Shown here in pieces: positions 1 through 64,000 of a stretch of DNA of 64,000 nucleotides. Origin of the DNA: a virus. A program made the translations under genes and the position numbers. Positions within the stretch are counted from its first letter, which is position 1. Every line of letters begins with the position of its first letter. The DNA lies in the IMG/VR virus record IMGVR_UViG_3300035660_000005, positions 1-64,000 of that record. One strand, given 5' to 3'. The notes beneath the pieces were generated by a model. It saw only the letters and a list, made by a program, of their open reading frames with translations, did no database searches and was not told the origin of the DNA.

Positions 1-111
1 ATCGAGAGGCGAGCGGCCGCTACGCTGCTCTGGGAGTTCTGACCACGGCATCTCCTGATCCTTCGGGTACATCACGTTAAACCTTCCTCTCTCTTCTCTA
101 TACTCTCTCAT
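1..111 (-). CDS. Hypothetical protein, 5' part only (runs off left edge)
   Basis: An ATG at 111 overlaps the stop of the methyltransferase gene (ATGA arrangement). The frame stays open for 37 codons to the window edge, starting MREYREERGRFNVMYPKD. The start-stop overlap matches the habit of the whole leftward operon, which is the main support. The visible part is hydrophilic and shows no recognisable domain. Its function cannot be judged from this fragment. Confidence 0.5.
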   Translation of the reverse strand, partial: MREYREERGRFNVMYPKDQEMPWSELPEQRSGRSPLD

Positions 112-626
112 CGCGGCAGATAGAAAGAGGAGGGCGGCTTGTGCACCCGCATCACGTTGAGGACGCGGATTGCGTGGTTCGGGCCGCACAGTACTGGGTG
201 AAGTGCGATGCGCTCCAGCCCGAGGTCTTTGTAAGCAGGCAGGACGATGATGTGCAGGAGTAGAAACAGTCCGCCGTCCCGCAGCACCTTCACGGCTGCT
301 GCAGCTATGCGCTTGGGACGCGGTAGATCTGCTTGCCACACAGCGCCGTAACCTGCGTTGTACGGCGGGTCAGCGAGTACAAGGTCGAACGGGCCAAGAT
401 TGGTAGGCAACGCGTCGTAAGGCGCGATGATATCAGCTCCCGTTTCGGGCCTGATATCCGTGGTCGTGCCGAACGCGCAGCTACCGCTGAACATCACCAA
501 CACGTCTCTCGGCTCACGGAGGTAGGTCTCTCGCAGCCGCTTCTCGAAGTAGCGAGGAAACCGCTGAGCCTGGCCGCTATGCGGCTCCACGCCACATAGC
601 CAAGTAGTCGTGTCGATACTGCTCAT
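108..626 (-). CDS. DNA methyltransferase with DPPYN motif
   Basis: The protein (172 aa) has the catalytic motif IV DPPYN preceded by FDLVLA, the signature of amino-group DNA methyltransferases (N6-adenine or N4-cytosine). A motif I-like FSGSCAFGTTT segment lies about 45 residues earlier, as in the alpha or zeta order. It is short for the family and has no clear target-recognition domain, so it may rely on a partner or have loose specificity. I place the start at the ATG at 626, which overlaps the stop of the next small ORF (ATGA), rather than the longer start at 659. Likely role: protecting phage DNA from host restriction. Target sequence unknown. Confidence 0.75.
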   Translation of the reverse strand: MSSIDTTTWLCGVEPHSGQAQRFPRYFEKRLRETYLREPRDVLVMFSGSCAFGTTTDIRPETGADIIAPYDALPTNLGPFDLVLADPPYNAGYGAVWQADLPRPKRIAAAAVKVLRDGGLFLLLHIIVLPAYKDLGLERIALHPVLCGPNHAIRVLNVMRVHKPPSSFYLPR

Positions 627-802
627 TCGCTGCCAAGCTCCGGGCGCTGCTTCAACCACTTGATCGCAGTGCGTAGTCGGACAGCGTAGGCCGGCGTGAC
701 CTCCCTGCCACCACGGCGCCCGTCAGACTCTCTGTGCTGGATCCGCAGCGCCCGCTTTCCAGCGTTGTACTCGTCCAGCGGCATGATTTCCTTCCCGGTC
801 AT
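623..802 (-). CDS. Small basic protein, unknown function
   Basis: This 59-residue ORF starts with ATG immediately after the TAA of the recA-like gene and ends in an ATGA overlap with the methyltransferase, so it fills the gap between them exactly. The product (MTGKEIMPLDEYNAGKRALR at the N-terminus) is rich in Arg and Lys and ends in a predicted helix with AVRLRTAIKWLKQRPEL. No known domain is recognised. The tight coupling to both neighbours supports a real gene. Confidence 0.6.
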   Translation of the reverse strand: MTGKEIMPLDEYNAGKRALRIQHRESDGRRGGREVTPAYAVRLRTAIKWLKQRPELGSE

Positions 803-1903
803 TTACTCGTCCTCCTCGTCATCGTCGCCACCCGGCGGCACAGACACACCACCGCTTGCGCGGTAAGCCTCAAGCCGTTCGTTGATGGCCGCACGGATGT
901 CGTCCGGCACCGTTGAGGCTCTGAAGGTCTGACCTTCGAATGCCAGGTAGCCGCCCTTCTTCGTGACGAGGCCCATCTGCTGTGCCAGCATCATCCGGCT
1001 GGCGGCGTCATCGATGCCGGTTGCATAGTCGATGATGAACTCGGCCTCACGGAACGGTGGTGCCATCTTGTTCTTGCTGAGCTTGGCCTTACAGATGATG
1101 CCCGTGCTGGACCGCTTATCCTTGCCAACCACTCCCACCTGGGTGGTCTCGACGCGGACGGTACAGTGGAAGCCCAGCGGTCGTGCCGCGATAGTGGTCA
1201 TCTGTGGACCACCAAACCCGAACCCACCGATCACCTCTTTGAGCTGGTTTACGAACACGAGCGCGATCTTGTGTTGAGCGATCTCGCGCGTGATCTTGCG
1301 CAGCCCTGCGGACAGGCGCCGGGCGTGAATGCCAGGCTGCATGTCCTCGAAGGAGCCCTCGACCTCTGACTTCGTTGGGGTGCCGGCGATAGAGTCCCAC
1401 ACGATCACGGACAGTAGATCCTCGTCCTCAGCGCGCACGTGGGTGACGATCTCGTCGATCTTGGCGAGGGCATCCTCCACGTGCTCGGGATGCACGATGA
1501 TCACCGGCAGTAGGTCCGAGTCCGTAGGTAGAGTATCCTCGTCGTACAGCCCCATGCGGGCGGCGCGCTCTGTGTCGAACGCGTACTCAGCGTCGATGTA
1601 CACGGCCAGCCCGCCGCGGCGCTGGCACTCGGCCATGATGTGTGTGACGACCGTCGTCTTACCGGAGGCCTCCTTGCCCTGGATCACGGTCAGGCGACCG
1701 CACGGAATGCCTGGCCTGCCGAGCGCCATGTTCAGGGCGAGACACTGCGTGCTGATGAAGTCCGTGATTGCGCTCTCACGGTTCGCACCCGATGAGGTGG
1801 CTGCCTCGTTACCGAAGCGGTCACGTAGCGCGCGCAGGACGACATCGCTCGCACGCAGTCCACTGGACTGCTCACTGGTACGAGGATGACGTCGCTTCGC
1901 CAC
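803..1903 (-). CDS. recA-like: RecA-family recombinase
   Basis: A 366-residue protein with Walker A GKEASGKTT at about residues 76-84, an acidic DAEYAFD stretch after it, and a Walker B-type LSVIVWDS strand, all in RecA order. Family proteins form filaments on single-stranded DNA and catalyse strand exchange, here for phage repair and recombination-dependent replication. It starts with GTG that shares one base with the TAG of the single-strand binding protein gene. The C-terminus is acidic (GGDDDEEDE), as in RecA. It sits between a gp32-like protein and a methyltransferase, making a T4-like recombination set. Confidence 0.9.
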   Translation of the reverse strand: MAKRRHPRTSEQSSGLRASDVVLRALRDRFGNEAATSSGANRESAITDFISTQCLALNMALGRPGIPCGRLTVIQGKEASGKTTVVTHIMAECQRRGGLAVYIDAEYAFDTERAARMGLYDEDTLPTDSDLLPVIIVHPEHVEDALAKIDEIVTHVRAEDEDLLSVIVWDSIAGTPTKSEVEGSFEDMQPGIHARRLSAGLRKITREIAQHKIALVFVNQLKEVIGGFGFGGPQMTTIAARPLGFHCTVRVETTQVGVVGKDKRSSTGIICKAKLSKNKMAPPFREAEFIIDYATGIDDAASRMMLAQQMGLVTKKGGYLAFEGQTFRASTVPDDIRAAINERLEAYRASGGVSVPPGGDDDEEDE

Positions 1904-2865
1904 TATGCTCGCCGCCTCTCTGCGCGACGCTGGAGGACGCCGGCGACGGTCGCGCTCGCGGATCCGGGCTCCGGTGCCTTACCGATGGGGCGACCGGGGC
2001 GTGTGGCTGGCCGTGCGGTCGGTCTCGGTGTCGCCACCCTGGGCTTGACCTTGGGACGGTCTTCGCGTGCCCGTGGCTCGGGCTCGTTGTCCTCTTCCTC
2101 TTCCTCTTCCTCCTCCACCGGAGGCGCCTTGCGGGTCTTGGCGGTCGTAGTAGAAGTGCGGCGCTTCGCGGCCGGCCGCCTTTCGTCCTCCTCATCCTCC
2201 TCGTCGATCTCGTCCGACTCGCCCTCGTAGCCTGCCTGCATCTCCTCGTCGGTGAGGAACGGTCGCAGGTTCCGCAGGTCCTTCAGCGAATCAGGATCCT
2301 CCTCGATCAGGGCGATTACGTCAGGAGCCAAGGCCGATGGCGACTTGCGGGCGCGGATGTTGTAGCGCGTCTTCCGTCCGGAGCCCTCGCGCTCAACGAT
2401 CAGGTCGTACCCGTCCTCAGGGTCGGAGATGTCGCCGTAGTCCGGGTCGGCTATGTAGCGCATGATCTGGTCGTACACCTGACGGCCGAACTCCCAGACC
2501 TGAATCCCAGTGTCGAGGTCGTTGGGCGTCACTATGTTCGCGTGGAAGCGCACGCGCATCGCGAGCGCTGCGGCTTCCTTCCGGTCGTCCTCGTTGCCGG
2601 AGTCGTACAGCTCCTGCGCTCGGTTGCACAGCCAGCACTCGTCGGCTACGCGAAACGCGGCCGGACACGAGATCGAACGCCCACCTATCCAGTGCACGCC
2701 GCCCTTGACAATGGTCCTGCCGTTCGCCTCTTCGTGAGGCGGCAGTATGCGCACGTACGTCCTGCCCACCGGCACTGTGAAGAATCGAACGCCTGCGCCA
2801 CGCTCGGCTTCGTCTTCGTCGCGGTCGGCGAGCATCGCATCCAAGTCAGCTCTTCCCACCACCAT
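1903..2865 (-). CDS. gp32-like single-stranded DNA-binding protein
   Basis: A 320-residue protein with a likely zinc site H58, C67, C77, C80. The Cys-x9-Cys-x2-Cys spacing is that of T4 gp32, and the preceding VGRTYVRILPP strand fits the gp32 core. The C-terminal third is low complexity: a charged linker, a run of about eight Glu residues and a basic Pro/Arg/Ala tail. gp32 normally ends in an acidic tail that recruits partners, so a basic end after an acidic run is unusual. A good ribosome site (GAGGAG) precedes the ATG. Expected role: coat single strands at the fork and control RecA-like and UvsY-like loading. Confidence 0.75.
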   Translation of the reverse strand: MVVGRADLDAMLADRDEDEAERGAGVRFFTVPVGRTYVRILPPHEEANGRTIVKGGVHWIGGRSISCPAAFRVADECWLCNRAQELYDSGNEDDRKEAAALAMRVRFHANIVTPNDLDTGIQVWEFGRQVYDQIMRYIADPDYGDISDPEDGYDLIVEREGSGRKTRYNIRARKSPSALAPDVIALIEEDPDSLKDLRNLRPFLTDEEMQAGYEGESDEIDEEDEEDERRPAAKRRTSTTTAKTRKAPPVEEEEEEEEDNEPEPRAREDRPKVKPRVATPRPTARPATRPGRPIGKAPEPGSASATVAGVLQRRAERRRA

Positions 2866-2916
2866 TGGTTTTCACTCCTCTCCCAGCGGAATGCTGAGTA
2901 TCCACAACCCTATACA

Positions 2917-3378
2917 CTACTCGCTCGCGGCGGCAGTGTCGCGTCTCAGGGTGAACGCAAGCGAGTTGAGCATGTCCCTGCGCTGTCGGAAGGCCTCTCG
3001 TAGGGCTCCGAGGATGGCCGCCCGACGCACGGCCTCGTTGTATGAGTCAACCAACTCCATGACCTGCTCGCTCGTGGTCACCGCGTCGTCAACGCCGGCC
3101 TCGGTTATGCGCTCATTGCGTCCCTTACCTTCGTTCGTCCCACGAAGTTCACGGCCCAGGGCTGCACGCACGACTGCAAGATCCTGCTTTGCGCGACCGA
3201 CCTCGTAGTCCGCCTGTGCGGCCACCGTAGCTACCCACGCGAACAGTCCCGGTTGTGTGCGCAGGTCCTCGCCAGCGTCGACGGGGTCGATCTTGAGTGC
3301 GTCGATCAGCGTGTCGACCCCTACCGTGTAGTCCTCGTCGGCAATAGTGATGACAAACGTCTCGTGTATCGCTTTCAT
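2917..3378 (-). CDS. Putative UvsY-like recombination mediator
   Basis: A 153-residue, mostly helical protein whose C-terminal half (EQVMELVDSYNEAVRRAAIL, then EAFRQRRDMLNSLAF) resembles the helical end of UvsY-type mediators, which load recombinase on gp32-coated DNA. The length is close to T4 UvsY (137 aa). The position next to gp32-like and RecA-like genes supports the call, but the match is by pattern only. The start is the ATG at 3378, with an AGAGGTG site and an ATGA overlap with the upstream gene; the GTG nine bases earlier is unlikely. Alternative: an unrelated coiled-coil phage protein. Confidence 0.45.
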   Translation of the reverse strand: MKAIHETFVITIADEDYTVGVDTLIDALKIDPVDAGEDLRTQPGLFAWVATVAAQADYEVGRAKQDLAVVRAALGRELRGTNEGKGRNERITEAGVDDAVTTSEQVMELVDSYNEAVRRAAILGALREAFRQRRDMLNSLAFTLRRDTAAASE

Positions 3379-3638
3379 TCGGAGCACCTCTCAAGAAGGA
3401 CCGCCACCTCGGCCTCCAGCGCGAGCTTGGTCAACGACAGCATGTAGTAGAGTTCCCACGCTGCTGTGCCCGGTGGAGCCAAGTGACTCGCGGACTTGCG
3501 CGCACGTGTCTCGATGGAGTCCGGGCCCCTCTTGCAACCTCGGATCCGATTGTAGTAGGCTTGCCTCTTGGACGAGGCCCGTGCACCCTCTGAGATCTTT
3601 TGTCGACGCTCTAGTTCGTCTGCGGTTGGTGCCGTCAT
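3375..3638 (-). CDS. Small basic protein, unknown function
   Basis: The 87-residue product begins MTAPTADELERRQKISEG and carries a basic middle (RGCKRGPDSIETRARKS), then a helical end (MLSLTKLALEAEVAVLLERC). I use the ATG at 3638: it has an AAGGGGG ribosome site and overlaps the stop of the DpdA-like gene as ATGA. A longer in-frame start at 3683 would run into that gene. The mix of basic segment and helix would suit nucleic-acid binding, but there is no recognised domain. Confidence 0.6.
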   Translation of the reverse strand: MTAPTADELERRQKISEGARASSKRQAYYNRIRGCKRGPDSIETRARKSASHLAPPGTAAWELYYMLSLTKLALEAEVAVLLERCSE

Positions 3639-4426
3639 GATAACCCCCTTGCGAACTGCAGTAACGCCGCAGCATTCACGCATGCACGACGGCGCGCTCT
3701 TAGATCTGGCTTGCGGTGTAGGTCACTACTGCCGACGTTGTCGACGTAGCGCGCCTTGCCGCCGAGCTCAAGTTCGACGCCGCAGCACGCGGCCCAGTAC
3801 GCGAACGCGCTGTCGTTCGAGCGCACCAGAGCGTGAGGATGACTCACGAGACGAACAATCTCTTGCGTGAGTGAGCCATCGGCGCCGAGTAGGTGGATCG
3901 ACTTTCCAAGGTGCGTCACCGCATCAATGGCTCTGGCTCGGGAGTCCACAAGACTCGGCGAGTCGAAGCGCGAGAAGCACCGTCGGACAGAGTACTTGCT
4001 AAGGCCCAACGTGCGCACCGTCGGTAGAGTGGCCAGCTTGTCAGCACACTTCACGTACTCAGAGACGGTCGCGCCTTGCGGTACCGCCATGATGGTTGTG
4101 AAGTGATCAACACGTCGCATGAGTGTACCGATGAAATCACGAGTCGCTTCGACCGTACCAGGGCCGTCGAACAGTACGTCAGGGGCGACAACCTCCACAG
4201 CACCAATCTCGGCGGCAAGGTCGATCAGTGTGTCGTTGTCAACCAAGGCACCCTCAGCAGTGCCATTGTCAAGTAACACGAACCTACCCGCTGCGGCCGC
4301 ACGCTTGTAGTATGCTCGGTACCCTTCGTTGTCGCGCGCTAACGGCGCTAGACAGAACTCCAGGTCGCCCAGCGCGCACAGATCCAAGAAGTGAACAGAG
4401 CTGATGAAGGCCAAAGCCAGGCGCAT
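3635..4426 (-). CDS. dpdA-like: TGT/DpdA-like (deaza)guanine transglycosylase family protein
   Basis: The 263-residue sequence follows the barrel order of tRNA-guanine transglycosylases and phage DpdA proteins. It has a FVLLDNG strand with D53, APDVLFD with D83, an AVPQG loop (residues 114-118) where family members have QGG, then TLGLSK, a HLLGADG strand near 178-184, and RSNDSAFAY with D205 in the region of the TGT nucleophile. Family members swap guanine for a 7-deazaguanine base: tRNA for TGT, DNA for DpdA. It is short, like small phage DpdA forms. A clear QueD lies at the right edge of the window, so a DNA-modifying role is plausible. The assignment rests on motif order only. Confidence 0.6.
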   Translation of the reverse strand: MRLALAFISSVHFLDLCALGDLEFCLAPLARDNEGYRAYYKRAAAAGRFVLLDNGTAEGALVDNDTLIDLAAEIGAVEVVAPDVLFDGPGTVEATRDFIGTLMRRVDHFTTIMAVPQGATVSEYVKCADKLATLPTVRTLGLSKYSVRRCFSRFDSPSLVDSRARAIDAVTHLGKSIHLLGADGSLTQEIVRLVSHPHALVRSNDSAFAYWAACCGVELELGGKARYVDNVGSSDLHRKPDLRARRRACVNAAALLQFARGLS

Positions 4427-4438
4427 CGACTCTACCTC

Positions 4439-4657
4439 CTACTGGTTCGCCACGTACCGCTTGCAACGACGACACATCCGCAACGTCGCCACAGGGTGAC
4501 GTCCGGACACGTCGTGTCCGAGACGGTGACAGATGAAGGCGCTTCCGTCGACCTTGTCCGCCAGATGGTCGGGCTGCGTGATCATGCCGATACCATGCAG
4601 CAGTCGTGAGAACGCGAGCGCTGCACAACCAACCACCTTGTTCATGAGTTCAACCAC
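4439..4657 (-). CDS. Small Cys/His protein, unknown function
   Basis: The C-terminal half has C-H-x2-G-H and then C-x2-C (ICHRLGH ... MCRRCKRY), a likely small zinc site. The N-terminal half is a short hydrophobic helix (KVVGCAALAFSRLL). The start is uncertain. GTG at 4657 sits eight bases from a GGGGAG ribosome site and gives 72-73 residues; ATG at 4645 gives 68. It lies directly downstream of the primase gene. Similar tiny Cys/His proteins are frequent in phages, but no role can be assigned. Confidence 0.5.
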   Translation of the reverse strand: MVELMNKVVGCAALAFSRLLHGIGMITQPDHLADKVDGSAFICHRLGHDVSGRHPVATLRMCRRCKRYVANQ

Positions 4658-4677
4658 GATAGGTTCTCCCCTGCCCC

Positions 4678-5583
4678 TTACACCCACGCACGCACTCGGC
4701 GAGCCGGCGTGGACGGTTCAGCCTGTGCGATGGCGCGCAACATGACGTCACGTCCCAGCTTACTTGGATCGCCCTCGGCGAGCGACACCACATGTGTGTC
4801 GACAAAGAGCGCCAACCGAGAGGCGGCATCCTCGGCCTCTCGCCTCGCGTCGGCATCCCAAGCAAGACTGACACTACGGAAGCCGGCCTCGGCCAGAAGC
4901 AACACTTGGGCATTGGTGAGGCGCTTACCGAGTGAGGCGACAGCGCGGTCCGGCAGCACAAAGCAGTCAAACACGCCCTCGACCACCACGACACGGTCGA
5001 TACTGTGGCGCACACGGTCCAGGTTGAACAAGTACTGAGACTGCCGGTTGCCGGACGGCGACAAGATCTTCATAGGTTGTACATCGGTAATGTCGCGCGC
5101 TACGAAGGAGACCAGTTGTGAGTTGTGTACCACCGGCACGATGAGCCGTCCGGCATAGCGACCCGTGCGACAGAACCCGATGTTGTACGTTTGCACCAGC
5201 TCAGGTGTGAGGTGTCGACGCGCCGCGTAGTTCCAGAACCTACGGTTGCCGGTGCCGACTGGCAACCTCAGACGCTCGAACTCATCTGGTAGTTTGATCG
5301 CATCCGACTGTCTGCTCGGCTCGTCGTCATCATCTTCGTCGGGAGTTGCCGGCGCAAGTACGTCACTGATCAGGCCCAACCTACGGAGCGCCTTGACGAG
5401 CTGCTCGCCGCGTCCGTGACGTCCGCAGTACTTGCAAGTCCAGAGCCCCCTACGCGCGTGAATGTAGAAGGAGATGCGGTGGTGGTGACAGAACGGACAG
5501 GTGCACGACAACTGGTCAGCACCCGACTCAGTTACGTCACGAGCAACGTGCTCGAGTATGGCCCGCCAGCTAGTTCTCGTCAT
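4678..5583 (-). CDS. DNA primase with zinc-binding and Toprim domains
   Basis: A 301-residue DnaG-type primase. Near the N-terminus it has a zinc ribbon (CTCPFCHHH ... WTCKYCGRHG). In the C-terminal half it has a Toprim domain with VVVVEGVFDCFVL carrying the conserved Glu, then an acidic WDADA motif. No helicase domain follows, so this is a stand-alone primase made next to its helicase. I choose the ATG at 5583 (GAGG ribosome site), which overlaps the helicase 3' end by 14 bp. The longer reading would start inside the helicase. Role: making RNA primers at the phage fork. Confidence 0.85.
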   Translation of the reverse strand: MTRTSWRAILEHVARDVTESGADQLSCTCPFCHHHRISFYIHARRGLWTCKYCGRHGRGEQLVKALRRLGLISDVLAPATPDEDDDDEPSRQSDAIKLPDEFERLRLPVGTGNRRFWNYAARRHLTPELVQTYNIGFCRTGRYAGRLIVPVVHNSQLVSFVARDITDVQPMKILSPSGNRQSQYLFNLDRVRHSIDRVVVVEGVFDCFVLPDRAVASLGKRLTNAQVLLLAEAGFRSVSLAWDADARREAEDAASRLALFVDTHVVSLAEGDPSKLGRDVMLRAIAQAEPSTPARRVRAWV

Positions 5584-6910
5584 CCTCATCCTCAGGAGGT
5601 ATGGGCTCAAGAAGTTGAGCGTGGTCGAAGAGCGCCTGAACGGTGACGGGAATGCCAGGCCGTCCACGCCGAGCCGCGACAACGTCGAGTCGCAACAGGG
5701 GAGGTTTCGACTTCGCCTCTTCTGGCGTCTGCGACATGGCCACCACGAAGTCTGCCTTCATTGCCTTGCCGAGCGACTCAGCGATCTGGCTGATGACGAC
5801 GTCCTTGGTGTTCAACGACTGTCGGTTCGACTGTGTCGCCGTCCACACAGGTAGACCAGTGGTCATGCCGAGGTTTCGCAACTCGAGGAACACGTCCGCC
5901 TGCTCCTCGTACGCACGCTCATGTCGCTGCCGCGAACGCGCGAGGTCACCGTAGTCAATGACGACGAGGCCGATGCGGTGCTCGAACAGCAACTCCTCAA
6001 GATCCGACTCAATGTCGGACACCGATGTGACCTTCGCGGGGAACCACCTGATGAACACCTGAGCGTCTGAGTCTATACGCTGAAGCTGCACCCTGGCCCG
6101 TTCATGCAGTTCGGATCCGGTGACGTGTTCACGTAGTGCCGTCTCGACGGACTCACCCACCAGGTGGGCCATGTACCGACCGTACGTATCCTCGGCCGAG
6201 TTCTCTAGCGAGTAGTGCACAACCGAAACGTTCCGTCTCAGTGCGCTGGCACCAAGCTGCACAAGCGCCATCGACTTACCGCGCTTGAGTGGGCCCATCA
6301 TGACACCGAGCTCGCCCGGTCGTAGCCCTCCGCCCAGCGCCAGGTCGAGGCCTGGAATACCGGTCGATATCGACACTCGGTCCAGGCGCTCTGGGGCGAA
6401 GTACTCAAGCACCTTGTCGAGGTCGTCTGGGAACACAAGGTACTCGTCCTTGTTCGCACGCACCTGTTGCGCAGCACGAACGACGTCGAACGCCTTGTCA
6501 ACCTCGCCCTCGTCGAGGTGGTAGCTCGCGGTACGGACTGCCTGCTCGAACTCGCGCACCTTGATGTAGTACTCCAGCCGATCGCGCACGTATGCCGTCA
6601 CGCCCGTGCTCGGTGCGCCATCCTCCTCGAGGGCGTTCACTAACGCATCCATCAGCTCTGGCTGGACGCCGATCACAGACCATGCGCGCTGAGGCTCGTC
6701 GAGCTCGATCTTGAACGATTCGAGCCCGGGCGCTAGCCGATGTCGCTCGTAGAAGTCGAGCGCGAACTCGGCCAGGAAGTGCAGTTCGGGCGCCTTGAAG
6801 TGCTCGGGCTTCAGGACGCCGCGGAACGCCCGTAGGAAGTCAGTGTCCTCGAGAAGTAGGTATGCTGCGTGCCGAAGTAGTTCACCCTCGGTGACTTGTT
6901 GTGTGCTCAT
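5570..6910 (-). CDS. dnaB-like: Replicative DNA helicase, DnaB family
   Basis: A 446-residue RecA-fold helicase of the DnaB/gp41 type. It has an N-terminal helical domain with YLLLEDTDFLRAF (as in DnaB N-domains), a hinge, then Walker A GPLKRGKS at about residues 206-213 preceded by GELGVMM, a Walker B-like LVVIDYGDL, and a downstream KADFVVAMSQTPEE region. The ATG at 6910 shares a base with the TGA of the initiator gene and has a GGGGAG ribosome site; the TTG just before it is not needed. The order initiator, helicase, primase is that of many phage replication cassettes. Confidence 0.88.
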   Translation of the reverse strand: MSTQQVTEGELLRHAAYLLLEDTDFLRAFRGVLKPEHFKAPELHFLAEFALDFYERHRLAPGLESFKIELDEPQRAWSVIGVQPELMDALVNALEEDGAPSTGVTAYVRDRLEYYIKVREFEQAVRTASYHLDEGEVDKAFDVVRAAQQVRANKDEYLVFPDDLDKVLEYFAPERLDRVSISTGIPGLDLALGGGLRPGELGVMMGPLKRGKSMALVQLGASALRRNVSVVHYSLENSAEDTYGRYMAHLVGESVETALREHVTGSELHERARVQLQRIDSDAQVFIRWFPAKVTSVSDIESDLEELLFEHRIGLVVIDYGDLARSRQRHERAYEEQADVFLELRNLGMTTGLPVWTATQSNRQSLNTKDVVISQIAESLGKAMKADFVVAMSQTPEEAKSKPPLLRLDVVAARRGRPGIPVTVQALFDHAQLLEPIPPEDEDDEN

Positions 6911-7743
6911 CAACTCCCCACCAGGCGCAGCTTGCCGCGAAGTGGTGGATGTTCCGCCTCCTCGTGAACTCTGCGCACTGCATCCCTATACTCCTGCCGC
7001 TCCTTGGGCGTCATGGTCTCGAACTGCTCGTGCTTGGCCTCGCGGTTGCGCAGCGCGTCGTTCGCATCCTGCAGCAGCTCCTCGCGCAACCACCAGAGTC
7101 GACGCAACGGTGGCATGTTCAAGTCTCTCGCCTTGTACATGTCCATTGCGAAGAAGCCACTGAGCATAAGTTCAAGAAGGTGGGGCTCGAAGTCGCGTGT
7201 GAGGTTCTTCGCATGGCGGTAGTCCTCTGGGCGTGGACTGTACCGGGCACCGTAGGCCTTCTCGAAGCGCTCGCTGAATCGACGCAGGAGCGCCTCGTGC
7301 GGTCTCGGCTCCACGAGACGGGGAGCAAGATCGTGTGGGATCTCCTCGAGCGGGCTGTTGATGCGCATGCTGTCCTCCTCAATTTCGAGTCCCTCGTCAC
7401 TATCATTTTGATAACTTGCGTCTACTTCCTTGGACCTGATCTCCTGGGTCCCGGATCTAGGGGATGTAGGATCTAGAGACAAGTTATCAAAATGAGATAG
7501 GGCATCGGTATCAAAAAGCGCGGTCACAAGCAGGCGCGGTCGGCCGCCACCGTGCGATGCCGCATGACGAGTAACGCGGATCAGTTTGGCCCGCTCGAGT
7601 TCTTGGCGACCCTTACTTACTTGTGATATCGTCAGGCCGAGCAGACGCGCAGTCGCTGTAGTGGTGAGCATGCAGCCCCTCACGTGCGAGTAAAGCTGCC
7701 AGAGCTTGGGTACCACCGTTGAAGGTCGACCGCGCTTACTCAC
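6910..7743 (-). CDS. Putative replication initiator / helicase loader
   Basis: The 277-residue protein has an N-terminal winged-helix domain (about residues 1-75, with TTTATARLLGLTISQVSKGR as the recognition region). A low-complexity middle follows, then a helical C-terminal domain (from about 165) rich in Arg, Glu and Trp. This layout is that of initiators such as lambda O and DnaD-like loaders, and the gene lies just upstream of the helicase. It starts with GTG at 7743, overlapping the previous gene by 8 bp. The linker codons contain a 15-bp inverted repeat in AT-richer DNA, annotated separately. Alternative: an operon regulator. Confidence 0.55.
   Translation of the reverse strand: MSKRGRPSTVVPKLWQLYSHVRGCMLTTTATARLLGLTISQVSKGRQELERAKLIRVTRHAASHGGGRPRLLVTALFDTDALSHFDNLSLDPTSPRSGTQEIRSKEVDASYQNDSDEGLEIEEDSMRINSPLEEIPHDLAPRLVEPRPHEALLRRFSERFEKAYGARYSPRPEDYRHAKNLTRDFEPHLLELMLSGFFAMDMYKARDLNMPPLRRLWWLREELLQDANDALRNREAKHEQFETMTPKERQEYRDAVRRVHEEAEHPPLRGKLRLVGS
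7404..7494. repeat. Inverted repeat inside initiator gene; candidate replication origin
   Basis: Two perfect 15-bp arms, CATTTTGATAACTTG at 7404-7418 and its complement at 7480-7494, flank a 61-base spacer that contains GGATCTAG twice (7453-7460 and 7469-7476). The stretch is AT-richer than the coding DNA around it and encodes the unstructured linker of the initiator-like protein. Lambda-type phages keep their origin at this place, inside the initiator gene. Alternatives are a regulator site or a transcript hairpin. Confidence 0.45.
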
Positions 7744-7975
7744 TCACATCCTCGAGCAGGCCCACGCTCTCGAGCCTGTACATAGCTTTGGCGAATGCGG
7801 CCTGACTGACGCCGAGGTTTTTTGCGAACGTGATCAGGTCTACCTCGGTATACCCGTCGAGCGCATGCTTCCGTAGGGACTTGTACACCCGCTGTTCGAC
7901 CGCGCTGAGGTAGTCGCCCCACCGTGTCCAAGCTGTCTCGTCCCACGATGGGTCAGCAAGAGTAAGCGGCATCAT
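7736..7975 (-). CDS. Winged-helix DNA-binding protein
   Basis: A 79-residue protein whose second half reads as a winged helix: YTEVDLITFAKNLGVSQAAF (helix-turn-helix), then AKAMYRLESVGLLEDV (recognition helix and wing). It begins at the ATG at 7975 inside the ATGATG overlap with the HNH gene stop, with a GGAGGTG ribosome site supplied by the HNH coding region. The domain type resembles the N-terminus of its downstream neighbour, so it may help at the origin or regulate the replication operon. Confidence 0.6.
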   Translation of the reverse strand: MMPLTLADPSWDETAWTRWGDYLSAVEQRVYKSLRKHALDGYTEVDLITFAKNLGVSQAAFAKAMYRLESVGLLEDVSE

Positions 7976-8394
7976 GCGCTGCACGGTAGCACCTCCACTT
8001 TGCTATGAACCGGGCAGGATCTGCAGGTGCACTTGTTGGTTCGCTGCTCCTCGCGGGTCACCCAGCGGCAATTCTCAGGCGTGTAGTCGCCGTCATTGTC
8101 GATGCGGTCAAGCTGCAGTCCCTCGGGCCGCTCGCCCATGTCCTCAAGGAAGTTGACGAAAGTGACCCAGCGCGCGCAGACGGCGATTCCTCGACCACCG
8201 TAGTTCTTATAAGAGGGACTCTTGGGGTTCGTGCAGCGCTGCTTCATGTCCGCCCAAATCGTGTAGGTGGAGCTGGGTGGGGTACCGGCTGCCGGATGCT
8301 TGGCGTGTCCGTGCGTTAGAGCGCTTCTATTCCCAAGTCCCGTACCCTTCTTGGCTGCGCTGATGGCAGCGCAGTGCTCCAGCGAGCGGCTCAT
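7972..8394 (-). CDS. HNH homing endonuclease
   Basis: A 140-residue protein with a typical phage free-standing HNH domain: TIWADMKQRCTNPKSPSYKN, GGRGIAVCARW, then LDRIDNDGDYTPENCRWVT and an Asn-containing end (EEQRTN). The motif order and spacing match HNH homing enzymes often inserted among replication genes. I start at the ATG at 8394, which overlaps the UvsW-like stop as ATGA; the 93-base extension beyond it lies in the neighbour's coding sequence. It ends KVEVLPC, where its codons supply the ribosome site of the next gene. No intron is apparent nearby. Confidence 0.85.
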   Translation of the reverse strand: MSRSLEHCAAISAAKKGTGLGNRSALTHGHAKHPAAGTPPSSTYTIWADMKQRCTNPKSPSYKNYGGRGIAVCARWVTFVNFLEDMGERPEGLQLDRIDNDGDYTPENCRWVTREEQRTNKCTCRSCPVHSKVEVLPCSA

Positions 8395-9803
8395 AGCTTT
8401 ACCACCTCCACCGCGGCTCCTACAGACTTGTACGCTCTGGCACGCTCGCGTGCTTGCCGGAACATCGTTCTGGAATGTGTGTCCCAAAGATCGATGACCT
8501 CGAGTCGATCCTTGCCCTCGGCCGTGCGGCTACCGCGACCGATGCGCTGCACGACAACATGCTGAGCGCGACCGCCACCGGCGATCACCAGACCAGCGAG
8601 TTCTGGCACGTCAACCCCCTGGTCGAAGATTACACTTGCAATTATAATGTGCTCACCGCCATCGCGCAACCTTTGCAGCACGTCCTTGCGCGTAGCTACC
8701 TCCGAGGAGCCGTGCACAAACGGTGCGCCTAGCGCTTGAGCCAGGCGAGCGCCGTGCTCGATCATGTTGACAAGTACCAACGTTGGGCGCCCGTCGCGCG
8801 CCAAGGCTTCGGCTGCGGCTACGATGGCCGCGTTGCGTGCATCGTTGCGGACTATCGCGCTACGGTAGAGAGCCGCGTAGTGTGGGAAGTGCCCATCAGC
8901 GACGTCGAACATCACCTCCGGCCATGAGGCCAGTGGTGTGGCGACGTTCCACTGAAGCATCGTAACGAACGCCGGCACACTGACGCCCCTCTGCACTGCC
9001 TCCTGCGGAGACAGCTCCATGATGACGGGGCCTGTAGCGCCGATGAGTTGGAGCCGCGCACGATCGTCGCCCTGCTTGAACGGTGTGGCCGACCACCCAA
9101 AGCGGTAATAGGCCGGTACGGACATCACGACGGGCATGTACGTTTTTGCCGGAAGGGAATGGCACTCGTCGTCATGCACGACGTCGAAACTCCGCAGTAC
9201 GTAGCGAGCCTCCTGTTCGTCCGTTCGTAACCATGATCGTAGTGACTGAAGCATGGCGATTGTCACATCGCCCAACTGCCGGCTTCCTGCCCCGAAGACA
9301 CCGATACGCACACCCGGCAGACGCTCCTTGAACCGCTTGGCAGTCTGCACAGCGAGGTCACGACTGTTGACCAGGACAAGCGTCCGCAGTCCAAGTGCTG
9401 CCGTGATGGCCATCATCATCTCGGTCTTGCCCGTGCCGGTTGCCATATGGAAGACTCCACGCTCGTGCTCAAGAGCGGCAGCAACCGCCGTCTCCTGGTA
9501 ATCTCGCAGCGCGACGGCCAACTTCCATGGGGTGCCCGGTTCTGGTTTGGAGCGGTCATAAACGTACTCGAAGACGATGTCCTCCGCAGTGAGTGCTGCG
9601 GCCACATGCTCCACCAGGCCGGCCGGGAACGCTCCGCGTCGAGACAGTAGAGTGCGCCGACCATCCCACTTGCCTGCCTTGTAAGCTCGCGTGAACCGGA
9701 AACCCTTGTCCCAGTAGCTGAGCGCCTCTCGAACGGTACGCAGTGCAGCGGGTGGACCCTCAACGCCCGCCAGCGTGTTCGTGACGTAGAGCCTCGTGCT
9801 CAC
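8391..9803 (-). CDS. uvsW-like: UvsW-like superfamily 2 helicase
   Basis: A 470-residue helicase. Residues 1-90 resemble the UvsW N-terminal domain (YVTNTLAG ... WDGRRTLLS ... FPAGLVEHV). Then come an RDYQ Q-motif-like element, Walker A MATGTGKTE, a DDECH box, SATPF and a C-terminal arginine-finger motif QRIGRGSR. UvsW-type enzymes unwind branched DNA and R-loops and switch replication from origin to recombination mode. Start: GTG at 9803, overlapping the polymerase stop (GTGA) with an AGGTGAGG ribosome site. The 30 residues upstream in the same frame lie inside the polymerase gene and are left out. Confidence 0.85.
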   Translation of the reverse strand: MSTRLYVTNTLAGVEGPPAALRTVREALSYWDKGFRFTRAYKAGKWDGRRTLLSRRGAFPAGLVEHVAAALTAEDIVFEYVYDRSKPEPGTPWKLAVALRDYQETAVAAALEHERGVFHMATGTGKTEMMMAITAALGLRTLVLVNSRDLAVQTAKRFKERLPGVRIGVFGAGSRQLGDVTIAMLQSLRSWLRTDEQEARYVLRSFDVVHDDECHSLPAKTYMPVVMSVPAYYRFGWSATPFKQGDDRARLQLIGATGPVIMELSPQEAVQRGVSVPAFVTMLQWNVATPLASWPEVMFDVADGHFPHYAALYRSAIVRNDARNAAIVAAAEALARDGRPTLVLVNMIEHGARLAQALGAPFVHGSSEVATRKDVLQRLRDGGEHIIIASVIFDQGVDVPELAGLVIAGGGRAQHVVVQRIGRGSRTAEGKDRLEVIDLWDTHSRTMFRQARERARAYKSVGAAVEVVKL

Positions 9804-12739
9804 CGCCTCACCTTCTGCGTCCTGCCGACGTACTCGGTAGACATGGACTCGCGCACGCGCGTCACGAACGTGCCAGCCCTCAGCTCGCTCCACCCGCGCT
9901 CGAGATCGTCGAGTGTGAGCTCTTTGTCTTCACCCCAGCGCTCGCGCACCTTGACGGCTACGGGCAAGTACCACCCATCCGGCCACCTGAGTCCGCCCCA
10001 GTATCGATTCGTCGCGAAGGGGATGATCAGCTTCGGTACACTATACATGACGTCGTGGATGAGCCGCTTGCAGGCGTCGATGTGCTTCGTAGGCACGACG
10101 GAGATCAACGAGTCATGCAGGCTGATGGCGAGGTGGGCTCCATACTCGTGGTGAAACACTCGTGCTGGGTAGTCCCCAAAGCGCTCTCTCAGCAGTCGAT
10201 GTATGAGGATGCTGTCACCGTACTCCTCGACGCCCTGCCAGTCGTTCAACCCGATCGTTGCGAGGTGCAGAATGTCCGCCGCCGAGCCCTGTGGGAACAT
10301 GCTGATCGCCTCTCTACGGAAGTGTCCTTGCTCCCAGTTCGGACGTCCGTAGACGAGCCCGTCTATCTTCCATTTCCGGAAGTGGCGCACTCGGTCGAAG
10401 ACGTTGGCCGCGATGCGGCGCTCGTTAAGGAGCGCTCTGACCTGGTCGTGATATTCTCTGATCGCCGGATAGACCTTGAAGTAGTTGTCAATCTCCGCCT
10501 TGGCCTCGTCAAGGGGAATACCGAACGCCGCAGCAACGGAGCCCGGCCCACGACCGAAGTTCACACCATGGGTGAAGGTCTTGGCCTTCATTCTGTGGTC
10601 GCCAGTAACCTCCTCAAGTGGCACGTGGAGAACACTCACGGCTGCGGCCGCATGCATGTCCAAGCGCTTATGCCCTGTCAATGCAAGGTGCTCCTCGAGC
10701 TCGTCTGGGATCTCGAAGTACAACGAACCGCAGGTCGCGCAGGACTGCAACTGCTGTATGTAGAGATCGCAGCCGGCCACGTACGCCTCGATCCTGTTCT
10801 CAATCTGGCTGTAGTCCGCATCAACGAGAAGGTGATCAGCGGGTGCGCGAATCATGTTGCGCACGACCGGACTACCGGGTGGGTTCTGCACGTTCGGTCT
10901 GGAGCTCGAAAGGCGCCCACTCTCAGTGCCTGGGATGTGGAAGGTTGGATGCAGGCGACCGTTGGGTTTGACGTATCGCAGCCACGCCTTCGCCTTGTCG
11001 GTTCCGTCACCAATGAATGTCGAGCGCAGCTTGAACACCTGGCTCAGCTCGAGTAGCGTCGTCAAGACCTCTCTTTGCAAGGACGTGAGCTTCGGCGTCT
11101 CGAGTAGGTCCAGTATCGAGCCCTTGGACGACTCACCCTTCGCGGAACCCTGTGAGCCGGCCTTCTTCGTCTCCTCCGCGCTGGGCCTCTTCAAGCCCAG
11201 TCCGATCTTCACGCCCTCCTCACCAATGTGTTCGTACAGCAACCGCTTCAGCTGTGTGTGACTGTTGTAGTTTGTGGGCGGCCTAACGCCACCCCGAACG
11301 AGCACCTCGTCGAGGTGCTCCCTGAGCTCTCTCACCTTCTTGTCTATTTGTGTCCCGAGAGCTCGCATGTACTCGACGTCCATTGGGATGCCTTGGCTTG
11401 ATGCGTACGTCAGGGCGCGCGACAGCGGCATAGCGATCTCATGGAGCAGCCACTCGCCTGCTGGGTTTATCCTGCGCAGCTTCTCGAGTGTGATGTCCTT
11501 GAGGCGACGCTCGCAGTCGGCGTCGGTTGCACTGTACGTCCAGAGTGTCTCCTCAGGGGCACACGCGTAGGAGTGCTTGATCGTCGGTGCCCAGCGCTTG
11601 AGTTCTACATCGTACTTGGGGAAGATACCGTAGACCTCACTCAAGTGTTCGAGGTCGTGAGACCGCTTCTGTTCGTGGTAGAGATGATGTGAGAGCATCG
11701 TGTCGTACTCGAAGCGGCGGACACGGATGTCAAGCTGCTCACGGCAGAAGGCTATGTCGAACGCACCGTTCTGTGCGGACTTCGGCACATCACTCTCGAG
11801 GATCTCCTTGAGTACGGCCTTCACGCACACCAGCGCCTTCGGAGACCACAGTGTGCGCGGCGTACCGCGCCTCGTCCCTACGGTCTCGAGCACTTCTTCG
11901 AGCGAGAGACCGTCGCATTCGATGTAGCGGCCGACCAGCGGTATGACGTACCCTTCACCTGGCACCGTTGAGAAACTAGCGCACAGCACCTGGTTCTCAT
12001 ACGGATCCAAGCCCTCGGTTTCGAGGTCGAATGTGATCTCTTCTGCACTGAGTAGGTAGTCCCGCAACTCGTCGAGCTGTACCAGCGCTTCGGTCTCGGT
12101 GCACTCCGGACCGGGCACGACTATGCGGTAGTCGCCAAACGCCTCGAACTCGCCGGCCTCTTCCTTTGTCGGTTCCGGTAGCGCGTTGGGTTGCAACGCA
12201 TCGTACGCCCGTTGCAGGTCAGCACGGAACTGCTCCTCGTACTGATCCTCATGTTGCATCACTGCACTTGGGTGGTACGTGACGACAGTTTTGACTCCAA
12301 ACTGGTCGCACTTGAACGGCTTGCCGCGCGCCTGTCCGACGGGCATCTCACAGTGCACGGCATCGAGCGCGGAACCACCAAGTGCTACGATGAGCTTCGG
12401 GTTGAGTTGCTCAACGTCCTCCTTGAGGTACTGACGGCAGATCCCGATCTGCTCCGTCGTCGGAGGTGCCTGTGTGCCGCCGCGCTTCGGTGGCCAGCAA
12501 CGGCAGGCGTTCGCGTATGCCACACGGGCTGGGTCGAAGCCGACTTGGCGCAGTCCGTCCCTGAGGTACTGACCGGCTCGTCCTACGAATGGACGTCGTC
12601 GCTGGTCCTCGTCCCTACCGGGTGCCGCACCAACAAACAGTACATCAGCACCCTCAGGCAGTGTCGAGTTGACAACTGCGCTGCGGGGCTCGCGGGACTT
12701 CCAGAGTGGACAGAGCCTGCAATCGGGTGGTGCTGGCAT
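9800..12739 (-). CDS. polA-like: Uracil-DNA glycosylase / 3'-5' exonuclease / DNA polymerase A fusion
   Basis: A 979-residue fusion. Residues 1-180 are a family 4-type uracil-DNA glycosylase with GAAPGRDED, PFVGRAG, HPSA and four cysteines placed as iron-sulphur ligands (C7, C10, C79 or C81, C101). From about 230 there is a proofreading exonuclease (FDLETEGL). From about 450 there is a polymerase A core: motif A DADYSQIE near 640, motif B RMKAKTFTHGVNFG near 720, motif C HDSLISVVP near 876. In motif B, His replaces the usual Phe/Tyr that discriminates sugars. A Cys2-His2 element sits between motifs A and B. ATG follows directly on the sigma-like gene stop. This is the phage replicative polymerase. 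Confidence 0.92.
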   Translation of the reverse strand: MPAPPDCRLCPLWKSREPRSAVVNSTLPEGADVLFVGAAPGRDEDQRRRPFVGRAGQYLRDGLRQVGFDPARVAYANACRCWPPKRGGTQAPPTTEQIGICRQYLKEDVEQLNPKLIVALGGSALDAVHCEMPVGQARGKPFKCDQFGVKTVVTYHPSAVMQHEDQYEEQFRADLQRAYDALQPNALPEPTKEEAGEFEAFGDYRIVVPGPECTETEALVQLDELRDYLLSAEEITFDLETEGLDPYENQVLCASFSTVPGEGYVIPLVGRYIECDGLSLEEVLETVGTRRGTPRTLWSPKALVCVKAVLKEILESDVPKSAQNGAFDIAFCREQLDIRVRRFEYDTMLSHHLYHEQKRSHDLEHLSEVYGIFPKYDVELKRWAPTIKHSYACAPEETLWTYSATDADCERRLKDITLEKLRRINPAGEWLLHEIAMPLSRALTYASSQGIPMDVEYMRALGTQIDKKVRELREHLDEVLVRGGVRPPTNYNSHTQLKRLLYEHIGEEGVKIGLGLKRPSAEETKKAGSQGSAKGESSKGSILDLLETPKLTSLQREVLTTLLELSQVFKLRSTFIGDGTDKAKAWLRYVKPNGRLHPTFHIPGTESGRLSSSRPNVQNPPGSPVVRNMIRAPADHLLVDADYSQIENRIEAYVAGCDLYIQQLQSCATCGSLYFEIPDELEEHLALTGHKRLDMHAAAAVSVLHVPLEEVTGDHRMKAKTFTHGVNFGRGPGSVAAAFGIPLDEAKAEIDNYFKVYPAIREYHDQVRALLNERRIAANVFDRVRHFRKWKIDGLVYGRPNWEQGHFRREAISMFPQGSAADILHLATIGLNDWQGVEEYGDSILIHRLLRERFGDYPARVFHHEYGAHLAISLHDSLISVVPTKHIDACKRLIHDVMYSVPKLIIPFATNRYWGGLRWPDGWYLPVAVKVRERWGEDKELTLDDLERGWSELRAGTFVTRVRESMSTEYVGRTQKVRR

Positions 12740-13321
12740 TTAATCGTGCATCAAGTGGAGCCGCCTGGCGGCCTCCTTGAGTTCTCCCATGCCCTGTACT
12801 CCTCCGAACACGACATGTGCAACCTCGAGGAGGAGCCGGCGTGTGCTCGATGTCGGGAGTCCGAGCATGCGAGCTGCTTCTCGCTTGCTGTAGTCCTGCA
12901 CGAGCACAGCGTGTGCAAGTCTGAATGCGTCGTTGCTGACGGACCCCCTAAGGTCCTCTACGACCGCCGCGACACTTGGGCGCCCGAAGCTGAGGTCCGG
13001 CACGCAGGCCGCGATCTCATCCGTCAGTCGAAGCATCTGGGCGTGCTCCCTCCGATGCTTCAGCTGTCGCGCACGTCGTTGGGAAAGGCTGGACAAGCTC
13101 CTGCGCATGGCGAGACGAAGGAGTGTATTGAACGACGCGCCGCGCGAGGAGTCGTAGGCCCTGTCCACGCGCAGGAACGCGTTGTGTGCTTCATCGATGA
13201 GCTCGTCGACGTCGACATGACGTGCGTACGTAGCCTTCGCGTAGCGCACTGCGGATGCGATAAGGGGTCGTGTCTCGATGTAGCGGGCCGTGGTCAACTC
13301 AGCGGACCTAACATGCTTCAT
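12740..13321 (-). CDS. Sigma-70-like transcription factor
   Basis: A 193-residue protein whose first half resembles sigma region 2 (HVDVDELIDEAHNAFLRVDR, then FNTLLRLAMRRSL). Its end has a region 4-like helix-turn-helix (YSKREAARMLGLPTSSTRRL). The size fits small alternative sigma factors. It ends directly before the polymerase ATG and overlaps the SprT-like stop. If functional it could direct middle or late phage transcription, and the two copies of a 52-bp element in the divergent control regions are candidate targets. Alternative: a replication-linked DNA-binding protein with a similar fold. Confidence 0.6.
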   Translation of the reverse strand: MKHVRSAELTTARYIETRPLIASAVRYAKATYARHVDVDELIDEAHNAFLRVDRAYDSSRGASFNTLLRLAMRRSLSSLSQRRARQLKHRREHAQMLRLTDEIAACVPDLSFGRPSVAAVVEDLRGSVSNDAFRLAHAVLVQDYSKREAARMLGLPTSSTRRLLLEVAHVVFGGVQGMGELKEAARRLHLMHD

Positions 13322-13866
13322 CAGCTTACTCCCTTGAAACGTGAGATGTCAAGCGTCGAAACGCGCCTGCGCTTGCGCTCACGGTAACGGCGGCCCCACT
13401 CGCGCTGGTGCGCCTTGCGCTCCTCGTCCGTTAGCCGGCGTGGTCGAGGACAGGCAGCTCTCGGTGCAACCTTGAGTCCTGCCTCCCTGGCACTGAGGTA
13501 AAGTACACCATACGAGCCGAAGCCGTGTTCCTCGAGCACCATCAAGAAGGCAGCCATGAACTCGGGTCCGTGTCCGCACCAACAACCAACAAGAGCGTGC
13601 ACCGTCTCGTGCAGAACCACCAGAGTATGCCGAGCCCACCTCGGCAGGGTAATCAGCCACGGCGAGCCACGCGCCATCCGCCACTTGTGAGCTGTCGCCC
13701 TCACACGAGGGCCTTCACCAGACTTGTAGCGCTGCCAGACCTCTCGAACCAGGTCGGCACACTGCGTAGCGGACAGTTGAATGTTCGCCGGCGAGGACTG
13801 GAGTTGCGCCTGCCAGCGGTACTCTCGCTGCCGCTGAAAGTCCCTAATCTTGGTCACGATCTGCAC
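13321..13866 (-). CDS. SprT-like zinc metallopeptidase-fold protein
   Basis: A 181-residue protein with a HETVH zinc motif followed by GHGPEF, the arrangement of SprT/Spartan-type and related small phage metallopeptidases. Cellular relatives degrade DNA-protein crosslinks. The basic C-terminus contains REWGRRYRERKRRR, a motif shared with two neighbouring ORFs. Start is GTG at 13866 with an AGGGAAGGG ribosome site, overlapping the upstream gene by 23 bp. Proteolytic activity is inferred only from HExxH. Confidence 0.65.
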   Translation of the reverse strand: MQIVTKIRDFQRQREYRWQAQLQSSPANIQLSATQCADLVREVWQRYKSGEGPRVRATAHKWRMARGSPWLITLPRWARHTLVVLHETVHALVGCWCGHGPEFMAAFLMVLEEHGFGSYGVLYLSAREAGLKVAPRAACPRPRRLTDEERKAHQREWGRRYRERKRRRVSTLDISRFKGVS

Positions 13867-14158
13867 CGGTGCCCTTCCCTCGCTTGAGTTCAGCTTTGCG
13901 CTCCTCCATGACCTGGCCCAGCTTGCTGAGCGAGGTGTGGATCACGCGGCCGTCCTTGAGGTGAACCTCAATGGGCGTGCATGCCGCGAGGTACGCCTGC
14001 ATCTCGTCCGAGTCCAAGCTGAGACGGCCGTCGGCGCGGTAGGTTGTGCGCACACTTCTGGTTGTGCCACTGGCCACCTGCCGAATCTTCTGGCGCTCTC
14101 GGTACTGCCGACCCAGCTCCTTGGCCCGTTCTTTGTTCCGCTGGTACCAGCTCGTCAT
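13844..14158 (-). CDS. Small basic protein with RQYRERQK motif
   Basis: A 104-residue product beginning MTSWYQRNKERAKELGRQYR. The basic N-terminal motif (W-x3-N-x-E, then RxYRERxK) recurs in the product at 14710-15066 and in the tail of the SprT-like protein. The C-terminal half (LDSDEMQAYLAACTPIEVHL ... LSKLGQVMEERKAELKRG) ends in a helix. I start at the ATG at 14158, two bases after the stop of the upstream gene. Likely nucleic-acid binding; exact role unknown. Confidence 0.6.
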   Translation of the reverse strand: MTSWYQRNKERAKELGRQYRERQKIRQVASGTTRSVRTTYRADGRLSLDSDEMQAYLAACTPIEVHLKDGRVIHTSLSKLGQVMEERKAELKRGKGTGADRDQD

Positions 14159-14160
14159 TT

Positions 14161-14691
14161 CTAGTTCTCCTCGTCCTCCTCGTCTTCGCTCTCCATGAAC
14201 CGGACTTCGACGACGACCGGACGTCCACGAACGTCCCGCTGAACGTACACAGGATAGGAGCCGTCGCCGTAGCCGGTGGCTGAGATTGCACCCTCGCCGA
14301 AGCCGAAGAAGTGCAGGTCGTCGTCCCACTCGCCGTCCGACTTCTTGTAGCGCTCGAGTACCGCGTTGTAGTTCAGTGGGAACGCACCGGCGCAGCCGAT
14401 GAACATCTGGCCACTGTCCACACCGTTATGCCCGAGAAGCTCGTGCGAGGATGTGAAGGGGCTGGTCTCGAAGCCCTGGCGCGTGGCGCGCAACACGCTG
14501 ACGCGGTCGCCCCAGTCGCCCTCGTCGCTGGTCTTGACCTCGGCCACCCAGGTGCCCTCACAGTCGTCGAGGATGACGCCCAAGTCGCCCAGCGACTCGA
14601 GTTGGTCGTCCTCGTCAATGTAGCATGGATCGGCGATCAGCAGTTGGCCTTGTACGCTGAACGCCACCCTGGTCACGATCTCCTCCGCCAT
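14161..14691 (-). CDS. DUF4241-like protein
   Basis: A 176-residue protein with features I associate with the DUF4241 family of phage and bacterial proteins: an early LLIADPCYID strand, a central SGQMFIGCAG segment, and the characteristic end GAISATGYGDGSYPVYVQRD. The last 12 residues are acidic. The ATG at 14691 has an AGGAGG site. Function in the family is unknown; it is commonly a beta-rich soluble protein. Confidence 0.6.
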   Translation of the reverse strand: MAEEIVTRVAFSVQGQLLIADPCYIDEDDQLESLGDLGVILDDCEGTWVAEVKTSDEGDWGDRVSVLRATRQGFETSPFTSSHELLGHNGVDSGQMFIGCAGAFPLNYNAVLERYKKSDGEWDDDLHFFGFGEGAISATGYGDGSYPVYVQRDVRGRPVVVEVRFMESEDEEDEEN

Positions 14692-14709
14692 CCGATCCTC
14701 CTTCTCTGC

Positions 14710-15066
14710 TCACCTTGAGCAGAACTTGCAGGCCTGGCGCGAGCCGCGCTTGCTGCACGGCGTCGTGTCCTTGGCCTTGCCCATGTCCGGGCAGCTCACC
14801 GGACCGTGATCTACGAGCGTGCCTTGCTCGACCGTGTCCTCGTCTTCCTCGAACCCGAGGACCGGTTGCTCGATGCCGCGCTCTTGTTGCTCGGCCCACT
14901 GCCGGCCTTCGCGAGCCAACTGGTGGCCGTACTCGCGTTCTATCTTCGTGGCGGCTTTGGCAGCCAGCACACGTTCGCACTCGCGGTTGGGGTCGAGCTT
15001 GTCCCGTTTGCGCTCGCGGTAGCGCCGTGAGGCTTCCTTGCCCTTCTCTGTCTGCCAGTACTTCAT
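14710..15066 (-). CDS. Small charged protein with RRYRERKR motif and Cys tail
   Basis: A 118-residue product beginning MKYWQTEKGKEASRRYRERK, the same basic motif as the gene at 13844. A helical charged middle follows (KAATKIEREYGHQLAREGRQ). The C-terminus has cysteines and a KRGSRQACKFC end that could form a small zinc site. The ATG at 15066 lies two bases after the stop of the upstream gene; the longer frame beyond it is a shadow of that gene. Function unknown. Confidence 0.6.
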   Translation of the reverse strand: MKYWQTEKGKEASRRYRERKRDKLDPNRECERVLAAKAATKIEREYGHQLAREGRQWAEQQERGIEQPVLGFEEDEDTVEQGTLVDHGPVSCPDMGKAKDTTPCSKRGSRQACKFCSR

Positions 15067-15068
15067 CT

Positions 15069-15314
15069 CTACCTCGCTGCCTTCTGGCGCGCTGTCCAGC
15101 CGGCCCAACCACTGTTGCAACCGTCCCACCGCCACCGGTAGCCGTCGTAGTCGAACCACAGGTAGCGCTTACTACCGCTCTCGCTCACGATGATGGCCCG
15201 GTGCCAGGAGCCGGTGTAGTAGAGGTCTACGATGTGCCACCGTTCGTGGCTGCGGCCTTCGAGCCGCTCAACGTAGGCGTCCAACTCAGTTGCGTGCTCG
15301 TCTGTCATCGACAT
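15069..15314 (-). CDS. Small aromatic-rich protein, unknown function
   Basis: An 81-residue protein rich in Trp and Tyr (HERWHIVDLYYTGSWHRAII, then YLWFDYDGYRWRWDG), probably a small beta-sheet domain. The ATG at 15314 has a GGAGGTAGGAG ribosome site, which lies just beyond the stop of the 32-codon leader-like ORF. It is the second gene after the promoter at 15444-15472. No family recognised. Confidence 0.6.
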   Translation of the reverse strand: MSMTDEHATELDAYVERLEGRSHERWHIVDLYYTGSWHRAIIVSESGSKRYLWFDYDGYRWRWDGCNSGWAGWTARQKAAR

Positions 15315-15324
15315 CTCCTACCTC

Positions 15325-15423
15325 CTACTTTGTCCTCTCGTTGTAGTGCTCGAGGTTGAAGACGATCATCGCAGTGAGCATCGAGGTGCTCTGCGGTTGG
15401 CCCTTGCTCTCTGTCGTCTTCAT
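15325..15423 (-). CDS. 32-residue peptide, first gene after leftward promoter
   Basis: ATG at 15423 with a GGAGGTAAGAGGAG ribosome site, stop TAG at 15325. The peptide begins MKTTESKGQPQSTSMLTAMI and ends in a short hydrophobic-aromatic helix (AMIVFNLEHYN). Its start region, from the promoter through the first codons (15415-15478), is identical to that of the small gene at 37486-37653. The conserved leader and strong ribosome site support translation; the function is unknown. Confidence 0.5.
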   Translation of the reverse strand: MKTTESKGQPQSTSMLTAMIVFNLEHYNERTK

Positions 15424-15443
15424 CTCCTCTTACCTCCACCTAT

Positions 15444-15472
15444 ATCATCCATGATAGGAAGACAGAGGTCAA
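15444..15472 (-). promoter_or_regulatory. Sigma70-type promoter, repeat copy A
   Basis: On the minus strand: -35 TTGACC (15472-15467), 17-base spacer, -10 GATGAT (15449-15444). The spacer TCTGTCTTCCTATCATG is nearly identical in the copies at 37674 and 41466 and related at 41752. It drives the leftward operon that starts at 15423. The 64 bases 15415-15478 are identical to 37645-37708. Confidence 0.7.
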
Positions 15473-15547
15473 CGGGTTTTCACACGCATTATCTACTTTC
15501 GGGATTTGATATGCGAATAACTCGTGGCTCGCGCCGCTCTATTTCCG

Positions 15548-15658
15548 AAGTAAAGAGGGTCAAATATATCCTGATTCCACGGCCTACCGGACTATACAGG
15601 TCTTCCAATCGACAGCGATTCTCGTGCATCCTACTGCGTCTGAGAACGTTTAGCTGTG
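15548..15658. promoter_or_regulatory. Composite control element, copy 1
   Basis: A 52-bp block (15548-15599, starting AAGTAAAGAGGGTC and ending CCGGACTATACAG) matches 41550-41601 at 49 of 52 positions. It is followed, after 49 bases, by TTTAGCTGTG at 15649-15658, which recurs at nearly the same distance in copy 2. It lies between the divergent operons, 40-150 bases before the rightward gene at 15698. Candidate roles: promoter for the phage sigma-like factor, or operator. The rest of the 274-base gene-free interval 15424-15697 shows nothing else I can support. Confidence 0.55.
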
Positions 15659-15697
15659 AACCCGATTCACCTGCGGTAAGCGGTATAGAGAGGTGAG

Positions 15698-16069
15698 ATG
15701 GGAGTTCCACTTAAACGTCGCACCGCACGAGAGATGACTGAGCCGGAGCGGGCTTGGGTAGGAGCGCTGCTTGAGGGCGAAGGCAGTGTTTACCCTAACG
15801 GCGGCGGCACCACGATATGCGTAGCTAACACCGACCTCGAACTGATCTCGGCTTTGTTACGGCTCACTGGGGTTGGATGCGTGTCTCTGCAGACACGTGC
15901 AGGGCAACGTAGAGGAAGTGGCACCGCCCGTCATGATCTTTGGTTGTGGACTCTCCACCGACACAACGACGTCTACGCGGTTGCCTGCCAGTGCACCGAG
16001 TATTCGCAGAAGGCTCAACGCGCCATGAAGCTTATCGAACAGCGGGAGGCCAAGCGTGCAGAGCACTAA
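15698..16069 (+). CDS. LAGLIDADG-type homing endonuclease, single motif
   Basis: A 123-residue protein with one LAGLIDADG-like helix, AWVGALLEGEGSVYP, whose acidic end carries the catalytic-type Glu. A beta-rich core (GGTTICVANTDLELI ... LTGVGCVSLQTRAG) and a basic C-terminus follow. Single-motif forms act as dimers. It opens the rightward operon, with a GAGAGGTGAG ribosome site, and overlaps the RNase HII start by 14 bp, so it is probably a free-standing selfish gene inserted at an operon head. Residual activity cannot be judged. Confidence 0.75.
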   Translation: MGVPLKRRTAREMTEPERAWVGALLEGEGSVYPNGGGTTICVANTDLELISALLRLTGVGCVSLQTRAGQRRGSGTARHDLWLWTLHRHNDVYAVACQCTEYSQKAQRAMKLIEQREAKRAEH

Positions 16070-16724
16070 GCCAATCACAATCGGCGTCGACGAGTGTAAT
16101 TTTAGTCCGAGTATCTGTGGCGACTGTGTAGTCGCGGCTTGCACGTTGACTGCCGAGCCACCTGAGGGGCTGCTCGGAGACTCCAAGAAGCTGTCGCGGG
16201 CACGACGGCTCGCAGCCTTCGAGTGGCTGCAAGAGAACTCGCTGTACGTCGTGGAGATCGCCGCAGTGAACCACATCTCGCTCTGCGGTGTGTACAAGGC
16301 GCGCAACGCAGCCGCGAGGCGGGCCGCCGAGGGCTTGATAGCCCTCCTGGAAACCCAGGACGTGTGCGTCGTCATCGACGGCAACCCCTTCCCGTTGGGG
16401 TCACCAGGACGGCTGTGGCAGCACTCAACCCAGGTGAAGTTCATCGTACGTGCCGACGAGACCGTGCCCGAGGTCTCGGCTGCGTCCATTATTGCCAAGA
16501 CCTACACTGACGCCCTCTTCGACGGCTGGGGTCGGAACTGGGCTGGCTACGGTATGGAGCGCGACCACGGCTCCCCGAGTACGAAGCACAAAGACGCACT
16601 GCGCAAGCAAGGCCCATCGCCGCTACACCGCACCCACCACTACGGAGCCGACTGGTGGAAGCAGCTACTGGGTACGGACTGTCACTGCGGTTCGATTGGG
16701 CGTCGATACCCCATCGGGTCGTAA
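16056..16724 (+). CDS. rnhB: Ribonuclease HII
   Basis: A 222-residue RNase HII. The first active-site motif is GVDECN (usually GVDEAG), followed by GDSKKLSRARR, a VVIDGNP strand carrying the second Asp, ADETVPEVSAASIIAKTYTD, and a DHGSPSTKH loop with the last acidic and His residues. The enzyme cuts RNA in RNA-DNA hybrids, removing primers. It starts with GTG at 16056 after a GGGAGG site, inside the end of the LAGLIDADG gene. The altered residues after DE in motif I are unusual but leave the catalytic pair intact. Confidence 0.88.
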   Translation: MQSTKPITIGVDECNFSPSICGDCVVAACTLTAEPPEGLLGDSKKLSRARRLAAFEWLQENSLYVVEIAAVNHISLCGVYKARNAAARRAAEGLIALLETQDVCVVIDGNPFPLGSPGRLWQHSTQVKFIVRADETVPEVSAASIIAKTYTDALFDGWGRNWAGYGMERDHGSPSTKHKDALRKQGPSPLHRTHHYGADWWKQLLGTDCHCGSIGRRYPIGS

Positions 16725-16743
16725 AGAGCAGGGGGAGACACTC

Positions 16744-17112
16744 ATGCTGAGCATCACGACCAAGGTCACAGTTCCAGGCTACCACCATTGGGCCGGCGCT
16801 CCGGACAATGCACAGAACTTCCTGAAGAACATCCACCGACATCTCTTCACGTTCGAGGCCGAGGTGCAGGTAACCGGAAGCCGCCAGGTCGAGTTCTTCG
16901 AGTTGCAGGAGCGGATGCGCTACATACTCGAGAGGGTCGGCTACTTCAACGGCCTACTTGTGAGCAGACATGGCACATCGATGTCGTGCGAGCAGATGGC
17001 TGAGACGATGGCACGGGCGCTGTACAACCAGCACGGTCACATGGTGCTGAAGGTGTCCGTGTCAGAGGATGGCGAGTCTAGCGGGACTTGGACGCGCGAC
17101 CGATACGAGTAA
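16744..17112 (+). CDS. Divergent PTPS/QueD-fold protein
   Basis: A 122-residue protein with the zinc-histidine layout of 6-pyruvoyl-tetrahydropterin synthase folds: a first His pair H14/H15 (GYHHWAGAP), then H31-x-H33 (IHRHLFTFEAEVQV), a SCEQMAETMA segment matching the family's conserved Cys/Glu region, and a terminal VSEDGESSG strand with Glu. It lacks the full LHGHxY motif of the authentic QueD at 63379. It may bind a pterin- or purine-like substrate in a different reaction. ATG at 16744 has a GGGGGAG site. It sits next to a purine phosphoribosyltransferase. Confidence 0.55.
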   Translation: MLSITTKVTVPGYHHWAGAPDNAQNFLKNIHRHLFTFEAEVQVTGSRQVEFFELQERMRYILERVGYFNGLLVSRHGTSMSCEQMAETMARALYNQHGHMVLKVSVSEDGESSGTWTRDRYE

Positions 17113-17115
17113 GTC

Positions 17116-17631
17116 ATGCGGCAGTTACTGACGCGCGAAGCGGTTGAGGACATCGTGCTCGCACTCGCCGAGCGCATCGAGGACGATGAGCGCCTCGGCG
17201 ACGACCCCCTGATGCTCGGTGTGTTGAATGGTGCGTTCATGTTCGTCGCTGACTTAGTGCGCGCACTCGAATGTGGTGTCGCGTGGAGTCATGGCGACGT
17301 CGCATTCATTGGTGTGTCCAGCTACGGCGACAAACAGACCAGCTCCGGTGAACCTGTGTGCACCTACCGACCCGATGTGAACCTGCGCGGACGAACCATA
17401 CTACTGGTGGAAGACATCGTGGATAGCGGCTGCACCATCGAGTGGCTCGACAGCTACTTACACGATGCTGGTGCCGAGCGTGTGCTTGTGTGCTCGCTGC
17501 TGGTGCGTGAAGGCAAAGAGCACCTGGTGGACTTCATCGGGCGCGTGATCAAGCACGGCGACTTCGCATTCGGCTACGGCCTAGACTTGAAGCACCGCAT
17601 GCGGGGCCTGCCGGACATATGGGTCGAGTAG
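17116..17631 (+). CDS. hpt-like: Hypoxanthine/guanine phosphoribosyltransferase-like protein
   Basis: A 171-residue type I phosphoribosyltransferase. The PRPP-binding motif LLVEDIVDSGCTIEWL lies at residues 96-111, with the Glu99-Asp100 pair; GVLNGAFMFVADLVRAL supplies the first loop; and FAFGYGLD near the end is typical of hypoxanthine-guanine enzymes. It would convert a purine base and PRPP to the nucleotide. Phages rarely carry this enzyme. With the deoxyribosyltransferase-like gene downstream and the QueD-like gene upstream it forms a purine-handling group. It begins three bases after the previous stop. Confidence 0.85.
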   Translation: MRQLLTREAVEDIVLALAERIEDDERLGDDPLMLGVLNGAFMFVADLVRALECGVAWSHGDVAFIGVSSYGDKQTSSGEPVCTYRPDVNLRGRTILLVEDIVDSGCTIEWLDSYLHDAGAERVLVCSLLVREGKEHLVDFIGRVIKHGDFAFGYGLDLKHRMRGLPDIWVE

Positions 17632-17644
17632 TAGGGAGGCCAAC

Positions 17645-18187
17645 ATGAGTGGCAGCAAGACACGAGCCAGCTTGGCAGTCGAGCTCCGCTTGACGGAGCC
17701 GATCACCGTCTACCTCGCCGGCCCGATCTCGCACTTGTCGTACGACGAGGCCATGAGCCGTCGCGCCGAGCTTATTGAGCCGCTGCGGGCCGCACAAGTC
17801 ACCTACGGAATCAGGTTCGCCATTCGTTCCCCCATGAGGGGCAAGATGTTCCTAGCGCACGTGCGCGGTCCGTTGAAGCCCGGTGGCTATCGGCAAGCCA
17901 TGAGCACCGACTCGGCCATCGTCGGCAGGGACGAGACAGATGTCCGCGTCTGCGAGGTCATGATCGCAGACTTCCTCGGTGCGCCCGAGAAGAGCATCGG
18001 CACTTGTGTCGAATTCGGCCTCTGCTTGGCGTGGCATAAGTTCGTGATCATGATCATCGAGGAGGGTAAGCTCAACCCTCACGACCACGGCTTCCTCCGG
18101 CGCATCGCCCACTGTATAGTCCGCACGCGGGAGGAGGCGGTCAAGGCGCTGCTCCAGTATGCAGGAGTCGAGCCGGACGAGAGCTAG
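17645..18187 (+). CDS. Nucleoside 2-deoxyribosyltransferase-like protein
   Basis: A 180-residue protein with an N-terminal TVYLAGPIS strand-loop, a Rossmann-like core, and GTCVEFGLCLAWHKFVIMI carrying the family-type Glu. These are hallmarks of nucleoside 2-deoxyribosyltransferases and related N-glycosidases, which exchange or remove bases on deoxynucleosides. There is a GGGAGG ribosome site, and 13 bases separate it from the phosphoribosyltransferase. It could release or swap a modified base on nucleotides; substrate unknown. Confidence 0.7.
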   Translation: MSGSKTRASLAVELRLTEPITVYLAGPISHLSYDEAMSRRAELIEPLRAAQVTYGIRFAIRSPMRGKMFLAHVRGPLKPGGYRQAMSTDSAIVGRDETDVRVCEVMIADFLGAPEKSIGTCVEFGLCLAWHKFVIMIIEEGKLNPHDHGFLRRIAHCIVRTREEAVKALLQYAGVEPDES

Positions 18188-18246
18188 AGCCGTAGTGTTG
18201 CCCTCAGCGGTGATGTATAGTGAGCGCACAAGGCAGGAAATGTGTG

Positions 18247-18498
18247 ATGGTGGCTCGCAGAACTTCGGAAGTCGATGCGGATCTCGCCGAGTTCCGCGGC
18301 CAGGTGCTTGAGTTCATGCGTCACCAGGACGAAGTCAACGCGTCGTTCAGTCACTTCCTCGTCAACTGTTTTCCCCACTTCGTCGAAGCCGTCGGTCGGC
18401 TCGAAGGCAGTGTGCGGTGGATCATGTGGGGTCTCGGCGCGCTGGTGACAATTGGGCTAGCGGCTGGGGTCGCTAACGTAGTGTCGGTGTTCAAGTAG
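18247..18498 (+). CDS. Small membrane protein, holin candidate
   Basis: The product starts with a hydrophilic helix (VARRTSEVDADLAEFRGQVL) and ends in one transmembrane segment (WIMWGLGALVTIGLAAGVANVV) with a short tail. Size and position just ahead of the lysin gene fit a holin or lysis accessory protein. The ATG at 18247 has AGGAAA nine bases upstream; a GTG at 18220 is a weaker alternative. A TATAGT hexamer at 18216-18221 could be part of a weak promoter, but no matching -35 is seen. Confidence 0.55.
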   Translation: MVARRTSEVDADLAEFRGQVLEFMRHQDEVNASFSHFLVNCFPHFVEAVGRLEGSVRWIMWGLGALVTIGLAAGVANVVSVFK

Positions 18499-18511
18499 GA
18501 GGTTCGAGGAC

Positions 18512-18736
18512 ATGCTCTCTAAGCTCATTGCCTTCGTGAAGTCGTATCCGGTGGTCGGCGCTACGTGGCGCCTACTTCGTGCGGCTGGAGCCTACGGACT
18601 CGGCGCGGCAATCGCCTACCTCGCTGGGCACTTCGCCGGTCTCCCAGTGCCCGTCGTTTGGATTCCTACCATCGGTTTCTGCATCCAGGCCCTCGACAAG
18701 TTCCTGCGTGAGAAGGGCGTCATCAACTACCCCTAA
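18512..18736 (+). CDS. Small membrane protein, holin candidate
   Basis: A 74-residue protein with two hydrophobic stretches (AYGLGAAIAYLAGHFAGL and VPVVWIPTIGFCIQAL) separated by a short turn, and a basic N- and C-terminus. This is a class II holin-like topology. It follows the other small membrane gene by 13 bases with an AGGAGG site and precedes the lysin gene. Which of the two forms the lysis hole cannot be told from sequence. Confidence 0.6.
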   Translation: MLSKLIAFVKSYPVVGATWRLLRAAGAYGLGAAIAYLAGHFAGLPVPVVWIPTIGFCIQALDKFLREKGVINYP

Positions 18737-18811
18737 TCGAACACGCACGGGTGCGGGATGTGTTTCACGTTCGACCGTGAATCCGGTAACGCATGAGGAC
18801 AGGAGTGTAAG

Positions 18812-19882
18812 ATGGACAAGAACACAGTAGCGGTGTGGGGCTGGGTCCTTAGCGCAATGGACGGGGGCAACCTCGACCGCATCGTGCAGCGCCTTCGCGA
18901 TAGTGGCGTGACCATGCTCATCGGTCCAAAGGCCTGGGACAGCGGGCAGTGGATGACGAACGTCATCTGGAAGGAAGTCCGCGACGCCCTCAAGCAACGG
19001 ATGCCAGAGCTGAAGGTGTACGCCTGGGGCTACTGCTATCCAAGCACTGCGGTAGCGGACGGTGCGCGCGCTGCCGAATGCGTGACCTACGGACAAGCCG
19101 ACGGCGTCGTGCTCGACGTCGAGATCGAGTTCGAGAACCATCCGCGCGAAGCCCAGCTACTGTGCGAACGCTTCCGTTCGCAGTGTCCCGACACGGACTT
19201 GCTCTACTCCACGTTTGCACTCCCTGCCTACCACAGTGCCTTCCCCTACAGCACCTTCCAGCGCTACTGCAACGGACTCGTGCCGCAGCTGTACTTCACC
19301 TACTGGATCCCGCCTACAGGAAACATGTTCCAGAACGTGACCGCTGCCGCCGGTGCGATGTGTACCCAGCACGGCGCTATCGGAATCGGCTCGGACAGCT
19401 TGATCGTGACCGCTGACCTCTACGACGAGGGCGGACACCGCGCCCCGACAGCGGCCGAGATGGAGGAGTTCGCGCGTGCCTGCAAGCAGCTCAACTGCGG
19501 AGGTATCGCTGCCTGGTCCTACCAGCACATGAGCGATGCACTCTGGAGTGCCTTCCAGCGGGCCGAGGCGATATTCGCCTCAGCGGCACCATCGGACCCA
19601 TGCGCTGAGGTGAAGGCTCAATTGGCGGCAGCCCTTCGACAAGTCGACGCGCAGTCCGCACTCCTCAGCCACTCGGTGACACAGATCGCCGAGCTGACCA
19701 CCGAGCGCGATAACCTCCGCCGTCAGGTGGAGACGATTGCGGCACAGCGCGACGCGTATAGTGCTCAGGCGGAAAAGCGGCTGAAGAGAATTCGCGAGCT
19801 GGAACTGATCATCAAGGGTGCTGGCCAACTGGCGAAGGCAGTCTCCGACTCGTTGAACGGCGTCAAGCCCTACACGGACTAG
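18812..19882 (+). CDS. TIM-barrel glycoside hydrolase, putative endolysin
   Basis: A 356-residue protein. Residues 1-250 look like a glycoside hydrolase barrel: VWGWVLSAM, LIGPKAWD, VYAWGYCYP, DGVVLDVEIEFE (acidic, likely catalytic), LYSTFALP, VPQLYFTYW and GGIAAWSYQ strands in order. Residues from about 265 form a heptad coiled coil (LAAALRQVDAQSALLSHSV and on). It sits at the end of the lysis group after two small membrane proteins, so a peptidoglycan-degrading role is likely. It has no recognisable cell-wall-binding repeat or signal peptide; the coiled coil may oligomerise the enzyme. Confidence 0.65.
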   Translation: MDKNTVAVWGWVLSAMDGGNLDRIVQRLRDSGVTMLIGPKAWDSGQWMTNVIWKEVRDALKQRMPELKVYAWGYCYPSTAVADGARAAECVTYGQADGVVLDVEIEFENHPREAQLLCERFRSQCPDTDLLYSTFALPAYHSAFPYSTFQRYCNGLVPQLYFTYWIPPTGNMFQNVTAAAGAMCTQHGAIGIGSDSLIVTADLYDEGGHRAPTAAEMEEFARACKQLNCGGIAAWSYQHMSDALWSAFQRAEAIFASAAPSDPCAEVKAQLAAALRQVDAQSALLSHSVTQIAELTTERDNLRRQVETIAAQRDAYSAQAEKRLKRIRELELIIKGAGQLAKAVSDSLNGVKPYTD

Positions 19883-22800
19883 ACGTTCGGGTGCACGCCC
19901 CGCAAGAAGTAAAACTGCCAAGACTTGCCCACAGTAGTCTGCGTCTCTAGTCCACATACGGGACCCGTTGACGTCGTCTGTCCAGGCAGGTTAGCCACGA
20001 ACGTATGGCTCGCCAGCACCTCATAGGCTGCGTCTAGCAACTCCACAAGGATGTTCGGTACCGTGTCATCGACTGTGATGCGCACGTAGACCGCGCCTGT
20101 GCTGGCGGCGATCCCACTGTCCACGATGTTCTGCGTCACGTTGTCCTTGCTCACGAACCGCCAGTTGGTGTCAGCGCGCGGAGTGGAGAACTGCACACCC
20201 ACGTAGTGACCAGCCGGGTCGTCGGCGCCGGCCATGGTTACCAGAGTCTGGTTGGACAGTCCGAAGAAGCAGCGCACGTTGGCTATGCTCACCAACTTCA
20301 GCTTGAGCAAGATGCGAGGACTCTGCCGGCGGGTGTGCACCTTCTGGGCTGTGAGAAACGCGAAGCCGCCCTCGTTGCCGGACACCGCGCCTGAGAGGAA
20401 GCTCGCGTACATACCGTCCGCGTCTTCCAAGCAGTAGCTGTCCGTGCCAGATATAGTCAGGGTTCCACCGGCGTAGAGACCTGTTCGGGAAGCTACGGTT
20501 GACGAGTAGCCAGGCTGCATGTCGCCCCACTGGCCCTTCCCGATCATGACGTCCGCGAGCGTGCCACCGTCACCGCCCGGAGGAGGAAGTGTCAGCTTGA
20601 GTACCTGGCCCTCTAGCTCAAGTGCAGGGTCACTTCCAGGATCGAGCGTCACCGCCGCGTGGTGTGGTGGGCCGTCGCCGATGGCTGTATGCTCGGCGTC
20701 GCGCATGATTGCGGCAGGGATGTCCGCGTCGTCCAGTACTCGGAATGCCGGCGGGGCAGCGGGGGCGGCGGCTGGCCCAGCGAGCACCATGTTCGGCTCT
20801 TCGCTGTTCGACTGTACGAGCTTCTTGACAGTCACCGTACCAGCGATGGTGTCCACCACGAGAACGCTGGTGAGGTCGGCCGCTTCGACGATGAAGGCCC
20901 CCTCGTCGTCTGTCGTGATACGGACGCCGAACATGAACTGCTGCCGACCGGGGATGTTGACTCCGGTCGTCGGGTTGATCGGGTTGAGTTGCCCACTCGC
21001 TGTGCTGCCTGTTGCGCTGCCTGCACTCATACCGTCAATCAGGCGCTTGATCCGAATGGACCACTCGTACTGCACCGAGTTGAACCCGACAGTCCAGTGG
21101 GCAGCACTGTCGTCGCCGACCTCCAACGTAATGGCGCGGACACGGAAGCGCTCCATGTTGATCTTGCCGGGGACGTCGACGTAGACCCAGTCGCCGATGT
21201 CGAAGTTCTCAAACACTTCCGACGCGCCGATGATGGACTCCACTACCGACGTGAAGCCCTCGTCTGCCTCACTCAGCGAAGCGAGGGCCAACGCCGCCGC
21301 ACGACCGGCGGTAGAGATGTCCTGCTTGGTGGCGTCCATGAACGTCTCGCGCCGCGGGAAACTGCTGGCCTTCGCGAACTCACTCAGGCCCGAGTCCGAG
21401 GCTACGAGCGCGATCGTCTTGACGGAACCGGATGTGCTCTTGCGATGCTTACTATAGAGGTTGTAGCCCTGGCGGAACGTCGTTGGGGCCTGACCGACAG
21501 TTCGGTCGATGCCGCGTGACACGTAGACCTTGAGCTTGATCCCACTGGTCACGTAGGCGTTGTAGCCCATCGTCACGAACTGGTTTAGTAGTGACGTCAG
21601 CGTGATGCCCGGTTCGACATCCATTGTGAACGTCTCTGGCCACAGCTCGCCGTTACTGTCCACCTCGTCGGTAAAGCCGACCGTCATGCCGAGCAGGGCT
21701 CCGCGGGCGGCCGCCTTCGCGACCTGATCTGCGAGGATGTAGCCAGGAGTTCTGTCGACGTAACTCGTCAGCAGTGGTTCGCGATCGGGCCAGTTGGGTG
21801 GGTAGACGACGGCGTTGTCAAGTAGTGCGAACGGACCACGTCCGGCAACGTTGTAGCCCTGAACAGACTCTTCGCCCTCCTCCAGAACCACCTCTTCAAC
21901 CTGCTCGATCAGGAACGCACAGCGCTCGATTCCGTCGTAGTAGATCCGCACGAGGTTACCATGCGCCAGGTTGGTTGTCGTTGCCTTGAGGTCAGAAGCG
22001 TGGATCGAGAACTTGCCAGCACCTGTGTTGTCGAGCTCCAACGAGGCGCCAACACCGAACGCGTTCTCCAGGATCGCGAGCAGCGTCCCGAAGTTGTCAC
22101 GATCGTAGACGCGAACCTCGACACCGATGCCTCGAAGCGGCTCTTCGGACAGTACGGTGAACGTGCGCGAGTTGGATTCGTCCTCGTGCACCCTTGTGTG
22201 CAACGTGTGGACTTGCCCCGACTCGGCGTCCACTGGGACCGTGAAGATGCCACGACGATTGCGGACACCAGTCGGACCGCCGCAGATCAACTCGTTGAGA
22301 AGTACCTCCAGCTCGAAGTCCCAATCGATCCATCCGTAGTCGTCGCCGTCGAGCGTGAGGTCAGAGTCGTTCCCACTGAAGTCGGCCACGGTCGCGCCGG
22401 CGCCGTCGTCGAAGTGCCACAGCCCTACCGTGTTAGGGTTGGGCGAGTACTCCCATTCCGGTGCGTAGTTGACTACACCGAGGTTGGCCTGAACGATCTG
22501 CATCTCACGGACGTCGGCCTCGACGTAGCTCGCCGTGCCGCCCACGCGCATGTAATCGATAGCGTGGTTGGTGACCGCGGCTGAAGCGACGAGGACACCG
22601 TCCACCAGCAGGTGAAGCGAACCGCCAGCGTAGACCAAACGAACAGCGTGCCAGTCGCCGTCGTCGTAGTGACCGAGCGTAGTGAGGATCGTCGCACCGT
22701 GCTTCGCACGCACGTGTCCCTGGTTGAGCTCGAGGATGTAGCGTGTGAGGACGGGCGCACCGTTCGTGCACAGCTCTACCAACGAACCGGTGCTCTCCCC

Positions 22801-23244
22801 AGTCGGATCCTCGTACGGACCTTGACGCTGACTTCTGAACCACGCCTCCAAAGTCCACGTCGTCTGCGTTGAGGTGAACACACCGTAGGCGTGACTCGAC
22901 CCTTGCACCCAGTAGCCGCTGGCGTCGTACGCGTCGTCTTGTCCGAAGCGGAGGAAGACGCACTCATCGCCGAAGCCCAGTCCTTCGAAGACGACCGTGT
23001 TGCCGACCCTACCGTATGGGGGAACCAGCGACTCCAGTCGAGGTGCAAACGCAAACTCTGGGCCAAGTTGATCGCTGACATGACCGACGGCGTAGTCGCC
23101 TGGGTTCTGAACAAGAACAAGACTGGGCTGCGCGCCGACCTTCTCTTCGACGCCGACGTTCTGCGCAGCGTAATCCGAAGGGGTGAGAGGAGTCAGGACC
23201 TCTACGCCGATGTTCTCGTCAATGTAGTAGCTGACTTCAGCCAC
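19879..23244 (-). CDS. Gp37-like minor tail protein with LamG-type domain
   Basis: A 1121-residue tail protein. Residues 60-100 have an IPT-like strand pattern (PRLESLVPPYGRVGNTVVFE). Residues 105-310 form a LamG/concanavalin-like domain (WTLEAWFRSQ, DDGDWHAVRLVYAGGSLHLLVDG, TVGLWHFDDGAG). The centre (about 380-730) resembles Gp37-like siphovirus tail proteins (YDGIERCAFLIEQVEEVVLE, FDIGDWVYVDVPGKINMERF). The C-terminus is a second beta-rich, probably receptor-facing region. It lies downstream of the Dit-like gene, where baseplate and fibre proteins are encoded, and its end converges with the lysin gene (4-bp overlap). Expected at the tail tip in host binding. Confidence 0.75.
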   Translation of the reverse strand: MAEVSYYIDENIGVEVLTPLTPSDYAAQNVGVEEKVGAQPSLVLVQNPGDYAVGHVSDQLGPEFAFAPRLESLVPPYGRVGNTVVFEGLGFGDECVFLRFGQDDAYDASGYWVQGSSHAYGVFTSTQTTWTLEAWFRSQRQGPYEDPTGESTGSLVELCTNGAPVLTRYILELNQGHVRAKHGATILTTLGHYDDGDWHAVRLVYAGGSLHLLVDGVLVASAAVTNHAIDYMRVGGTASYVEADVREMQIVQANLGVVNYAPEWEYSPNPNTVGLWHFDDGAGATVADFSGNDSDLTLDGDDYGWIDWDFELEVLLNELICGGPTGVRNRRGIFTVPVDAESGQVHTLHTRVHEDESNSRTFTVLSEEPLRGIGVEVRVYDRDNFGTLLAILENAFGVGASLELDNTGAGKFSIHASDLKATTTNLAHGNLVRIYYDGIERCAFLIEQVEEVVLEEGEESVQGYNVAGRGPFALLDNAVVYPPNWPDREPLLTSYVDRTPGYILADQVAKAAARGALLGMTVGFTDEVDSNGELWPETFTMDVEPGITLTSLLNQFVTMGYNAYVTSGIKLKVYVSRGIDRTVGQAPTTFRQGYNLYSKHRKSTSGSVKTIALVASDSGLSEFAKASSFPRRETFMDATKQDISTAGRAAALALASLSEADEGFTSVVESIIGASEVFENFDIGDWVYVDVPGKINMERFRVRAITLEVGDDSAAHWTVGFNSVQYEWSIRIKRLIDGMSAGSATGSTASGQLNPINPTTGVNIPGRQQFMFGVRITTDDEGAFIVEAADLTSVLVVDTIAGTVTVKKLVQSNSEEPNMVLAGPAAAPAAPPAFRVLDDADIPAAIMRDAEHTAIGDGPPHHAAVTLDPGSDPALELEGQVLKLTLPPPGGDGGTLADVMIGKGQWGDMQPGYSSTVASRTGLYAGGTLTISGTDSYCLEDADGMYASFLSGAVSGNEGGFAFLTAQKVHTRRQSPRILLKLKLVSIANVRCFFGLSNQTLVTMAGADDPAGHYVGVQFSTPRADTNWRFVSKDNVTQNIVDSGIAASTGAVYVRITVDDTVPNILVELLDAAYEVLASHTFVANLPGQTTSTGPVCGLETQTTVGKSWQFYFLRGVHPNV

Positions 23245-23265
23245 AGCACACTCCGGATCTAAGAC

Positions 23266-24141
23266 CTAGACCCAGACATCCACGTCGGGTGTAATCCTGC
23301 ACGAGAGTGTACCAAGCACGGCATTGGTCGGAGGTGCACACCGGAGGTAGATCACGCTGCTCACCTGACCTGGCGCGAGGTCACCGATAGCCTTCGACTG
23401 GGCATAGTCGATGCCGTCGAGACTAAGTAGTGTCCACGACGAGGCATTGCCATAGCTCGGTCCCTGCTCCACCGTAAGTGTGATCCCCTGAGCTGTCTTG
23501 GCAGCCGAGACGTTCTTGACGTAGAACTGGTGTACGTGACTAGCACCGCGCGCCTGGTCCTCGAAGTCCTCGTCGGTGGTCAACTCATCACCATCGGAGT
23601 CGGTGAACGAGAGGCGGTCCACTGCACCGGCCTCCAGTCCGTACAGGTGGACGACCGCGAGTAGCGCACTGGTGGAGGCCAACGTGAAACCGAGCTTGAG
23701 ACGGTACGCGACGTGCGCGGCAGCCGCACCGGCCGCCAGGATCGACTGGCGGTAGTTCGGTCGCGTGATGAGTGTCTCGTCCACGGCCAACCCTGAGACG
23801 ACTGTACTCCACGAGCCGTCGCGGCCGTTGGTAGTGTCGTCGGAGTACTCGACATCGAACAGCCCGAAGCGACCAGCCGGGACGGTGTCGCCGATGACCT
23901 TGACATCGGCGAGCTTGCGCACTTCAGGGAAGAGGAAGCACAGATACACGAACTGCCCCGCAGCGATCTGGCCACCGCCAAACAGCGTGTTAACGGTGTC
24001 GCTGTCCTCGTCGTTGATAGCGTCGATCTGCGCGCCAGTCAGTGTGTTGATCCCCTCAACGTCTGTGCGCCAACAGATCACCTGAGTGTTGTCCCTGTCG
24101 TACGCCCACCGTCGTGACGGCGGAGCTGGATAGTTAGGCAT
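23266..24141 (-). CDS. Minor tail protein, unknown subfamily
   Basis: A 291-residue beta-rich protein between the Dit-like and Gp37-like genes. It starts MPNYPAPPSRRWAYDRDNTQ and ends in a domain (HQFYVKNVSAAKTAQGITLT, then DLAPGQVSSVIYLRC) that looks like an immunoglobulin-type fold found in many phage tail proteins. No enzyme motif is visible. Position supports a tail-tip or baseplate component. Confidence 0.6.
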   Translation of the reverse strand: MPNYPAPPSRRWAYDRDNTQVICWRTDVEGINTLTGAQIDAINDEDSDTVNTLFGGGQIAAGQFVYLCFLFPEVRKLADVKVIGDTVPAGRFGLFDVEYSDDTTNGRDGSWSTVVSGLAVDETLITRPNYRQSILAAGAAAAHVAYRLKLGFTLASTSALLAVVHLYGLEAGAVDRLSFTDSDGDELTTDEDFEDQARGASHVHQFYVKNVSAAKTAQGITLTVEQGPSYGNASSWTLLSLDGIDYAQSKAIGDLAPGQVSSVIYLRCAPPTNAVLGTLSCRITPDVDVWV

Positions 24142-24153
24142 GTGTCACCTTCC

Positions 24154-25506
24154 CTACAGGTATCTTGGCTTGTACGTGATCGTAGCCACCGCGTCCGGCG
24201 CAGAGTCGGAGTGCAGCGAGAGCGAGTTGGAGCCAGGCAGCAGCTTCATGAACGCTGGGTCGCCGGCGTGGCGCAGCGAGCCGATGATACTGACCGGGCC
24301 ACCGCCGGTGTCGAGCGTCGCCGTGAAGTTCTCGCAGTCGACCGCGAGGATGTCGTCCACGAGCATGGTCGCCAGCACCTCGACGTACCAACCCGAAGGG
24401 TGAGTGAGGCGCGGGTTCTCGCAAGCTCCGACGACCTCCCACACCAGGTTCGCCGTCTCGAACGTTCCTGGATGGTTGATCACCCACGGCTGTGTCTCAA
24501 GCCACCCACCAACGATGCTGAAGTTGTTCCACCGCTTGCTTCCAACGGCATTTGCACCCAGCCCATGCTTCGTGGCTGTCTGGTTGAACGAGTCAGTAAT
24601 CGAGGCGACGAGACTCTCGTTGACGTAGAGCTGGATACTATTGCCGTCAAGTACGACCTTAACTACGTCGCCGTCTTGCGGTGCGGGATCGCCCTCCCAC
24701 AAGAGTGTATGCCCACCGGCCTGCCTCCGATAGATGTAGTAATGAGCGCCGTCCACGTTCACAAAAAAGCCGTTGTCCACGTCGCTGTACCGAAAAGCCA
24801 CTCTCTGACCGTTGGCCCACTCCGAAAGGACGACCTGCACGGTACAGTCCGACAGGCCCACGTCTATCACTGCCAACTCCTTGTCTCCGCCTCCTGCGGC
24901 TGCAAGGTAGGCCTGATTGTCAACGATGCCCCACGTGCCCCAAAGGATTTCCCAAGGTTGTCCTTCCAGCAAACCACCATCCAGATTCCCCAGGTTCGCA
25001 GCATCATTTGACCTATCGAATGTGTCAGAAGCCCAAAGCAAGTCGTGCTCCAACGTCTCCACCGTCGTCGGCCCGTACCAGAACGGATCGGGCATCACCA
25101 TGTCGACGGTGAACCGTGCGACCGCACCCTTAACGGAGTCGAAGTCCAACGTGCCGAGTACCTCCGCGACCGCCGTGCGCTCGCTCCCATCGGGTAGAAC
25201 CCTTCGCAATGTGAGGAGACTATCACGGCGGCCGAAGAGTTGACGCAGTGCGTCCAAGTTGTCGTAGAGTGTGGCGAGACTGTCGAGGTGATCAGGGATC
25301 CCCCCGTCCGGCGTACAACCGAGCACGAACATCGACAGCGCCAGCTTGCGCTCGTCGTAGTACTTCACGCGCGAGCGCGAGCCGTGTCGATACGGGATCA
25401 CGAGATTGTCGCCGCGTGTTGGCGGTATCCCTGTTCCCGTCGGTACAGCTTCGATGTTCCATGCCAACGTTCTGAGCGACTGGTTGTCTACGTACCAAGC
25501 CTCCAT
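24154..25506 (-). CDS. Distal tail (Dit)-like protein with inserted lectin-like domain
   Basis: A 450-residue protein. The first 150 residues (VIPYRHGSRSRVKYYDERKL, then TLRRVLPDGSERTAVAEVLG and VDMVMPDPFWYG) have the Dit N-terminal pattern. Residues about 165-330 are a jelly-roll like carbohydrate-binding insert (VDNGFFVNVDGAHYYIYRRQ, VVLDGNSIQLYVNESLVA). The Dit C-terminal part resumes after that (VNHPGTF-type HPGTFETANLVWEV). The start is the ATG at 25506, two bases after the tape measure stop; the GTG nine bases earlier would overlap it. Position right after the tape measure gene is the normal Dit position. Confidence 0.7.
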   Translation of the reverse strand: MEAWYVDNQSLRTLAWNIEAVPTGTGIPPTRGDNLVIPYRHGSRSRVKYYDERKLALSMFVLGCTPDGGIPDHLDSLATLYDNLDALRQLFGRRDSLLTLRRVLPDGSERTAVAEVLGTLDFDSVKGAVARFTVDMVMPDPFWYGPTTVETLEHDLLWASDTFDRSNDAANLGNLDGGLLEGQPWEILWGTWGIVDNQAYLAAAGGGDKELAVIDVGLSDCTVQVVLSEWANGQRVAFRYSDVDNGFFVNVDGAHYYIYRRQAGGHTLLWEGDPAPQDGDVVKVVLDGNSIQLYVNESLVASITDSFNQTATKHGLGANAVGSKRWNNFSIVGGWLETQPWVINHPGTFETANLVWEVVGACENPRLTHPSGWYVEVLATMLVDDILAVDCENFTATLDTGGGPVSIIGSLRHAGDPAFMKLLPGSNSLSLHSDSAPDAVATITYKPRYL

Positions 25507-25508
25507 GG

Positions 25509-28500
25509 CTACCACGCTCCCAAGTGACCGAACTGAAGCAACTTGCGATGCAGGCTGTCCTCCGCGGCCTCTGGTCGCGGGTTGTAGACGTGAACGTTGA
25601 GTTCTCTCTTACCTGGACCGGCCTGCTGCCCAGCGAACTTCTGGAGCACGTTCAACGGCCCAGCGCCCGTCGGGTTGAGAACGCCCATCTGTCGCGGCAG
25701 GTCCTTGACTCCAGCGCCCCAACCACCGAGCAGCCCAGCGGCCATGTCACCACCGACCTTGGCGAACTTCGTCGAAGGCGACTCGGCGCCGGCCTCCTCC
25801 TGAGCGGCCGCGATAGCGGCGTCGATGATCTCCCTGATCCTGTCGTAGAGTGTACCAGCGGCCGCATCGAGCCCACGGATCATACCAGCGATCAGTTCCT
25901 CCCCTACACGTCCAAACATCGAGCTGCCCTCGCCCATGGCGTAACTGAACGCTCCACTGGCAGCGTAGCCGACGAGCGCCGCACCACCCTGCTTGGCTGG
26001 TTCGACGCCGGCGATGATGGCCGCGGTCGCGGATGCAACGACAGCATCACCGATACTCGGCGCTTCCGCCTCGGCTGTATCGGTGCCCTCCTGGGCGGTG
26101 TCGACGACAGCTCCGACGATGGACGTGTTGAGTGTGGTGGCAGCCTCGTTGACGGCTGCCGGTAGCCCAGGCAGGCCCATCGCTGCACGAGTGGCGCTAG
26201 CCCACCCCTCGTCGAGCGCGTCCGGAAGATCTGGTAGACCCATCGCCGTACGTGTCGACTCAGCCCACTGGACAGCCATACTCTTGGCGGCCTCGTCTGC
26301 CGCCGTCGGTAGGGCAGAGAGTCCCATCGATGCGCGGGTAGCGTTGGCCCAGCCCTCATCCATGGCGGCCGGAAGATCGGGGAGCGCCATCGACTGACGA
26401 ACCAGGTCTCCCCACTGTGCGGCCATACTCGGAGCGCCAGCTGCAATACCAGAACCGACCTCGTTCGCGATCTTGAGACCGGCCTCGAATAGGGTCGACC
26501 ACGGCCCAGGAATCTTGTCCACGCCAGGGACGTTCTTGAGGCCACCAAGCATCGCGTTAGCGCCCTCACCGATTAGGTCTGCACCGGCACTGAGGCCCTT
26601 GCCGATCAGGTCAGGGAAGGATCCGGCCCACTCTGTGACCTTGGCAATCACGAAGTCCTTGGCGTTCAACACGCCCTGCCAGATCAGGTCAGGGATCTGT
26701 TCGCCTCGAGCAACCAGGCCTGGAGAACCGAACCAGTTCATCGGGTTGAGGATACTGAGGATGTCACCGACCAGCCCGCGCAGTCCACCAAGTAGTGTCT
26801 CCATTGCGTTCTGCACGCCCTGCCACATCAGGCCAGGCACACTCTGGGCGATGCCGAGCACCCCACTGATCCCTGAGCTGAGCGTCCCCAGGATGGTCGA
26901 CGCGATGTTCGAGCCCATCTCAGCGAGGCTGCCCGCGATGCCCGTGATCGCTTCCCACGCCTTGTCACGGAAGAGTGCAAAGAGGAGGCCTGGGATGCCC
27001 CCGAACACTGTGAGCAAGATTGTCTGCCAGTTGCTCGTGAAGAAGTTCGGAATGTCGGAGGTGAAGAAGGACAGGATTGTGTTCCATGCGGCCATTGCCT
27101 GATCGTGGAACACCGTGAAGAGGATACCGGGGATGCCACCGAAGACGACGATCAGGATTTGTGTCCAGTTGTCCTTGAAGAAGTTCGGAATCGTAGTGGT
27201 GAAGAATGGGACGATCTTCTCGTTCCAGACGCCCGCCAGCATCGAACCGAGGTTGCCGAAGAGCCCGGTCACTGCGTCCATAGCGCCCTGGAACAAGCCC
27301 AACAGCTTGGTGCGGATCCCGAAACTGTCGCCCGCGAGCGCGCCGGCGAAGATCCCGATCGGGCCGAGTAGGATACCCGCCACCATCGGCCAGTTGTCCT
27401 TGAGCCAGGCCAACGCCTGCTGTCCCATCTGGAGCAGCGGCTCGAAGAGGTGCATGAAGAACTCGCCGACCTTCTGAAGTGCCGGTAGGAGGACATCTGC
27501 AAAGAACTTCTTGACGTCATCCCAGTGGGTGATCAGGAGGTACGCAATGGCTGCGGCGGCGGCCACGGCCACGACGATGCCGAGAGGCGGTGTCATCATC
27601 GCCATGCCCAGTCCGCGTGCGGCGGTCGTCACCATGGGGAGCGTCTTCCCCATGCCACCGAGGGCACCAGTTAGTCCACCGATCATCGCGGCCGGCTTGA
27701 CTCCCATCGCACCCATGATCTGAAACGCTGGCGCGAAGTCCTTGGTCACGCTCATGGCGGTGCCCTTGATCTGGTTGCCCAACAGCTTCAGACGATTCAT
27801 GAGCGTGCCTTCGATGGCCGCGGCCGCCCTGTCGGTGGCACCTGCCGCCTCTTCGACCGACACCGAGAACGCACTTATGTCACCACCAGATGCGGACAAA
27901 GCTGCAGACAGTTTAGGACCAGCCTTCGCGCCGAACAGGTCGATCGCAACCTGGGCGCGCAGTGTTGGATCCTCGATCTTGCTGATGGAGTCGGACAGAA
28001 TCTTGAACTTCTCTGCCGGGGACATTGCCATGAAGGCAGCCAGGGAATCTCCCGTCAGTCCGATACTCGTCGCTATCGTCTCCAACTTCTTGTTGCTGGC
28101 GTCGGTGTTGTCAGTGAGCAGTACCACGGCCTTGGAAAACGCGGTGGATGTGGACGCGGCGTCAATGCCCGATGCCTCGAAGAGGTTGAGGTAGCTGATG
28201 GCGTCATCCATGCTCATACCCAGAGTCGTGAAGGTCGGAGCCAACGTATTCAGCGCTCCCGTACTCGCCTGGACGTTTGTACCGAACCGCTGGTGAGAGA
28301 CGATGAGGCGATCCATGATGCCTTCGCCATCGGCCGCCGTTCCGCCCCACGCGTCGAGAACGGCATCAAAGTCCTTCACACTCTGCACCGCATCAAGACC
28401 TGTGGCAGTGGAGAACTTGAGGTACTGCTCCGTCATGCCACGGACCTCTTCCTTGTTCTGGGCGTTCACGCCTTGCATGGCGATGAGGTTCTCGGAGACA

Positions 28501-28820
28501 CCGGCGATGGCTGCCTGACTCTGAAGGTTGCTCTTGGAAAGGTCGATGGTCACGCCCTTGATGGCGTTCAGGTCGCTGCCAGTCACTCCAGTTTGGGCAG
28601 ACAGTTGGGCCATGCTGGCGTCAAGTTGGTTGAACGAGGTGCCGAGGACGCCCACGCCGGCACCGAGGCCGGCGCCGATGGCGCCACCGAGGGCTGGGCC
28701 AAGCATCTTTCCGATAGACGCAGAGCCAGTCTTGGCCCTGGCCTCGGCCTGGTCCATCCCCTTCATGAAGTCGTCAGTTTTCGTCTTGAGATCGAAGACT
28801 GACTCTCCGGCATCACCCAT
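25509..28820 (-). CDS. Tape measure protein
   Basis: A 1103-residue protein, the longest tail gene. The N-terminal third is helical with Gly-rich GPALGGAIGAGLGAGVGVLG and a TP901-type tape measure core. A hydrophobic membrane-like segment (PPLGIVVAVAAAAAIAYLLI) lies near residue 415. In the middle there is a duplicated unit (IPNFFKDNWTQILIVVFGGI and IPNFFTSNWQTILLTVFGGI). In the C-terminal half there is a repeated GWANATRASMGL / GWASATRAAMGL unit, encoded within about 26150-26400. Tape measure proteins set tail length and help DNA entry. Its size and place after the chaperone pair make the call firm. Confidence 0.9.
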   Translation of the reverse strand: MGDAGESVFDLKTKTDDFMKGMDQAEARAKTGSASIGKMLGPALGGAIGAGLGAGVGVLGTSFNQLDASMAQLSAQTGVTGSDLNAIKGVTIDLSKSNLQSQAAIAGVSENLIAMQGVNAQNKEEVRGMTEQYLKFSTATGLDAVQSVKDFDAVLDAWGGTAADGEGIMDRLIVSHQRFGTNVQASTGALNTLAPTFTTLGMSMDDAISYLNLFEASGIDAASTSTAFSKAVVLLTDNTDASNKKLETIATSIGLTGDSLAAFMAMSPAEKFKILSDSISKIEDPTLRAQVAIDLFGAKAGPKLSAALSASGGDISAFSVSVEEAAGATDRAAAAIEGTLMNRLKLLGNQIKGTAMSVTKDFAPAFQIMGAMGVKPAAMIGGLTGALGGMGKTLPMVTTAARGLGMAMMTPPLGIVVAVAAAAAIAYLLITHWDDVKKFFADVLLPALQKVGEFFMHLFEPLLQMGQQALAWLKDNWPMVAGILLGPIGIFAGALAGDSFGIRTKLLGLFQGAMDAVTGLFGNLGSMLAGVWNEKIVPFFTTTIPNFFKDNWTQILIVVFGGIPGILFTVFHDQAMAAWNTILSFFTSDIPNFFTSNWQTILLTVFGGIPGLLFALFRDKAWEAITGIAGSLAEMGSNIASTILGTLSSGISGVLGIAQSVPGLMWQGVQNAMETLLGGLRGLVGDILSILNPMNWFGSPGLVARGEQIPDLIWQGVLNAKDFVIAKVTEWAGSFPDLIGKGLSAGADLIGEGANAMLGGLKNVPGVDKIPGPWSTLFEAGLKIANEVGSGIAAGAPSMAAQWGDLVRQSMALPDLPAAMDEGWANATRASMGLSALPTAADEAAKSMAVQWAESTRTAMGLPDLPDALDEGWASATRAAMGLPGLPAAVNEAATTLNTSIVGAVVDTAQEGTDTAEAEAPSIGDAVVASATAAIIAGVEPAKQGGAALVGYAASGAFSYAMGEGSSMFGRVGEELIAGMIRGLDAAAGTLYDRIREIIDAAIAAAQEEAGAESPSTKFAKVGGDMAAGLLGGWGAGVKDLPRQMGVLNPTGAGPLNVLQKFAGQQAGPGKRELNVHVYNPRPEAAEDSLHRKLLQFGHLGAW

Positions 28821-28824
28821 CTAA

Positions 28825-29187
28825 CTAGTCCCTATGGAACCCGATTCCAATCGGTCCAAGTGTCTTCTCGTACTCGTCCACGTGCAGCCTCTTGGCCGGT
28901 CGGCGGGAGCGCGAACGACTTCGCAGCTCGGAAAGCATCTGCTGCTGGGCGGACTTCTTCATGTGTGGGAACGCGCTCGTGCGAGCCATCATGACTTCCG
29001 TCGTTGCGAGCAGTTGAGGAAGTTGTTCGACGTACATCGCCAACACCCAGTTCGGAAGTCGACACAGCTCCTCGAACCCGAGCCCGAACCAGAAGGTCAG
29101 GATCGGGAACGACTCCACCGCTTCGCGGAGTGAGTCACGCTCGACGGAGTCGTCTTGCTCGCTCACGAACGGACTCCTTGACGGCAC
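28825..29187 (-). CDS. Tail assembly chaperone, frameshift extension (T-like)
   Basis: This ORF lies between the G-like chaperone and the tape measure gene. It overlaps the G-like gene by 53 bases and stays open upstream to a TAG at 29256-29254. It has no good start: GTG at 29187 touches its own AGAGG. It therefore looks like the extension of a frameshifted product. It sits one base forward of the G-like frame, so the shift would be +1 (or -2), not the usual -1. The product is Pro/Arg-rich at its start, with a helical FGLGFEELCRLPNWVLAMYV core and a basic end. Confidence 0.65.
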   Translation of the reverse strand: MPSRSPFVSEQDDSVERDSLREAVESFPILTFWFGLGFEELCRLPNWVLAMYVEQLPQLLATTEVMMARTSAFPHMKKSAQQQMLSELRSRSRSRRPAKRLHVDEYEKTLGPIGIGFHRD

Positions 29188-29593
29188 CCTCTGCGTCGTC
29201 GGCCAGCTGCTCCTCCACTTCGTGCTCGACGGCGAGCAGCTTTCGCAGTGCGCCTATCTCCATTCCAGCGTATAGAACGAGCTTGCGCTGGGCGACGATT
29301 GGTAGGGCCTCGATCTTGTCACGCGGGAGGGTCGTCATGAGGGCCAAGATCTCCACCCGAATTTCGGCCAACGAGTCCGCCAGCTTCATGACGCGCTCCT
29401 CGTTGGTCGGGGATGTAGACTCGATCTCACGCAGGATCCACTCCTCGCGCTTGGAGAGTGCGCGGACCTTCGCCTCTTCGAACTTCGTCATGTGCGACAG
29501 CGTTCGAAGTTCGTACCGTTCGCCGTCGACGGTGAAGGGGATGGCAGGCTCGATCTGGGTGGAGAGTGTGATCAGGTTGTCTGTGTCCGACAT
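29135..29593 (-). CDS. Tail assembly chaperone (G-like)
   Basis: A 152-residue protein starting MSDTDNLITLSTQIEPAIPF, with a YELRTLSHMTKFEEAKV core and a charged helical C-terminus. Size, charge and position between the major tail gene and the tape measure gene are typical of the short chaperone of the pair that binds the tape measure protein during tail assembly. Its stop lies inside the extension ORF, as expected for a programmed frameshift system. Confidence 0.7.
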   Translation of the reverse strand: MSDTDNLITLSTQIEPAIPFTVDGERYELRTLSHMTKFEEAKVRALSKREEWILREIESTSPTNEERVMKLADSLAEIRVEILALMTTLPRDKIEALPIVAQRKLVLYAGMEIGALRKLLAVEHEVEEQLADDAEGAVKESVRERARRLRRA

Positions 29594-29811
29594 AGCTCTG
29601 AGTCCTCCTCTATGCTAATGTCATACTCCAGCCGAATCCCCATAGCGGCATAGTGCCGCTGGAGCTGGCTGAGCTTTTCCATCACCTCGCGAGCCTTGCG
29701 GCGGTACAACCCGCTGAGTCGCTTGTACTCGCGAGCGGTGTCGCGGAAGTCGCGGAACAGTGCCCGCAGAACCTCCGTCGTATCAGGCGTCTGGGACTCC
29801 GCCATAGCCAT
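29572..29811 (-). CDS. Small helical tail-module protein
   Basis: A 79-residue, strongly helical protein (LRALFRDFRDTAREYKRLSG, then REVMEKLSQLQRHY) located between the major tail protein and the chaperone. It ends 22 bases inside the chaperone gene. The start is MAMAESQ, either ATG at 29811 or the second one at 29805. It may be a tail assembly helper; no family recognised. Confidence 0.55.
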   Translation of the reverse strand: MAMAESQTPDTTEVLRALFRDFRDTAREYKRLSGLYRRKAREVMEKLSQLQRHYAAMGIRLEYDISIEEDSELCRTQTT

Positions 29812-29838
29812 GTCCCTTGTTCGCTTGATCCGTCGAAC

Positions 29839-30426
29839 TTATGCCGGTGTTGGCGGAGCGTCCTGAGCCCGCAGCGAGCCGAAGCGCACTTCGGGAGTGG
29901 CCGCATCCGGGTCCTCGAGGGCTTCCCACTCCGTGTCGAGGATCGTCTTGTCGTCCTTCACGAAGGCCGGAGCCGGCGAGCCGGACTGCACAACGATCGG
30001 GATCTCGAACTGCATGAAGGCGTCCATGTAGGGTGAAGGCCCACGGATAAGCATCGCGAAGCGTGCGACGTCGAAGCCCTGGCGCAGCGGGAAGCTGCGG
30101 TGGCCGGCGGCGCCCACACCCGGAGCGATGTCGGAGACGAACGCGTCGTTCATGACCCGTGCGTAGCGTTCTAGGGTCAACTCCGCGATCGAGAAGGACA
30201 CCTTCATGTGCTCCTCTGTGCGGATGGCCTTGACTGGGCCACTGGCCTGGTCCACGTAGAGCAGGTCGACGCTCTCGTCGTGAGAGGTGGTGATTCCGCC
30301 CTCAGTGCGGCCGAGCGACACCCAGTCCCCAGTGGGCTCGGCGTCGATGTCAGGGAACTCGGTGCCCACCGGAGCGACGAAGACGTCCGCTGGACCTGCG
30401 ATGATCTCGTACGGTGTAGTGCTCAT
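29839..30426 (-). CDS. Major tail protein
   Basis: A 195-residue beta-rich protein starting MSTTPYEIIAGPADVFVAPV. It has GDWVSLGRTEGGITTSHDES, a pattern widely shared by tail tube proteins, and a long strand region ending VRFGSLRAQDAPPTP. Location upstream of the chaperones and after the connector genes fits. I use the ATG at 30426, one base after the previous stop, with a GAGGAG site. It forms the tail tube. Confidence 0.75.
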   Translation of the reverse strand: MSTTPYEIIAGPADVFVAPVGTEFPDIDAEPTGDWVSLGRTEGGITTSHDESVDLLYVDQASGPVKAIRTEEHMKVSFSIAELTLERYARVMNDAFVSDIAPGVGAAGHRSFPLRQGFDVARFAMLIRGPSPYMDAFMQFEIPIVVQSGSPAPAFVKDDKTILDTEWEALEDPDAATPEVRFGSLRAQDAPPTPA

Positions 30427-30427
30427 G

Positions 30428-30682
30428 TTACTCCTCACTTGCCTCAGGGGCAGGAGCCGGTAGCTCCACCCACCTTGGCTCTGGTTCCGGCTCCGGAAGC
30501 GGAAGAGCCGGAACGTGAACCTTGTCCACGTTCCACTCCGCTCCTGTGTCGGCTAGGATGCGCTTCTTCGTCACCTCGTCCACATCGTGCGAGTCGCCGA
30601 CCTTCCACGACAAGCCTGACGTCGGATCCACGTAGACGCCGCACGGCCCGAGGTACGTAAGGGTGAACATCTTCGGCTTCAT
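30428..30682 (-). CDS. Small structural-module protein with Pro/Glu tail
   Basis: An 84-residue protein with a compact N-terminal domain (MFTLTYLGPCGVYVDPTSGL, then ILADTGAEWNV) and a Pro-Glu rich end (LPEPEPEP). Similar small proteins occur next to tail genes in many siphoviruses. The ATG at 30682 is preceded by an AGGAGG site. No function is known. Confidence 0.55.
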   Translation of the reverse strand: MKPKMFTLTYLGPCGVYVDPTSGLSWKVGDSHDVDEVTKKRILADTGAEWNVDKVHVPALPLPEPEPEPRWVELPAPAPEASEE

Positions 30683-30698
30683 TATACCTCCTCTGTCG

Positions 30699-31139
30699 TC
30701 ACTCGGGAATCGGCTCCGTACCGACCATCGTCTCTACGAACAACGTCTCTTGGAACCACGTTCCGGTCTCGTCGGGCGTCATGTTTGGCCCACTGACGAT
30801 CGTCGTGTAGTGAACGAGGTAGAGCTTTCCCGAGCTAGGCTGCCGCACGCTGCGGCGATTCTTCAGGTGCCACTTGTCAATCACGGCACGACTGATCAGC
30901 TCCACCTGCCTCAGCGAGGGCGCGATACAGCGGATGGATAGTCGCGCTCGTACGAGCGGCAGGTACTTCTCGATTACTGGGAAGCCCACCTCGGCGAGGG
31001 AGACACAGCCGATGCTGAACTCCTCTTCCTTCGCCGGACCGACCATCACGCCACCAGGCGCCGCATCAGCGATCTCGGCAAAGCTCTGAAGCTCAACCAT
31101 CAGCAGTTCAGGTACAGACACCAGTGTGATCTCCACCAC
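30699..31139 (-). CDS. Putative tail terminator
   Basis: A 146-residue protein with alternating strand and helix (SIGCVSLAEVGFPVIEKYLP, RLSIRCIAPSLRQVELISRA, KLYLVHYTTIVSGPNM). It is the fourth gene after the head-tail adaptor and directly before the tail genes, where the tail terminator is normally encoded. It starts with GTG at 31139 with a GAGGAGGGG site upstream. The call is positional. Confidence 0.5.
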   Translation of the reverse strand: MVEITLVSVPELLMVELQSFAEIADAAPGGVMVGPAKEEEFSIGCVSLAEVGFPVIEKYLPLVRARLSIRCIAPSLRQVELISRAVIDKWHLKNRRSVRQPSSGKLYLVHYTTIVSGPNMTPDETGTWFQETLFVETMVGTEPIPE

Positions 31140-31141
31140 CG

Positions 31142-31585
31142 CTAAAACCCCTCCTCACTCATGGCCTGCTTTAGCTGCGCTTGGTATCCTGCCGTCGCTG
31201 CCTCCACCGCGGGCTCGAGGAACTGGTGATCTCCGCCACGTCGGTTCTCGTACTCGGCATAGCTGATCCACGACCCGACACGAACTACGGCTCCGTCATC
31301 TACCCACTGGGGGATCTCCCCCATCGCCGGTAGCGACATCGCTGAGCCCTTAGGTGGCGTGGCCGCCTGGCCCTCGTCGCCACTGCCCTGGTAGTTGCGT
31401 GGCGCGGCGTGGATCGAACGCGAGAGTGTGCCGGTCAGACGGTGAACTCGAGTCTTCATGTTGGTCACCGCCGTCTCCGCCCAAGCGATCATCGAACGCG
31501 ACACAGCGCGCTTGACCTTCTGCTTGATCTCCACGCCCTTCCAGTTCAGCGTGTAGCCGCTGACTCCAGGCGATCCCTTAGGCAT
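31142..31585 (-). CDS. HK97 gp10-like neck protein
   Basis: A 147-residue protein with the layout of HK97 gp10-type proteins: an N-terminal helix (KVKRAVSRSMIAWAETAVTN), a MKTRVHRLTGTLSRSI segment typical of the family, a central strand DDGAVVRVGSWISYAEYENR, then a C-terminal helix. It overlaps the head closure-like gene by 8 bp. Role: neck or tail completion. Confidence 0.7.
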   Translation of the reverse strand: MPKGSPGVSGYTLNWKGVEIKQKVKRAVSRSMIAWAETAVTNMKTRVHRLTGTLSRSIHAAPRNYQGSGDEGQAATPPKGSAMSLPAMGEIPQWVDDGAVVRVGSWISYAEYENRRGGDHQFLEPAVEAATAGYQAQLKQAMSEEGF

Positions 31586-31952
31586 CTGCTATGCTCCTCA
31601 CTACACGACAGGGACACTCCAGGTGGTGGAGCTGCCCGTCGCCGCCGTACACCTTACGTACGAGTGCGATGTCCAGCTCTCGTGCCAGCACCTGTTCACC
31701 ATCTGGCCCCAGGATTTGCGAGATCCGATCTCCCTCGTTCGCGTCCACGCTCGGGTCCATGTAGACGACGTACTCGATGTCCACGTAACCACGCTGCGCG
31801 AGCGACTGCCGCTCACGACCACTCGCCGAGCGCAACCGACAAGAGATGTCTGTCGCCTTGTCGTCCCACTCGTCTACCGGCTGGTTGAACCGGTCCTTGA
31901 TGCCGCGCGGCTTCTGGATCGTCGCGCGCATTGCGAGTAGCGACGTGAACAT
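31578..31952 (-). CDS. Head closure / head-tail stopper-like protein
   Basis: A 124-residue beta-barrel-like protein (RFNQPVDEWDDKATDISCRL, YVDIEYVVYMDPSVDANEGD, QILGPDGEQ) resembling SPP1 gp16-type stoppers. It sits between the adaptor and the gp10-like gene, the standard place. It closes the capsid after packaging and joins the tail. Confidence 0.6.
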   Translation of the reverse strand: MFTSLLAMRATIQKPRGIKDRFNQPVDEWDDKATDISCRLRSASGRERQSLAQRGYVDIEYVVYMDPSVDANEGDRISQILGPDGEQVLARELDIALVRKVYGGDGQLHHLECPCRVVRSIADA

Positions 31953-31961
31953 CGCTACGCT

Positions 31962-32324
31962 CTAGCCCATCCGGTAGGCGCGGACCTTGAAGGCGGACTC
32001 GTGCGCTGCCTCGAAGTTCACGTAGACCTTGCCGGCGTCCGCGCCCGACTGCTTGTTGTAGACGTCCACTGGGAACGGACCGAACGTCCAGGTCTCGGTC
32101 TTCGGGATCGACTTCACAATGTCCTCGACCACCTTGCCGTCGACGGTAGCTGTCGTCACGATGGTCACACTGTACGGGTTGTCTGCGTCGGAGTTGCGGA
32201 CCTCGATCCAGCAGTAGCCATTGTTGGCGAACATGAGACCCTCGGCGGTCCCTGTGGTCTCAGTAGGCGTCTTAACGCCGGCACGACTGATCTGGGTCGG
32301 CACAACATCTACTCGAACGGCCAT
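31962..32324 (-). CDS. Structural-module protein, unknown
   Basis: A 120-residue beta-rich protein (MAVRVDVVPTQISRAGVKTP ... NNGYCWIEVRNSD ... GPFPVDVYNKQSG), placed among connector genes. The repeated strand pattern suggests an immunoglobulin-like or decoration fold. ATG at 32324 has an AGGAGG site. No specific function can be given. Confidence 0.55.
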   Translation of the reverse strand: MAVRVDVVPTQISRAGVKTPTETTGTAEGLMFANNGYCWIEVRNSDADNPYSVTIVTTATVDGKVVEDIVKSIPKTETWTFGPFPVDVYNKQSGADAGKVYVNFEAAHESAFKVRAYRMG

Positions 32325-32336
32325 GGTAGCCTCCTC

Positions 32337-32945
32337 TTATGTGCTTCGAATGTGGACCTTCTTGTAAGGTCCCAAGTACTCTGTCGCGATGGGCGGGATT
32401 ACGATGGTCGCGTCGCCGGCCCTGGAGTACGAGTAGTCGCCAAGCGACTCACTTGCGAGCCGATTGGCGTCGCGTGCGGAGCAGGCATACGTCGTTGCAG
32501 CGATGGCCGCAACCGCCTCCCGCACCAACGGTGGTACGACGCCCATCGCAGTGTAGGTGACTTCGATGCGGGCCCACTCGCCCGGTGGAACCTCGACAAC
32601 GGCTTCCTCGAACCCTTCTGGTGTCCGGTATCGCTCGTAGTGCAGTCGGATCTTGCCGCGCTCCTGAACGTCGTAGCTGGTATTCGCTACCAACGTCACG
32701 CCAAGATCGTCCGCTGTGATGAACGCCTTGACGACCACCGCGGTCGGACTCTCGTCCTTCAGTTGCAGTAGGGAGTCCTGGCGCACATCATAGAACTTCT
32801 CAGTGACGGTGCCGCTGGTGTCCCAGTCCTTCTTGCAGACGTGCTTCACCCACTCGGATGCAGCCTCGAGGTACTTCTCGATGTCCGCGTCGTTCGCACT
32901 CGGGTCCTTCAACCAGCGCTTGACGTCGTCCTTGGTCGCGAGCAT
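32337..32945 (-). CDS. Head-tail adaptor (gp6-like connector)
   Basis: A 202-residue protein beginning MLATKDDVKRWLKDPSANDA and continuing DIEKYLEAASEWVKHVCKKD, the helical start of gp6/gp15-type head-tail adaptors, with a C-terminal helix (VREAVAAIAATTYACSARDA). This family forms the ring that attaches to the portal. Position is consistent. Confidence 0.7.
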   Translation of the reverse strand: MLATKDDVKRWLKDPSANDADIEKYLEAASEWVKHVCKKDWDTSGTVTEKFYDVRQDSLLQLKDESPTAVVVKAFITADDLGVTLVANTSYDVQERGKIRLHYERYRTPEGFEEAVVEVPPGEWARIEVTYTAMGVVPPLVREAVAAIAATTYACSARDANRLASESLGDYSYSRAGDATIVIPPIATEYLGPYKKVHIRST

Positions 32946-32948
32946 CGC

Positions 32949-33344
32949 TTAGCCTCTACGGACCTCCACGAGGGCGGTAACGATCACCGCATCTGCGATG
33001 ACGTCGCAGCCGGCGACGTTGACCACCAACTCGCCGCAGACCAGTTGAGGCTTGGTGGCCGGAGTAGCGCGGTCAGCCCCGACAGTGTCCTTCTCCACCT
33101 CAGTGATCTGAGCAAGCGGGAAGTCGGCGTTGTTGTTGGTGAGCGTGAGTAGCGTCTTGGGTACTGGGAGAGTGCAGGTGATCACAACGTCGGTAGTGCC
33201 AGGACAGGTCGGGTCGTAGTCCACGGCGAGTGCGATCAGACGCACGATGCCACCAGGAACTCCTGCCCTACCGGAACCCGTCGCCACTCCTGGGCCCACG
33301 CCGGCGGTCGTCACCTTGATTGTCTCTAGCCTGACCAACGCCAT
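32949..33344 (-). CDS. Structural-module protein, unknown
   Basis: A 131-residue beta-rich protein with several Thr/Val strands (DVVITCTLPVPKTLLTLTNN, then CDVIADAVIVTALVEVRRG). It lies three bases from the adaptor gene. Possibly a capsid-associated or decoration protein. No family recognised. Confidence 0.5.
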   Translation of the reverse strand: MALVRLETIKVTTAGVGPGVATGSGRAGVPGGIVRLIALAVDYDPTCPGTTDVVITCTLPVPKTLLTLTNNNADFPLAQITEVEKDTVGADRATPATKPQLVCGELVVNVAGCDVIADAVIVTALVEVRRG

Positions 33345-33347
33345 GTT

Positions 33348-33689
33348 CTAGTCCTCCTCTGTGGCAGCCAGATCCGTACTGAGGCACTTGTGTTGGTGCT
33401 TGTACGCCTTCCCGCACTTCTCGCATGTCTGCGATTCCGGCCTCGGCTCACGCAAGTCCTTGACCTCTAGGGGTCCGACTTCGCCCGGTGCATCTGGGTA
33501 GATCACCGTCTCGCCCGCTTCCTCTTCGTGCAATTCGCGGACGTGGACTCCGTGTGCCCTCCCGGCCGCCTTGGCAAGAGCCGGATCTTCGGTAGTGTAG
33601 ACGCCAGGGCGGAACCGCTTGGTTCCGTAGCACCAGGTGTTGCAGAGATCCGACACCTCGAGCTCCCAGGTCTTCTTCGGCTGTGCCAT
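33348..33689 (-). CDS. Small structural-module protein with Cys/His tail
   Basis: The 113-residue product starts MAQPKKTWELEVSDLCNTWC at the ATG at 33689 with a GGAGG site. The larger frame beyond it is a shadow. The C-terminus has C-x2-C, then H and C (CEKCGKAYKHQHKC), a likely zinc knuckle. It sits within the capsid-connector operon, where a zinc-stabilised cap would be unusual. Function unknown. Confidence 0.55.
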   Translation of the reverse strand: MAQPKKTWELEVSDLCNTWCYGTKRFRPGVYTTEDPALAKAAGRAHGVHVRELHEEEAGETVIYPDAPGEVGPLEVKDLREPRPESQTCEKCGKAYKHQHKCLSTDLAATEED

Positions 33690-33717
33690 GTGGCTATGCC
33701 TCCTCGGGTTGCGAGCG

Positions 33718-34065
33718 TTACACGCTCGCGTCGATCGCGACGAGCAGCTCGCCCAGCTCACGCGAACCAGGGTAGCTGCCGGCCTGAGCGAGCGTGTCGA
33801 TGTTGTGCCAGTCGATGGTGTAGTTGGCCTCGGTGTCACCGACCAGGGTTCGTAGTGCGTCAAGCACATGCGCCAGCTCCGCGGGGCCTGGCATCGCGTA
33901 GGTCGGGTTGCCATCGTTCCACGCGTTGACTGTGGCAGCCACGGCGTTCGCGCCGGCGCCGATGTGCGCACAGATGTGCAGAAGGGCCTCAGTCAACTCC
34001 GCTGGGCCAGGCATGCCGGCACCACCGGCGGTGAGCCACTTCACGTGATCAGTCTGGTAGGACAT
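33718..34065 (-). CDS. Structural-module protein with three PGxxEL repeats
   Basis: The 115-residue protein has three copies of a short unit spaced about 40 residues apart: GMPGPAELTEALLHI, AMPGPAELAHVLDAL and SYPGSRELGELLVAI. Each is a turn followed by an amphipathic helix. The repeat pattern suggests a three-fold or solenoid-like small scaffold. It lies between the connector genes and the capsid region. Confidence 0.55.
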   Translation of the reverse strand: MSYQTDHVKWLTAGGAGMPGPAELTEALLHICAHIGAGANAVAATVNAWNDGNPTYAMPGPAELAHVLDALRTLVGDTEANYTIDWHNIDTLAQAGSYPGSRELGELLVAIDASV

Positions 34066-34075
34066 GTCTGTCTCC

Positions 34076-34345
34076 TTACGTGCTTAGCAGCCTCGCCTGA
34101 TCCTCCGTCGCCGGCGGTGGCTCGGCCTGCTCTTCTGCTTGCAGTTCCTCGGCCTTCGCGTAGCGATAGCCGAGATCCCAACCCTCGAGCGCGGCCTTGG
34201 CAGCGATCACCTGAGTCTCTGCCTCTTCGCGCGCAGCCTCGATCTGTTCAGCCTGCTCGTCGAGCTCTTGAAGCTGCGCTCGGTTAAGCACCACCTGGCG
34301 CTCGATCATGTCGCGGTCGATCAGGGTCGTCTGTGGCTGTGCCAT
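34076..34345 (-). CDS. Small coiled-coil protein
   Basis: An 89-residue protein dominated by a heptad helix (IERQVVLNRAQLQELDEQAE, then AREEAETQVIAAKAALEG) and a short acidic-Pro tail. It sits in the capsid module, so a scaffold-like or assembly role is possible. No family recognised. Confidence 0.5.
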   Translation of the reverse strand: MAQPQTTLIDRDMIERQVVLNRAQLQELDEQAEQIEAAREEAETQVIAAKAALEGWDLGYRYAKAEELQAEEQAEPPPATEDQARLLST

Positions 34346-34380
34346 AGTTGGCTATGCCCTCCTTATAGTCCTCTCCACGC

Positions 34381-35007
34381 TTAGGACGCGTAGAGCGGGA
34401 TCTTGAAGAACGTGTCGCCGACCTTGACACGGATGTAGCCCGTGTTCGCAGGTAGTGCGGCGGGCGAGCCGGTCTTGGCCGCCAGGTTGGTCTCCTCGTC
34501 GAGCTTAGCGAAGCAGTCCCACTTCAGGGAGTCCTCGGCCGCCTCGACACGGATGAACGACACGTCGCCGGTCACTGCGCACGACATGTTCATGCGCCCA
34601 CGCGCGAACATGAGGTCGCCCGCGATGGTGCGCACCGAGTTGAGGTCGCTGACGGCTTCGAGTTCGAGAACGCGCGCCACGCCACTGAGGTTACCCGTCG
34701 TGCCCTTCAGGTAGACGTCGATGTGCTTGCCAATGATGTTGGTGCCGGCGATGCCGTCGTTGAAGCGGGGCGAGGTCTCGCCGCCGATCACCGAGGCCGT
34801 GCCGGTCACGCTAGCTGCTGGCTTCGACTGGGAGCCGATAATGCTGCCGGAAGTGGCGGTGAAGTCGCGGCTGTTGATGCGGACGGTCTTGCCGTCGGTC
34901 TTGGTGTAGAGAAGTAGGTGGCCGGCAGCCGCGTCGATCTCAACCACGGCCGCGCCTGCGGGGGTAGGCCCAAAGAGCAGGGCCTTGAGGGTACGGTACT
35001 TGAGCAT
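34381..35007 (-). CDS. Putative capsid-associated (decoration or fibre) protein
   Basis: A 208-residue beta-rich protein directly downstream of the major capsid gene, separated from it by strong hairpins. Features include VRINSRDFTATSGSIIGSQS, VIGGETSPRFNDGIAGTN and a C-terminal YIRVKVGDTFFKIPLYAS. Gene position directly after the capsid gene is typical of decoration proteins. The assignment is by position and fold type only. Confidence 0.45.
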   Translation of the reverse strand: MLKYRTLKALLFGPTPAGAAVVEIDAAAGHLLLYTKTDGKTVRINSRDFTATSGSIIGSQSKPAASVTGTASVIGGETSPRFNDGIAGTNIIGKHIDVYLKGTTGNLSGVARVLELEAVSDLNSVRTIAGDLMFARGRMNMSCAVTGDVSFIRVEAAEDSLKWDCFAKLDEETNLAAKTGSPAALPANTGYIRVKVGDTFFKIPLYAS

Positions 35008-35081
35008 TTCGTAGTCCTCCTGTCGAGCGCTCCTCGCGGGAGCGATCGTCTCCTCCTGACGATTCGTCAGAGAGGCCTAGC

Positions 35082-35114
35082 GGGAGCGGGCAGTCCGTTA
35101 AGTTGCCCGCTCCC
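35082..35114 (-). terminator. Strong hairpin after the major capsid gene
   Basis: A perfect 11-bp stem (35082-35092 with 35104-35114, GGGAGCGGGCA) with an 11-base loop lies 27 bases after the capsid stop. Two smaller hairpins follow within 70 bases (35059-35073 CTGAC/GTCAG, and a GCTCC/GGAGC pair near 35028-35042). There is no T-run, so it may attenuate transcription or protect the capsid mRNA 3' end rather than terminate fully. Confidence 0.55.
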
Positions 35115-35140
35115 CATATTCAGTTTGACGTCGTGGTCGA

Positions 35141-36115
35141 TTACGGCTCGACGCTGACGTTGTAAGCGATGGCCGTCGCCTTGGCGACTGCGATCCGCGC
35201 GTCGATACGCGTGGTCACGATGAAGCTCGTGACGCCCTCGCGGGGGTCACGGAACTGCTCCATCTTGATGGCCCGACGGAAGCCCGCGTAGAGGTTCATG
35301 CGGTGGGTAAGCAGAACGAACGACTTGTCCGGACTGCCTGGGATCACCTTCATGAGCGGGACACTCACGATGGAGATCCCCTGGTAGGTGAGCGGGCGGG
35401 TGCCGGATAGGATCTCGTCACCCAGAGCAGTGCCGCGCTCAGCGAGCTGGTCGCGGTACTTCTCCTCAAGGATGGTCGGGACGTAGAAGCGCATGTTCGC
35501 GAGGTCGCGCTTGTACATCGGCGGCAGGCTCTTCAGAAGCGTGCCGAAGACGGTCTGGTAGTCCTGGCCGAGAACGGTGACGTCAGCGGCGTTGTTGCCC
35601 GTCTGCTCGCCACAGCGTGCCAGCCAGCCATCCAGCAGGTTGAGGTAGCCGGTGGTGTCGTCGGTGTTGTCGACGAAGGAGTTGTCCATGTCACCGCAGA
35701 TCATGAGCTCCTCGACGTCGCGACCGACACCCTCCGCCACCATCGAGATGATGGTGTCGGCGAAGCCAGCGCGCTCCACCTGGTCCTCAAGGACCTCGTC
35801 GGTGACTGGGACCTCACCGCGAAGCAGCACGGTGGACATCTCGATGACGCCGGTTGTTGGCTTCACACGATTGGCCGTGTCCAGCCGCTCACCCTCGGTG
35901 CCTGCACGCATGATGCGTGCGGAGAAGTCGATTGTGCTCTCCTGCCACTTACTGGCGTTGTTCATGACGGTGCGAACGTCGGGGAGCATCTTCTGCGGCT
36001 TGATCGCCATCCGCAGGAACGTCTGCACCTGCTCAATGGTGAGCGGAGCCTCGCCTGCGCCGCCGAAGTCGGCAAGCGCCAGCGTGGCCTTGCGAAGCAG
36101 CTCTTCGTTTGTCAT
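35141..36115 (-). CDS. Major capsid protein
   Basis: A 324-residue HK97-fold-type capsid protein. It has an N-terminal helical arm (MTNEELLRKATLALADFGGA), an E-loop/spine region (SARIMRAGTEGERLDTANRV), then RGEVPVTDEVLEDQVERAGF, and a C-terminal domain with VLLTHRMNLYAGFRRAIKME and TTRIDARIAVAKATAIAYNV. The length and motif order match siphovirus capsid proteins. Scaffold-like genes lie upstream and hairpins downstream, as for a strongly expressed gene. Confidence 0.8.
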   Translation of the reverse strand: MTNEELLRKATLALADFGGAGEAPLTIEQVQTFLRMAIKPQKMLPDVRTVMNNASKWQESTIDFSARIMRAGTEGERLDTANRVKPTTGVIEMSTVLLRGEVPVTDEVLEDQVERAGFADTIISMVAEGVGRDVEELMICGDMDNSFVDNTDDTTGYLNLLDGWLARCGEQTGNNAADVTVLGQDYQTVFGTLLKSLPPMYKRDLANMRFYVPTILEEKYRDQLAERGTALGDEILSGTRPLTYQGISIVSVPLMKVIPGSPDKSFVLLTHRMNLYAGFRRAIKMEQFRDPREGVTSFIVTTRIDARIAVAKATAIAYNVSVEP

Positions 36116-36158
36116 GGTCGTTCCTCTCTCCTTAGGGTTGGTCTGTCTTCCCCTGGCT

Positions 36159-36596
36159 CTACTTCAGCTCGAGCGAGTGGCCGGAGCCACGCCGCACGAA
36201 CTTCGTGAAGGCCTTCGCTAGCGACGTCTCGGGGGTGTCGTCGTCCTTGGGTGCCGTGTCGTCGCCCTCGATGCTCTTGCGCAGAGCCGTAGCCTTCTCC
36301 AGCTTGCCCACACGGTCCATCACCGCGTCGAACGCCTTGGTGAGGGTCTCCATGAAAGCGCTCAGAGCAGCGACGGTCTTTGCGACATCGCCCTCTCCGC
36401 CCAGCGCCTTCTCGACGGCATCGATGCGCGCCGTAAGCGCGGTCAGGTCTACCGTCCCCGGCTTTGGGTCAGGAGTGGCGTTGGGATCCGGCGTCGCGTT
36501 GGGGTCAGGGGTTGCGTTCGGGTCCGCCGGCTTCAGGGCGGCCTGAAGTGTCTCGTTGAGTCCCGCCCAGAACCCGTCCTTCTTCTCTTCGGCCAT
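36159..36596 (-). CDS. Putative scaffolding protein with PDPNAT repeats
   Basis: A 145-residue protein with an N-terminal helix, then a tandem repeat of PDPNAT (three units), then a helix-rich stretch (RIDAVEKALGGEGDVAKTVA and LTKAFDAVMDRVGKLEKATA) and a basic C-terminal end (FTKFVRRGSGHSLELK). Helical, charged proteins just before the capsid gene are usually scaffolds. The repeat is encoded by near-identical 18-base units. Confidence 0.55.
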   Translation of the reverse strand: MAEEKKDGFWAGLNETLQAALKPADPNATPDPNATPDPNATPDPKPGTVDLTALTARIDAVEKALGGEGDVAKTVAALSAFMETLTKAFDAVMDRVGKLEKATALRKSIEGDDTAPKDDDTPETSLAKAFTKFVRRGSGHSLELK

Positions 36597-36607
36597 TGTC
36601 GTCTCCC

Positions 36608-37150
36608 TTACTCTTCGCCAGCCGCCTCCACCTTGGCCCGTAGGTCCTCCACGGCCTTGGCGAGCTGGCTGGCCTTGTCCTCGCTGGTGGCCTCGGAGCG
36701 GTAAATGTTCGCCACCTGCTTACAGAAGTTGGGCCACTCCGCGAGGATCGCCTTCTGCATTCCTGGTGTTGGGTACGCGTTGTCTGGCTTCTTGGCCTTC
36801 ATCTTCTCCCACATGGTCTTCAGGAAGTCGATGAACGCCTTCGGTGCGGGGTATCCGTAGCCGTCCGGCTTCTTGTTGCCGTACTGCTCCTCAAGGAACT
36901 TGAGGATCGTGTCGCAGGCGTCCTTCACTTCCTTCGGGACGTCTCCGTCCTTGAGCTCCGTCAGCTGGGCAGTGAGGTCGTTGGCGGCCTTGATGAGTTC
37001 GGCCTCCTGCTTGATGAGTTCGTCCAGCTCCTCGACGCCGGTGATGTCCGCATTCTTCATAACGGCCCATCCCTCCTCTTCGTTCGCGGAATGATCGACG
37101 CCGGACGTCTCGTCCCAGCGCAGGTTGACAATCTTCTTAGCAGTAGGCAT
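36608..37150 (-). CDS. Putative capsid assembly protein
   Basis: A 180-residue protein beginning MPTAKKIVNLRWDETSGVDH and then SANEEEGWAVMK, an opening seen in several phage prohead-associated proteins. A long charged helical region follows. It is the first gene of the capsid-tail operon, followed directly by the scaffold-like gene. Possibly a second scaffold or a protease-linked protein; no catalytic residues are evident. Confidence 0.5.
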   Translation of the reverse strand: MPTAKKIVNLRWDETSGVDHSANEEEGWAVMKNADITGVEELDELIKQEAELIKAANDLTAQLTELKDGDVPKEVKDACDTILKFLEEQYGNKKPDGYGYPAPKAFIDFLKTMWEKMKAKKPDNAYPTPGMQKAILAEWPNFCKQVANIYRSEATSEDKASQLAKAVEDLRAKVEAAGEE

Positions 37151-37334
37151 GGTAGTCCGACCTCATTCTAAGCGACGACAACACCAGTGGGCAACACAAC
37201 GGTACCCCACGGCTTTAGGGAGACTCGACGGGGCACAGGTAGGTCTTAGAGGACTTCGTGAGGTGCGGGACACGAGGAACGAACCACACGCTAACAGCGC
37301 GCTTGAGGCGACACGCACACTGGCGGGACACCAA

Positions 37335-37364
37335 GAGCGGGCCGTCTTAGGACCGGCCCGCTCC
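37335..37364 (-). terminator. Perfect GC-rich hairpin upstream of capsid operon
   Basis: A perfect 10-bp stem GAGCGGGCCG with its complement (37335-37344 and 37354-37363) and a 9-base loop. It shares the GAGCGGGC core with the hairpin after the capsid gene. There is no T-run. It lies between the small genes at 37403-37653 and the capsid operon start at 37150, so it may end transcripts from the promoter at 37674. The rest of 37151-37402 holds no convincing ORF. Confidence 0.5.
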
Positions 37365-37402
37365 TAGCGGAGGTGTGTTGGAGAGACTGTCAACTGTCTA
37401 CG

Positions 37403-37486
37403 TTACGGTCGTCGCATCTTCTCGAGGTCGTACTTGATGATCAGGCTGAGCCTGAACAGGGTCGCTTCGGCCGACGTCATCTTCAT
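37403..37486 (-). CDS. 27-residue peptide
   Basis: ATG at 37486 (ribosome site GGAGGGTG) overlaps the stop of the previous small ORF by one base; stop TAA at 37403. The peptide is MKMTSAEATLFRLSLIIKYD plus a short basic end. Its C-terminal hydrophobic segment resembles that of the 32-residue peptide at 15325. Coding evidence is limited to the ribosome site and overlap. Confidence 0.4.
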   Translation of the reverse strand: MKMTSAEATLFRLSLIIKYDLEKMRRP

Positions 37487-37653
37487 TACTTCACCCTCCT
37501 CGGGAACTGGATGACCTTGCCGCGGTCGCGCTCCTGGATCCGTTCGAGTATCGGGCGCTCGAAGCAGCGTGCCATCTCGCGGCGACTACCGCTGGACTCG
37601 CGCAGGAACCGATGTAGTTCCAGGTCGATGATTCCGTCTGTTTGCGTCTTCAT
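37486..37653 (-). CDS. 55-residue basic peptide, first gene after promoter copy B
   Basis: ATG at 37653 with a GGAGGTAAGAGGAG site just downstream of the promoter at 37674-37702. The product starts MKTQTDGIIDLELHRFLRES and is rich in Arg and Glu with a basic end. The leader and first codons are identical to those of the peptide gene at 15423, so a duplicated expression cassette was joined to different small genes. Confidence 0.5.
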   Translation of the reverse strand: MKTQTDGIIDLELHRFLRESSGSRREMARCFERPILERIQERDRGKVIQFPRRVK

Positions 37654-37673
37654 CTCCTCTTACCTCCACCTAT

Positions 37674-37702
37674 ATCATCCATGATAGGAAGACAGAGGTC
37701 AA
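37674..37702 (-). promoter_or_regulatory. Sigma70-type promoter, repeat copy B
   Basis: -35 TTGACC (37702-37697), 17-base spacer, -10 GATGAT (37679-37674) on the minus strand. Bases 37645-37708 are identical to 15415-15478. The AT-rich DNA upstream (37703-37742) resembles the region upstream of the rightward promoter at 41752. Confidence 0.7.
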
Positions 37703-37735
37703 CGGGTTAGAGAGCAATATTTGGAATTTGATTTA

Positions 37736-38047
37736 CTAATCAGTACTGCATTGTACTGGATGAAGTGCTGCCCATGCTGGCGAGCACTGGATCAAGACGG
37801 TAGCTGTCACAGTGGTCGGGGAGCGAGGAGTTGAACCTCGGCTTCCTGGTCCCAGGCCAGGGGTGCTGCCGTAACACCTCTCCCCGACTAGAGCCGGCTC
37901 CGTTGGCGTCGCGGGCTCGACGGCGGCGGCCGCTGGCGCGGAGCTCGTGCCGGCAGTGGGGCTCGGCTCAGCACTTGAACTGTACAACGTATGCGCACTC
38001 ACCAGCAACACAACGACGGTCAGCAGCTTCAGCAGGAAGGCGAGCAT
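37736..38047 (-). CDS. Putative membrane-anchored peptide; 3' half overlaps the tRNA
   Basis: ATG at 38047 overlaps the upstream stop (TGATG). The first 20 residues form a signal anchor (MLAFLLKLLTVVVLLVSAHT), followed by a Ser/Pro/Ala-rich stretch. The later part of the frame is the tRNA-Pro sequence read as codons, so the reading frame past about 37886 may be fortuitous. The N-terminal part may be real and could end early by transcript processing at the tRNA. The length is therefore uncertain. Confidence 0.35.
   Translation of the reverse strand: MLAFLLKLLTVVVLLVSAHTLYSSSAEPSPTAGTSSAPAAAAVEPATPTEPALVGERCYGSTPGLGPGSRGSTPRSPTTVTATVLIQCSPAWAALHPVQCSTD
37813..37886 (-). tRNA. tRNA-Pro (anticodon TGG), encoded CCA
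   Basis: Reverse-strand cloverleaf of 74 nt. Acceptor stem CGGGGAG/CTCCCCG; D-stem GTGT/GCAC; anticodon stem CCTGG/CCAGG with loop CCTGGGA (anticodon TGG); T-arm CGAGG-TTCAACT-CCTCG; discriminator A; genomic CCA end. Position 33, normally T, is C, and position 8 is A rather than T. The acceptor end resembles cellular tRNA-Pro. All stems pair fully, so the gene is likely functional, though with odd conserved positions. Confidence 0.75.
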
Positions 38048-38265
38048 CACCACGCCCTAATCCCGCTCGGTGCGCCGCCACGTCCCTCCTCGTGTGGAGT
38101 GAACAGGTCAGCTGCGTTGACGATACGGCCACCGTGCTCGTTATACCGGATCTCATGAGCTGGGACTGAGTTGCCCGAGCGCCGCGCTGGTTGCACTCGC
38201 TTGGCTAGCACATCACGCATGGTCGTGCGAGGCGGAATGCTACCCCGAGGCGGAATGCCTCTCAC
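38047..38265 (-). CDS. Small basic protein; start codons overlap a direct repeat
   Basis: GTG at 38265 overlaps the stop of the upstream gene (GTGA), giving 72 residues; ATG at 38220 gives 57. The region between the two starts contains a 13-bp direct repeat (38228-38240 and 38246-38258), so the true start is open. The product ends ADLFTPHEEGRGGAPSGIRA. No domain recognised. Confidence 0.45.
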   Translation of the reverse strand: MRGIPPRGSIPPRTTMRDVLAKRVQPARRSGNSVPAHEIRYNEHGGRIVNAADLFTPHEEGRGGAPSGIRAW

Positions 38266-38921
38266 CAGAAGCTCGGTTCACCACTGTCGCTGGGTGTCGG
38301 TGGAATCTCTGGTCCCTCTTCCTCCTCGCGTTCCTGTGGGGCATGCTCGTCAGGCGCCAGCTCCTCTGCACGGAACCAGATCTCTTCCATCGAGCCGAAC
38401 CTGACGAAGTAGACCCAGCTCTCCCGAGGGTCGCGCTCGATGCGCACGACGCGACCGTGGTACTCGAACCACTGGGACTCCTTCTCGCACACGACGATGT
38501 AGTCGCCAACGTTGAACACTGGCTTCTCATCTTTCGCGGTCAGTCGTTCCATCGTGGTTGCTCCGCCGTCGTTAATTAGCCGGGTCGGTGGTTTCGCGAC
38601 ACGAGGATCGTCCTCTGGCTGAGCCAACTCCAACTGACGAACTGCTTGCTCACACACCGCTTCCAACGCCGGCGGCAGTGGAGGCGGCTCGAAGAGGTGG
38701 CGAAGTTCGGGTGGTGCGCTCTCGCGACACCAGGCGTCTAGCGCCTTTCCGCGTCGACGTGCGAACTCGAGGTACTCGTCCACCAGACCCCTCGTCCAAC
38801 TCTCACCAGGTTCCTTCGGGTCTCGCGAGCCGATGCGCTCGATCCGGATCAACAGTGAGTGGTCTGTGTGGGAAAGTGCGGGCAGCTCAAGTCTTGGCAG
38901 TTCCGGCGTCCGTGTCACCAT
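38262..38921 (-). CDS. Protein with C-terminal SH3-like domain
   Basis: A 219-residue protein. The first part is helical and charged. From about 135 there is a small beta-barrel type pattern (VFNVGDYIVVCEKESQWFEY, HGRVVRIERDPRESWVYFVR, EEIWFRAEEL), typical of SH3-like or KOW-like folds that bind nucleic acid or protein. The end is acidic and Pro-rich. ATG at 38921 has a GGGAGG site. Role unknown. Confidence 0.5.
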   Translation of the reverse strand: MVTRTPELPRLELPALSHTDHSLLIRIERIGSRDPKEPGESWTRGLVDEYLEFARRRGKALDAWCRESAPPELRHLFEPPPLPPALEAVCEQAVRQLELAQPEDDPRVAKPPTRLINDGGATTMERLTAKDEKPVFNVGDYIVVCEKESQWFEYHGRVVRIERDPRESWVYFVRFGSMEEIWFRAEELAPDEHAPQEREEEEGPEIPPTPSDSGEPSFW

Positions 38922-39051
38922 TGTGAGCCTCCCTCAACCTCTTCGCCTTCTCGATTATAAGGCGCCACAGCAGGCGAACGCTAGCCCCAGAGACCCTGTG
39001 CGAGCGCGCCTTCGTGCGCCGCTGTTCCCTGCGTTCGTTACGTGTTGTCAC
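38887..39051 (-). CDS. Small basic ORF (54 codons), tentative
   Basis: GTG at 39051, one base after the stop of the upstream gene; TGA at 38887. It overlaps the start of the SH3-like gene by 35 bp. The peptide is very basic (TTRNERREQRRTKARSHR) with one hydrophobic stretch (VRLLWRLIIEKAKRL). It fills an otherwise empty 131-base gap. No ribosome site stands out, so this is tentative. Confidence 0.35.
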   Translation of the reverse strand: MTTRNERREQRRTKARSHRVSGASVRLLWRLIIEKAKRLREAHNGDTDAGTAKT

Positions 39052-39052
39052 G

Positions 39053-39220
39053 CTACTCCTGGGCCTGGGTCAAGAGCGAGCGACAGAAGTCCTTGAACAG
39101 GTACTTCCACTGCGGCTTGAAGTCCTTCTGGGTTAGCGGGTTGCCCTCTGCCCACTTGAGGAAGCCTTCCTGCGTGAGCAGCCACGCCATCGTCTTCGGG
39201 TCTGTGAAGTTCTCGCTCAT
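39053..39220 (-). CDS. Small protein, unknown function
   Basis: A 55-residue product from the ATG at 39220, which has a GGAGG ribosome site (the longer frame upstream lacks one). It starts MSENFTDPKTMAWLLTQEGF and contains several aromatic residues (KPQWKYLFKDFCRSLL). Compact helical protein; no family recognised. The 66 bases upstream to 39338 hold no further ORF. Confidence 0.5.
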   Translation of the reverse strand: MSENFTDPKTMAWLLTQEGFLKWAEGNPLTQKDFKPQWKYLFKDFCRSLLTQAQE

Positions 39221-39337
39221 CAGTGAGCCTCCTCTATCTGGGATGCGGTACTGCTCGACGAGTTGCTGCATAGACCACCTAGCGACGTCGCGCCGAACCG
39301 ATGTGACTGGTACACTATTTCCGGCACCGTATTCCCC

Positions 39338-39769
39338 TTACGGTAGTGTGCCCTCTGCGGTGGCGGTGACCTCCAGGTTGGCGCCGGCACAACTCGGTGC
39401 GGGGTCGCCCATCGTCACGGTGAACTTGAGTGTACGGCTATGGCCTGCCTTCAGCTCGATCGGGAGTCCGTAGGGCCCGACGTAGTCAAGCGCGCACACG
39501 TCGCCGTCGTTGAACGTCAACGTCAACGCTGCAAGCGTCACGTCCTTGGTGTTGGGGTTGGTGACTGCCACGTCCATCTTGACATGGTCGCCGGGTAGGA
39601 TTCCATCCAGCACCGAGGCGTCGGGCGTCACAACCAACACCTGCACTGTACCCACCTGGAACGTGTCCGTGCCTGACCCGGTCACCCGAAGGACTGCGAA
39701 CGTCGCCACGCCCACCAAGGCTAGCACGATGGCCGCCCCGGCTGCGATCAGCAGTTTCTTTTCTTTCAT
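39338..39769 (-). CDS. Membrane-anchored Ig-like protein
   Basis: A 143-residue protein with an N-terminal signal anchor (KKLLIAAGAAIVLALVGVAT) and an exported beta-sandwich-like domain (VKMDVAVTNPNTKDVTLAAL, IELKAGHSRTLKFTV). There is no lipobox and no cleavage site as clear as in a secreted protein. It may modify the host surface, for example in exclusion of other phages, but that is speculative. It overlaps the next upstream gene by 4 bp. Confidence 0.5.
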   Translation of the reverse strand: MKEKKLLIAAGAAIVLALVGVATFAVLRVTGSGTDTFQVGTVQVLVVTPDASVLDGILPGDHVKMDVAVTNPNTKDVTLAALTLTFNDGDVCALDYVGPYGLPIELKAGHSRTLKFTVTMGDPAPSCAGANLEVTATAEGTLP

Positions 39770-40137
39770 GCGCCGGCTTCCTTCTTGATGTACCGACCGT
39801 GCGCGTCGCGCGCAGGGGCACTCGTCACCGGCGCCGGCGTCGCGTCTTCGAGGCAGGGAAGCGGTGTCGGTGTCACTTCGGCCCTGAGCTCATCGATAAG
39901 TAGGTCGGTGGCGAGCTCGACGGACTCGCCGCGCGTCATGGTGGCACCGTCTGTGAGGCGCTCCTGGATGGCTGCCTGGAACGCTGTGTGCGACTTGCCG
40001 TGCAGCACGCCGCCACAGCGGCAGATGCACACCGGCAGGTGAGCGTCCTCGCAAGCTGCCGAACCCTTGGCCGAGAGCGGCCGCTTGTAGACCTTGCTCG
40101 GGTCTCGCTTGATTGCGTAGACTGCTTTCCTCGTCAT
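39766..40137 (-). CDS. Small Cys-rich protein
   Basis: The 123-residue product starts MTRKAVYAIKRDPSKVYKRP at the ATG at 40137 (AAGGAGG site, ATGA overlap). It has a Cys cluster CxCxC then GGxxHG (CICRCGGVLHGKSH), a motif common in small phage zinc-type proteins. The C-terminus ends RDAHGRYIKKEAGA. Function unknown. Confidence 0.55.
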   Translation of the reverse strand: MTRKAVYAIKRDPSKVYKRPLSAKGSAACEDAHLPVCICRCGGVLHGKSHTAFQAAIQERLTDGATMTRGESVELATDLLIDELRAEVTPTPLPCLEDATPAPVTSAPARDAHGRYIKKEAGA

Positions 40138-40313
40138 CGTGCAACCTCCTTCAGGCTGATGACTGCTATTGGAAGACAGCCGGGGCATACGATGCCCTTA
40201 CCCGCGGGTGGTGGGTAGCCGTCGGTGCCGTGGTGAGTGTGCTCGCCGCACAGACAGCAGTCGCCTTCCACGCCGCCGGTAATAGTGTCTTCCTTGCTTG
40301 CCGTTGGTTCCAT
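40134..40313 (-). CDS. Zinc-ribbon-type microprotein
   Basis: A 59-residue ORF from the ATG at 40313 to a TGA that overlaps the next ATG. It contains CCLCGEHTHHG and CPGC, a plausible treble-clef or zinc-ribbon pair, followed by a short helix (LPIAVISLKEVAR). The ribosome site is AGAAGAG. The coding end supplies the AAGGAGG site of the next gene, supporting real translation. Confidence 0.5.
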   Translation of the reverse strand: MEPTASKEDTITGGVEGDCCLCGEHTHHGTDGYPPPAGKGIVCPGCLPIAVISLKEVAR

Positions 40314-40380
40314 CTCTTCTCTCTACTCCCTTGTCCTCGTTGGGTGTCGACTACCGCATCTACCGGTTGACGCCTGCGCC

Positions 40381-40746
40381 TCAGCCGCTGTTGTAGATGT
40401 CGTCGACCAGTGCGCGCGCTCCGGTCTCGAGCTCGCCCTTGTCGCGCAAGGCAATCATGCGGTTCACGAACTCAGTCTTGCGCACCTCGACGCGGTCGTG
40501 GCGACGCTTCGCCTCGTCGTACTGTGCCTGGACGCGGGCCGTGCGACGCTCGGTCTTGCGTACCGGGTCGTGCGTGCCGCAGTAGGGTTGCTCGCCGAGT
40601 GGTGCGTTCTGGGGATCGGCCAGGTCGAGTCGGGGGTCGTGGCGCATGACCGTGGCGTTCTTCTCGCACCGCGAGGAGTCCCAACCTCGCCAAACCTTCT
40701 CACTGCACTTCACCGGCCGTCCGTTGTTGTCCACTATCTTGGCCAT
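40381..40746 (-). CDS. Small charged protein with His/Cys residues
   Basis: A 121-residue protein starting MAKIVDNNGRPVKCSEKVWR, with C14, C27 and a CGTHD segment, then a long basic-acidic helix (ARVQAQYDEAKRRHDRVEVR). ATG at 40746 has a GGAGGTGAAG site. The pattern suggests a small N-terminal zinc domain plus coiled coil. No family recognised. Confidence 0.5.
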   Translation of the reverse strand: MAKIVDNNGRPVKCSEKVWRGWDSSRCEKNATVMRHDPRLDLADPQNAPLGEQPYCGTHDPVRKTERRTARVQAQYDEAKRRHDRVEVRKTEFVNRMIALRDKGELETGARALVDDIYNSG

Positions 40747-40747
40747 C

Positions 40748-41191
40748 CTACTTCACCTCCTCCAGTTTGAGGTCGCTCACTCGCACCTTGCCGAGCGTGT
40801 CGTCTACGAGCCAGTGAACGACGATCTTGTTGCCGCCGCAGGCAGCCGAGTACCCGTAGTTGGCTTGCTCTCGGCTGAAGCCAACGACGATGCCGACCGT
40901 GTCGATGTGCGCGGTCGCGTAGCGGTGGTGGTGTCGAGAAACCTCGCTGGGCCTCAGCACCACTCGGTCGCCCTTCTGGAACCCTGCCTGTCGAGGCCAC
41001 CTCGTGCGCCGTGTGACCACGCCGACACCGTCGCCATCTGCGGCCGTGCCAACTGGTTCTGGCCCGTATTTGTTGGCCACGCGCGCGTCCATTTCGAGTT
41101 CGCGGCCGCGCTCGAGTCCGCACTCGTAGCACTGGCTTGGGTCGTGCTGCGAGCCCTCTCCGCGTGCGATCGGATCGTTGAGCTCAAACAT
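40748..41191 (-). CDS. Protein with SH3/KOW-like C-terminal domain
   Basis: A 147-residue protein. The start has CYECGLERGRELE; the C-terminal part has FQKGDRVVLRPSEVSRHHHR, HIDTVGIVVGFSREQANYGY and GNKIVVHWLVDDTLGKVRVS, a small beta-barrel pattern like that at 38262. ATG at 41191 has a GGAGG site two bases after the previous gene stop. Role unknown. Confidence 0.5.
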   Translation of the reverse strand: MFELNDPIARGEGSQHDPSQCYECGLERGRELEMDARVANKYGPEPVGTAADGDGVGVVTRRTRWPRQAGFQKGDRVVLRPSEVSRHHHRYATAHIDTVGIVVGFSREQANYGYSAACGGNKIVVHWLVDDTLGKVRVSDLKLEEVK

Positions 41192-41192
41192 C

Positions 41193-41444
41193 TTAATTGA
41201 CCTCCTCCGTCATGAGCCGCCACCGTCGGGTCACCTCGCCAAGCTCTTCGTTAGTGACCTCGCCGCGCTCCCAACGTTGGCGAGTCTCTTGGAGCTGCCT
41301 GGTCACCTCTTCGAGCGTGGTCGTCTGGCGGAGGGTCTCGCGCTCCTGCCGTCTCTGCTCGAGCTCGCGCTCTTTCACACGGCTCTCCCAGAAGCGACCC
41401 ATCTCCTCCACCTCTGTCCTCCGCCCTTTGAAGTTCCCTGTCAT
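41193..41444 (-). CDS. Small coiled-coil protein, first gene after promoter copy C
   Basis: An 83-residue protein, nearly all helix (RVKERELEQRRQERETLRQT and TRQLQETRQRWERGEV). ATG at 41444 is preceded by GGAGGTAAGAGGAG, the same leader as the other repeat-promoter genes. It is the first gene of the leftward accessory operon. No family recognised. Confidence 0.55.
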   Translation of the reverse strand: MTGNFKGRRTEVEEMGRFWESRVKERELEQRRQERETLRQTTTLEEVTRQLQETRQRWERGEVTNEELGEVTRRWRLMTEEVN

Positions 41445-41465
41445 CTCCTCTTACCTCCTACATCT

Positions 41466-41494
41466 ATCGTCCAGGATAGGAAGACAGAGGTCAA
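41466..41494 (-). promoter_or_regulatory. Sigma70-type promoter, repeat copy C
   Basis: -35 TTGACC (41494-41489), 17-base spacer, -10 GACGAT (41471-41466), minus strand. The spacer TCTGTCTTCCTATCCTG differs from copies A and B at one base. It drives the leftward operon starting at 41444. It is part of the gene-free interval 41445-41800. Confidence 0.65.
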
Positions 41495-41549
41495 CGGGTT
41501 TGGCGACCAATTTCCAAGAAATTTTCACAGTCGCTCCGTGGAATAAGCC

Positions 41550-41689
41550 AAGTAAAGAGGGTCTAATATATCCTGATTCCACAGCCTGCCGGACTATACA
41601 GTCGCACGAATGCCGACCGTAGAATCGTGTCCTAGTGCGGCAGGTTCCATTTAGCTGTGATAGGAAGTTCAGGGAGGTCCACAGCTAAA
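41550..41689. promoter_or_regulatory. Composite control element, copy 2, with inverted repeat
   Basis: The 52-bp block at 41550-41601 matches 15548-15599 at 49 of 52 positions. TTTAGCTGTG follows at 41650-41659, at the same distance as in copy 1, and its exact complement CACAGCTAAA lies at 41680-41689, making a 10-bp inverted repeat with a 20-base spacer. It sits within the 356-base gene-free interval 41445-41800, whose other contents are promoters at 41466 and 41752. Candidate binding site for a phage regulator or the sigma-like factor. Confidence 0.6.
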
Positions 41690-41751
41690 CGGTTGGACGC
41701 TGTCGCCTCTAACATTCGTAAATGAAATCTCAGATATTGCTCTCTAACCCG

Positions 41752-41780
41752 TTGACTCCTATCTTCCTATCTGGTACAAT
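41752..41780 (+). promoter_or_regulatory. Strong sigma70-type promoter, repeat copy D (rightward)
   Basis: TTGACT (41752-41757), 17-base spacer CCTATCTTCCTATCTGG, TACAAT (41775-41780), close to consensus. It shares the CTTCCTATC spacer core with the three leftward copies but points right, and drives the microprotein operon at 41801. The upstream AT-rich DNA resembles that upstream of copy B. Confidence 0.75.
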
Positions 41781-41800
41781 AGGTGTGGAGGTAGATGGAG

Positions 41801-41902
41801 ATGAAAGAGAAGAAGTCGACTTGCAAGGCCTGCGGCCACACCGACAAACACTCTTGGCTCTCGGGTTGTCACGCAGGTTGTGGATGCAGCGAGGTCAAGT
41901 AA
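41801..41902 (+). CDS. 33-residue Cys/His microprotein, first gene of rightward operon
   Basis: ATG at 41801 (GGAGGTAGATGGAG site), stop at 41900-41902. The sequence MKEKKSTCKACGHTDKHSWL then SGCHAGCGCSEV has C-x2-C, two His and a GCxxGCGC end, consistent with one or two zinc sites. It is among the first products after the strong promoter at 41752, so it may act early in infection. No homologue recognised. Confidence 0.55.
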   Translation: MKEKKSTCKACGHTDKHSWLSGCHAGCGCSEVK

Positions 41903-41903
41903 G

Positions 41904-42104
41904 ATGGCCTCGCGCGTTTACGTGAGCACAAGACAGTTCGAGCTCAGCCACGGACATCGACCGCGCGGCTGCGGTCACTGGGCTTTCACATGCGGCGACG
42001 AGTCCGAGCTTCACTGGTTCAACGGGCTCTACAGTAGGGCCTGCTGGACAGCCAAGCACGAAGCCAAGATCCTCGGCTTCGATCTCGTGACGGCGCAGCC
42101 GTAG
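41904..42104 (+). CDS. Small protein with Cys/His/Trp residues
   Basis: A 66-residue product from the ATG at 41904, one base after the previous stop. It contains HGHRPRGCGHWAFTCGDE, perhaps a metal site, then a C-terminal helix (SRACWTAKHEAKILGFD). Coupled translation with the previous microprotein is likely. Function unknown. Confidence 0.5.
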   Translation: MASRVYVSTRQFELSHGHRPRGCGHWAFTCGDESELHWFNGLYSRACWTAKHEAKILGFDLVTAQP

Positions 42105-42117
42105 TAAAGGAAAGAGG

Positions 42118-42306
42118 ATGGGCAAGTTCCATGGTCAGTGCCTCGAGGACACGGTCTGCAAGCAATGTGGGCAGCGGTGCTGCAAGTGGTGCCGTGAGGG
42201 GTTCCCTCCGTTGTGTCCCGAGTGCGCCTTGATCCAGCGCCGGGAGCGCGCGGTGGCAGCCAAGAGGTTGGCCGCGGCTTACTGGCCGCAGAAGGAGTCG
42301 CCATGA
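42118..42306 (+). CDS. 62-residue zinc-finger-like microprotein
   Basis: The product has CKQCGQRCCKWC and then CPEC (cysteines at 8-9 paired spots), a likely zinc-binding domain of the ring or ribbon type, and a basic helix at the end (LIQRRERAVAAKRLAAAY). AAAGGAAAGAGG provides the ribosome site. The stop overlaps the next ATG by 4 bp. Confidence 0.55.
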   Translation: MGKFHGQCLEDTVCKQCGQRCCKWCREGFPPLCPECALIQRRERAVAAKRLAAAYWPQKESP

Positions 42307-42854
42307 CTGAAGCGCGCTGCAAGCATGGCATGATAACGGCCTACTGCGCGTTCTGCCGCAACCCACTGGACACCATCCACCAGGCGGCTGTGCTGTCCGC
42401 TGAGCGCGTGCGCGAGCGGCGAGACAAGCGCTACGCGAGCGCGGACGTTCGCGACCTGTGGAAGGCCATCGGGTTCCTCGCAGCGCGTGCCACGATCTCT
42501 ATCGTAGACCGCGACGAGGATGGAGCCGCCGAGTGTGAGGACGAGTACCAGATCGCAACCGGCGAGACCATCCACGTTCCGGTCAACCCAACGAAGTGGG
42601 GTCACTCGATCACGTTCGAGTTCGAGGCGACCAATTACGAGTTGGCGATCATCGGCTTGCCGCCGTCACTGCTCGAGTTGGCCACGCGCAACGGCACAAC
42701 GCACAGACTACTGAGCAGCACCGCCTTGGGTTGGGCACTCTTCACCTTGGGCTTCCGCGTGGGAGCTCAAGACGTCGACCGCGTTCTCGCCAATGTGCCA
42801 CCGGAGCACTTGGATGTCGTCACCCTCGGCGCTCTCTGCGGTATGGAGAGGTAG
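42303..42854 (+). CDS. Protein with N-terminal Cys/His cluster
   Basis: A 183-residue protein starting MTEARCKHGMITAYCAFCRN, a C-x-H ... C-x2-C cluster typical of small zinc domains, followed by a helix and a beta-rich domain (FEFEATNYELAIIGLPPSLL). The ATG at 42303 overlaps the previous stop. The C-terminal region has no recognised family; it is the largest product of this microprotein group. Confidence 0.55.
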   Translation: MTEARCKHGMITAYCAFCRNPLDTIHQAAVLSAERVRERRDKRYASADVRDLWKAIGFLAARATISIVDRDEDGAAECEDEYQIATGETIHVPVNPTKWGHSITFEFEATNYELAIIGLPPSLLELATRNGTTHRLLSSTALGWALFTLGFRVGAQDVDRVLANVPPEHLDVVTLGALCGMER

Positions 42855-42865
42855 GAGAGGTTGCC

Positions 42866-43033
42866 ATGCACAGGCCGCACGCTGTGACAGTCGAGGTCAA
42901 CATCAAGGACAACAGAGCCGAGAAGGGCTTCCGTACCGAAACACGTACGGTGCACATCAGCGCCCGCAACCAGGCCAATGCTGAGCGGGCAGCGCTCAAG
43001 AGGTTCCCAGGGTGCAAGGTCGTCGAGGAGTGA
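42866..43033 (+). CDS. Small beta-helix-type protein, unknown
   Basis: A 55-residue product from the ATG at 42866 (GGAGAGG site). MHRPHAVTVEVNIKDNRAEK, then HISARNQANAERAALKRFPG and CKVVEE, is a strand-helix pattern found in small DNA-mimic or adaptor proteins, without clear family. The position in the early-type operon is its only context. Confidence 0.5.
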   Translation: MHRPHAVTVEVNIKDNRAEKGFRTETRTVHISARNQANAERAALKRFPGCKVVEE

Positions 43034-43034
43034 G

Positions 43035-43247
43035 ATGGGAAACATCCGCGAGCCCGACATCCGCGAGCCCTATGTGAGCGAGCTGGTGAACCTCTACCAC
43101 CTGGCTAAGACGGCGGTCGGCGACCAGCGCTCCTCTCGCATGATATGGGCCGCCAAAGCATTCCACAAGGCACATCCTGAGGTGCCCACTATCCAGGCGT
43201 ACAAGCGGCTGGACAAGGCGATAGGCCAAAAGGGGGTACTGAACTGA
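43035..43247 (+). CDS. Small helical protein, unknown
   Basis: A 70-residue, mostly helical protein (VSELVNLYHLAKTAVGDQRS, then FHKAHPEVPTIQAYKRLDKA). The ATG at 43035 is one base after the previous stop. Its end shares a base with the start of the membrane protein gene. No family recognised. Confidence 0.5.
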   Translation: MGNIREPDIREPYVSELVNLYHLAKTAVGDQRSSRMIWAAKAFHKAHPEVPTIQAYKRLDKAIGQKGVLN

Positions 43248-43480
43248 TGATCGGGCTTGTGCTGTTCTGGGTCTTCGCCGGAGTACTTGTTTGGGTAGTC
43301 GGCGCACTGGCTACGACCAAGGTAGCCTACCGTATAGAGTTCATCGACTACTACTCCGATCCAGTTTTCGTCGGCATAGTAGTGATGGCGTGGCCAGGCT
43401 TCGCGTGTGTCGGCGCCGCAGTCGGCGCCGCGTGGCTGCTCGGCCAAGCTGCAATGTGGGTAGACGAGCACAGCGGATGA
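43247..43480 (+). CDS. Small integral membrane protein
   Basis: A 77-residue protein with two strong hydrophobic segments (IGLVLFWVFAGVLVWVVGAL and VFVGIVVMAWPGFACVGAAV) and a short hydrophilic turn containing Asp and Tyr. It lies in the accessory operon, not the lysis group. It could act on the host envelope, as in superinfection exclusion, but no direct evidence exists. Confidence 0.55.
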   Translation: MIGLVLFWVFAGVLVWVVGALATTKVAYRIEFIDYYSDPVFVGIVVMAWPGFACVGAAVGAAWLLGQAAMWVDEHSG

Positions 43481-43743
43481 CCGGCTACGACTTCGAAGAC
43501 CGCGGCAAGACGCTCTACTTCCCAGGCTCACACTGGGGCAAGCACAACGAGTTGGCTGTGCATGGGCGTAAGGACGACCTCGTTGTCGTGAAGGTGCCAG
43601 CACTCACTGCCTACATCAGTCGCGGCACCGGGTCACACTACTGCCCAGCCGAGTTCCTAGTACTGCAAAAGCGAGGAGCAAGCGCGATGCCAGGCTACAC
43701 GCACGCAGAGCTTCTCATCGCAATTCCGCTGAGGGTGGTATGA
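43477..43743 (+). CDS. Small protein, unknown function
   Basis: An 88-residue product (ATGA overlap with the membrane protein gene and with the next gene). It begins MTGYDFEDRGKTLYFPGSHW and is beta-rich with a short basic turn. No family recognised; it is unlike the Cys-rich proteins of the same operon. Confidence 0.5.
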   Translation: MTGYDFEDRGKTLYFPGSHWGKHNELAVHGRKDDLVVVKVPALTAYISRGTGSHYCPAEFLVLQKRGASAMPGYTHAELLIAIPLRVV

Positions 43744-44393
43744 AGTACGACTACGGCTTCCCGCTCATGGTCGACATCGTGCCGGCCACGAAGCCACCTG
43801 AGAAGGACGGCTTCTGGATCCAGCACTACGAGATCACCGAAGAGGAGGTGCACCGACAGCACTGCCGCCTCGACTGGACAATGCGTGGTCTCGAGCCTGG
43901 CACCTACTGCGTGCTACACCAGCGGCGTGATGGACACGACAGTCAGTGGATGTCCGACACTTGGCTCGAACGGTACACCAACGCGGACTTCCTCAAGAAG
44001 GCAACTGGCCACGTCCTTGTCATCGGACTGGGCATTGGCTTGTTACCTGTGGCACTCTGCCGCAAGGTGGATGTGGAGTCTGTCACTGTGCTGGAGATCG
44101 AGCCGCAGGTAATCGCTTTGGTGGAGCCGCACATCCGGCACCCGAAGCTCCGCCCCGTTGTCCAAGGCGACGCCTTCGAGCCACCACCGGCACTGCTCAG
44201 TGTTCGGTACTTCGACGCCGTCTACGCGGACATCTGGGCCGACATCTGTTCCGATAACTGGGAGACAATGAAGCCGTTGCTAGCCCTCTACCGGAAGGCC
44301 GCTAAGAAGGGCGCGCTGGTGACGGCGTGGCTCAAGGATTATATCCAAGCCGAACACAAAGCAACACGGCAACGGTACGGAGGGTACTGGTGA
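43740..44393 (+). CDS. SAM-dependent methyltransferase, spermidine-synthase-like fold
   Basis: A 217-residue protein with a class I methyltransferase core: HVLVIGLGIGLLPVAL (SAM loop), VTVLEIEPQVIALVE (acidic end of strand 2), then VVQGDAF and YFDAVYADIWAD. This order is that of the spermidine synthase-like branch. No DNA-methylase DPPY motif is seen, so the target may be a small molecule or protein. The N-terminal region before the SAM loop is unusually long. Substrate unknown. Confidence 0.65.
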   Translation: MKYDYGFPLMVDIVPATKPPEKDGFWIQHYEITEEEVHRQHCRLDWTMRGLEPGTYCVLHQRRDGHDSQWMSDTWLERYTNADFLKKATGHVLVIGLGIGLLPVALCRKVDVESVTVLEIEPQVIALVEPHIRHPKLRPVVQGDAFEPPPALLSVRYFDAVYADIWADICSDNWETMKPLLALYRKAAKKGALVTAWLKDYIQAEHKATRQRYGGYW

Positions 44394-44674
44394 TGAAGCA
44401 AGTACGGGCAGAAGGTATCCCGAAAAGGGCAGCGCTAATCCCTCTGGGCTCCCCACTCCTGGAAGTTAGGGAAAGAGGTAGACTTGTGAGAACGCTTTGG
44501 CTCGAGCGACCGCCCGCCGGCATCGGTATACAACTGGTCGACCCGCATCGGCAGCAACCTTTCAGTGTGTGGTACCGAGGCCAGATCCACTACTTCTGCG
44601 CGACGCGCACAGAAGCAGAGGGGCTGCTCGCTGAGCTACAAACAAGTCCGCCAGCGGTGGAGGAGCTCGAATGA
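44393..44674 (+). CDS. Small basic-then-acidic protein, unknown
   Basis: A 93-residue product starting MKQVRAEGIPKRAALIPLGS; the ATG at 44393 shares a base with the methyltransferase stop (TGATG). It is rich in Arg early and in Glu at the end (SPPAVEELE). No motifs recognised. It may partner the methyltransferase, given coupled translation. Confidence 0.5.
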   Translation: MKQVRAEGIPKRAALIPLGSPLLEVRERGRLVRTLWLERPPAGIGIQLVDPHRQQPFSVWYRGQIHYFCATRTEAEGLLAELQTSPPAVEELE

Positions 44675-44931
44675 AGATGGCGATTGACCGCGACTACCTC
44701 ATGTTCGCGCTTACGAACGCGCCGCACGGTGCAGAGATTGACGGCATGCGCATCCTCCGCCGGAGCGGAGACCTGGAGATCACTTGGCACATGCCCGACG
44801 ATCCTATCGCCTGCGGCAAGATCTTCCTCGGGTCGGGAAGAGGCATCGAGGCATTTCCATGGGCAGCTGGAGGGAAGACAGCGGCGCCGCCACCGAGCCG
44901 ACCTCAGACGGTCGAGAGGGGAATGAAGTAG
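44671..44931 (+). CDS. Small protein, unknown function
   Basis: An 86-residue product (ATGA overlap) starting MKMAIDRDYLMFALTNAPHG. It has a compact N-terminal half and a Pro-rich tail (GGKTAAPPPSRPQTVERGMK). No family recognised. The end lies two bases before the next start. Confidence 0.5.
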   Translation: MKMAIDRDYLMFALTNAPHGAEIDGMRILRRSGDLEITWHMPDDPIACGKIFLGSGRGIEAFPWAAGGKTAAPPPSRPQTVERGMK

Positions 44932-44933
44932 AG

Positions 44934-45116
44934 ATGAAGTCCGAGTCTCTGACGATCCGATACCTCAAGCAGGTCGACAGTCTGCTTGAGCAGGCCTACG
45001 AGAACACAAGTTACATCAAGGTGCGGGCGATCATCACCGGCGCACGTGCACACGTAGCCATGGCGCTCGACAACATCGCCGCGTACAAGGCTGGATCACG
45101 TGGCACCACACAGTAA
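44934..45116 (+). CDS. Small helical protein
   Basis: A 60-residue product starting MKSESLTIRYLKQVDSLLEQ and continuing as one helix with a short basic end. ATG at 44934, ribosome site GAAG, overlap by 17 bp with the next ORF. No family recognised. Confidence 0.45.
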   Translation: MKSESLTIRYLKQVDSLLEQAYENTSYIKVRAIITGARAHVAMALDNIAAYKAGSRGTTQ

Positions 45117-45294
45117 GCGCCGACGAAATCCAGGCCCCATTGGCCGGCCACCAGAAGACCGCAAGGGCGTCTACGCCAAGCAGAAGGCGAAGGCAGACCA
45201 AGCGGTGCTGGACAAGCTGGCACGTCGACGGATCTTGCTGCCGACCCCCAGGCAGGTCATACAAGTCAACAAGACGAGGAGTGACAAAGCATGA
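45100..45294 (+). CDS. Small basic protein
   Basis: A 64-residue, strongly basic product (SKRRRNPGPIGRPPEDRKGV and AKQKAKADQAVLDKLARRRI). It starts at GTG 45100, weakly supported, overlapping the previous ORF by 17 bases. The stop overlaps the next start (ATGA). Likely nucleic-acid or acidic-protein binding; unproven. Confidence 0.45.
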   Translation: MAPHSKRRRNPGPIGRPPEDRKGVYAKQKAKADQAVLDKLARRRILLPTPRQVIQVNKTRSDKA

Positions 45295-45497
45295 AGGTGC
45301 TGACCGAAGCCCAGATCGTGGACGCGATGCGCAGTTCGTTGAAAGAGCGCCCACTCGGAGCGATGGGCACATGCATCGTGGATGGAGCGCGCGTGATCTA
45401 CGAGCTTGCTATGCGGCTGGGTCACACAACCGCCCGTGAACAGATGGCCTTCGCCAAGCAGTGCATGCCGAAGGACACGTGGAAGGAGCGAGCATGA
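45291..45497 (+). CDS. Small helical protein
   Basis: A 68-residue product starting MKVLTEAQIVDAMRSSLKER. It is all helical with Cys and Met scattered (TCIVDGARVIYELAMRLGHT, REQMAFAKQCMPKD). It is linked to both neighbours by ATGA overlaps. No family recognised. Confidence 0.5.
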   Translation: MKVLTEAQIVDAMRSSLKERPLGAMGTCIVDGARVIYELAMRLGHTTAREQMAFAKQCMPKDTWKERA

Positions 45498-45799
45498 AGG
45501 AAGAGTCGCACCTCGTCTACATCGTTTGGCGCGACAGCGTCGGCGCACCTCACTACGTGGGCTGCGATTGCGAAGACATACCGGCGACTATCCTGCTAGA
45601 GGGCGTGGCCTGGATCGTGAACGAAACCGAACAGGATCTGGTCGTCGCGGCCTACCGTTCGAACGACGGCGGCTGGATGGATGTAGTCGCGATTCCACGA
45701 TGCGCCATCGAGAAGATCTACCGCATCCAATGGCCCCAACCGGTGCTGCAGGTCGAAGCGATTAAGCTGGATGCAGACTTCCTCGGGGCACCGGACTAG
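45494..45799 (+). CDS. Small beta-rich protein, last gene of the rightward operon
   Basis: A 101-residue product starting MKEESHLVYIVWRDSVGAPH and continuing YVGCDCEDI, with alternating strands (DLVVAAYRSNDGGWMDVVAI) like a small barrel. Its stop converges with the stop of the 1425-residue gene on the other strand (4-bp overlap), ending the operon without an obvious terminator. No family recognised. Confidence 0.5.
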   Translation: MKEESHLVYIVWRDSVGAPHYVGCDCEDIPATILLEGVAWIVNETEQDLVVAAYRSNDGGWMDVVAIPRCAIEKIYRIQWPQPVLQVEAIKLDADFLGAPD

Positions 45800-48700
45800 C
45801 GGGTAGTCACGACTGGCTTGCGCTTCGCGAAGCCACCCATACTGAGCCCGCGAATCTGCCCGCTCTTCACGAGACGCCAGCCGGCGTCGTTCCAGAGTAC
45901 GCCCATCCACACGCTGTTGGCGGGAATGGTCGTCTCCTTCGACTTACCGTCAGGAAGTGTGAGCTTTGTCGTGACCTCCCAAGGCCACGCGACGATGTCG
46001 ACCCACTCACCAACGGGGATGATCCCTGCAGCGCCGTGCTGAAGATAGATGCGTCGGTCGCCGGCCTGCACGTAACCCCACTGTCCCTTCTGGAGCTCGT
46101 CTGCCATGATGAACTCGTCGTGGGCGTCGAGCTCTGGGTCACGCGGCATGTTGGTAGCCTTGTAGCAGACACCGAACGTGTACTGCTCCTCAGCGGCCTT
46201 CTCGAGCACGGTATACTCGAACGGCTGGGTGTCGCCACTCTTGGCGACCTCCGCCTGGTCGGTGTGGCTCGCACCGGCAGCAAGCGCGAACATCTGTCCG
46301 TCCAGGCCCACCTCTCCGAACAGGAGCTCGCTCTCGTTCCAGTTGCGCAACAGGTCGTCGTCCACGTTGACAAGTACCAGCTTCTTGACGCCGGCAGACT
46401 TCAGGTCACGCGACGCATCAAGCGCGGACGGCAGTGCCCTGCCGCCTGGTAGGTACTGCGTGTCCTTCCAGCCGTGCGCTCCGGCGAAGACAAGGTCAGC
46501 GTCCTCCACCATGTAGCGGTCGGGGCCAAGTGGTCCCCAGATGATGGTGGTGCGCTTCTCTTCCTTCTCGTCATAGACTGCGATCTCGAAGCAGACCGCT
46601 CCCTCTTCGCCAGCACAGCGGCCATAAGCACCCCATGGGCGCACGTACACACGGTCTTGTGAGTAGCCTGCATCGTAGCCAGTGCACAGCTCCACGCCGA
46701 GTGTCTCTGCCTGCTCCTTGATGTCCGCCAGATGCGTGTTGTACGGGTTGGTGATGAACCACGCGTCCACTGCCTTCGGCAGCTTCTCGAGTAATCCTGG
46801 TCCGCCGTCGAACACGAACGACTTGTTCGCCACCTGAACAAGCAGTCCGTACGGGGAGATGCGCGACTCTACCTGCTCGCCGCCGGTGCCGAGTAGTGTC
46901 ACCTTGATGTCGGCCGCCTTGACCAGACGTGGTCCGTTCTCGTCCAGTACCAAGTCGAACAACGGCGTCGCTTCTGGGTCGCCACGTCGGTCGAACTTCA
47001 CGGCGGGCACAACCCCTGCCGAGCCTGCGATCAGTGTCGCGATGCCCTGAGCCAGACTTGGACTCCAGTACTCGGGTTCGCGGTCAGCCGCCTCGCGCAC
47101 TACCAACTCGATCGTCTTCGAGCCGGCCATCGGCTTGTACGAGATGAACGCTGGGATGACAGTCGGCACGCCCTTGATCTGCCAGACCCACTTGCCGTGC
47201 ACCTGTCGGTACAGTGTGTTCCCGCCACCGTGGTGCTTCGAAACGGTGTCGGACTTGACGATGTTGGGGTGCTCCTCGACCCACTTCTTGGCGCTGGTGA
47301 GTGTCCACTCGTCGTCCGTCGGGAACCTGAGCGCCTGGACTGTGGTGGTCTTCTCCCCCTTGAGCTTCCCAATCACGGCGAATACTCGAGGCTTGGTAGC
47401 CTGGATGGTGATGCGTCGGAACGAGTCCTGCTCGAAGTCACCAGGCTCTCGCACCCTATGTCGAATCTCGTTCTCCGTCGTCTCCCAAGCCTTTGCCAGC
47501 ATCTCCTCGGTCTCCTTCTTTACGACGCCGGCAAGCACCTTCCACTGATCAGCGTCCTCCACTTCCAGTGCCGCCAACAGCGCGTCGCCACTCTTTGGGA
47601 TGTCGATGAAGTACGGACCATGGGCACCATCACTCCACACCAAGTGTGGTTGACGCTTTCCGCGTAGCTCCTTGATGACGTCGGCGAGCTTGTGCTCCTC
47701 GGCGTAGGGCGTGTCGGACTCAGGCTTGCTGACGAGCCACACACGCCGACCACCCATCGGTGCGAACGTGATCTGGTAACGACCCTTCACCTTCGAGCCG
47801 CTCAGGAACACCTCGAACATGTGCTCACGCGCCACACCCAGTTTGTACGTGCCTCTGTCGTACACAAAGAACTTGGCCCATGCCTGTGACGTGGCGCCGA
47901 CCTCCTCCGGCTCCGAGATTGCCGGCTTGCCGACGCCAACGTTCAGCCACTCCGTCGGCTGTGCTAGCTTCCACGAGCCCTGAAGGCTATCGTCTGTCGG
48001 CAGGTTCTGGAGACGGTCGCCACCGGCAGCCTTCACCTCAGACGCCTTGCCCAGGAATGTTGTGAAGCCCCACAGTGCGTCCTCGCCCTGCAAGCGGAGG
48101 TCGCCGTGCACCGAGTGGTCGGTGTCGAGCAGGGTAGACTCACTGGTGCCCTTCGCTTCATCCTCAGTCAGGCCACGCCAGTGGTGATGGTAGACGAAGC
48201 GTCCACGACCCGAGCGTGGCAGTGCGTCGAACCAGCTCTTCTTCCAGTAGGCAGCTACCTCGCCGGCACGGCCCTCTTCCTCGTGTGGGCCTGCCTTCGC
48301 GAGTGAGAACATCAAGCTCTGCGGCACGAACTCGAAGTCGACTACCTTCATCCCTCTGCGCCTTGAGCGTGTAGCGACGCCTGGTACCGACCACAACTCG
48401 GCGTTCGGGTCGCAGTCATTCGACGCCATATGGTAGTCGTCGCAACGCTCGCAGAGGATGATTGTGCTCTTCTGCGTCGGCTCCATCTTCTCCTCGCGGA
48501 GTGCGCCGTAGCGGCGAGCCAGATCGATTGCTTGCTGCACCGTGTACGCTGGTCGGGAGCGATCAGGTCCCTGCGGTGTCGGCTTGCCCCACGTGAGCGT
48601 TCCGTCGCTCAGTAGGATCATCTCCTCCACCGTCACGTTGAGTGTGTCGCCCTCGCCCGCCAACTGTGTCGGCGAGACGAACGTCTTGCCCAGTTTCTGG

Positions 48701-50073
48701 TAGGGCTTGCCGTCGATGTCCACGACACGACCCTTGGGGATTCCCTCGCTCGGTTCGCGCAGTGCACAGTCGTAAGTGTAGCCGTTGGCCACCTTGTTCA
48801 CGCTCAGGACGCGTGCCTTGATCTCCACCGTGCGCTTCGTCTTCGCGTAGTCGTTGGTGGAGCCAAAGCTGTACGGCATGTTCGGGTCTCGCGTCACCAC
48901 ACCCTCGATCGGGAGGTCGCGCCCGCCAGGCCCACCGTAGTTGAGCAGCCGGTTAGCCATCGACTTCAGTGACGCCTCGCTCTTCGCTTCCTGCTGTGGC
49001 AGTGCGACGAAGCGCGCTCCGAGCGTCGAGGCTGCTCGCTTGATCAATGCGTATCGTTCACTGAACGGCTGCTCGTGCACATCGGCCCCGTCGAAGTAGA
49101 CCATGTCGTACAAGAACACGACCGGCGTGGCGCCCTCGAACTTGTTGGCGAGCAACGAGATCAGCTCTGGACGCGCCACGTACTTGCCACCCGAGACCGC
49201 CTGGAGCTCGCCCTCGACCACCATGGACGTCTTGCACTTGCGTAGGGTGTCCATCAGTGAGGGCACGTCGTACTCCTGCTTGGCGTCCTCGGAGTAGATC
49301 ATCGCACGACCGCCAGCACAGTGGATCAGCGCACGTAGTCCGTCCACCTTCGGTGACACCAACACAGTGCCCTGCTTGTCCACAACCTTCGAGGCCCAGT
49401 CGTCCCACAACTCCTTGACGGAGACGAAGTCGGTGTAGTACTTCATGGACGGCTTCTGTGCGGTGTACTTGTCGAAGGGGTTGATGCCGGCGCTCTTGAA
49501 CCGAGGAGCCCTGTTCTCTGGCCCGAACCGAGCACGACGCTTCTCGAGGCTCGCCGCCTTGACGAGCTTCGCCTCGCCAGTCGTAGTGCGCAGCACAAGG
49601 TCGAACACCGGCACGTACTGTCCCTCGTGTGGACCCTGCGGACTGAACAGTAGGTGCAACTCCTTGCCGGTCTTGTCAGGATCGAAGAAGCGACGCAGCA
49701 GTAGCATGAGCGACTCACGGTAGTAGTTTGGCACATCCCCATCTTCGCGGATGAGGATATCCAGGTCGTGGGCAGCAGCCAGTCCCTCGCGCGCAGCGCT
49801 GCCGACCACGCTCACGTAGTCGGGAACCACGACGACGTCGCTGGCCGCCTGCTTCGGGAGCTTCGCCTGATCCAGCCCAGGGTGCACGTTGTGTTCCATG
49901 CCACGCTTCTCCATCTCGGCAACGATGAAGCTGTGGGCATTGACGATGGTCTCGATGGACGCACCGTTCTCCTTGGTGTTGGCGAACCACTGGTGCGTGC
50001 GGCGATGCAGCGAGAGTAGCTCGTCATCCGGTGCCTTCTTCAGGGCAGCCGGGGTGATCTCTTCGAGGGTCAT
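45796..50073 (-). CDS. Multidomain fusion: nucleotidyltransferase, LigD-type ligase and phosphoesterase, MBL-like, XkdF-type protease
   Basis: A 1425-residue protein. Residues 80-110 are nucleotidyltransferase-like (GSAAREGLAAAHDLDILI). From 235 to about 425 there is an ATP-dependent ligase core: adenylation motif PKVDG with K242, VVEGEL, IEGVV, and KRTVEIKA. At 541-554 there is a CxxC-type cluster. At 625-790 there is a LigD-phosphoesterase pattern (FVYHHHW, VHGDLRLQ, YDRGTYKL, VKGRYQITF, VWLVSKPE). At 885-935 there is a module often seen before phage proteases (FRRITIQ, AKKWVEEH). At 1057-1275 there is a metallo-beta-lactamase-like fold lacking HxHxDH. At 1297-1414 there is an XkdF-like protease domain ending GLSMGG with S1411. 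It lies in the packaging operon after a MuF-like gene. Confidence 0.75.
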   Translation of the reverse strand: MTLEEITPAALKKAPDDELLSLHRRTHQWFANTKENGASIETIVNAHSFIVAEMEKRGMEHNVHPGLDQAKLPKQAASDVVVVPDYVSVVGSAAREGLAAAHDLDILIREDGDVPNYYRESLMLLLRRFFDPDKTGKELHLLFSPQGPHEGQYVPVFDLVLRTTTGEAKLVKAASLEKRRARFGPENRAPRFKSAGINPFDKYTAQKPSMKYYTDFVSVKELWDDWASKVVDKQGTVLVSPKVDGLRALIHCAGGRAMIYSEDAKQEYDVPSLMDTLRKCKTSMVVEGELQAVSGGKYVARPELISLLANKFEGATPVVFLYDMVYFDGADVHEQPFSERYALIKRAASTLGARFVALPQQEAKSEASLKSMANRLLNYGGPGGRDLPIEGVVTRDPNMPYSFGSTNDYAKTKRTVEIKARVLSVNKVANGYTYDCALREPSEGIPKGRVVDIDGKPYQKLGKTFVSPTQLAGEGDTLNVTVEEMILLSDGTLTWGKPTPQGPDRSRPAYTVQQAIDLARRYGALREEKMEPTQKSTIILCERCDDYHMASNDCDPNAELWSVPGVATRSRRRGMKVVDFEFVPQSLMFSLAKAGPHEEEGRAGEVAAYWKKSWFDALPRSGRGRFVYHHHWRGLTEDEAKGTSESTLLDTDHSVHGDLRLQGEDALWGFTTFLGKASEVKAAGGDRLQNLPTDDSLQGSWKLAQPTEWLNVGVGKPAISEPEEVGATSQAWAKFFVYDRGTYKLGVAREHMFEVFLSGSKVKGRYQITFAPMGGRRVWLVSKPESDTPYAEEHKLADVIKELRGKRQPHLVWSDGAHGPYFIDIPKSGDALLAALEVEDADQWKVLAGVVKKETEEMLAKAWETTENEIRHRVREPGDFEQDSFRRITIQATKPRVFAVIGKLKGEKTTTVQALRFPTDDEWTLTSAKKWVEEHPNIVKSDTVSKHHGGGNTLYRQVHGKWVWQIKGVPTVIPAFISYKPMAGSKTIELVVREAADREPEYWSPSLAQGIATLIAGSAGVVPAVKFDRRGDPEATPLFDLVLDENGPRLVKAADIKVTLLGTGGEQVESRISPYGLLVQVANKSFVFDGGPGLLEKLPKAVDAWFITNPYNTHLADIKEQAETLGVELCTGYDAGYSQDRVYVRPWGAYGRCAGEEGAVCFEIAVYDEKEEKRTTIIWGPLGPDRYMVEDADLVFAGAHGWKDTQYLPGGRALPSALDASRDLKSAGVKKLVLVNVDDDLLRNWNESELLFGEVGLDGQMFALAAGASHTDQAEVAKSGDTQPFEYTVLEKAAEEQYTFGVCYKATNMPRDPELDAHDEFIMADELQKGQWGYVQAGDRRIYLQHGAAGIIPVGEWVDIVAWPWEVTTKLTLPDGKSKETTIPANSVWMGVLWNDAGWRLVKSGQIRGLSMGGFAKRKPVVTTR

Positions 50074-50090
50074 GTCACTATCCTATCACA

Positions 50091-51020
50091 TTAGACCGGA
50101 AAGCTCTCCATGGGTGGAAGCCAGCCCTTCGTGTTGGCCCCGATGTCGCAACGGCAGTGGGGGTGCAGTGGCGGGTACTCGCCACCCCACTCGAAGGAGT
50201 TGCCAATCTTGACCCAGCCCTGACCAGCAGCTTCGATACAGTAGTCGCACACCCGAGAGATGGTCGCTGCCGGCGAGCCGGCGGCCGTCAACCAGCGCCG
50301 CTCCTTGATGCCGTTACGCACCATCGTCTCGTGCGCTGTGTTGCCGTAGACGCGGGCCGTCTCTGTACGAGCTACCGTCTCCGCCCACTTGCGTCCAGCC
50401 TCGGGCATCGCGTGCAAGATCTCGGACGTTACTTCGGGCACGGTCTTCGGACGTGCTGGGTTCGCCGCCTCCAACGCGATGCGCGCCAACTCCTCAGCCC
50501 ACGTGCCGGCCGAGTCCTCCAGGTAGCCGGTGACCTGCCCGGACAGTTCTGGGTACAACTCGTGGAACATCAGCTCGGTGTCTGTCCACCTGTAGCCACC
50601 ACCCAGTTGCTTCTCCACGAGCTCGGCCCAAGGTGGCTTCGTTTTCATCCCCAACTGCCGACGGACCGAGCGCTCACCCAGCTCGGCGGTGCTCGCCAAC
50701 TCGGACATCAGTTGACGTGCCGGCTTGTCGAGCTTGAGCTTCTGCTCGATGTGCTTGGCCAGCGCTGCCTTTGCCTTCGCCGGTGCGCGTGCCTCGTCAG
50801 GGAACTTCTCCCAGAGGGCGCGAGCGATGCGCGCCAGCTCTGCTGACGAGACCTGCTCGGCGAGGCCGCCGTAGTACTCCTTCGCCGCTCGTCTTACCTT
50901 GGCCTCAGCCGCGAGCCGCTGCTGGTAGCGTGTCGCCCATTGTCCGCTCGGACTGGCCGCCAACCAGACCGCCTCCAGACCACGGTGCAGTCGCTTGACT
51001 GTGTCCCAGCCTACCTTCAT
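50091..51020 (-). CDS. Minor head protein, SPP1 gp7 / Mu F-like
   Basis: A 309-residue protein. The C-terminal region has ETARVYGNTAHETMVRNGIK, a CDYCIEAAGQGW cluster and YPPLHPHCRC, the hallmark pattern of the Mu gpF/SPP1 gp7 C-terminal domain, which has a Cys/His site. These proteins associate with the portal and may enter the host with DNA. The start is the ATG at 51020; the listed TTG-coded residue is not needed. The gene lies upstream of the giant fusion, after portal and fibre-like genes. Confidence 0.75.
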   Translation of the reverse strand: MKVGWDTVKRLHRGLEAVWLAASPSGQWATRYQQRLAAEAKVRRAAKEYYGGLAEQVSSAELARIARALWEKFPDEARAPAKAKAALAKHIEQKLKLDKPARQLMSELASTAELGERSVRRQLGMKTKPPWAELVEKQLGGGYRWTDTELMFHELYPELSGQVTGYLEDSAGTWAEELARIALEAANPARPKTVPEVTSEILHAMPEAGRKWAETVARTETARVYGNTAHETMVRNGIKERRWLTAAGSPAATISRVCDYCIEAAGQGWVKIGNSFEWGGEYPPLHPHCRCDIGANTKGWLPPMESFPV

Positions 51021-51078
51021 CAATCGGTCCCCAACGTGTACCTGGAAGAAGTCTCTGCAAGTCTCCGCGAAGCTGGCG

Positions 51079-51807
51079 TCATGTCGTCAGGCTCTCGAAC
51101 GTTGATGATGGCTCTGGTTCAGGACCGGCACCGAGTGGTGGTCTCCAAGGTCCCTCACACTCATCCAGTCGCGGCACCTCATAGCGCTGACAGAGCAGGT
51201 GGGTCAGCTGCTCAAGCTCGAGTCCCAGACGTACGATCCGAAGACGGGCCATGACGGACACCTCGGTGTAAAGCGCGTCCACCTCCTGTAGCACCGCGTC
51301 GTTGACGCCGTGCTTCTTGAACCAGCCGTTGCAGCCCCACTCGTACTCGTGAAGGCAACGTCGGCGCAGTGCAGCATAGCGTCGGTCCTCGTTTCCACTG
51401 GACATCCCGCAAAGGAAGCCTTGGACCACGAGGAAGTCACTGTGGGGACAGCGCGTGTCTATCGTCATGTCCACCGCCCGCAGTGCGAGGATCCGCACCT
51501 CCTCCGCTCGACAGACGCCATCGTTGTGCTCGACCACTCGGCCGATGAGGTCGACCGCCCCGAACACTACCAAGCGAACCATCTCGCTGGGATGGCGACT
51601 GCTTAGGAAGTTGGTCTGACACCATGGCAGGCAGGCGTGTACTCCATGGAGTGACCCGTACGACGTCGTCCCAATCTCACCCTCTGGGAGCTGGTCGGCT
51701 ACGAGGTGACTGTCGTCCCACAGGCACGGCATGAACGTACTCTGTAAGACAGGCACGTCGTCCTTCGTGTCCCAACGAACACGCCACTCCCTGAACGCGG
51801 TCCTCAC
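51079..51807 (-). CDS. Hypothetical protein, 242 aa
   Basis: Starts with GTG at 51807, overlapping the previous stop (GTGA). The longer frame to 51990 reads through the previous gene and is rejected. The protein has several Cys/His residues (LHGVHACLPWC, DTRCPHSDFLVVQGFLC) and a long helical part. No family recognised. It sits between the Cys-rich 74-residue protein and the MuF-like gene. Confidence 0.5.
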   Translation of the reverse strand: MRTAFREWRVRWDTKDDVPVLQSTFMPCLWDDSHLVADQLPEGEIGTTSYGSLHGVHACLPWCQTNFLSSRHPSEMVRLVVFGAVDLIGRVVEHNDGVCRAEEVRILALRAVDMTIDTRCPHSDFLVVQGFLCGMSSGNEDRRYAALRRRCLHEYEWGCNGWFKKHGVNDAVLQEVDALYTEVSVMARLRIVRLGLELEQLTHLLCQRYEVPRLDECEGPWRPPLGAGPEPEPSSTFESLTT

Positions 51808-52028
51808 TGTCGGTGTACCTCGTGCTGCTCCTTGCAGTCCTGTGAGCAGTAGTCGTTGTGCAGCAGCTTGATCAGGTTCTCGAGGCACTGCCAGCATAGT
51901 AGCTGAGTCCACGGCAGCCCCACGATCCCGATCGACACCATCAACGTCACGCGTGGTAGGTCGTCCAGGTCGCGCTCCGCACTGCAGCATGAACAGATGA
52001 ACGTCTTCTCTTCCAGCTCCATCATCAT
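51804..52028 (-). CDS. Cys-rich small protein, zinc-type
   Basis: A 74-residue product with CSCC, CWQCL and CSQDC spaced through the chain, a pattern of two zinc sites, and an amphipathic helix between. Starts within ATGATGATG at 52028 or a few bases later, following an AGGAGAAGGGA site. No family recognised; similar Cys-rich peptides are common in this window. Confidence 0.5.
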   Translation of the reverse strand: MMMELEEKTFICSCCSAERDLDDLPRVTLMVSIGIVGLPWTQLLCWQCLENLIKLLHNDYCSQDCKEQHEVHRQ

Positions 52029-52189
52029 CGTTCCCTTCTCCTAGCGGACGACACGGTGAACCGCCAGTTCCTTCTGAGCGCCGGCTGACCCTTGGCGTTG
52101 ACGACGTACCACATCCGCATCATCTTCTTGTCTTGCGGCTGCTCCTCCTCGCGCTCACGAGTGGCGATCTTCTTGTAGGGCTCGCTCAT
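52025..52189 (-). CDS. Small basic protein
   Basis: The ATG at 52189 (overlapping the stop of the previous membrane peptide gene) gives 54 residues: MSEPYKKIATREREEEQPQD, then a basic aromatic end (QPALRRNWRFTVSSARRRER). The longer frame to 52288 lies inside the upstream membrane peptide gene. No family recognised. Confidence 0.45.
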   Translation of the reverse strand: MSEPYKKIATREREEEQPQDKKMMRMWYVVNAKGQPALRRNWRFTVSSARRRER

Positions 52190-52350
52190 GACAGCAGCGC
52201 TACCAACGCAATCACCAGCGCGGCGCACCCGAGCACCGCCCCGGCTACCGTGCCAAGCGTGTTCCAGAGAACCATGGTGTGCGTCCAACCACCACGCTGA
52301 GCGATGTCCTTCAGGATCTCCACGAGCGTCGCGTCGCCTTCGTTCGTCAA
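52186..52350 (-). CDS. Small membrane peptide with TTG start
   Basis: The frame ends TGA at 52186 in an ATGA overlap with the next gene. An in-frame TAA lies four codons before the TTG at 52350, so TTG is the only good start, and it has an AAGGGGG ribosome site at seven bases. The 54-residue product has one transmembrane segment (TVAGAVLGCAALVIALVALL). A TTG start is unusual here. Possibly lysis- or envelope-related. Confidence 0.5.
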   Translation of the reverse strand: MTNEGDATLVEILKDIAQRGGWTHTMVLWNTLGTVAGAVLGCAALVIALVALLS

Positions 52351-52362
52351 CTTACGACCCCC

Positions 52363-52449
52363 TTACGGGTACGGGATATGTGCACTCATGAGTGCGAGGA
52401 GGATCCCCGTCACGATAGCCAACGACGAGAGCAGTAGCATCCTAACCAT
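52363..52449 (-). CDS. 28-residue hydrophobic peptide
   Basis: ATG at 52449 (GGAGGGCTAAG site, the Shine-Dalgarno overlapping the previous gene end), TAA at 52363. The peptide is one membrane segment (VRMLLLSSLAIVTGILLALM) with a short tail. It is followed by the membrane peptide at 52186. Two adjacent single-segment peptides in a structural operon could be a spanin-like or holin-like pair, but they lie far from the lysin. Confidence 0.4.
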   Translation of the reverse strand: MVRMLLLSSLAIVTGILLALMSAHIPYP

Positions 52450-52450
52450 C

Positions 52451-52765
52451 TTAGCCCTCCGTGCCGTCACCTATCACGTCCGACAGCATGCCGTAGAACT
52501 TGCCCTCGCTGACGGCCTCGACGATGCCACCACCCTCCCAACGATAGTACCACCAACCACCCACGACGACCTCGATGTCCTTGTGGAAGCAGCCCTTGGA
52601 GTCGCGGATCACCTCATCCTCTGCCCAGGTGTACTCGGTGACCGTCTCGTCTGGTCCCTTCACTCGTAGCGTGACGGTCGTCGGATCGGTGAGCGCGCCA
52701 ACTCCGTTGTCGAAGGTAGCCGACACTCGCACCGTGATTCCGATCGCGTAGGCGTTGGTGTCCAT
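52451..52765 (-). CDS. Structural-module protein, unknown
   Basis: A 104-residue beta-rich protein (YAIGITVRVSATFDNGVGAL, DPTTVTLRVKGPDETVTEYT, KDIEVVVGGWWYYRWEGGG) with the strand pattern of an immunoglobulin-like or fibre-head domain. It follows the fibre-like gene. ATG at 52765. No family recognised. Confidence 0.55.
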   Translation of the reverse strand: MDTNAYAIGITVRVSATFDNGVGALTDPTTVTLRVKGPDETVTEYTWAEDEVIRDSKGCFHKDIEVVVGGWWYYRWEGGGIVEAVSEGKFYGMLSDVIGDGTEG

Positions 52766-52766
52766 G

Positions 52767-54254
52767 TTACTCGTCCTCCACTGTCACGTTGCCGTCCACG
52801 ACGCGAGCGTCGTCAGCCATCGCGTCTCCGACCGTCACCCTCGCATCGCCGATCGCCACTCCGCCGGCTACCAACTTCACGTCGCCTACAGCGGCCCGTC
52901 CGCGCATCCGGATCAGTGGTGTCGGGAAGACCAGCGTCAGTGTAACTGGGGTCGGAGTCAGTTCCAGCAGCTTGTAAAGAAGTGGCACTGGCACGTCGAT
53001 CCTAAGCGTCACTGGCTCGGGTTGTACAGTCAGGGCCTTGTAGACCGTCGGCTCCGGTAGTGTGAGCTCGATGCTGACGGCCCCTGGCGTGAGGGTCAAC
53101 GACTTGGAGATCTCGATTGCCGGGAACGTGAGCTCGATTACGACCGAGTCGGGCGCGACGACTCGTGGTTCGTAGACCCAACCGCCCAGTCCCGCGTAGT
53201 GGTAGACCACACCGTTGGTGTTCACGAAGTCGTGTGTGCCGACCTCGAAGTTGGTGGTGAGGAACTCCTGGATGGCGTCAGCTACCGGTTCTGGTGCATC
53301 GTTACATCGTGCACAGGCGTTAGAGGCCATCGTGTCGGTACGGAACATGCACTCGCGCGCAGTCTTCGGATCCTTCAACATCGTGAAGCGTGGGATAACC
53401 TCGCCCAAGGTGACGATCCTGTCGTCTACGCCGTTACCAGGATACGAGCCCTGCTCAGCGATGTTTCCTCCGAGTAGGAGGTAACAGTACTCGGCACCAT
53501 CTTGGTTGAACAGGTGGCTCGTGCCCTCGACCGTGAAGCCGTCGACGTCGAGCGACTTGATGGATGTGCCGACGTAGGGGTCCGAGTCCTGTGCGCCAAA
53601 GAATGCCGCGGCCTCTCCCGCTGCAATGGACAGGGTTCGCCACATCGGTTGCACCCAGAAGCCACCTGTGCTCTTGAAGACTGCTCCGAACTTGGGCGCG
53701 AAGCCCGCTCCTGTGAACGAGCGCAGATCGGTCCCATCCCCGATGTACTTGTCGATTCGGATCCGACTTGGTACTTCTCGCAGTGCCAGAACGTGGTAGA
53801 GCTCACCCGCCTTGTTCGTGGCGATATCGAGCGCAACCGAAAAGCCGTCCACGTCAAGCGAGGTGATGAGGTTCGGATCAAGACCTCCAGCGCCGCCCAG
53901 CCACGCGGCCAAGCCAGCCGGAAAGTCCTTGTGCGAGAGAATCGGTGGCTCGGTAAGAAGAGTACTGTTGACGACGATCACGAACTGAGGTGGGAAGCCC
54001 ACACCGGTAACGTGGTGGTCGCTGTGTCCAGTCCCCACGTAGGTCATCGTCTTGACACCAACAAGTCCACCCACGAACGCGGACGGCAGCACAAGGGGAA
54101 TCGCTACCGGTGCAGGGGTGAGGATCTTCAGCCCGATCCAGACCAACGGCTCGGGCAGTGCGACGCCTATAACAACGGGATCCGGCAACAACGTCAGCGT
54201 CGCCACGCCGCAAGGCAGCATCTCGATAAGCCGGCGAGTCGTACCTCTAGCCAT
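52767..54254 (-). CDS. Fibre-like protein with repeated TPxPVxIxLxLP segments
   Basis: A 495-residue protein. The N-terminus (LPDPVVIGVALPEPLVWIGL, LTPAPVAIPLVLPSAF) and the C-terminal part (LTPGAVSIELTLPEPTVYKA, VQPEPVTLRIDVPVPLLYKL, LTPTPVTLTLVFPTPLI) carry the same short repeat. They flank about 300 residues made of three fibre-type modules (TGVGFPPQFVIVVNS, TGAGFAPKFGAVFKS; LDVDGFSV, LDVDGFTV). The end has a degenerate hexad-like run (VGDVKLVAGGVAIGDARVTV). Likely a fibre or capsid surface protein. Confidence 0.6.
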   Translation of the reverse strand: MARGTTRRLIEMLPCGVATLTLLPDPVVIGVALPEPLVWIGLKILTPAPVAIPLVLPSAFVGGLVGVKTMTYVGTGHSDHHVTGVGFPPQFVIVVNSTLLTEPPILSHKDFPAGLAAWLGGAGGLDPNLITSLDVDGFSVALDIATNKAGELYHVLALREVPSRIRIDKYIGDGTDLRSFTGAGFAPKFGAVFKSTGGFWVQPMWRTLSIAAGEAAAFFGAQDSDPYVGTSIKSLDVDGFTVEGTSHLFNQDGAEYCYLLLGGNIAEQGSYPGNGVDDRIVTLGEVIPRFTMLKDPKTARECMFRTDTMASNACARCNDAPEPVADAIQEFLTTNFEVGTHDFVNTNGVVYHYAGLGGWVYEPRVVAPDSVVIELTFPAIEISKSLTLTPGAVSIELTLPEPTVYKALTVQPEPVTLRIDVPVPLLYKLLELTPTPVTLTLVFPTPLIRMRGRAAVGDVKLVAGGVAIGDARVTVGDAMADDARVVDGNVTVEDE

Positions 54255-54268
54255 GTGAACTCACCGCT

Positions 54269-54616
54269 TTACGCGTGCTGAAGGACCTTCCAGGGAAAGG
54301 CACGACCCGTCCCGAAGGTCTGCTTGAGCGTGAACCTGAGTGCACCGGCGTCAGTCAGCTCATTGGAGATTGGCACACTGATCTTGATCAGGTCGTCCGT
54401 CAACTGGACGCCCTGAAATGACCCAAGGTACGCCACGCGTCGCGTGCCACCTGTCAGGATCATCTGGTAGGCGCGCAACTCCAACACGTCGCCGGCCGCC
54501 ATGTTGACCGTGTCCACGTGAAGTGTGAACGTGCCGGCCACGTTGACGTCCGCCAGAACGTGCTCGGTGGCGACCACCGCCGTCTGGGTGCCTTGTCCGA
54601 AAGCCGTTACAGCCAT
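54269..54616 (-). CDS. Structural protein, unknown family
   Basis: A 115-residue beta-rich protein (MAVTAFGQGTQTAVVATEHV, VNVAGTFTLHVDTVNMAAGD, GGTRRVAYLGSFQGVQ) of a type seen beside phage fibre genes. Probably a trimeric or dimeric surface part. ATG at 54616. Confidence 0.55.
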   Translation of the reverse strand: MAVTAFGQGTQTAVVATEHVLADVNVAGTFTLHVDTVNMAAGDVLELRAYQMILTGGTRRVAYLGSFQGVQLTDDLIKISVPISNELTDAGALRFTLKQTFGTGRAFPWKVLQHA

Positions 54617-54617
54617 G

Positions 54618-55172
54618 TTAGAACCCCGCTCTCAGTGAAAGGACAGGTATCGGAATGAAGTTGCTTGCATAGGTTGCACCCACCATTGGGTTCGGCAGTG
54701 GATAGGCGTTGGTCTGTTGGAGCATCGCGAGCACAGTCATGCACGAGCCACCGGGAAAGTAGGCGTAGGGCCACTTGGGGGAGACGCTAGAACACACCAT
54801 GGCCATGTAGTACCCACCAGGGTTGAGCTGGGTGTCCGCGATGTCGTAGGTCTGCCAGGTGTTGGTGCCGACCAGTGCGACGCCGCCGACGGACACCAAC
54901 CGGTTGCCCCCCTTGTCGTAGATCCCCACGTCGACGTTACCGCCAAGATTGAGTGTGGCGATAAACCAAGCCAGTTCGCGGATGATGACCGTCCGACAGA
55001 TAACGAACGGGATGTAGAACGCCAGGTTGGTTGTCGGCCACGACGCCGACGTGCCCATGGCTCCGTAGTACTGCGGGCCGGACATCGCCATGATAGCCGC
55101 ACCAATCGACTCCTGCGAGTAGGGGTGAATCGTCGGGAGTGGCCACGTGTCGGGGATCAGCGGAACATCCAT
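54618..55172 (-). CDS. Receptor-binding-like jelly-roll protein, paralog 1
   Basis: A 184-residue protein with a jelly-roll like core: VDVGIYDKGGNRLVSVGGVA, GTNTWQTYDIADTQLNPGGY, YMAMVCSSVSP, and LQQTNAYPLPNPMVGATY. The next gene (55173-55709) shows the same order of motifs, so the two are tandem duplicates. Located in a block with the fibre-like gene, they are candidates for receptor binding or surface decoration. Confidence 0.6.
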   Translation of the reverse strand: MDVPLIPDTWPLPTIHPYSQESIGAAIMAMSGPQYYGAMGTSASWPTTNLAFYIPFVICRTVIIRELAWFIATLNLGGNVDVGIYDKGGNRLVSVGGVALVGTNTWQTYDIADTQLNPGGYYMAMVCSSVSPKWPYAYFPGGSCMTVLAMLQQTNAYPLPNPMVGATYASNFIPIPVLSLRAGF

Positions 55173-55709
55173 TTAGATGATCCCCCTCGCACCCAGTCCG
55201 AACTTCCACACGCGGTCATTGGTGACGCGAACAACGGTGCCCATGATGGCTGGTAGTGGGAAGGCACTGCTCTGCTGGATCACGCCCATGCCCTGCTGGT
55301 ACTGTGCATTGCCACTGATCTGGCCGAAGAACCGTTGCGTAGTGTTGTCGCAGGCAAGCGCGAGGTAGAACAGTCCGGGCCCGATGAGTGTATCCGCGAC
55401 ATCGACGACCTGTACGGTCTGCGTTCCAGAGGGAACAGTCGAACCGGTGCTGACCAAGCGCCGACCGTCGAACGTGTAGATGCCTACGTCCCAGTGGCCG
55501 CTGATCACGTCACCGTTACATGCCCACAGCGTGAGGACCAATAGTGGTGAGGCAAGTCGGAATGGGTAGTACAGCGCTCGGTTGGTAGAGCTCCAAGTTA
55601 GGGAGGCGCTAGCCGATCCCCAAGAACCGACTCCGCCCATGCTGCAGACCGAGCACGGATCGATGACGATCGGAAAGTCGAGCAGGGTGAGACCAGACGG
55701 GTAGTCCAT
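55173..55709 (-). CDS. Receptor-binding-like jelly-roll protein, paralog 2
   Basis: The 178-residue product from the ATG at 55709 (AGGGA site; the longer frame to 55793 overlaps the next gene). It shares with paralog 1 the segments WDVGIYTFDGRRLVSTGS, GTQTVQVVDVADTLIGPGLF, YLALACDN and QQSSAFPLPAIMGTVV. It differs in its N-terminus, which carries CSVCSMGG cysteines. Tandem duplication followed by divergence is likely. Confidence 0.6.
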   Translation of the reverse strand: MDYPSGLTLLDFPIVIDPCSVCSMGGVGSWGSASASLTWSSTNRALYYPFRLASPLLVLTLWACNGDVISGHWDVGIYTFDGRRLVSTGSTVPSGTQTVQVVDVADTLIGPGLFYLALACDNTTQRFFGQISGNAQYQQGMGVIQQSSAFPLPAIMGTVVRVTNDRVWKFGLGARGII

Positions 55710-55716
55710 GTCGTCC

Positions 55717-56157
55717 CTACGTGAGCTGCCCGAGCCCTTCAGCGTTCCACTGGAGGGCGATGATCCCACCGTTGCCGTCGAAGGGAAAGCCACCTGTGTC
55801 GATGAAGAACAAGAGGAGCGAGTGCGCGTCGTCGGTGACGAACTTGTAGATCACAAGACCGACACACTGTCGCGTTCCCACGCCGAGCGATGTCCAGGTC
55901 GCGTCCTCTGCATCCATCTCCGCCCGGTTGTTGGGGTCGTCCTCGTTCACGACCTGACCGGTCAGCACCTTACGGACGTAGTTGGCCCCGTCGTACTCGT
56001 CCAGTGTAGCGAGGTCACCGACGAACTGAGCGTCCTGTTCGGTGTCAGCTGTGGTGTTGCTCATGACGAGCAGCGCGCGGATGTCAGCGCCGGCCTCTTG
56101 CCAGTTCAGCTCGCCGCGCGCGATTGCTGCCTTGGCCGGTGTGTATGCAAAGCTCAT
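55717..56157 (-). CDS. Structural-module protein, unknown
   Basis: A 146-residue protein starting MSFAYTPAKAAIARGELNWQ, then ADIRALLVMSNTTADTEQDA and a beta-rich end (HSLLLFFIDTGGFPFDGNGG). The overall pattern is frequent in phage structural regions next to fibre genes. Overlaps the upstream gene by 4 bp. Confidence 0.55.
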   Translation of the reverse strand: MSFAYTPAKAAIARGELNWQEAGADIRALLVMSNTTADTEQDAQFVGDLATLDEYDGANYVRKVLTGQVVNEDDPNNRAEMDAEDATWTSLGVGTRQCVGLVIYKFVTDDAHSLLLFFIDTGGFPFDGNGGIIALQWNAEGLGQLT

Positions 56158-56534
56158 GTCCCCTTACCTCCCGTAGAGTTGTTCACTGTATGCTTTCCGT
56201 GCCACCGGCTCGCACGCCACCACCAGTGTCCCGCCACAGCCGTGGCAACAGCAGCGGGCCATCCGTGCCAGAACACCTGCTCCAATGTGTCGCCACTGGG
56301 CCAGTGTGATACCAACGCTGCCCATCCCCATGGCCGGCCCGACTCCACTGCATGGTTCCAAAGGGCGATCCCCAGCCCACCGAACCCGATCGTGACTCCC
56401 CAGAAGAAGAGCACGAGCTCGAGGTATGGGCGCCAAGGGTGTTTGCGGAGCCACAAGAAGGACGCAGCGAGGATTGCGATGATGCCGAAGCACGTGGGCG
56501 TCATGACCCTCTCCTTGGTGAGTGGATTCTTCAT
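56154..56534 (-). CDS. Small membrane protein
   Basis: A 126-residue protein with two or three hydrophobic segments (FGIIAILAASFLWLR, LELVLFFWGVTIGFGGLGIA, WPAAVATAVAGHWWW) and a Trp-rich loop. Two starts are possible (ATG at 56534 or at 56504, each with a GGAG site). It sits between structural genes, and a membrane role in DNA entry or lysis is possible. No family recognised. Confidence 0.5.
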   Translation of the reverse strand: MKNPLTKERVMTPTCFGIIAILAASFLWLRKHPWRPYLELVLFFWGVTIGFGGLGIALWNHAVESGRPWGWAALVSHWPSGDTLEQVFWHGWPAAVATAVAGHWWWRASRWHGKHTVNNSTGGKGT

Positions 56535-56674
56535 GCTGGTACGGCCTCCCGCTCCCTCACTGGAACCTCGGGCGGCGCCTCTTGCGGCACGTTAGGCACG
56601 CGACGCACGACATAAGGGTTACCGACCCGCCTAGGCTCCTCGGTTGTCTTCCTGACTGGGGCTCTCGTTCCCAC
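56531..56674 (-). CDS. 47-residue ORF overlapping the portal end, tentative
   Basis: A GTG at 56674 with GGGAGAG upstream opens a frame of 47 codons that overlaps the portal 3' end by 44 bases and ends in ATGA with the membrane gene. The product is charged and Pro/Val rich (TEEPRRVGNPYVVRRVPNVP). It fills a gap of 96 bases that would otherwise be empty. Evidence is limited to spacing and overlaps. Confidence 0.4.
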   Translation of the reverse strand: MGTRAPVRKTTEEPRRVGNPYVVRRVPNVPQEAPPEVPVREREAVPA

Positions 56675-58199
56675 CTGGAATCTCTCCCGTCTCCATGACC
56701 TCGCGGACGACCTCGTCGACCTGCTCCAGTCGAGTGAGCACAGCGTCCTGTGTGCGCTGCATCGCAGCCATCATGTCGACACTCTGAGCCATCGCCATCG
56801 CCATCCCTGCGCCAGCAGCTCCCTTCGACTGGAGGTACTCGGCGAGTGTCACGTTCATGTCGTCACGGGCCGGCAGACCGAGCTTCTCGCGACCCTCGTT
56901 CAGCGTGACCATGTTAGTGCGCACAAGGTTCACGGCGTTGGCGATGTCCGCCGTCTCGTCGCTGACGTCAGGCGCCTCGAACTCTACGCGCCACGCCACG
57001 GTCTCCTCATTGATCCGTCGTGCTCGAGCGTACTCGGTACGGATGAACCGTCCAAGTCGGTCGCAAAGAATGGACTGCGCCGGAGTCACGACGGCGTTCT
57101 TGTAGATGCGGTTGATGGCCACGCTGACGTTGCCACCAAGCATCCCGCGCTGGACGGTACCCAATCTGTCAGGAGGCATACGATGTGCCTCGAGGATTCG
57201 TGCGTCGGTGACGTCCATGAGCTTGGTGAAGTGCATGTCGTTCTGTACGGCCGTCAGTCGTTCGACCTTGAACTGCGCGGTGCCCGACAACGGCACCATG
57301 AGGTTACGGTGCGGGTCCTTGTGCTGGACCTTGAGCTGCTCTTCGAACTCGTCCATGAACGTCTCGATCTCTGCGTCCTTGCCGGTCAGTCCCGACACGA
57401 CGAAGATGTAGCGAGGCTCTCTCGCGTTGGAGAAGAACTTGATGTTATAGTCTCTCGCTGCGATTGCGAGCGTAATGTAGCCCACGCCCGAGATGTAGCC
57501 TGGAATCCCGTACCACGAATTGCGTCGACTCGTCTTCACGAACACCAGCATCTCGTTGGCGAGCTTGTCGAAGCCTGTGCCTGGGGGCGCTGTGCGACCG
57601 TTGCTTGACAGTACTGCCACGTCACGCAACGGCTGTCCAGTGGACACGTCCACTCCCCACCGCTTGAACCAGACCTGCCGCGTGTTGCGGATCTGTACGT
57701 AGAACATACCGTTCCGGTGTGCACGGACTGTGTGTGCCGGCACGTGGTACAGTCGTTGCACCACGCCATTGATGTCGCGTGCTGCCTCGAACATGCCCCA
57801 CCCGACGGTCTCGTAGTCAAGCCAGACGGCGTTCAACAGTTCGATGAACGTCTGCTGCTCGGTGATCTCGTCCAGCCAGTTGTAGATGTCGGCTTCCTGT
57901 TCAGGAGGCGCGCTCTCGTGTTCGGGCACCAGCTTCGGCCCATTGGCGATCACATCCATGGCCTTCTGTTCTAGCGAGGCCGAGTGGGGAGGGTGGGACT
58001 CTGCAAGGAGCACAAGCTGCTCCATGGAGTAGGGTGGCCTCTGAATTGCGACACCGTAGCTGGCGATCTGCGAGAACGGATCCTCTAGCAACTGCTTGGA
58101 GGGGAACTCGGACAGGCGCTCCAACTCTTCGCCGCCGTAGCCTCCGATGATGCGTGCCTTGAAGATCCTGCTACCCTGGGCCTCTGTTCGTGCGACCAT
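56631..58199 (-). CDS. Portal protein
   Basis: A 522-residue protein with portal features: FGVAIQRPP-like SYGVAIQRPPYSMEQL, a stem region with NWLDEITEQQTFIELLNAVW, YNIKFFSNAREPRYIFVVSG, and SGTAQFKVERLT with AHRMPPDRLG, typical of SPP1/PBSX-type portals. The C-terminal portion is helical and acidic. ATG at 58199 has a GGAGGGCG site. It forms the dodecameric DNA gate at the capsid vertex and follows terminase in the operon. Confidence 0.85.
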   Translation of the reverse strand: MVARTEAQGSRIFKARIIGGYGGEELERLSEFPSKQLLEDPFSQIASYGVAIQRPPYSMEQLVLLAESHPPHSASLEQKAMDVIANGPKLVPEHESAPPEQEADIYNWLDEITEQQTFIELLNAVWLDYETVGWGMFEAARDINGVVQRLYHVPAHTVRAHRNGMFYVQIRNTRQVWFKRWGVDVSTGQPLRDVAVLSSNGRTAPPGTGFDKLANEMLVFVKTSRRNSWYGIPGYISGVGYITLAIAARDYNIKFFSNAREPRYIFVVSGLTGKDAEIETFMDEFEEQLKVQHKDPHRNLMVPLSGTAQFKVERLTAVQNDMHFTKLMDVTDARILEAHRMPPDRLGTVQRGMLGGNVSVAINRIYKNAVVTPAQSILCDRLGRFIRTEYARARRINEETVAWRVEFEAPDVSDETADIANAVNLVRTNMVTLNEGREKLGLPARDDMNVTLAEYLQSKGAAGAGMAMAMAQSVDMMAAMQRTQDAVLTRLEQVDEVVREVMETGEIPGGNESPSQEDNRGA

Positions 58200-58201
58200 G
58201 G

Positions 58202-58519
58202 TTAGTCGCCCTCCTGTCGTCGGGTTGTAGCGTAGTTATAGGTCCACTCGATGCACCACGCCAACAGCTCGATCTCCTCTTGCGTACCCAGCGGTCGCTG
58301 GTCTTCGACACAGATCTGGCGCAGTGCCAACGGACCGTGGGGGCCATCCAACGCAACGGCAACGGCGTACCGTGCACGTCGGCCCTTCACCCTCATGTGC
58401 ACCTCCGATTGTACCACCTTGATCCCCTGTTGGGCCACCAGTATGGACGCCTCTTGGAGGCTGGAGACTAGCACGGACCTGGCATGGGCCCGTCTTCCGG
58501 CAGTGTACCTAGAGGGCAT
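58202..58519 (-). CDS. Small protein between terminase and portal
   Basis: The ATG at 58519 gives a 105-residue product (SD GGGGG 11-12 bases upstream; the TTG at 58531 is too close). It has an N-terminal basic stretch (RYTAGRRAHARSVLVSSLQE) and a central HMRVKGRRARYAVAVALDG region, and ends TTRRQEGD. No family recognised. Its place between the large terminase and the portal might suit a packaging accessory, but no motif supports this. Confidence 0.5.
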   Translation of the reverse strand: MPSRYTAGRRAHARSVLVSSLQEASILVAQQGIKVVQSEVHMRVKGRRARYAVAVALDGPHGPLALRQICVEDQRPLGTQEEIELLAWCIEWTYNYATTRRQEGD

Positions 58520-58547
58520 GAGTGTGGTCAACCCCCACGCTTGTCAC

Positions 58548-59957
58548 CTACAAACCCCGAGGCCTGTGTAGTCGACTGATCGTCCGCTTACCTCCAGCGA
58601 TCTGCCACGCGAGAGCTAGTGTGCATATCTCATCCGGTGGGTGACCTGACCCGTAGAGGTCGTCCGTTGTGACCGCTCGATGTAGCTCCGTCAGTGAGTT
58701 CAACGCTGGCCATTCGACCTCGCCGTTGTCCACCGCCGTCTCGTAGTCGAGGTACAGCTTCACCTTCGACGCCGGCGTCATGATGTAGGGGGTCACCTGT
58801 GAGATGGGAATGTCAAGGTAGGTGTTGATTACGTCGCCGATGCCCGTGGCGTCGTGGATGGCGTGAGCGTGATACTCCTTGCCCCACTCGTTGTAGAGCT
58901 TCACCACTTTCGGCCATGGCCACCTGAAGCAACGCACCCAACGCACGAGACGTGGCGGCGTAACGTCGTACCGCACGACAGCCACGACCGAGAGGTCCAC
59001 CTTGCGTGCCCAGTCCGCAGCCACCACGTAGTCACCGCCGTCCACCGGATCCTCGAACAGACACACCTGGTTGAGGCCGTCGTCGACAGGAGCGCCTGAG
59101 AACATCGCCTCAAGGGCTTCCCTCGCGAACAGCATTCCACCCTCGTCTGGGGCCTCGAGGTCGTACTCGGTACGCCACATCCGACCGGTCACCTGGATGC
59201 GTTTGGAGGCGATGTTCTCGGGCAGAAGCCACGACCCAGGGTTCTTCGGGTTACACAACGTTTCCTTATAGCACCAGCGCCGGACGGGCCATCCCTTCTC
59301 AGCGGCGCGCTTGAGTAGCTCCGTCATCGTTCCGGCCTCGTGGTGGTGCGTGGACGCAAGGATGGTCTGTGCCGGTCTTCGCGGGTCGGTGACCATCGTC
59401 TGGCCCATCAGGGCGTCGATGATCTCGACGTCGCATTCTTCCGCCTCATCGATGCGTAGACGCTGAGGGTGAGGACCACGTGCGGCTCTCGATGACGCTG
59501 TGAGGGCTTGCATGGTGTTGCCCATGAGTGTGCGCGTCCACGTACGCCGAGGCTCGTTGGCCAAGAGCCAATGCGGCGCCGTGACAGCCTCGAGCTTGCC
59601 GTCGACCGTCTCCTCTGCGCTATGGCCCCAAGCCTTCTCAGCAGCTTCATGTGCACGCCTGGACTGTTCGCCCGAGCCGCCCGCCAACACGACGTCGAAG
59701 CCTGAGATGAGCTCGATGAGTGACAAGCCGGCCAAGGCCCACGTCTTGCCGCCAAAGCCTCTGGATGCAATCCAGATGATGATTGGCGACTTAGCGAAGT
59801 AGGCCTCGATGATGGCGTCGGCAGGACTCGTGTGGTCGGGGCAGCATGCCTTACGGGGATAGCGTAGACCGAAGTAGAGCTCTAGCTGGGCTAGCAACTC
59901 GTGCGGAGTTTGGGGGGCTCGGTACACGACGGGCAGGTTGTCGTCGTTCGACGTCAC
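58548..59957 (-). CDS. terL: Terminase large subunit
   Basis: A 469-residue packaging motor. The ATPase has Walker A ASRGFGGK at about 64-71, Walker B LRIDEAEE at 167-174, and STHHHE as coupling motif. The nuclease has GDYVVAADWARKVDLSVVAV (first Asp), a central HDATGIGDVINT-type Asp motif, and a C-terminal Asp region with PDEICTLALAWQ. The start is GTG at 59957, which lies where transcription from the promoter at 59964-59992 should begin, so the message may be leaderless. No ribosome site precedes it. The C-terminal 15 residues are basic. Confidence 0.88.
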   Translation of the reverse strand: MTSNDDNLPVVYRAPQTPHELLAQLELYFGLRYPRKACCPDHTSPADAIIEAYFAKSPIIIWIASRGFGGKTWALAGLSLIELISGFDVVLAGGSGEQSRRAHEAAEKAWGHSAEETVDGKLEAVTAPHWLLANEPRRTWTRTLMGNTMQALTASSRAARGPHPQRLRIDEAEECDVEIIDALMGQTMVTDPRRPAQTILASTHHHEAGTMTELLKRAAEKGWPVRRWCYKETLCNPKNPGSWLLPENIASKRIQVTGRMWRTEYDLEAPDEGGMLFAREALEAMFSGAPVDDGLNQVCLFEDPVDGGDYVVAADWARKVDLSVVAVVRYDVTPPRLVRWVRCFRWPWPKVVKLYNEWGKEYHAHAIHDATGIGDVINTYLDIPISQVTPYIMTPASKVKLYLDYETAVDNGEVEWPALNSLTELHRAVTTDDLYGSGHPPDEICTLALAWQIAGGKRTISRLHRPRGL

Positions 59958-59963
59958 CAGCTA

Positions 59964-59992
59964 ATCGTACCGCATCGAGGATGTGAAGTCAA
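59964..59992 (-). promoter_or_regulatory. Strong sigma70-type promoter for the terminase-portal operon
   Basis: Minus strand: TTGACT (59992-59987), 17-base spacer, TACGAT (59969-59964). The predicted start is seven bases downstream, at the GTG of the terminase. It shares the TTGACT hexamer and 17-base spacing with the copy D promoter, but not its spacer. Bases 59993-60115 hold no ORF I can support. Confidence 0.65.
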
Positions 59993-60115
59993 GCGATCTT
60001 CTGATCCCGCACTGTTGTGTGTCGCCTGAGGTACGGTGTTAGCGTGTGGCTCGCTGTGCACGTCCCGCCAGCGTGCGTGTGGTCGGACGCGTTGGAGATT
60101 ACGTCGCCGTCTACT

Positions 60116-60664
60116 TTACTTACTCAACTGCAGGCGAGACGGCACGCCGTCCACTTCCTCGAGCGTCAGCACGTCAGGGACACCGACACGCTCAGTCTCC
60201 TCACGGAGTACCCGTCGGCATATGGCGGCGAAGAAGTCCCACTCGGGCTGTGGGATAGTGCGCTCAGGTGGGAACTTGACTACCTTGAGTCGGGATGTCG
60301 TCGCGTACATCAGTCCAGCCTCGGGAGGAACTTCGTCCGGTCGTACCAGGTCCTTCGGTGTCACGTAGTAGAAGTACTGGCAGAGGGCGAGGTATCGAGC
60401 CCTCTTGGAGGCTGTCTTTACGTCGTGCAGGAAGTCGGCTCGGCTCACCTTCACCTCGAAGCCGGTGGGTCGGTAACCTCCGCTCGGCCAGAGGTGGAAA
60501 GCCCACGCATCCAGCCGCCGCTCTACGTTCTGGCGGTCACTACCCTTCATCCAAGCGAGGCGGTTGTAGTTGTAGCCTGTTCCTGCACGGAGCTCAAGGA
60601 AGAAGGCCCATGCGGGTGGTCGGTAGTACCTGCGAAGCAGAGCGAGGATCTCGGCTGTGTTCAC
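60116..60664 (-). CDS. MmcB-like nuclease-fold protein
   Basis: A 182-residue protein of the MmcB/DUF type (RRLDAWAFHLWPSGGYRPTG, GFEVKVSRADFLHDVK, then FYYVTPKDL and AGLMYATTSR). The GFEVK motif matches the PD-(D/E)xK active site. MmcB relatives are implicated in DNA repair. It starts with GTG at 60664, overlapping the TGA of the helix-turn-helix gene. Located just upstream of terminase; it may act in packaging-end repair or recombination. Confidence 0.7.
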   Translation of the reverse strand: MNTAEILALLRRYYRPPAWAFFLELRAGTGYNYNRLAWMKGSDRQNVERRLDAWAFHLWPSGGYRPTGFEVKVSRADFLHDVKTASKRARYLALCQYFYYVTPKDLVRPDEVPPEAGLMYATTSRLKVVKFPPERTIPQPEWDFFAAICRRVLREETERVGVPDVLTLEEVDGVPSRLQLSK

Positions 60665-61269
60665 GCTTGCGACTCCTCAACTGTGGGTGGTGTAAGCCGT
60701 CGTAGCGTGTCGGGTCGAAGTAGCAGCTTGTGCGCGACGCCCGACGCATCCACGACGATGACCATCGGCGTTGCTGGCTTGCCATCGTCGTCGCTGCCTA
60801 CGCGCGTGGGCACTCGGTGGAGCTGTAGCAGGTCTTCGACGGCCGCCTCGTTCTTCATCAGCGCCTCAAGGATCTCGCGCTCAGCCTCTGCCCACTTCGG
60901 GTCGAGAGCGTTCTCTACCACCTCGCCGGGGATGGCTTGGCCATGCTCGTCCTTGCCTAAAGACGGACGACGCATGAAGGGTCTGGACTTCTCCAGTCCA
61001 TCCAGACGTGCCCACAACTCTCTCGAGATGAGGTGCCGTGAAGCGAGTGCCTCAACGACTGCGTTGGCCGTCACCTCCACGACGATGCCGCGGAGCAGTT
61101 CGCGTGCGTGTGCGATGTCGATCCAGTACTGGGCCGGCGACACACCGATCAGGTCAGCCGCTTCGGGGCCAGGTGTGCGCTGCAGGTACAACTTCCACGC
61201 TTGGATGATGCGCTCGAGCACTGTGTGGTCGTTGTACCAACGCTTCTTGTACGCTCGAGGCTTGGTCAT
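60661..61269 (-). CDS. HTH protein, possible small terminase-like factor
   Basis: A 202-residue product from the ATG at 61269 (ATGA overlap). Its first half has a helix-turn-helix pattern (RIIQAWKLYLQRTPGPEAAD, then IGVSPAQYWIDIAHARELLR), and the second half is acidic and helical. Position before the nuclease and terminase would suit a small terminase, but no family is recognised. Alternative: operon regulator. Confidence 0.45.
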   Translation of the reverse strand: MTKPRAYKKRWYNDHTVLERIIQAWKLYLQRTPGPEAADLIGVSPAQYWIDIAHARELLRGIVVEVTANAVVEALASRHLISRELWARLDGLEKSRPFMRRPSLGKDEHGQAIPGEVVENALDPKWAEAEREILEALMKNEAAVEDLLQLHRVPTRVGSDDDGKPATPMVIVVDASGVAHKLLLRPDTLRRLTPPTVEESQA

Positions 61270-61709
61270 GGCCTCGTCCACGCAGGCATCCAGGGATCGA
61301 AGACCAGTTCCCACCAGAAGCAAGGCCCACTCACAGAGGTCAAGCGCTTGTCCACGGTCTCGACGCGATGTAGCCAGAGCAGCGGCATCCCGAGTGCCAA
61401 CGCTACGTCGCGCGCTCTCGGCCCCGCCGCCTCATCGTTGTAGCCTACCGTGATCATCGGAAGCATGCGCGCGTGCGAAGATCCGCCGGTGCAGACGCCT
61501 TGGCAGGACGAACCAGTTACGACGCCGGCCTCCCACAGTCCCCACACCAGCTCGTAGATGCCTGGATCAAGATGACAGTCGGCAGTAGAACAATCCTCCG
61601 GCGCATCAGGCGCGTGGTGCCGACAGTCGCCCCAGACGTCCGGCTCAAGCAGGGCATACCACAGACGGGCGAGTCGTCTCCGAAATGTCATGTTGATCCA
61701 CTGCTTCAT
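61266..61709 (-). CDS. Cys-rich small protein, unknown function
   Basis: The 147-residue product from the ATG at 61709 (ATGA overlap with the YkgJ-like stop). It contains CRHHAPDAPEDCSTADCHL and CQGVC segments with possible metal binding, and ends with a Trp-rich stretch (GPCFWWELVFDPWMPAW). No family recognised. Confidence 0.5.
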   Translation of the reverse strand: MKQWINMTFRRRLARLWYALLEPDVWGDCRHHAPDAPEDCSTADCHLDPGIYELVWGLWEAGVVTGSSCQGVCTGGSSHARMLPMITVGYNDEAAGPRARDVALALGMPLLWLHRVETVDKRLTSVSGPCFWWELVFDPWMPAWTRP

Positions 61710-62104
61710 GCTTCGATCTCCCTCAACGTAGCTGCAAGCGCCTCGCCATCCGAGCGCAGACGCACGTTCCATGCACAGTGCGGATAGTGGACAGCAGGTT
61801 CACCGTAGGGGAAGTCTCGACATACGGACGGTCGACGGCTGTGGATGATACACGCTGCCTTGCGTCGACCCTCGGCAGGTCTGAAGAACGAGCAGGCGTA
61901 AGTCCACACACCGTCAGAGTGTTGCGTTGGCACCAAGTTGCCGAACCAGATACTGACGTCGATGGAGCCGGGTGGGTCGCGGTACCACTCGCCCGCTAGT
62001 TCAAGCGGTGACAGTCCACCCAGACTGAAGCGCTGACAGCACTCACCACACCGGTTGCACTTGATGCGCTTGAACTCTTCCCTGGTGACCAACGGTCTCC
62101 TCAC
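61706..62104 (-). CDS. YkgJ-like Cys-cluster protein
   Basis: A 132-residue protein with KCNRCGECCQRFSLGGLS at the N-terminus and ACIIHSRRPSVCRDFPYGEP near the end: the zinc or iron-sulphur Cys cluster (C-x2-C-x3-CC, later C and C with RP-x2-CRDFP) of the YkgJ/Fe-S protein family. Family members have unclear functions. GTG at 62104 gives the full motif; upstream AGGA is the likely ribosome site. Confidence 0.65.
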   Translation of the reverse strand: MRRPLVTREEFKRIKCNRCGECCQRFSLGGLSPLELAGEWYRDPPGSIDVSIWFGNLVPTQHSDGVWTYACSFFRPAEGRRKAACIIHSRRPSVCRDFPYGEPAVHYPHCAWNVRLRSDGEALAATLREIEA

Positions 62105-62109
62105 GCAAC

Positions 62110-62289
62110 TCAGTCCTGCTTCGGGTGGCGAATCGCGTGCAGTTCGAGCAGCTGGGCCTCAGCGCGGATCTTGCGCGCCTTGGCCTGGATCCACGCTACG
62201 GTGGCACCGATCAGTCCCACAGCGTTCAGGAACACCAGGGTCGCTGCGCAGGCCATAAGCACCTGGAACGGTAGGAAGTCATACCACAT
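62110..62289 (-). CDS. Small membrane protein, helical tail
   Basis: A 59-residue ORF overlapping the ClpP-like stop by 11 bp (ATG at 62289, ribosome site GAGGTGACGG). It has one transmembrane segment (FQVLMACAATLVFLNAVGLI) followed by a basic helix (QAKARKIRAEAQLLELHAIR). Suggests a membrane-anchored regulator or holin accessory. No family recognised. Confidence 0.55.
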   Translation of the reverse strand: MWYDFLPFQVLMACAATLVFLNAVGLIGATVAWIQAKARKIRAEAQLLELHAIRHPKQD

Positions 62290-63001
62290 CCGTCACCTCG
62301 CTTTGGAGTGCTGCGAGCTCAGTAAGCAGCTCAGGCGACGGTGGCTCGTAGCCCTCGTCACCGGGCTCAAGGAAGCGCTTGTGCCGACCGAGGTAGTACA
62401 GGTCGTCCGAGGTCACGATGCCATCAGCAAGACCGTACCGGACAGACTCCTCCGCGGACAACCAGAGCATGCGGTCGATGTCCGCCAACAACTCGTCGCG
62501 AGAGCGCTTCACGCCGCACTCGATGTAGCAGTCCACCATGGCGTCGCGGATCTTGTTCATCTCCTGCTGGCACAGCTCCAGGTCCCTCGAGTCCACGGAG
62601 AACTCCTGTGCGTTGATCCTCGGTAGGTGCAGCATCAGTCGGGCATGCGGCAGTAGTAAGCGGCGTCGACCAGCCGCGAAGATCAGCGAGGCCATGGACG
62701 CGCACGACATGCCGATGGTGGTCACTGGCGCCGGCGATGCACGAATCGTGTCGTACAGAGTCATGCCGACGTCGATGGACCCACCCTCACTGGCGACGAA
62801 CAGCACGATGGGATCGCTGCTCTCCAACGCAAGCGCAAGCAGGCTCTCGAACACTCGGGTCGGCGAGTACATGTCCTGCCGTGCCGTGTAGCTTAGCATA
62901 GGACCCACAAGGAACAAGGCACGTCGGCTCGTGCCGACGATCTCGGCTCCCCAGGCAAGCTCGTTGTCGCGGATTCTGTCGGGACGTGGTCTCACAAACA
63001 T
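62279..63001 (-). CDS. clpP-like: ClpP-like serine protease
   Basis: A 240-residue ClpP-fold protein (S14 type). The catalytic Ser is S102 in GMSCASMASLIFAAG, His125 lies in ARLMLHLP, and the Asp comes with the family DIDRMLWLSAEE-like end. An SEGGSIDVG oxyanion-loop-like Gly motif precedes the active Ser. Phage ClpP-like proteins usually act as prohead proteases, but here it is far from the capsid gene and beside the nucleotide genes. The ATG at 63001 has an AAGGAG site. Confidence 0.75.
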   Translation of the reverse strand: MFVRPRPDRIRDNELAWGAEIVGTSRRALFLVGPMLSYTARQDMYSPTRVFESLLALALESSDPIVLFVASEGGSIDVGMTLYDTIRASPAPVTTIGMSCASMASLIFAAGRRRLLLPHARLMLHLPRINAQEFSVDSRDLELCQQEMNKIRDAMVDCYIECGVKRSRDELLADIDRMLWLSAEESVRYGLADGIVTSDDLYYLGRHKRFLEPGDEGYEPPSPELLTELAALQSEVTDVV

Positions 63002-63003
63002 GA

Positions 63004-63372
63004 CTACTCCTTGCTCACTGTTTCCCAGCGGTCATCGAGCTCGAGCACCTGCCGGCCGGCTTGCTGGTCGAGGTAGTATTGCAGAAGCGTGAGACAGTGC
63101 CAAGCCGCGTGGGCCATGTGCGGAAGGCCCGACTCGTCGTCGATGTCCTCACCGTTGATGGAGGCGAAGACATGACGCAGAAGAGCATTGTACGACAGGC
63201 TCCAGTTGTAGCCCTTGCGGAAGTTGTGGGCCGCGTACTTCTCGAGCGCCCGTCCGTACACCTCGCCCAGCACCAGTAGCGCCTCTGCTGGCGCCAAGAA
63301 CAGTTGTGACGGCTTTGAGCACTTCTCGCCACCGGTCAGCCGGTTCTTGACTCTTACCTCGTCGGTCATCAT
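63004..63372 (-). CDS. mazZ-like: DUF5664-like dATP/dGTP diphosphohydrolase
   Basis: A 122-residue protein matching the DUF5664 pattern: KPSQLFLAPAEALLVLGEVY, GRALEKYAAHNFRKGYNWSL, ALLRHVFASINGEDIDDESG and HMAHAAWHCLTLL. The conserved E-x2-K-Y and D-D-E-S-G residues are those of the metal-binding core. Relatives such as MazZ hydrolyse dATP/dGTP and occur with phages having altered nucleotide pools or modified DNA. Directly beside QueD, which points to base modification or purine pool control. Confidence 0.75.
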   Translation of the reverse strand: MMTDEVRVKNRLTGGEKCSKPSQLFLAPAEALLVLGEVYGRALEKYAAHNFRKGYNWSLSYNALLRHVFASINGEDIDDESGLPHMAHAAWHCLTLLQYYLDQQAGRQVLELDDRWETVSKE

Positions 63373-63378
63373 GTCTCC

Positions 63379-64000
63379 TCATGCCAAGCGGTGCTGAACG
63401 CGCCGACCACGGCCTGTCTTGACCACCTCGCCGGCGTCGCGCAGAACGTGAAGGGCACGATGGAGGCCGCCTGCCACGCTCACGTAGGCGCTCAACTCGC
63501 GGGCTGTCTTTGGGCCGGTTGAGAGAGCGACCAAGATGCGCTTTCCTTGAGTCATGTCCGAGGTGATGGACACCGTATGGTCAGTGGGGACACTACCGTG
63601 ACGCTCGGGTCGCCAGGGCTTGAGTTCCGCATCGTACTCGGCGTAGCCGGATTCCGTCTCCCACACGCGGACCTTCTCCACGTAGGCCGGCATGTTCCCG
63701 GTCACCTCGAGTTCAGCCACCAGGAATCGGTAGATGTGGTAGGCGAGCTGCTCCGCGGTGGTGACCTCCACGCCCAACGTTGGAGCTGACTGGTTCAGGA
63801 ACGTATGATCGAGCAGTCCATGCAGCCTCTTCAGTGCAGCACCGACAGCGGTGAAATCGACGAGCATGCCCTCCTTGGCGTGACCGTGACCACAGGGCAC
63901 GAGACTGCGACCTACGATGAACACCTCCACTGTGTACTTGTGCCCATGGAGGTTGTGACACCTGCCGTCGTGGTTGGGCAGTCTGTGCGCACACTCGAGC
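63379..64000 (-). CDS. queD: QueD (6-carboxytetrahydropterin synthase) with C-terminal winged-helix domain, 5' end outside
   Basis: The frame runs off the right edge. It reads ECAHRLPNHDGRCHNLHGHK, then YTVEVFIVGR, with the zinc histidines of LHGH, the upstream His and a catalytic-type Cys (GRCHN). Downstream come DFTAVGAALKRLHGLLDHTF and VRVWETESGYAEYD with the late Glu. The final 70 residues are a winged helix (GKRILVALSTGPKTARELSA, HRALHVLRDAGEVVKTGR), not part of normal QueD. QueD makes the precursor of preQ0. The gene overlaps nothing and lies seven bases before the DUF5664-like gene. Confidence 0.85.
   Translation of the reverse strand, partial: LECAHRLPNHDGRCHNLHGHKYTVEVFIVGRSLVPCGHGHAKEGMLVDFTAVGAALKRLHGLLDHTFLNQSAPTLGVEVTTAEQLAYHIYRFLVAELEVTGNMPAYVEKVRVWETESGYAEYDAELKPWRPERHGSVPTDHTVSITSDMTQGKRILVALSTGPKTARELSAYVSVAGGLHRALHVLRDAGEVVKTGRGRRVQHRLA

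Follow-up and report, generated by a model that had tools for sequence, protein, structure and literature searches.

A viral polyprotein joining predicted DNA end-processing and ligase domains to an XkdF-type capsid protease

The window analysed here is a stretch of 64,000 bases out of the 78,297 bases of the IMG/VR virus record IMGVR_UViG_3300035660_000005. Its minus strand contains, at 45796-50073, a single unbroken frame of 1425 codons, and the start codon is supported because the first 70 residues are conserved in relatives. A first-pass annotation had read this frame as a giant fusion of a nucleotidyltransferase (NTase), a ligase, a LigD-type phosphoesterase (PE), a metallo-beta-lactamase (MBL)-like fold and an XkdF protease. 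The giant gene proved to be real, and the NTase, ligase, PE and XkdF calls were borne out by Pfam, by family profiles and by a structural model of the PE. The features of the gene, from the N to the C terminus of the protein, are as follows:

45796..50073, minus strand: whole polyprotein gene, 1425 amino acids (open reading frame; N terminus kept in relatives)
49864..50073, minus strand: N-terminal helical domain, residues 1-70 (family profile match)
49552..49830, minus strand: minimal Pol-beta-type nucleotidyltransferase, residues 82-174, VVGS-x10-DLDILIR (family alignment, PF01909)
48616..49431, minus strand: ATP-dependent ligase, residues 215-486 (PF01068, family alignment)
47590..48240, minus strand: LigD-type 3'-phosphoesterase, residues 612-828 (family profile, AF2 model, Foldseek)
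47269..47424, minus strand: short FRR...RFPTDDEWT...KKW module, residues 884-935 (read from the sequence)
46909..47151, minus strand: possible degenerate second NTase-like copy, residues 975-1055 (read from the sequence)
46219..46908, minus strand: region earlier called MBL-like, residues 1056-1285, no metal motif (negative tests)
45808..46206, minus strand: XkdF / Peptidase_S78_2 protease, residues 1290-1422 (PF14550, conserved residues)

Direct scans of viral contigs with the whole query or with its counterpart from ANMV-1, an archaeal virus of methane-seep sediment that has not been cultured, retrieved no relatives, and two two-sequence alignments used as search input returned distant XkdF matches or nothing. 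The alignment of the query with the ANMV-1 protein exposed the motif SVHGDL, and the family was reached via a DNA pattern for the PE motif VHGD[LF]RL[EQ] plus a downstream Trp. Seven viral contigs matched this pattern, and all seven carried family members (7/7); VHGD[LF]RL[EQ] itself occurs once in the window versus 0 of 100 shuffles. A profile built from nine PEs then retrieved 37 loci in viral contigs and three in genomes. Two of these three are contigs from the bin of Dehalococcoides sp. JdFR-54; the third, assigned by binning to Aenigmatarchaeota, encodes the same protein as the viral loci L013 and L047. The mapped relatives comprise 40 non-identical proteins, including those of Dehalococcoides-bin and metagenomic phages and of the archaeal virus ANMV-1, on contigs that are all metagenomic or from MAGs and in many cases fragments.

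According to profiles built in this analysis, the PE is present in all 40 proteins, XkdF in 29, the NTase and the ligase in 28 each, and a uracil-DNA glycosylase (UDG) and a small methyltransferase in 14 each. Rarer modules are Dam-like methyltransferases (three members, L009, L013 and L014), real MBL domains (two, L009 and L044), a 2H domain (one, L024) and an Acb1-like anti-CBASS domain that lies within the polyprotein of L022 (6827-11026; PF23474, E = 2.6e-22; PDB Acb1, E = 4.6e-9) and is also matched by the Pam3 portal protein, known from a solved virion structure. The order NTase-(methyltransferase)-ligase-(UDG)-PE-XkdF is nearly fixed, with a single exception among the pairs tested (L029, UDG ahead of the ligase). 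The arrangement pointed out in the first-pass annotation, DNA end-processing and joining enzymes fused to a capsid-type protease, was seen again in about 40 relatives. That it was undescribed also held up: literature searches for the domain combination, with most subscription papers outside their reach, gave no description. The gene, which comes from a tailed virus, thus belongs to a family, not described before, whose members occur in phages of bacteria and in viruses of archaea. Since the bacterial phages have the module order in common with ANMV-1, the unit would seem to be old or to have been transferred repeatedly.

Pairwise dN/dS ratios, for which many pairs were saturated or undefined in dS, were 0.02 to 0.15 in PE, ligase, methyltransferase, UDG and most XkdF comparisons where dS was estimable; one XkdF pair with a dS of 0.046 gave 0.33. 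The enzyme domains are under purifying selection in the sampled pairs. Protease and cargo appear to have been exchanged between relatives by recombination, because the identities of PE and XkdF disagree: L038 and L040 share 94% of the PE and 46% of XkdF, and L034 and L040 share 96% of XkdF with PEs that are 84% alike.

The N-terminal helical domain was detected by profile in 24 of the 40 family proteins, mostly directly ahead of the NTase, and it also opens a cargo-less XkdF protein, that of L005. Taken alone, the NTase of the query was below threshold, with PF01909 as the sole match (E = 0.016 to 0.039), but the call is supported by the relatives, of which 10 of 27 matched PF01909 (best E = 2.7e-6; the L042 member over the cut-off). 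In the family alignment the G, both Asp and the R are invariant (27/27), so that the G[GS]-x-D-x-D signature of the Pol-beta superfamily goes together with a family match, the query by itself reaching only E = 0.016. The NTase profile found no related chain in the PDB. Residues 975-1055 end in PLFDLVL...RLVKAA, as the first NTase copy does; a profile match there was not significant (E = 1.5).

The ligase of the query was over the Pfam cut-off (PF01068, E = 1.2e-13, residues 229-413), in agreement with the ligase core proposed earlier, and it has the motif I lysine of ATP-dependent nucleotidyltransferases and ligases together with motifs III, IV and V (KVDG with K242, EGE at 287-289, EGVV at 390-393 and KTK at 411-413). 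K242, E390-G391 and K411, the lysine of motif I, the Glu-Gly of motif IV and the lysine of motif V, are invariant in 28 of 28 members. From its domain, the enzyme would be expected to seal strand ends. In about half of the family ligases KxNG replaces KxDG in motif I, and most of these have Asp where motif III otherwise has Glu; this subgroup includes L008, L010, L022 and L026, and its substrate may differ.

The PE of the query alone was also sub-threshold, LigD_N being its sole match (E = 0.02), and the call was settled by the family profile and by an AlphaFold (AF2) model examined with Foldseek. The family profile retrieved only LigD PEs from the PDB at E < 0.01 (3p43, E = 4.3e-6). The AF2 model, predicted from an alignment from which the ANMV-1 row was left out, had a pLDDT of 93, and Foldseek matched it to seven LigD-PE crystal structures with a probability of 1.00 and to no other fold before noise set in; the LigD-PE beta-barrel was therefore recovered, and both the profile search and the structure prediction of this segment support a LigD PE. 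Among the proteins of BFVD, only one viral protein matched the model well. H631, H656, D658 and R660 are kept in 38 to 40 of the 40 members (H656 and D658 in 40/40, R660 in 39/40) and align with His42, His48, Asp50 and Arg52 of Pseudomonas aeruginosa LigD, the His-His-Asp metal site of that enzyme plus an Arg. LigD His84 of the DHP motif is not kept, the aligned residue being Gln in L013 and Q705 in the query, a replacement that could alter PE activity. The substrates of the LigD PEs known so far are 3' ends of DNA. Within the LigD PEs, the family forms a clade in which one of the catalytic histidines has been exchanged.

XkdF was confirmed in the query by PF14550 (E = 2.9e-6, residues 1289-1418, 27.8 bits against a cut-off of 24), with H1346 and S1411 present; the His is kept in 28 and the Ser in 29 of 29 family members. 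No other XkdF domain of the family diverges as far as that of the query (E = 1e-9, versus 1e-23 to 1e-52 in the others). Since His and Ser are kept, self-cleavage into separate enzymes by the protein's own protease, as proposed in the first-pass annotation, is plausible on the sequence. XkdF is absent from at least five members (ANMV-1, L009, L013, L014 and L036), and therefore the protease is not obligatory. Residues 884-935 resemble, by eye, part of an XkdF protein without cargo, that of L006. The MBL-like fold assigned to residues 1056-1285 had to be abandoned: a Pfam search of residues 936-1285 gave no recognised domain, pairwise comparison of residues 1056-1285 with genuine MBL domains from relatives showed no similarity, the HxHxDH metal motif is absent from about 1056-1285 (the sequence there is TNPYNTHLAD), and the model of the MBL/second-NTase region had a pLDDT of 34 and was not used for fold searches. 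A profile, A7, matched MBL enzymes of the PDB; these are the same enzymes that its L044 row finds alone, and the match was discarded as evidence on the query.

The gene lies in a head-gene region. Upstream of the fusion follow, all on the minus strand, a MuF-like gene, unassigned genes, the portal and the terminase; the proximity to portal and MuF-like genes noted earlier is thus correct, MuF adjoining the fusion and portal and terminase lying in the same head-gene region. Genes assigned in the window include:

50091..51023, minus strand: MuF-like minor head protein, immediately upstream of the fusion (PF04233, E = 1.5e-6, just under the cut-off; phrog_4728, E = 1.1e-13)
56631..58199, minus strand: portal protein (PF04860, E = 4.8e-18)
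58548..59957, minus strand: terminase large subunit (phrog_2, E = 1.5e-11)
62279..63001, minus strand: ClpP-type (S14) head maturation protease, a separate gene (phrog_94, E = 4.2e-27; PF00574, E = 4.7e-34)
35141..36115, minus strand: major capsid protein of the XkdG kind (phrog_1623, E = 1.6e-68; matches annotated major capsid proteins and XkdG)
43740-44393, plus strand: methyltransferase-like gene near the polyprotein (phrog_15480, E = 2.4e-21)
9800-12739, minus strand: DNA polymerase (a PHROG polymerase family) whose N terminus bears a UDG domain (12215-12658)

The UDG on the DNA polymerase may explain why the polyprotein of this virus has none. No ClpP-type head protease was found in the 14 other records searched. 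In L040, terminase, portal, MuF, fusion, one further gene and capsid follow one another; the portal directly precedes the fusion in ANMV-1 and also lies ahead of it in L009 and L047.

LigD, the ligase of bacterial NHEJ, combines PE, POL and LIG domains and works with Ku. The family likewise has LIG and, by fold, PE in one chain, and its NTase could stand in for the polymerase activity, but it belongs to the Pol-beta superfamily, and no primase-type POL domain was matched by Pfam in the whole query protein at E ≤ 1. Moreover, the family is fused to a phage protease, its PE has Gln for His84, and Ku was not found in 30 records, many of them fragments (Ku of the host is possible). Because no POL domain was detected and no Ku was found in these records, the polyprotein, whose domains should couple the healing of ends to their sealing as LigD does, is not LigD, and a literal LigD/NHEJ reading is not supported.

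Other parallels come from phage heads. XkdF / Peptidase_S78_2 capsid-maturation proteases (PBSX XkdF, psiM2 ORF12) have the same C-terminal domain as the query, and a location between the MuF and capsid genes in relatives and an XkdG-type major capsid protein are common to both; by profile and residues, the query is an XkdF protein. The ordinary XkdF proteins checked have about 155 to 390 amino acids and no DNA-repair cargo, whereas the query has more than 1000 residues ahead of the protease. The 2H-XkdF fusions of Arthrobacter and Microbacterium phages (phrog_14859, "RNA ligase") carry, like the query, an enzyme ahead of XkdF beside portal and MuF, but this is a single 2H phosphoesterase without the NTase, ligase, PE and UDG of the family. 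The ANMV-1 "ATP-dependent DNA ligase" (KP703175, 3200-5800) has a collinear NTase-ligase-PE that is about 25% identical to the query; unlike the query, it has no detectable XkdF domain, and it is annotated as a ligase only.

Polyvalent proteins of phages and conjugative elements are large, combine several enzymes, have their genes near those of portal and terminase and are thought to be packaged and injected (PMC5512222). NTase, methyltransferase and 2H domains as well as protease-driven processing belong to this theme (PMC5512222). The query has both several effector domains in one chain and the portal-terminase context. XkdF, LigD and glycosylases are absent from the main text of that paper, where ligases appear only as enzymes with which its 2H domains do not pair (PMC5512222). 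DarB and DdrB of P1 are packaged in the head, DdrB after processing (PMC5512222), and Nudix domains are fused to MuF, portal and capsid serine peptidase, such fused enzymes being taken as packaged (PMC9503650). Judged by its domains, the polyprotein fits the polyvalent-protein concept of head-fused effectors, and its packaging is predicted.

Virus particles cannot repair DNA outside the cell. The reading we prefer, at even chances, is a head-tethered, protease-releasable cargo for DNA-end and base repair that is probably packaged and delivered with the genome. The C-terminal XkdF domain and the head-gene synteny would bring the polyprotein into the assembling capsid; during maturation the protease would most likely cut the linkers and free the enzymes inside the head, and these would exit with the DNA and mend nicks and damaged ends in the genome as it arrives, ahead of repair or defence by the host. 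From the domains present, the PE would trim blocked 3' ends and the ligase would seal them, accompanied by the Pol-beta-type NTase; in relatives with a UDG, deaminated bases of the incoming genome would be repaired as well. That the polyprotein is a functional DNA end-processing cargo is likely, and its physical presence in the virion is somewhat more likely than not. Release by its own protease is an evenly balanced proposition, and action on the incoming genome falls a little short of that. Procapsid entry, release, packaging and action on the incoming genome are inferred steps, which P1 DarB/DdrB and the head-fused enzymes support by analogy. The first-pass annotation had suggested repair or circularisation of genome ends after entry. 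Of the two, repair suits the cargo better, its targets being nicks, 3' ends that are blocked and, for 14 of the relatives, uracil; nothing specific was found for circularisation.

The same cargo could act in the producing cell, XkdF freeing the enzymes during assembly and nicks, flaps and 3' ends of new DNA being healed before or during packaging. This would agree with the late-gene position among head genes, and a ligase and a PE suit nicked replication products, but it gives no reason for fusing repair enzymes to a head protease, and the precedents of head-fused enzymes point to packaging (PMC5512222, PMC9503650); we consider it unlikely. Less likely again is a counter-defence effector whose domains act on nucleotide signals (Acb1-like, 2H, MBL and PE) or shield DNA from restriction (Dam-like methyltransferases), and not in break repair. 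The Acb1-like, 2H, Dam-like and MBL modules of L022, L024, L009/L013/L014 and L009/L044 would suit such a role, but they occur in few members, the common set being ligase, NTase, PE and often UDG, and the query has no recognised counter-defence module.

An RNA (tRNA) repair kit, in which the ligase and the PE, together with the NTase, methyltransferase and 2H domains, restore RNA that anticodon nucleases of the host have cleaved, would account for KxNG in place of KxDG in about half of the ligases, for the 2H domains in the family and for the L035 protein, for which an RNA ligase model is a further match (E = 9.5e-5). It is improbable, in that the UDG (14 members) and the Dam-like methyltransferases act on DNA, known LigD PEs work on DNA 3' ends, and the query ligase has KVDG with a DNA ligase family as its best model. 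Very improbable is a domesticated structural protein, with decaying enzyme remnants serving as spacers or scaffold without catalysis: the divergent XkdF of the query, the lack of a recognised domain in residues 936-1285 and Gln for LigD His84 would be expected of it, but catalytic residues are near-invariant in 28 to 40 sequences and dN/dS is low in the enzyme domains.

If delivery with the genome is correct, the family would represent, as a tentative generalisation, a self-releasing DNA-repair machine borne in virions: some tailed viruses of bacteria and archaea, including hydrothermal and seep lineages, would package, in one head-protease polyprotein, the activities of a glycosylase, a 3'-end healing enzyme, a nucleotide-adding enzyme and a ligase, and damage to the genome could be put right on entry, independently of host repair. 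Counter-defence enzymes that are packaged have been described (the P1 Dar proteins), and we found no description of a packaged set for base and break repair. The family offers a concrete, testable case of packaged repair, on a protease platform whose cargo has seemingly been swapped in nature.

Some smaller observations concern related loci. Two XkdF-only proteins of 155 to 200 amino acids (L053:2444-2908 and L055:2552-3151) are annotated as DNA methyltransferase, which seems to be an error carried over from another annotation. As these two annotated examples are XkdF only, the "DNA methyltransferase" label that XkdF proteins receive from PHROG (phrog_1530) was not counted as evidence of a methyltransferase fusion. 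In L051 a PE is fused to a possible, weakly scored MuF end, and L044 has two PE copies behind its MBL domain. L015:9887-11965, from a Dehalococcoides bin, apparently carries three LigD-PE-like copies in tandem, and a possible zinc ribbon comes after them.
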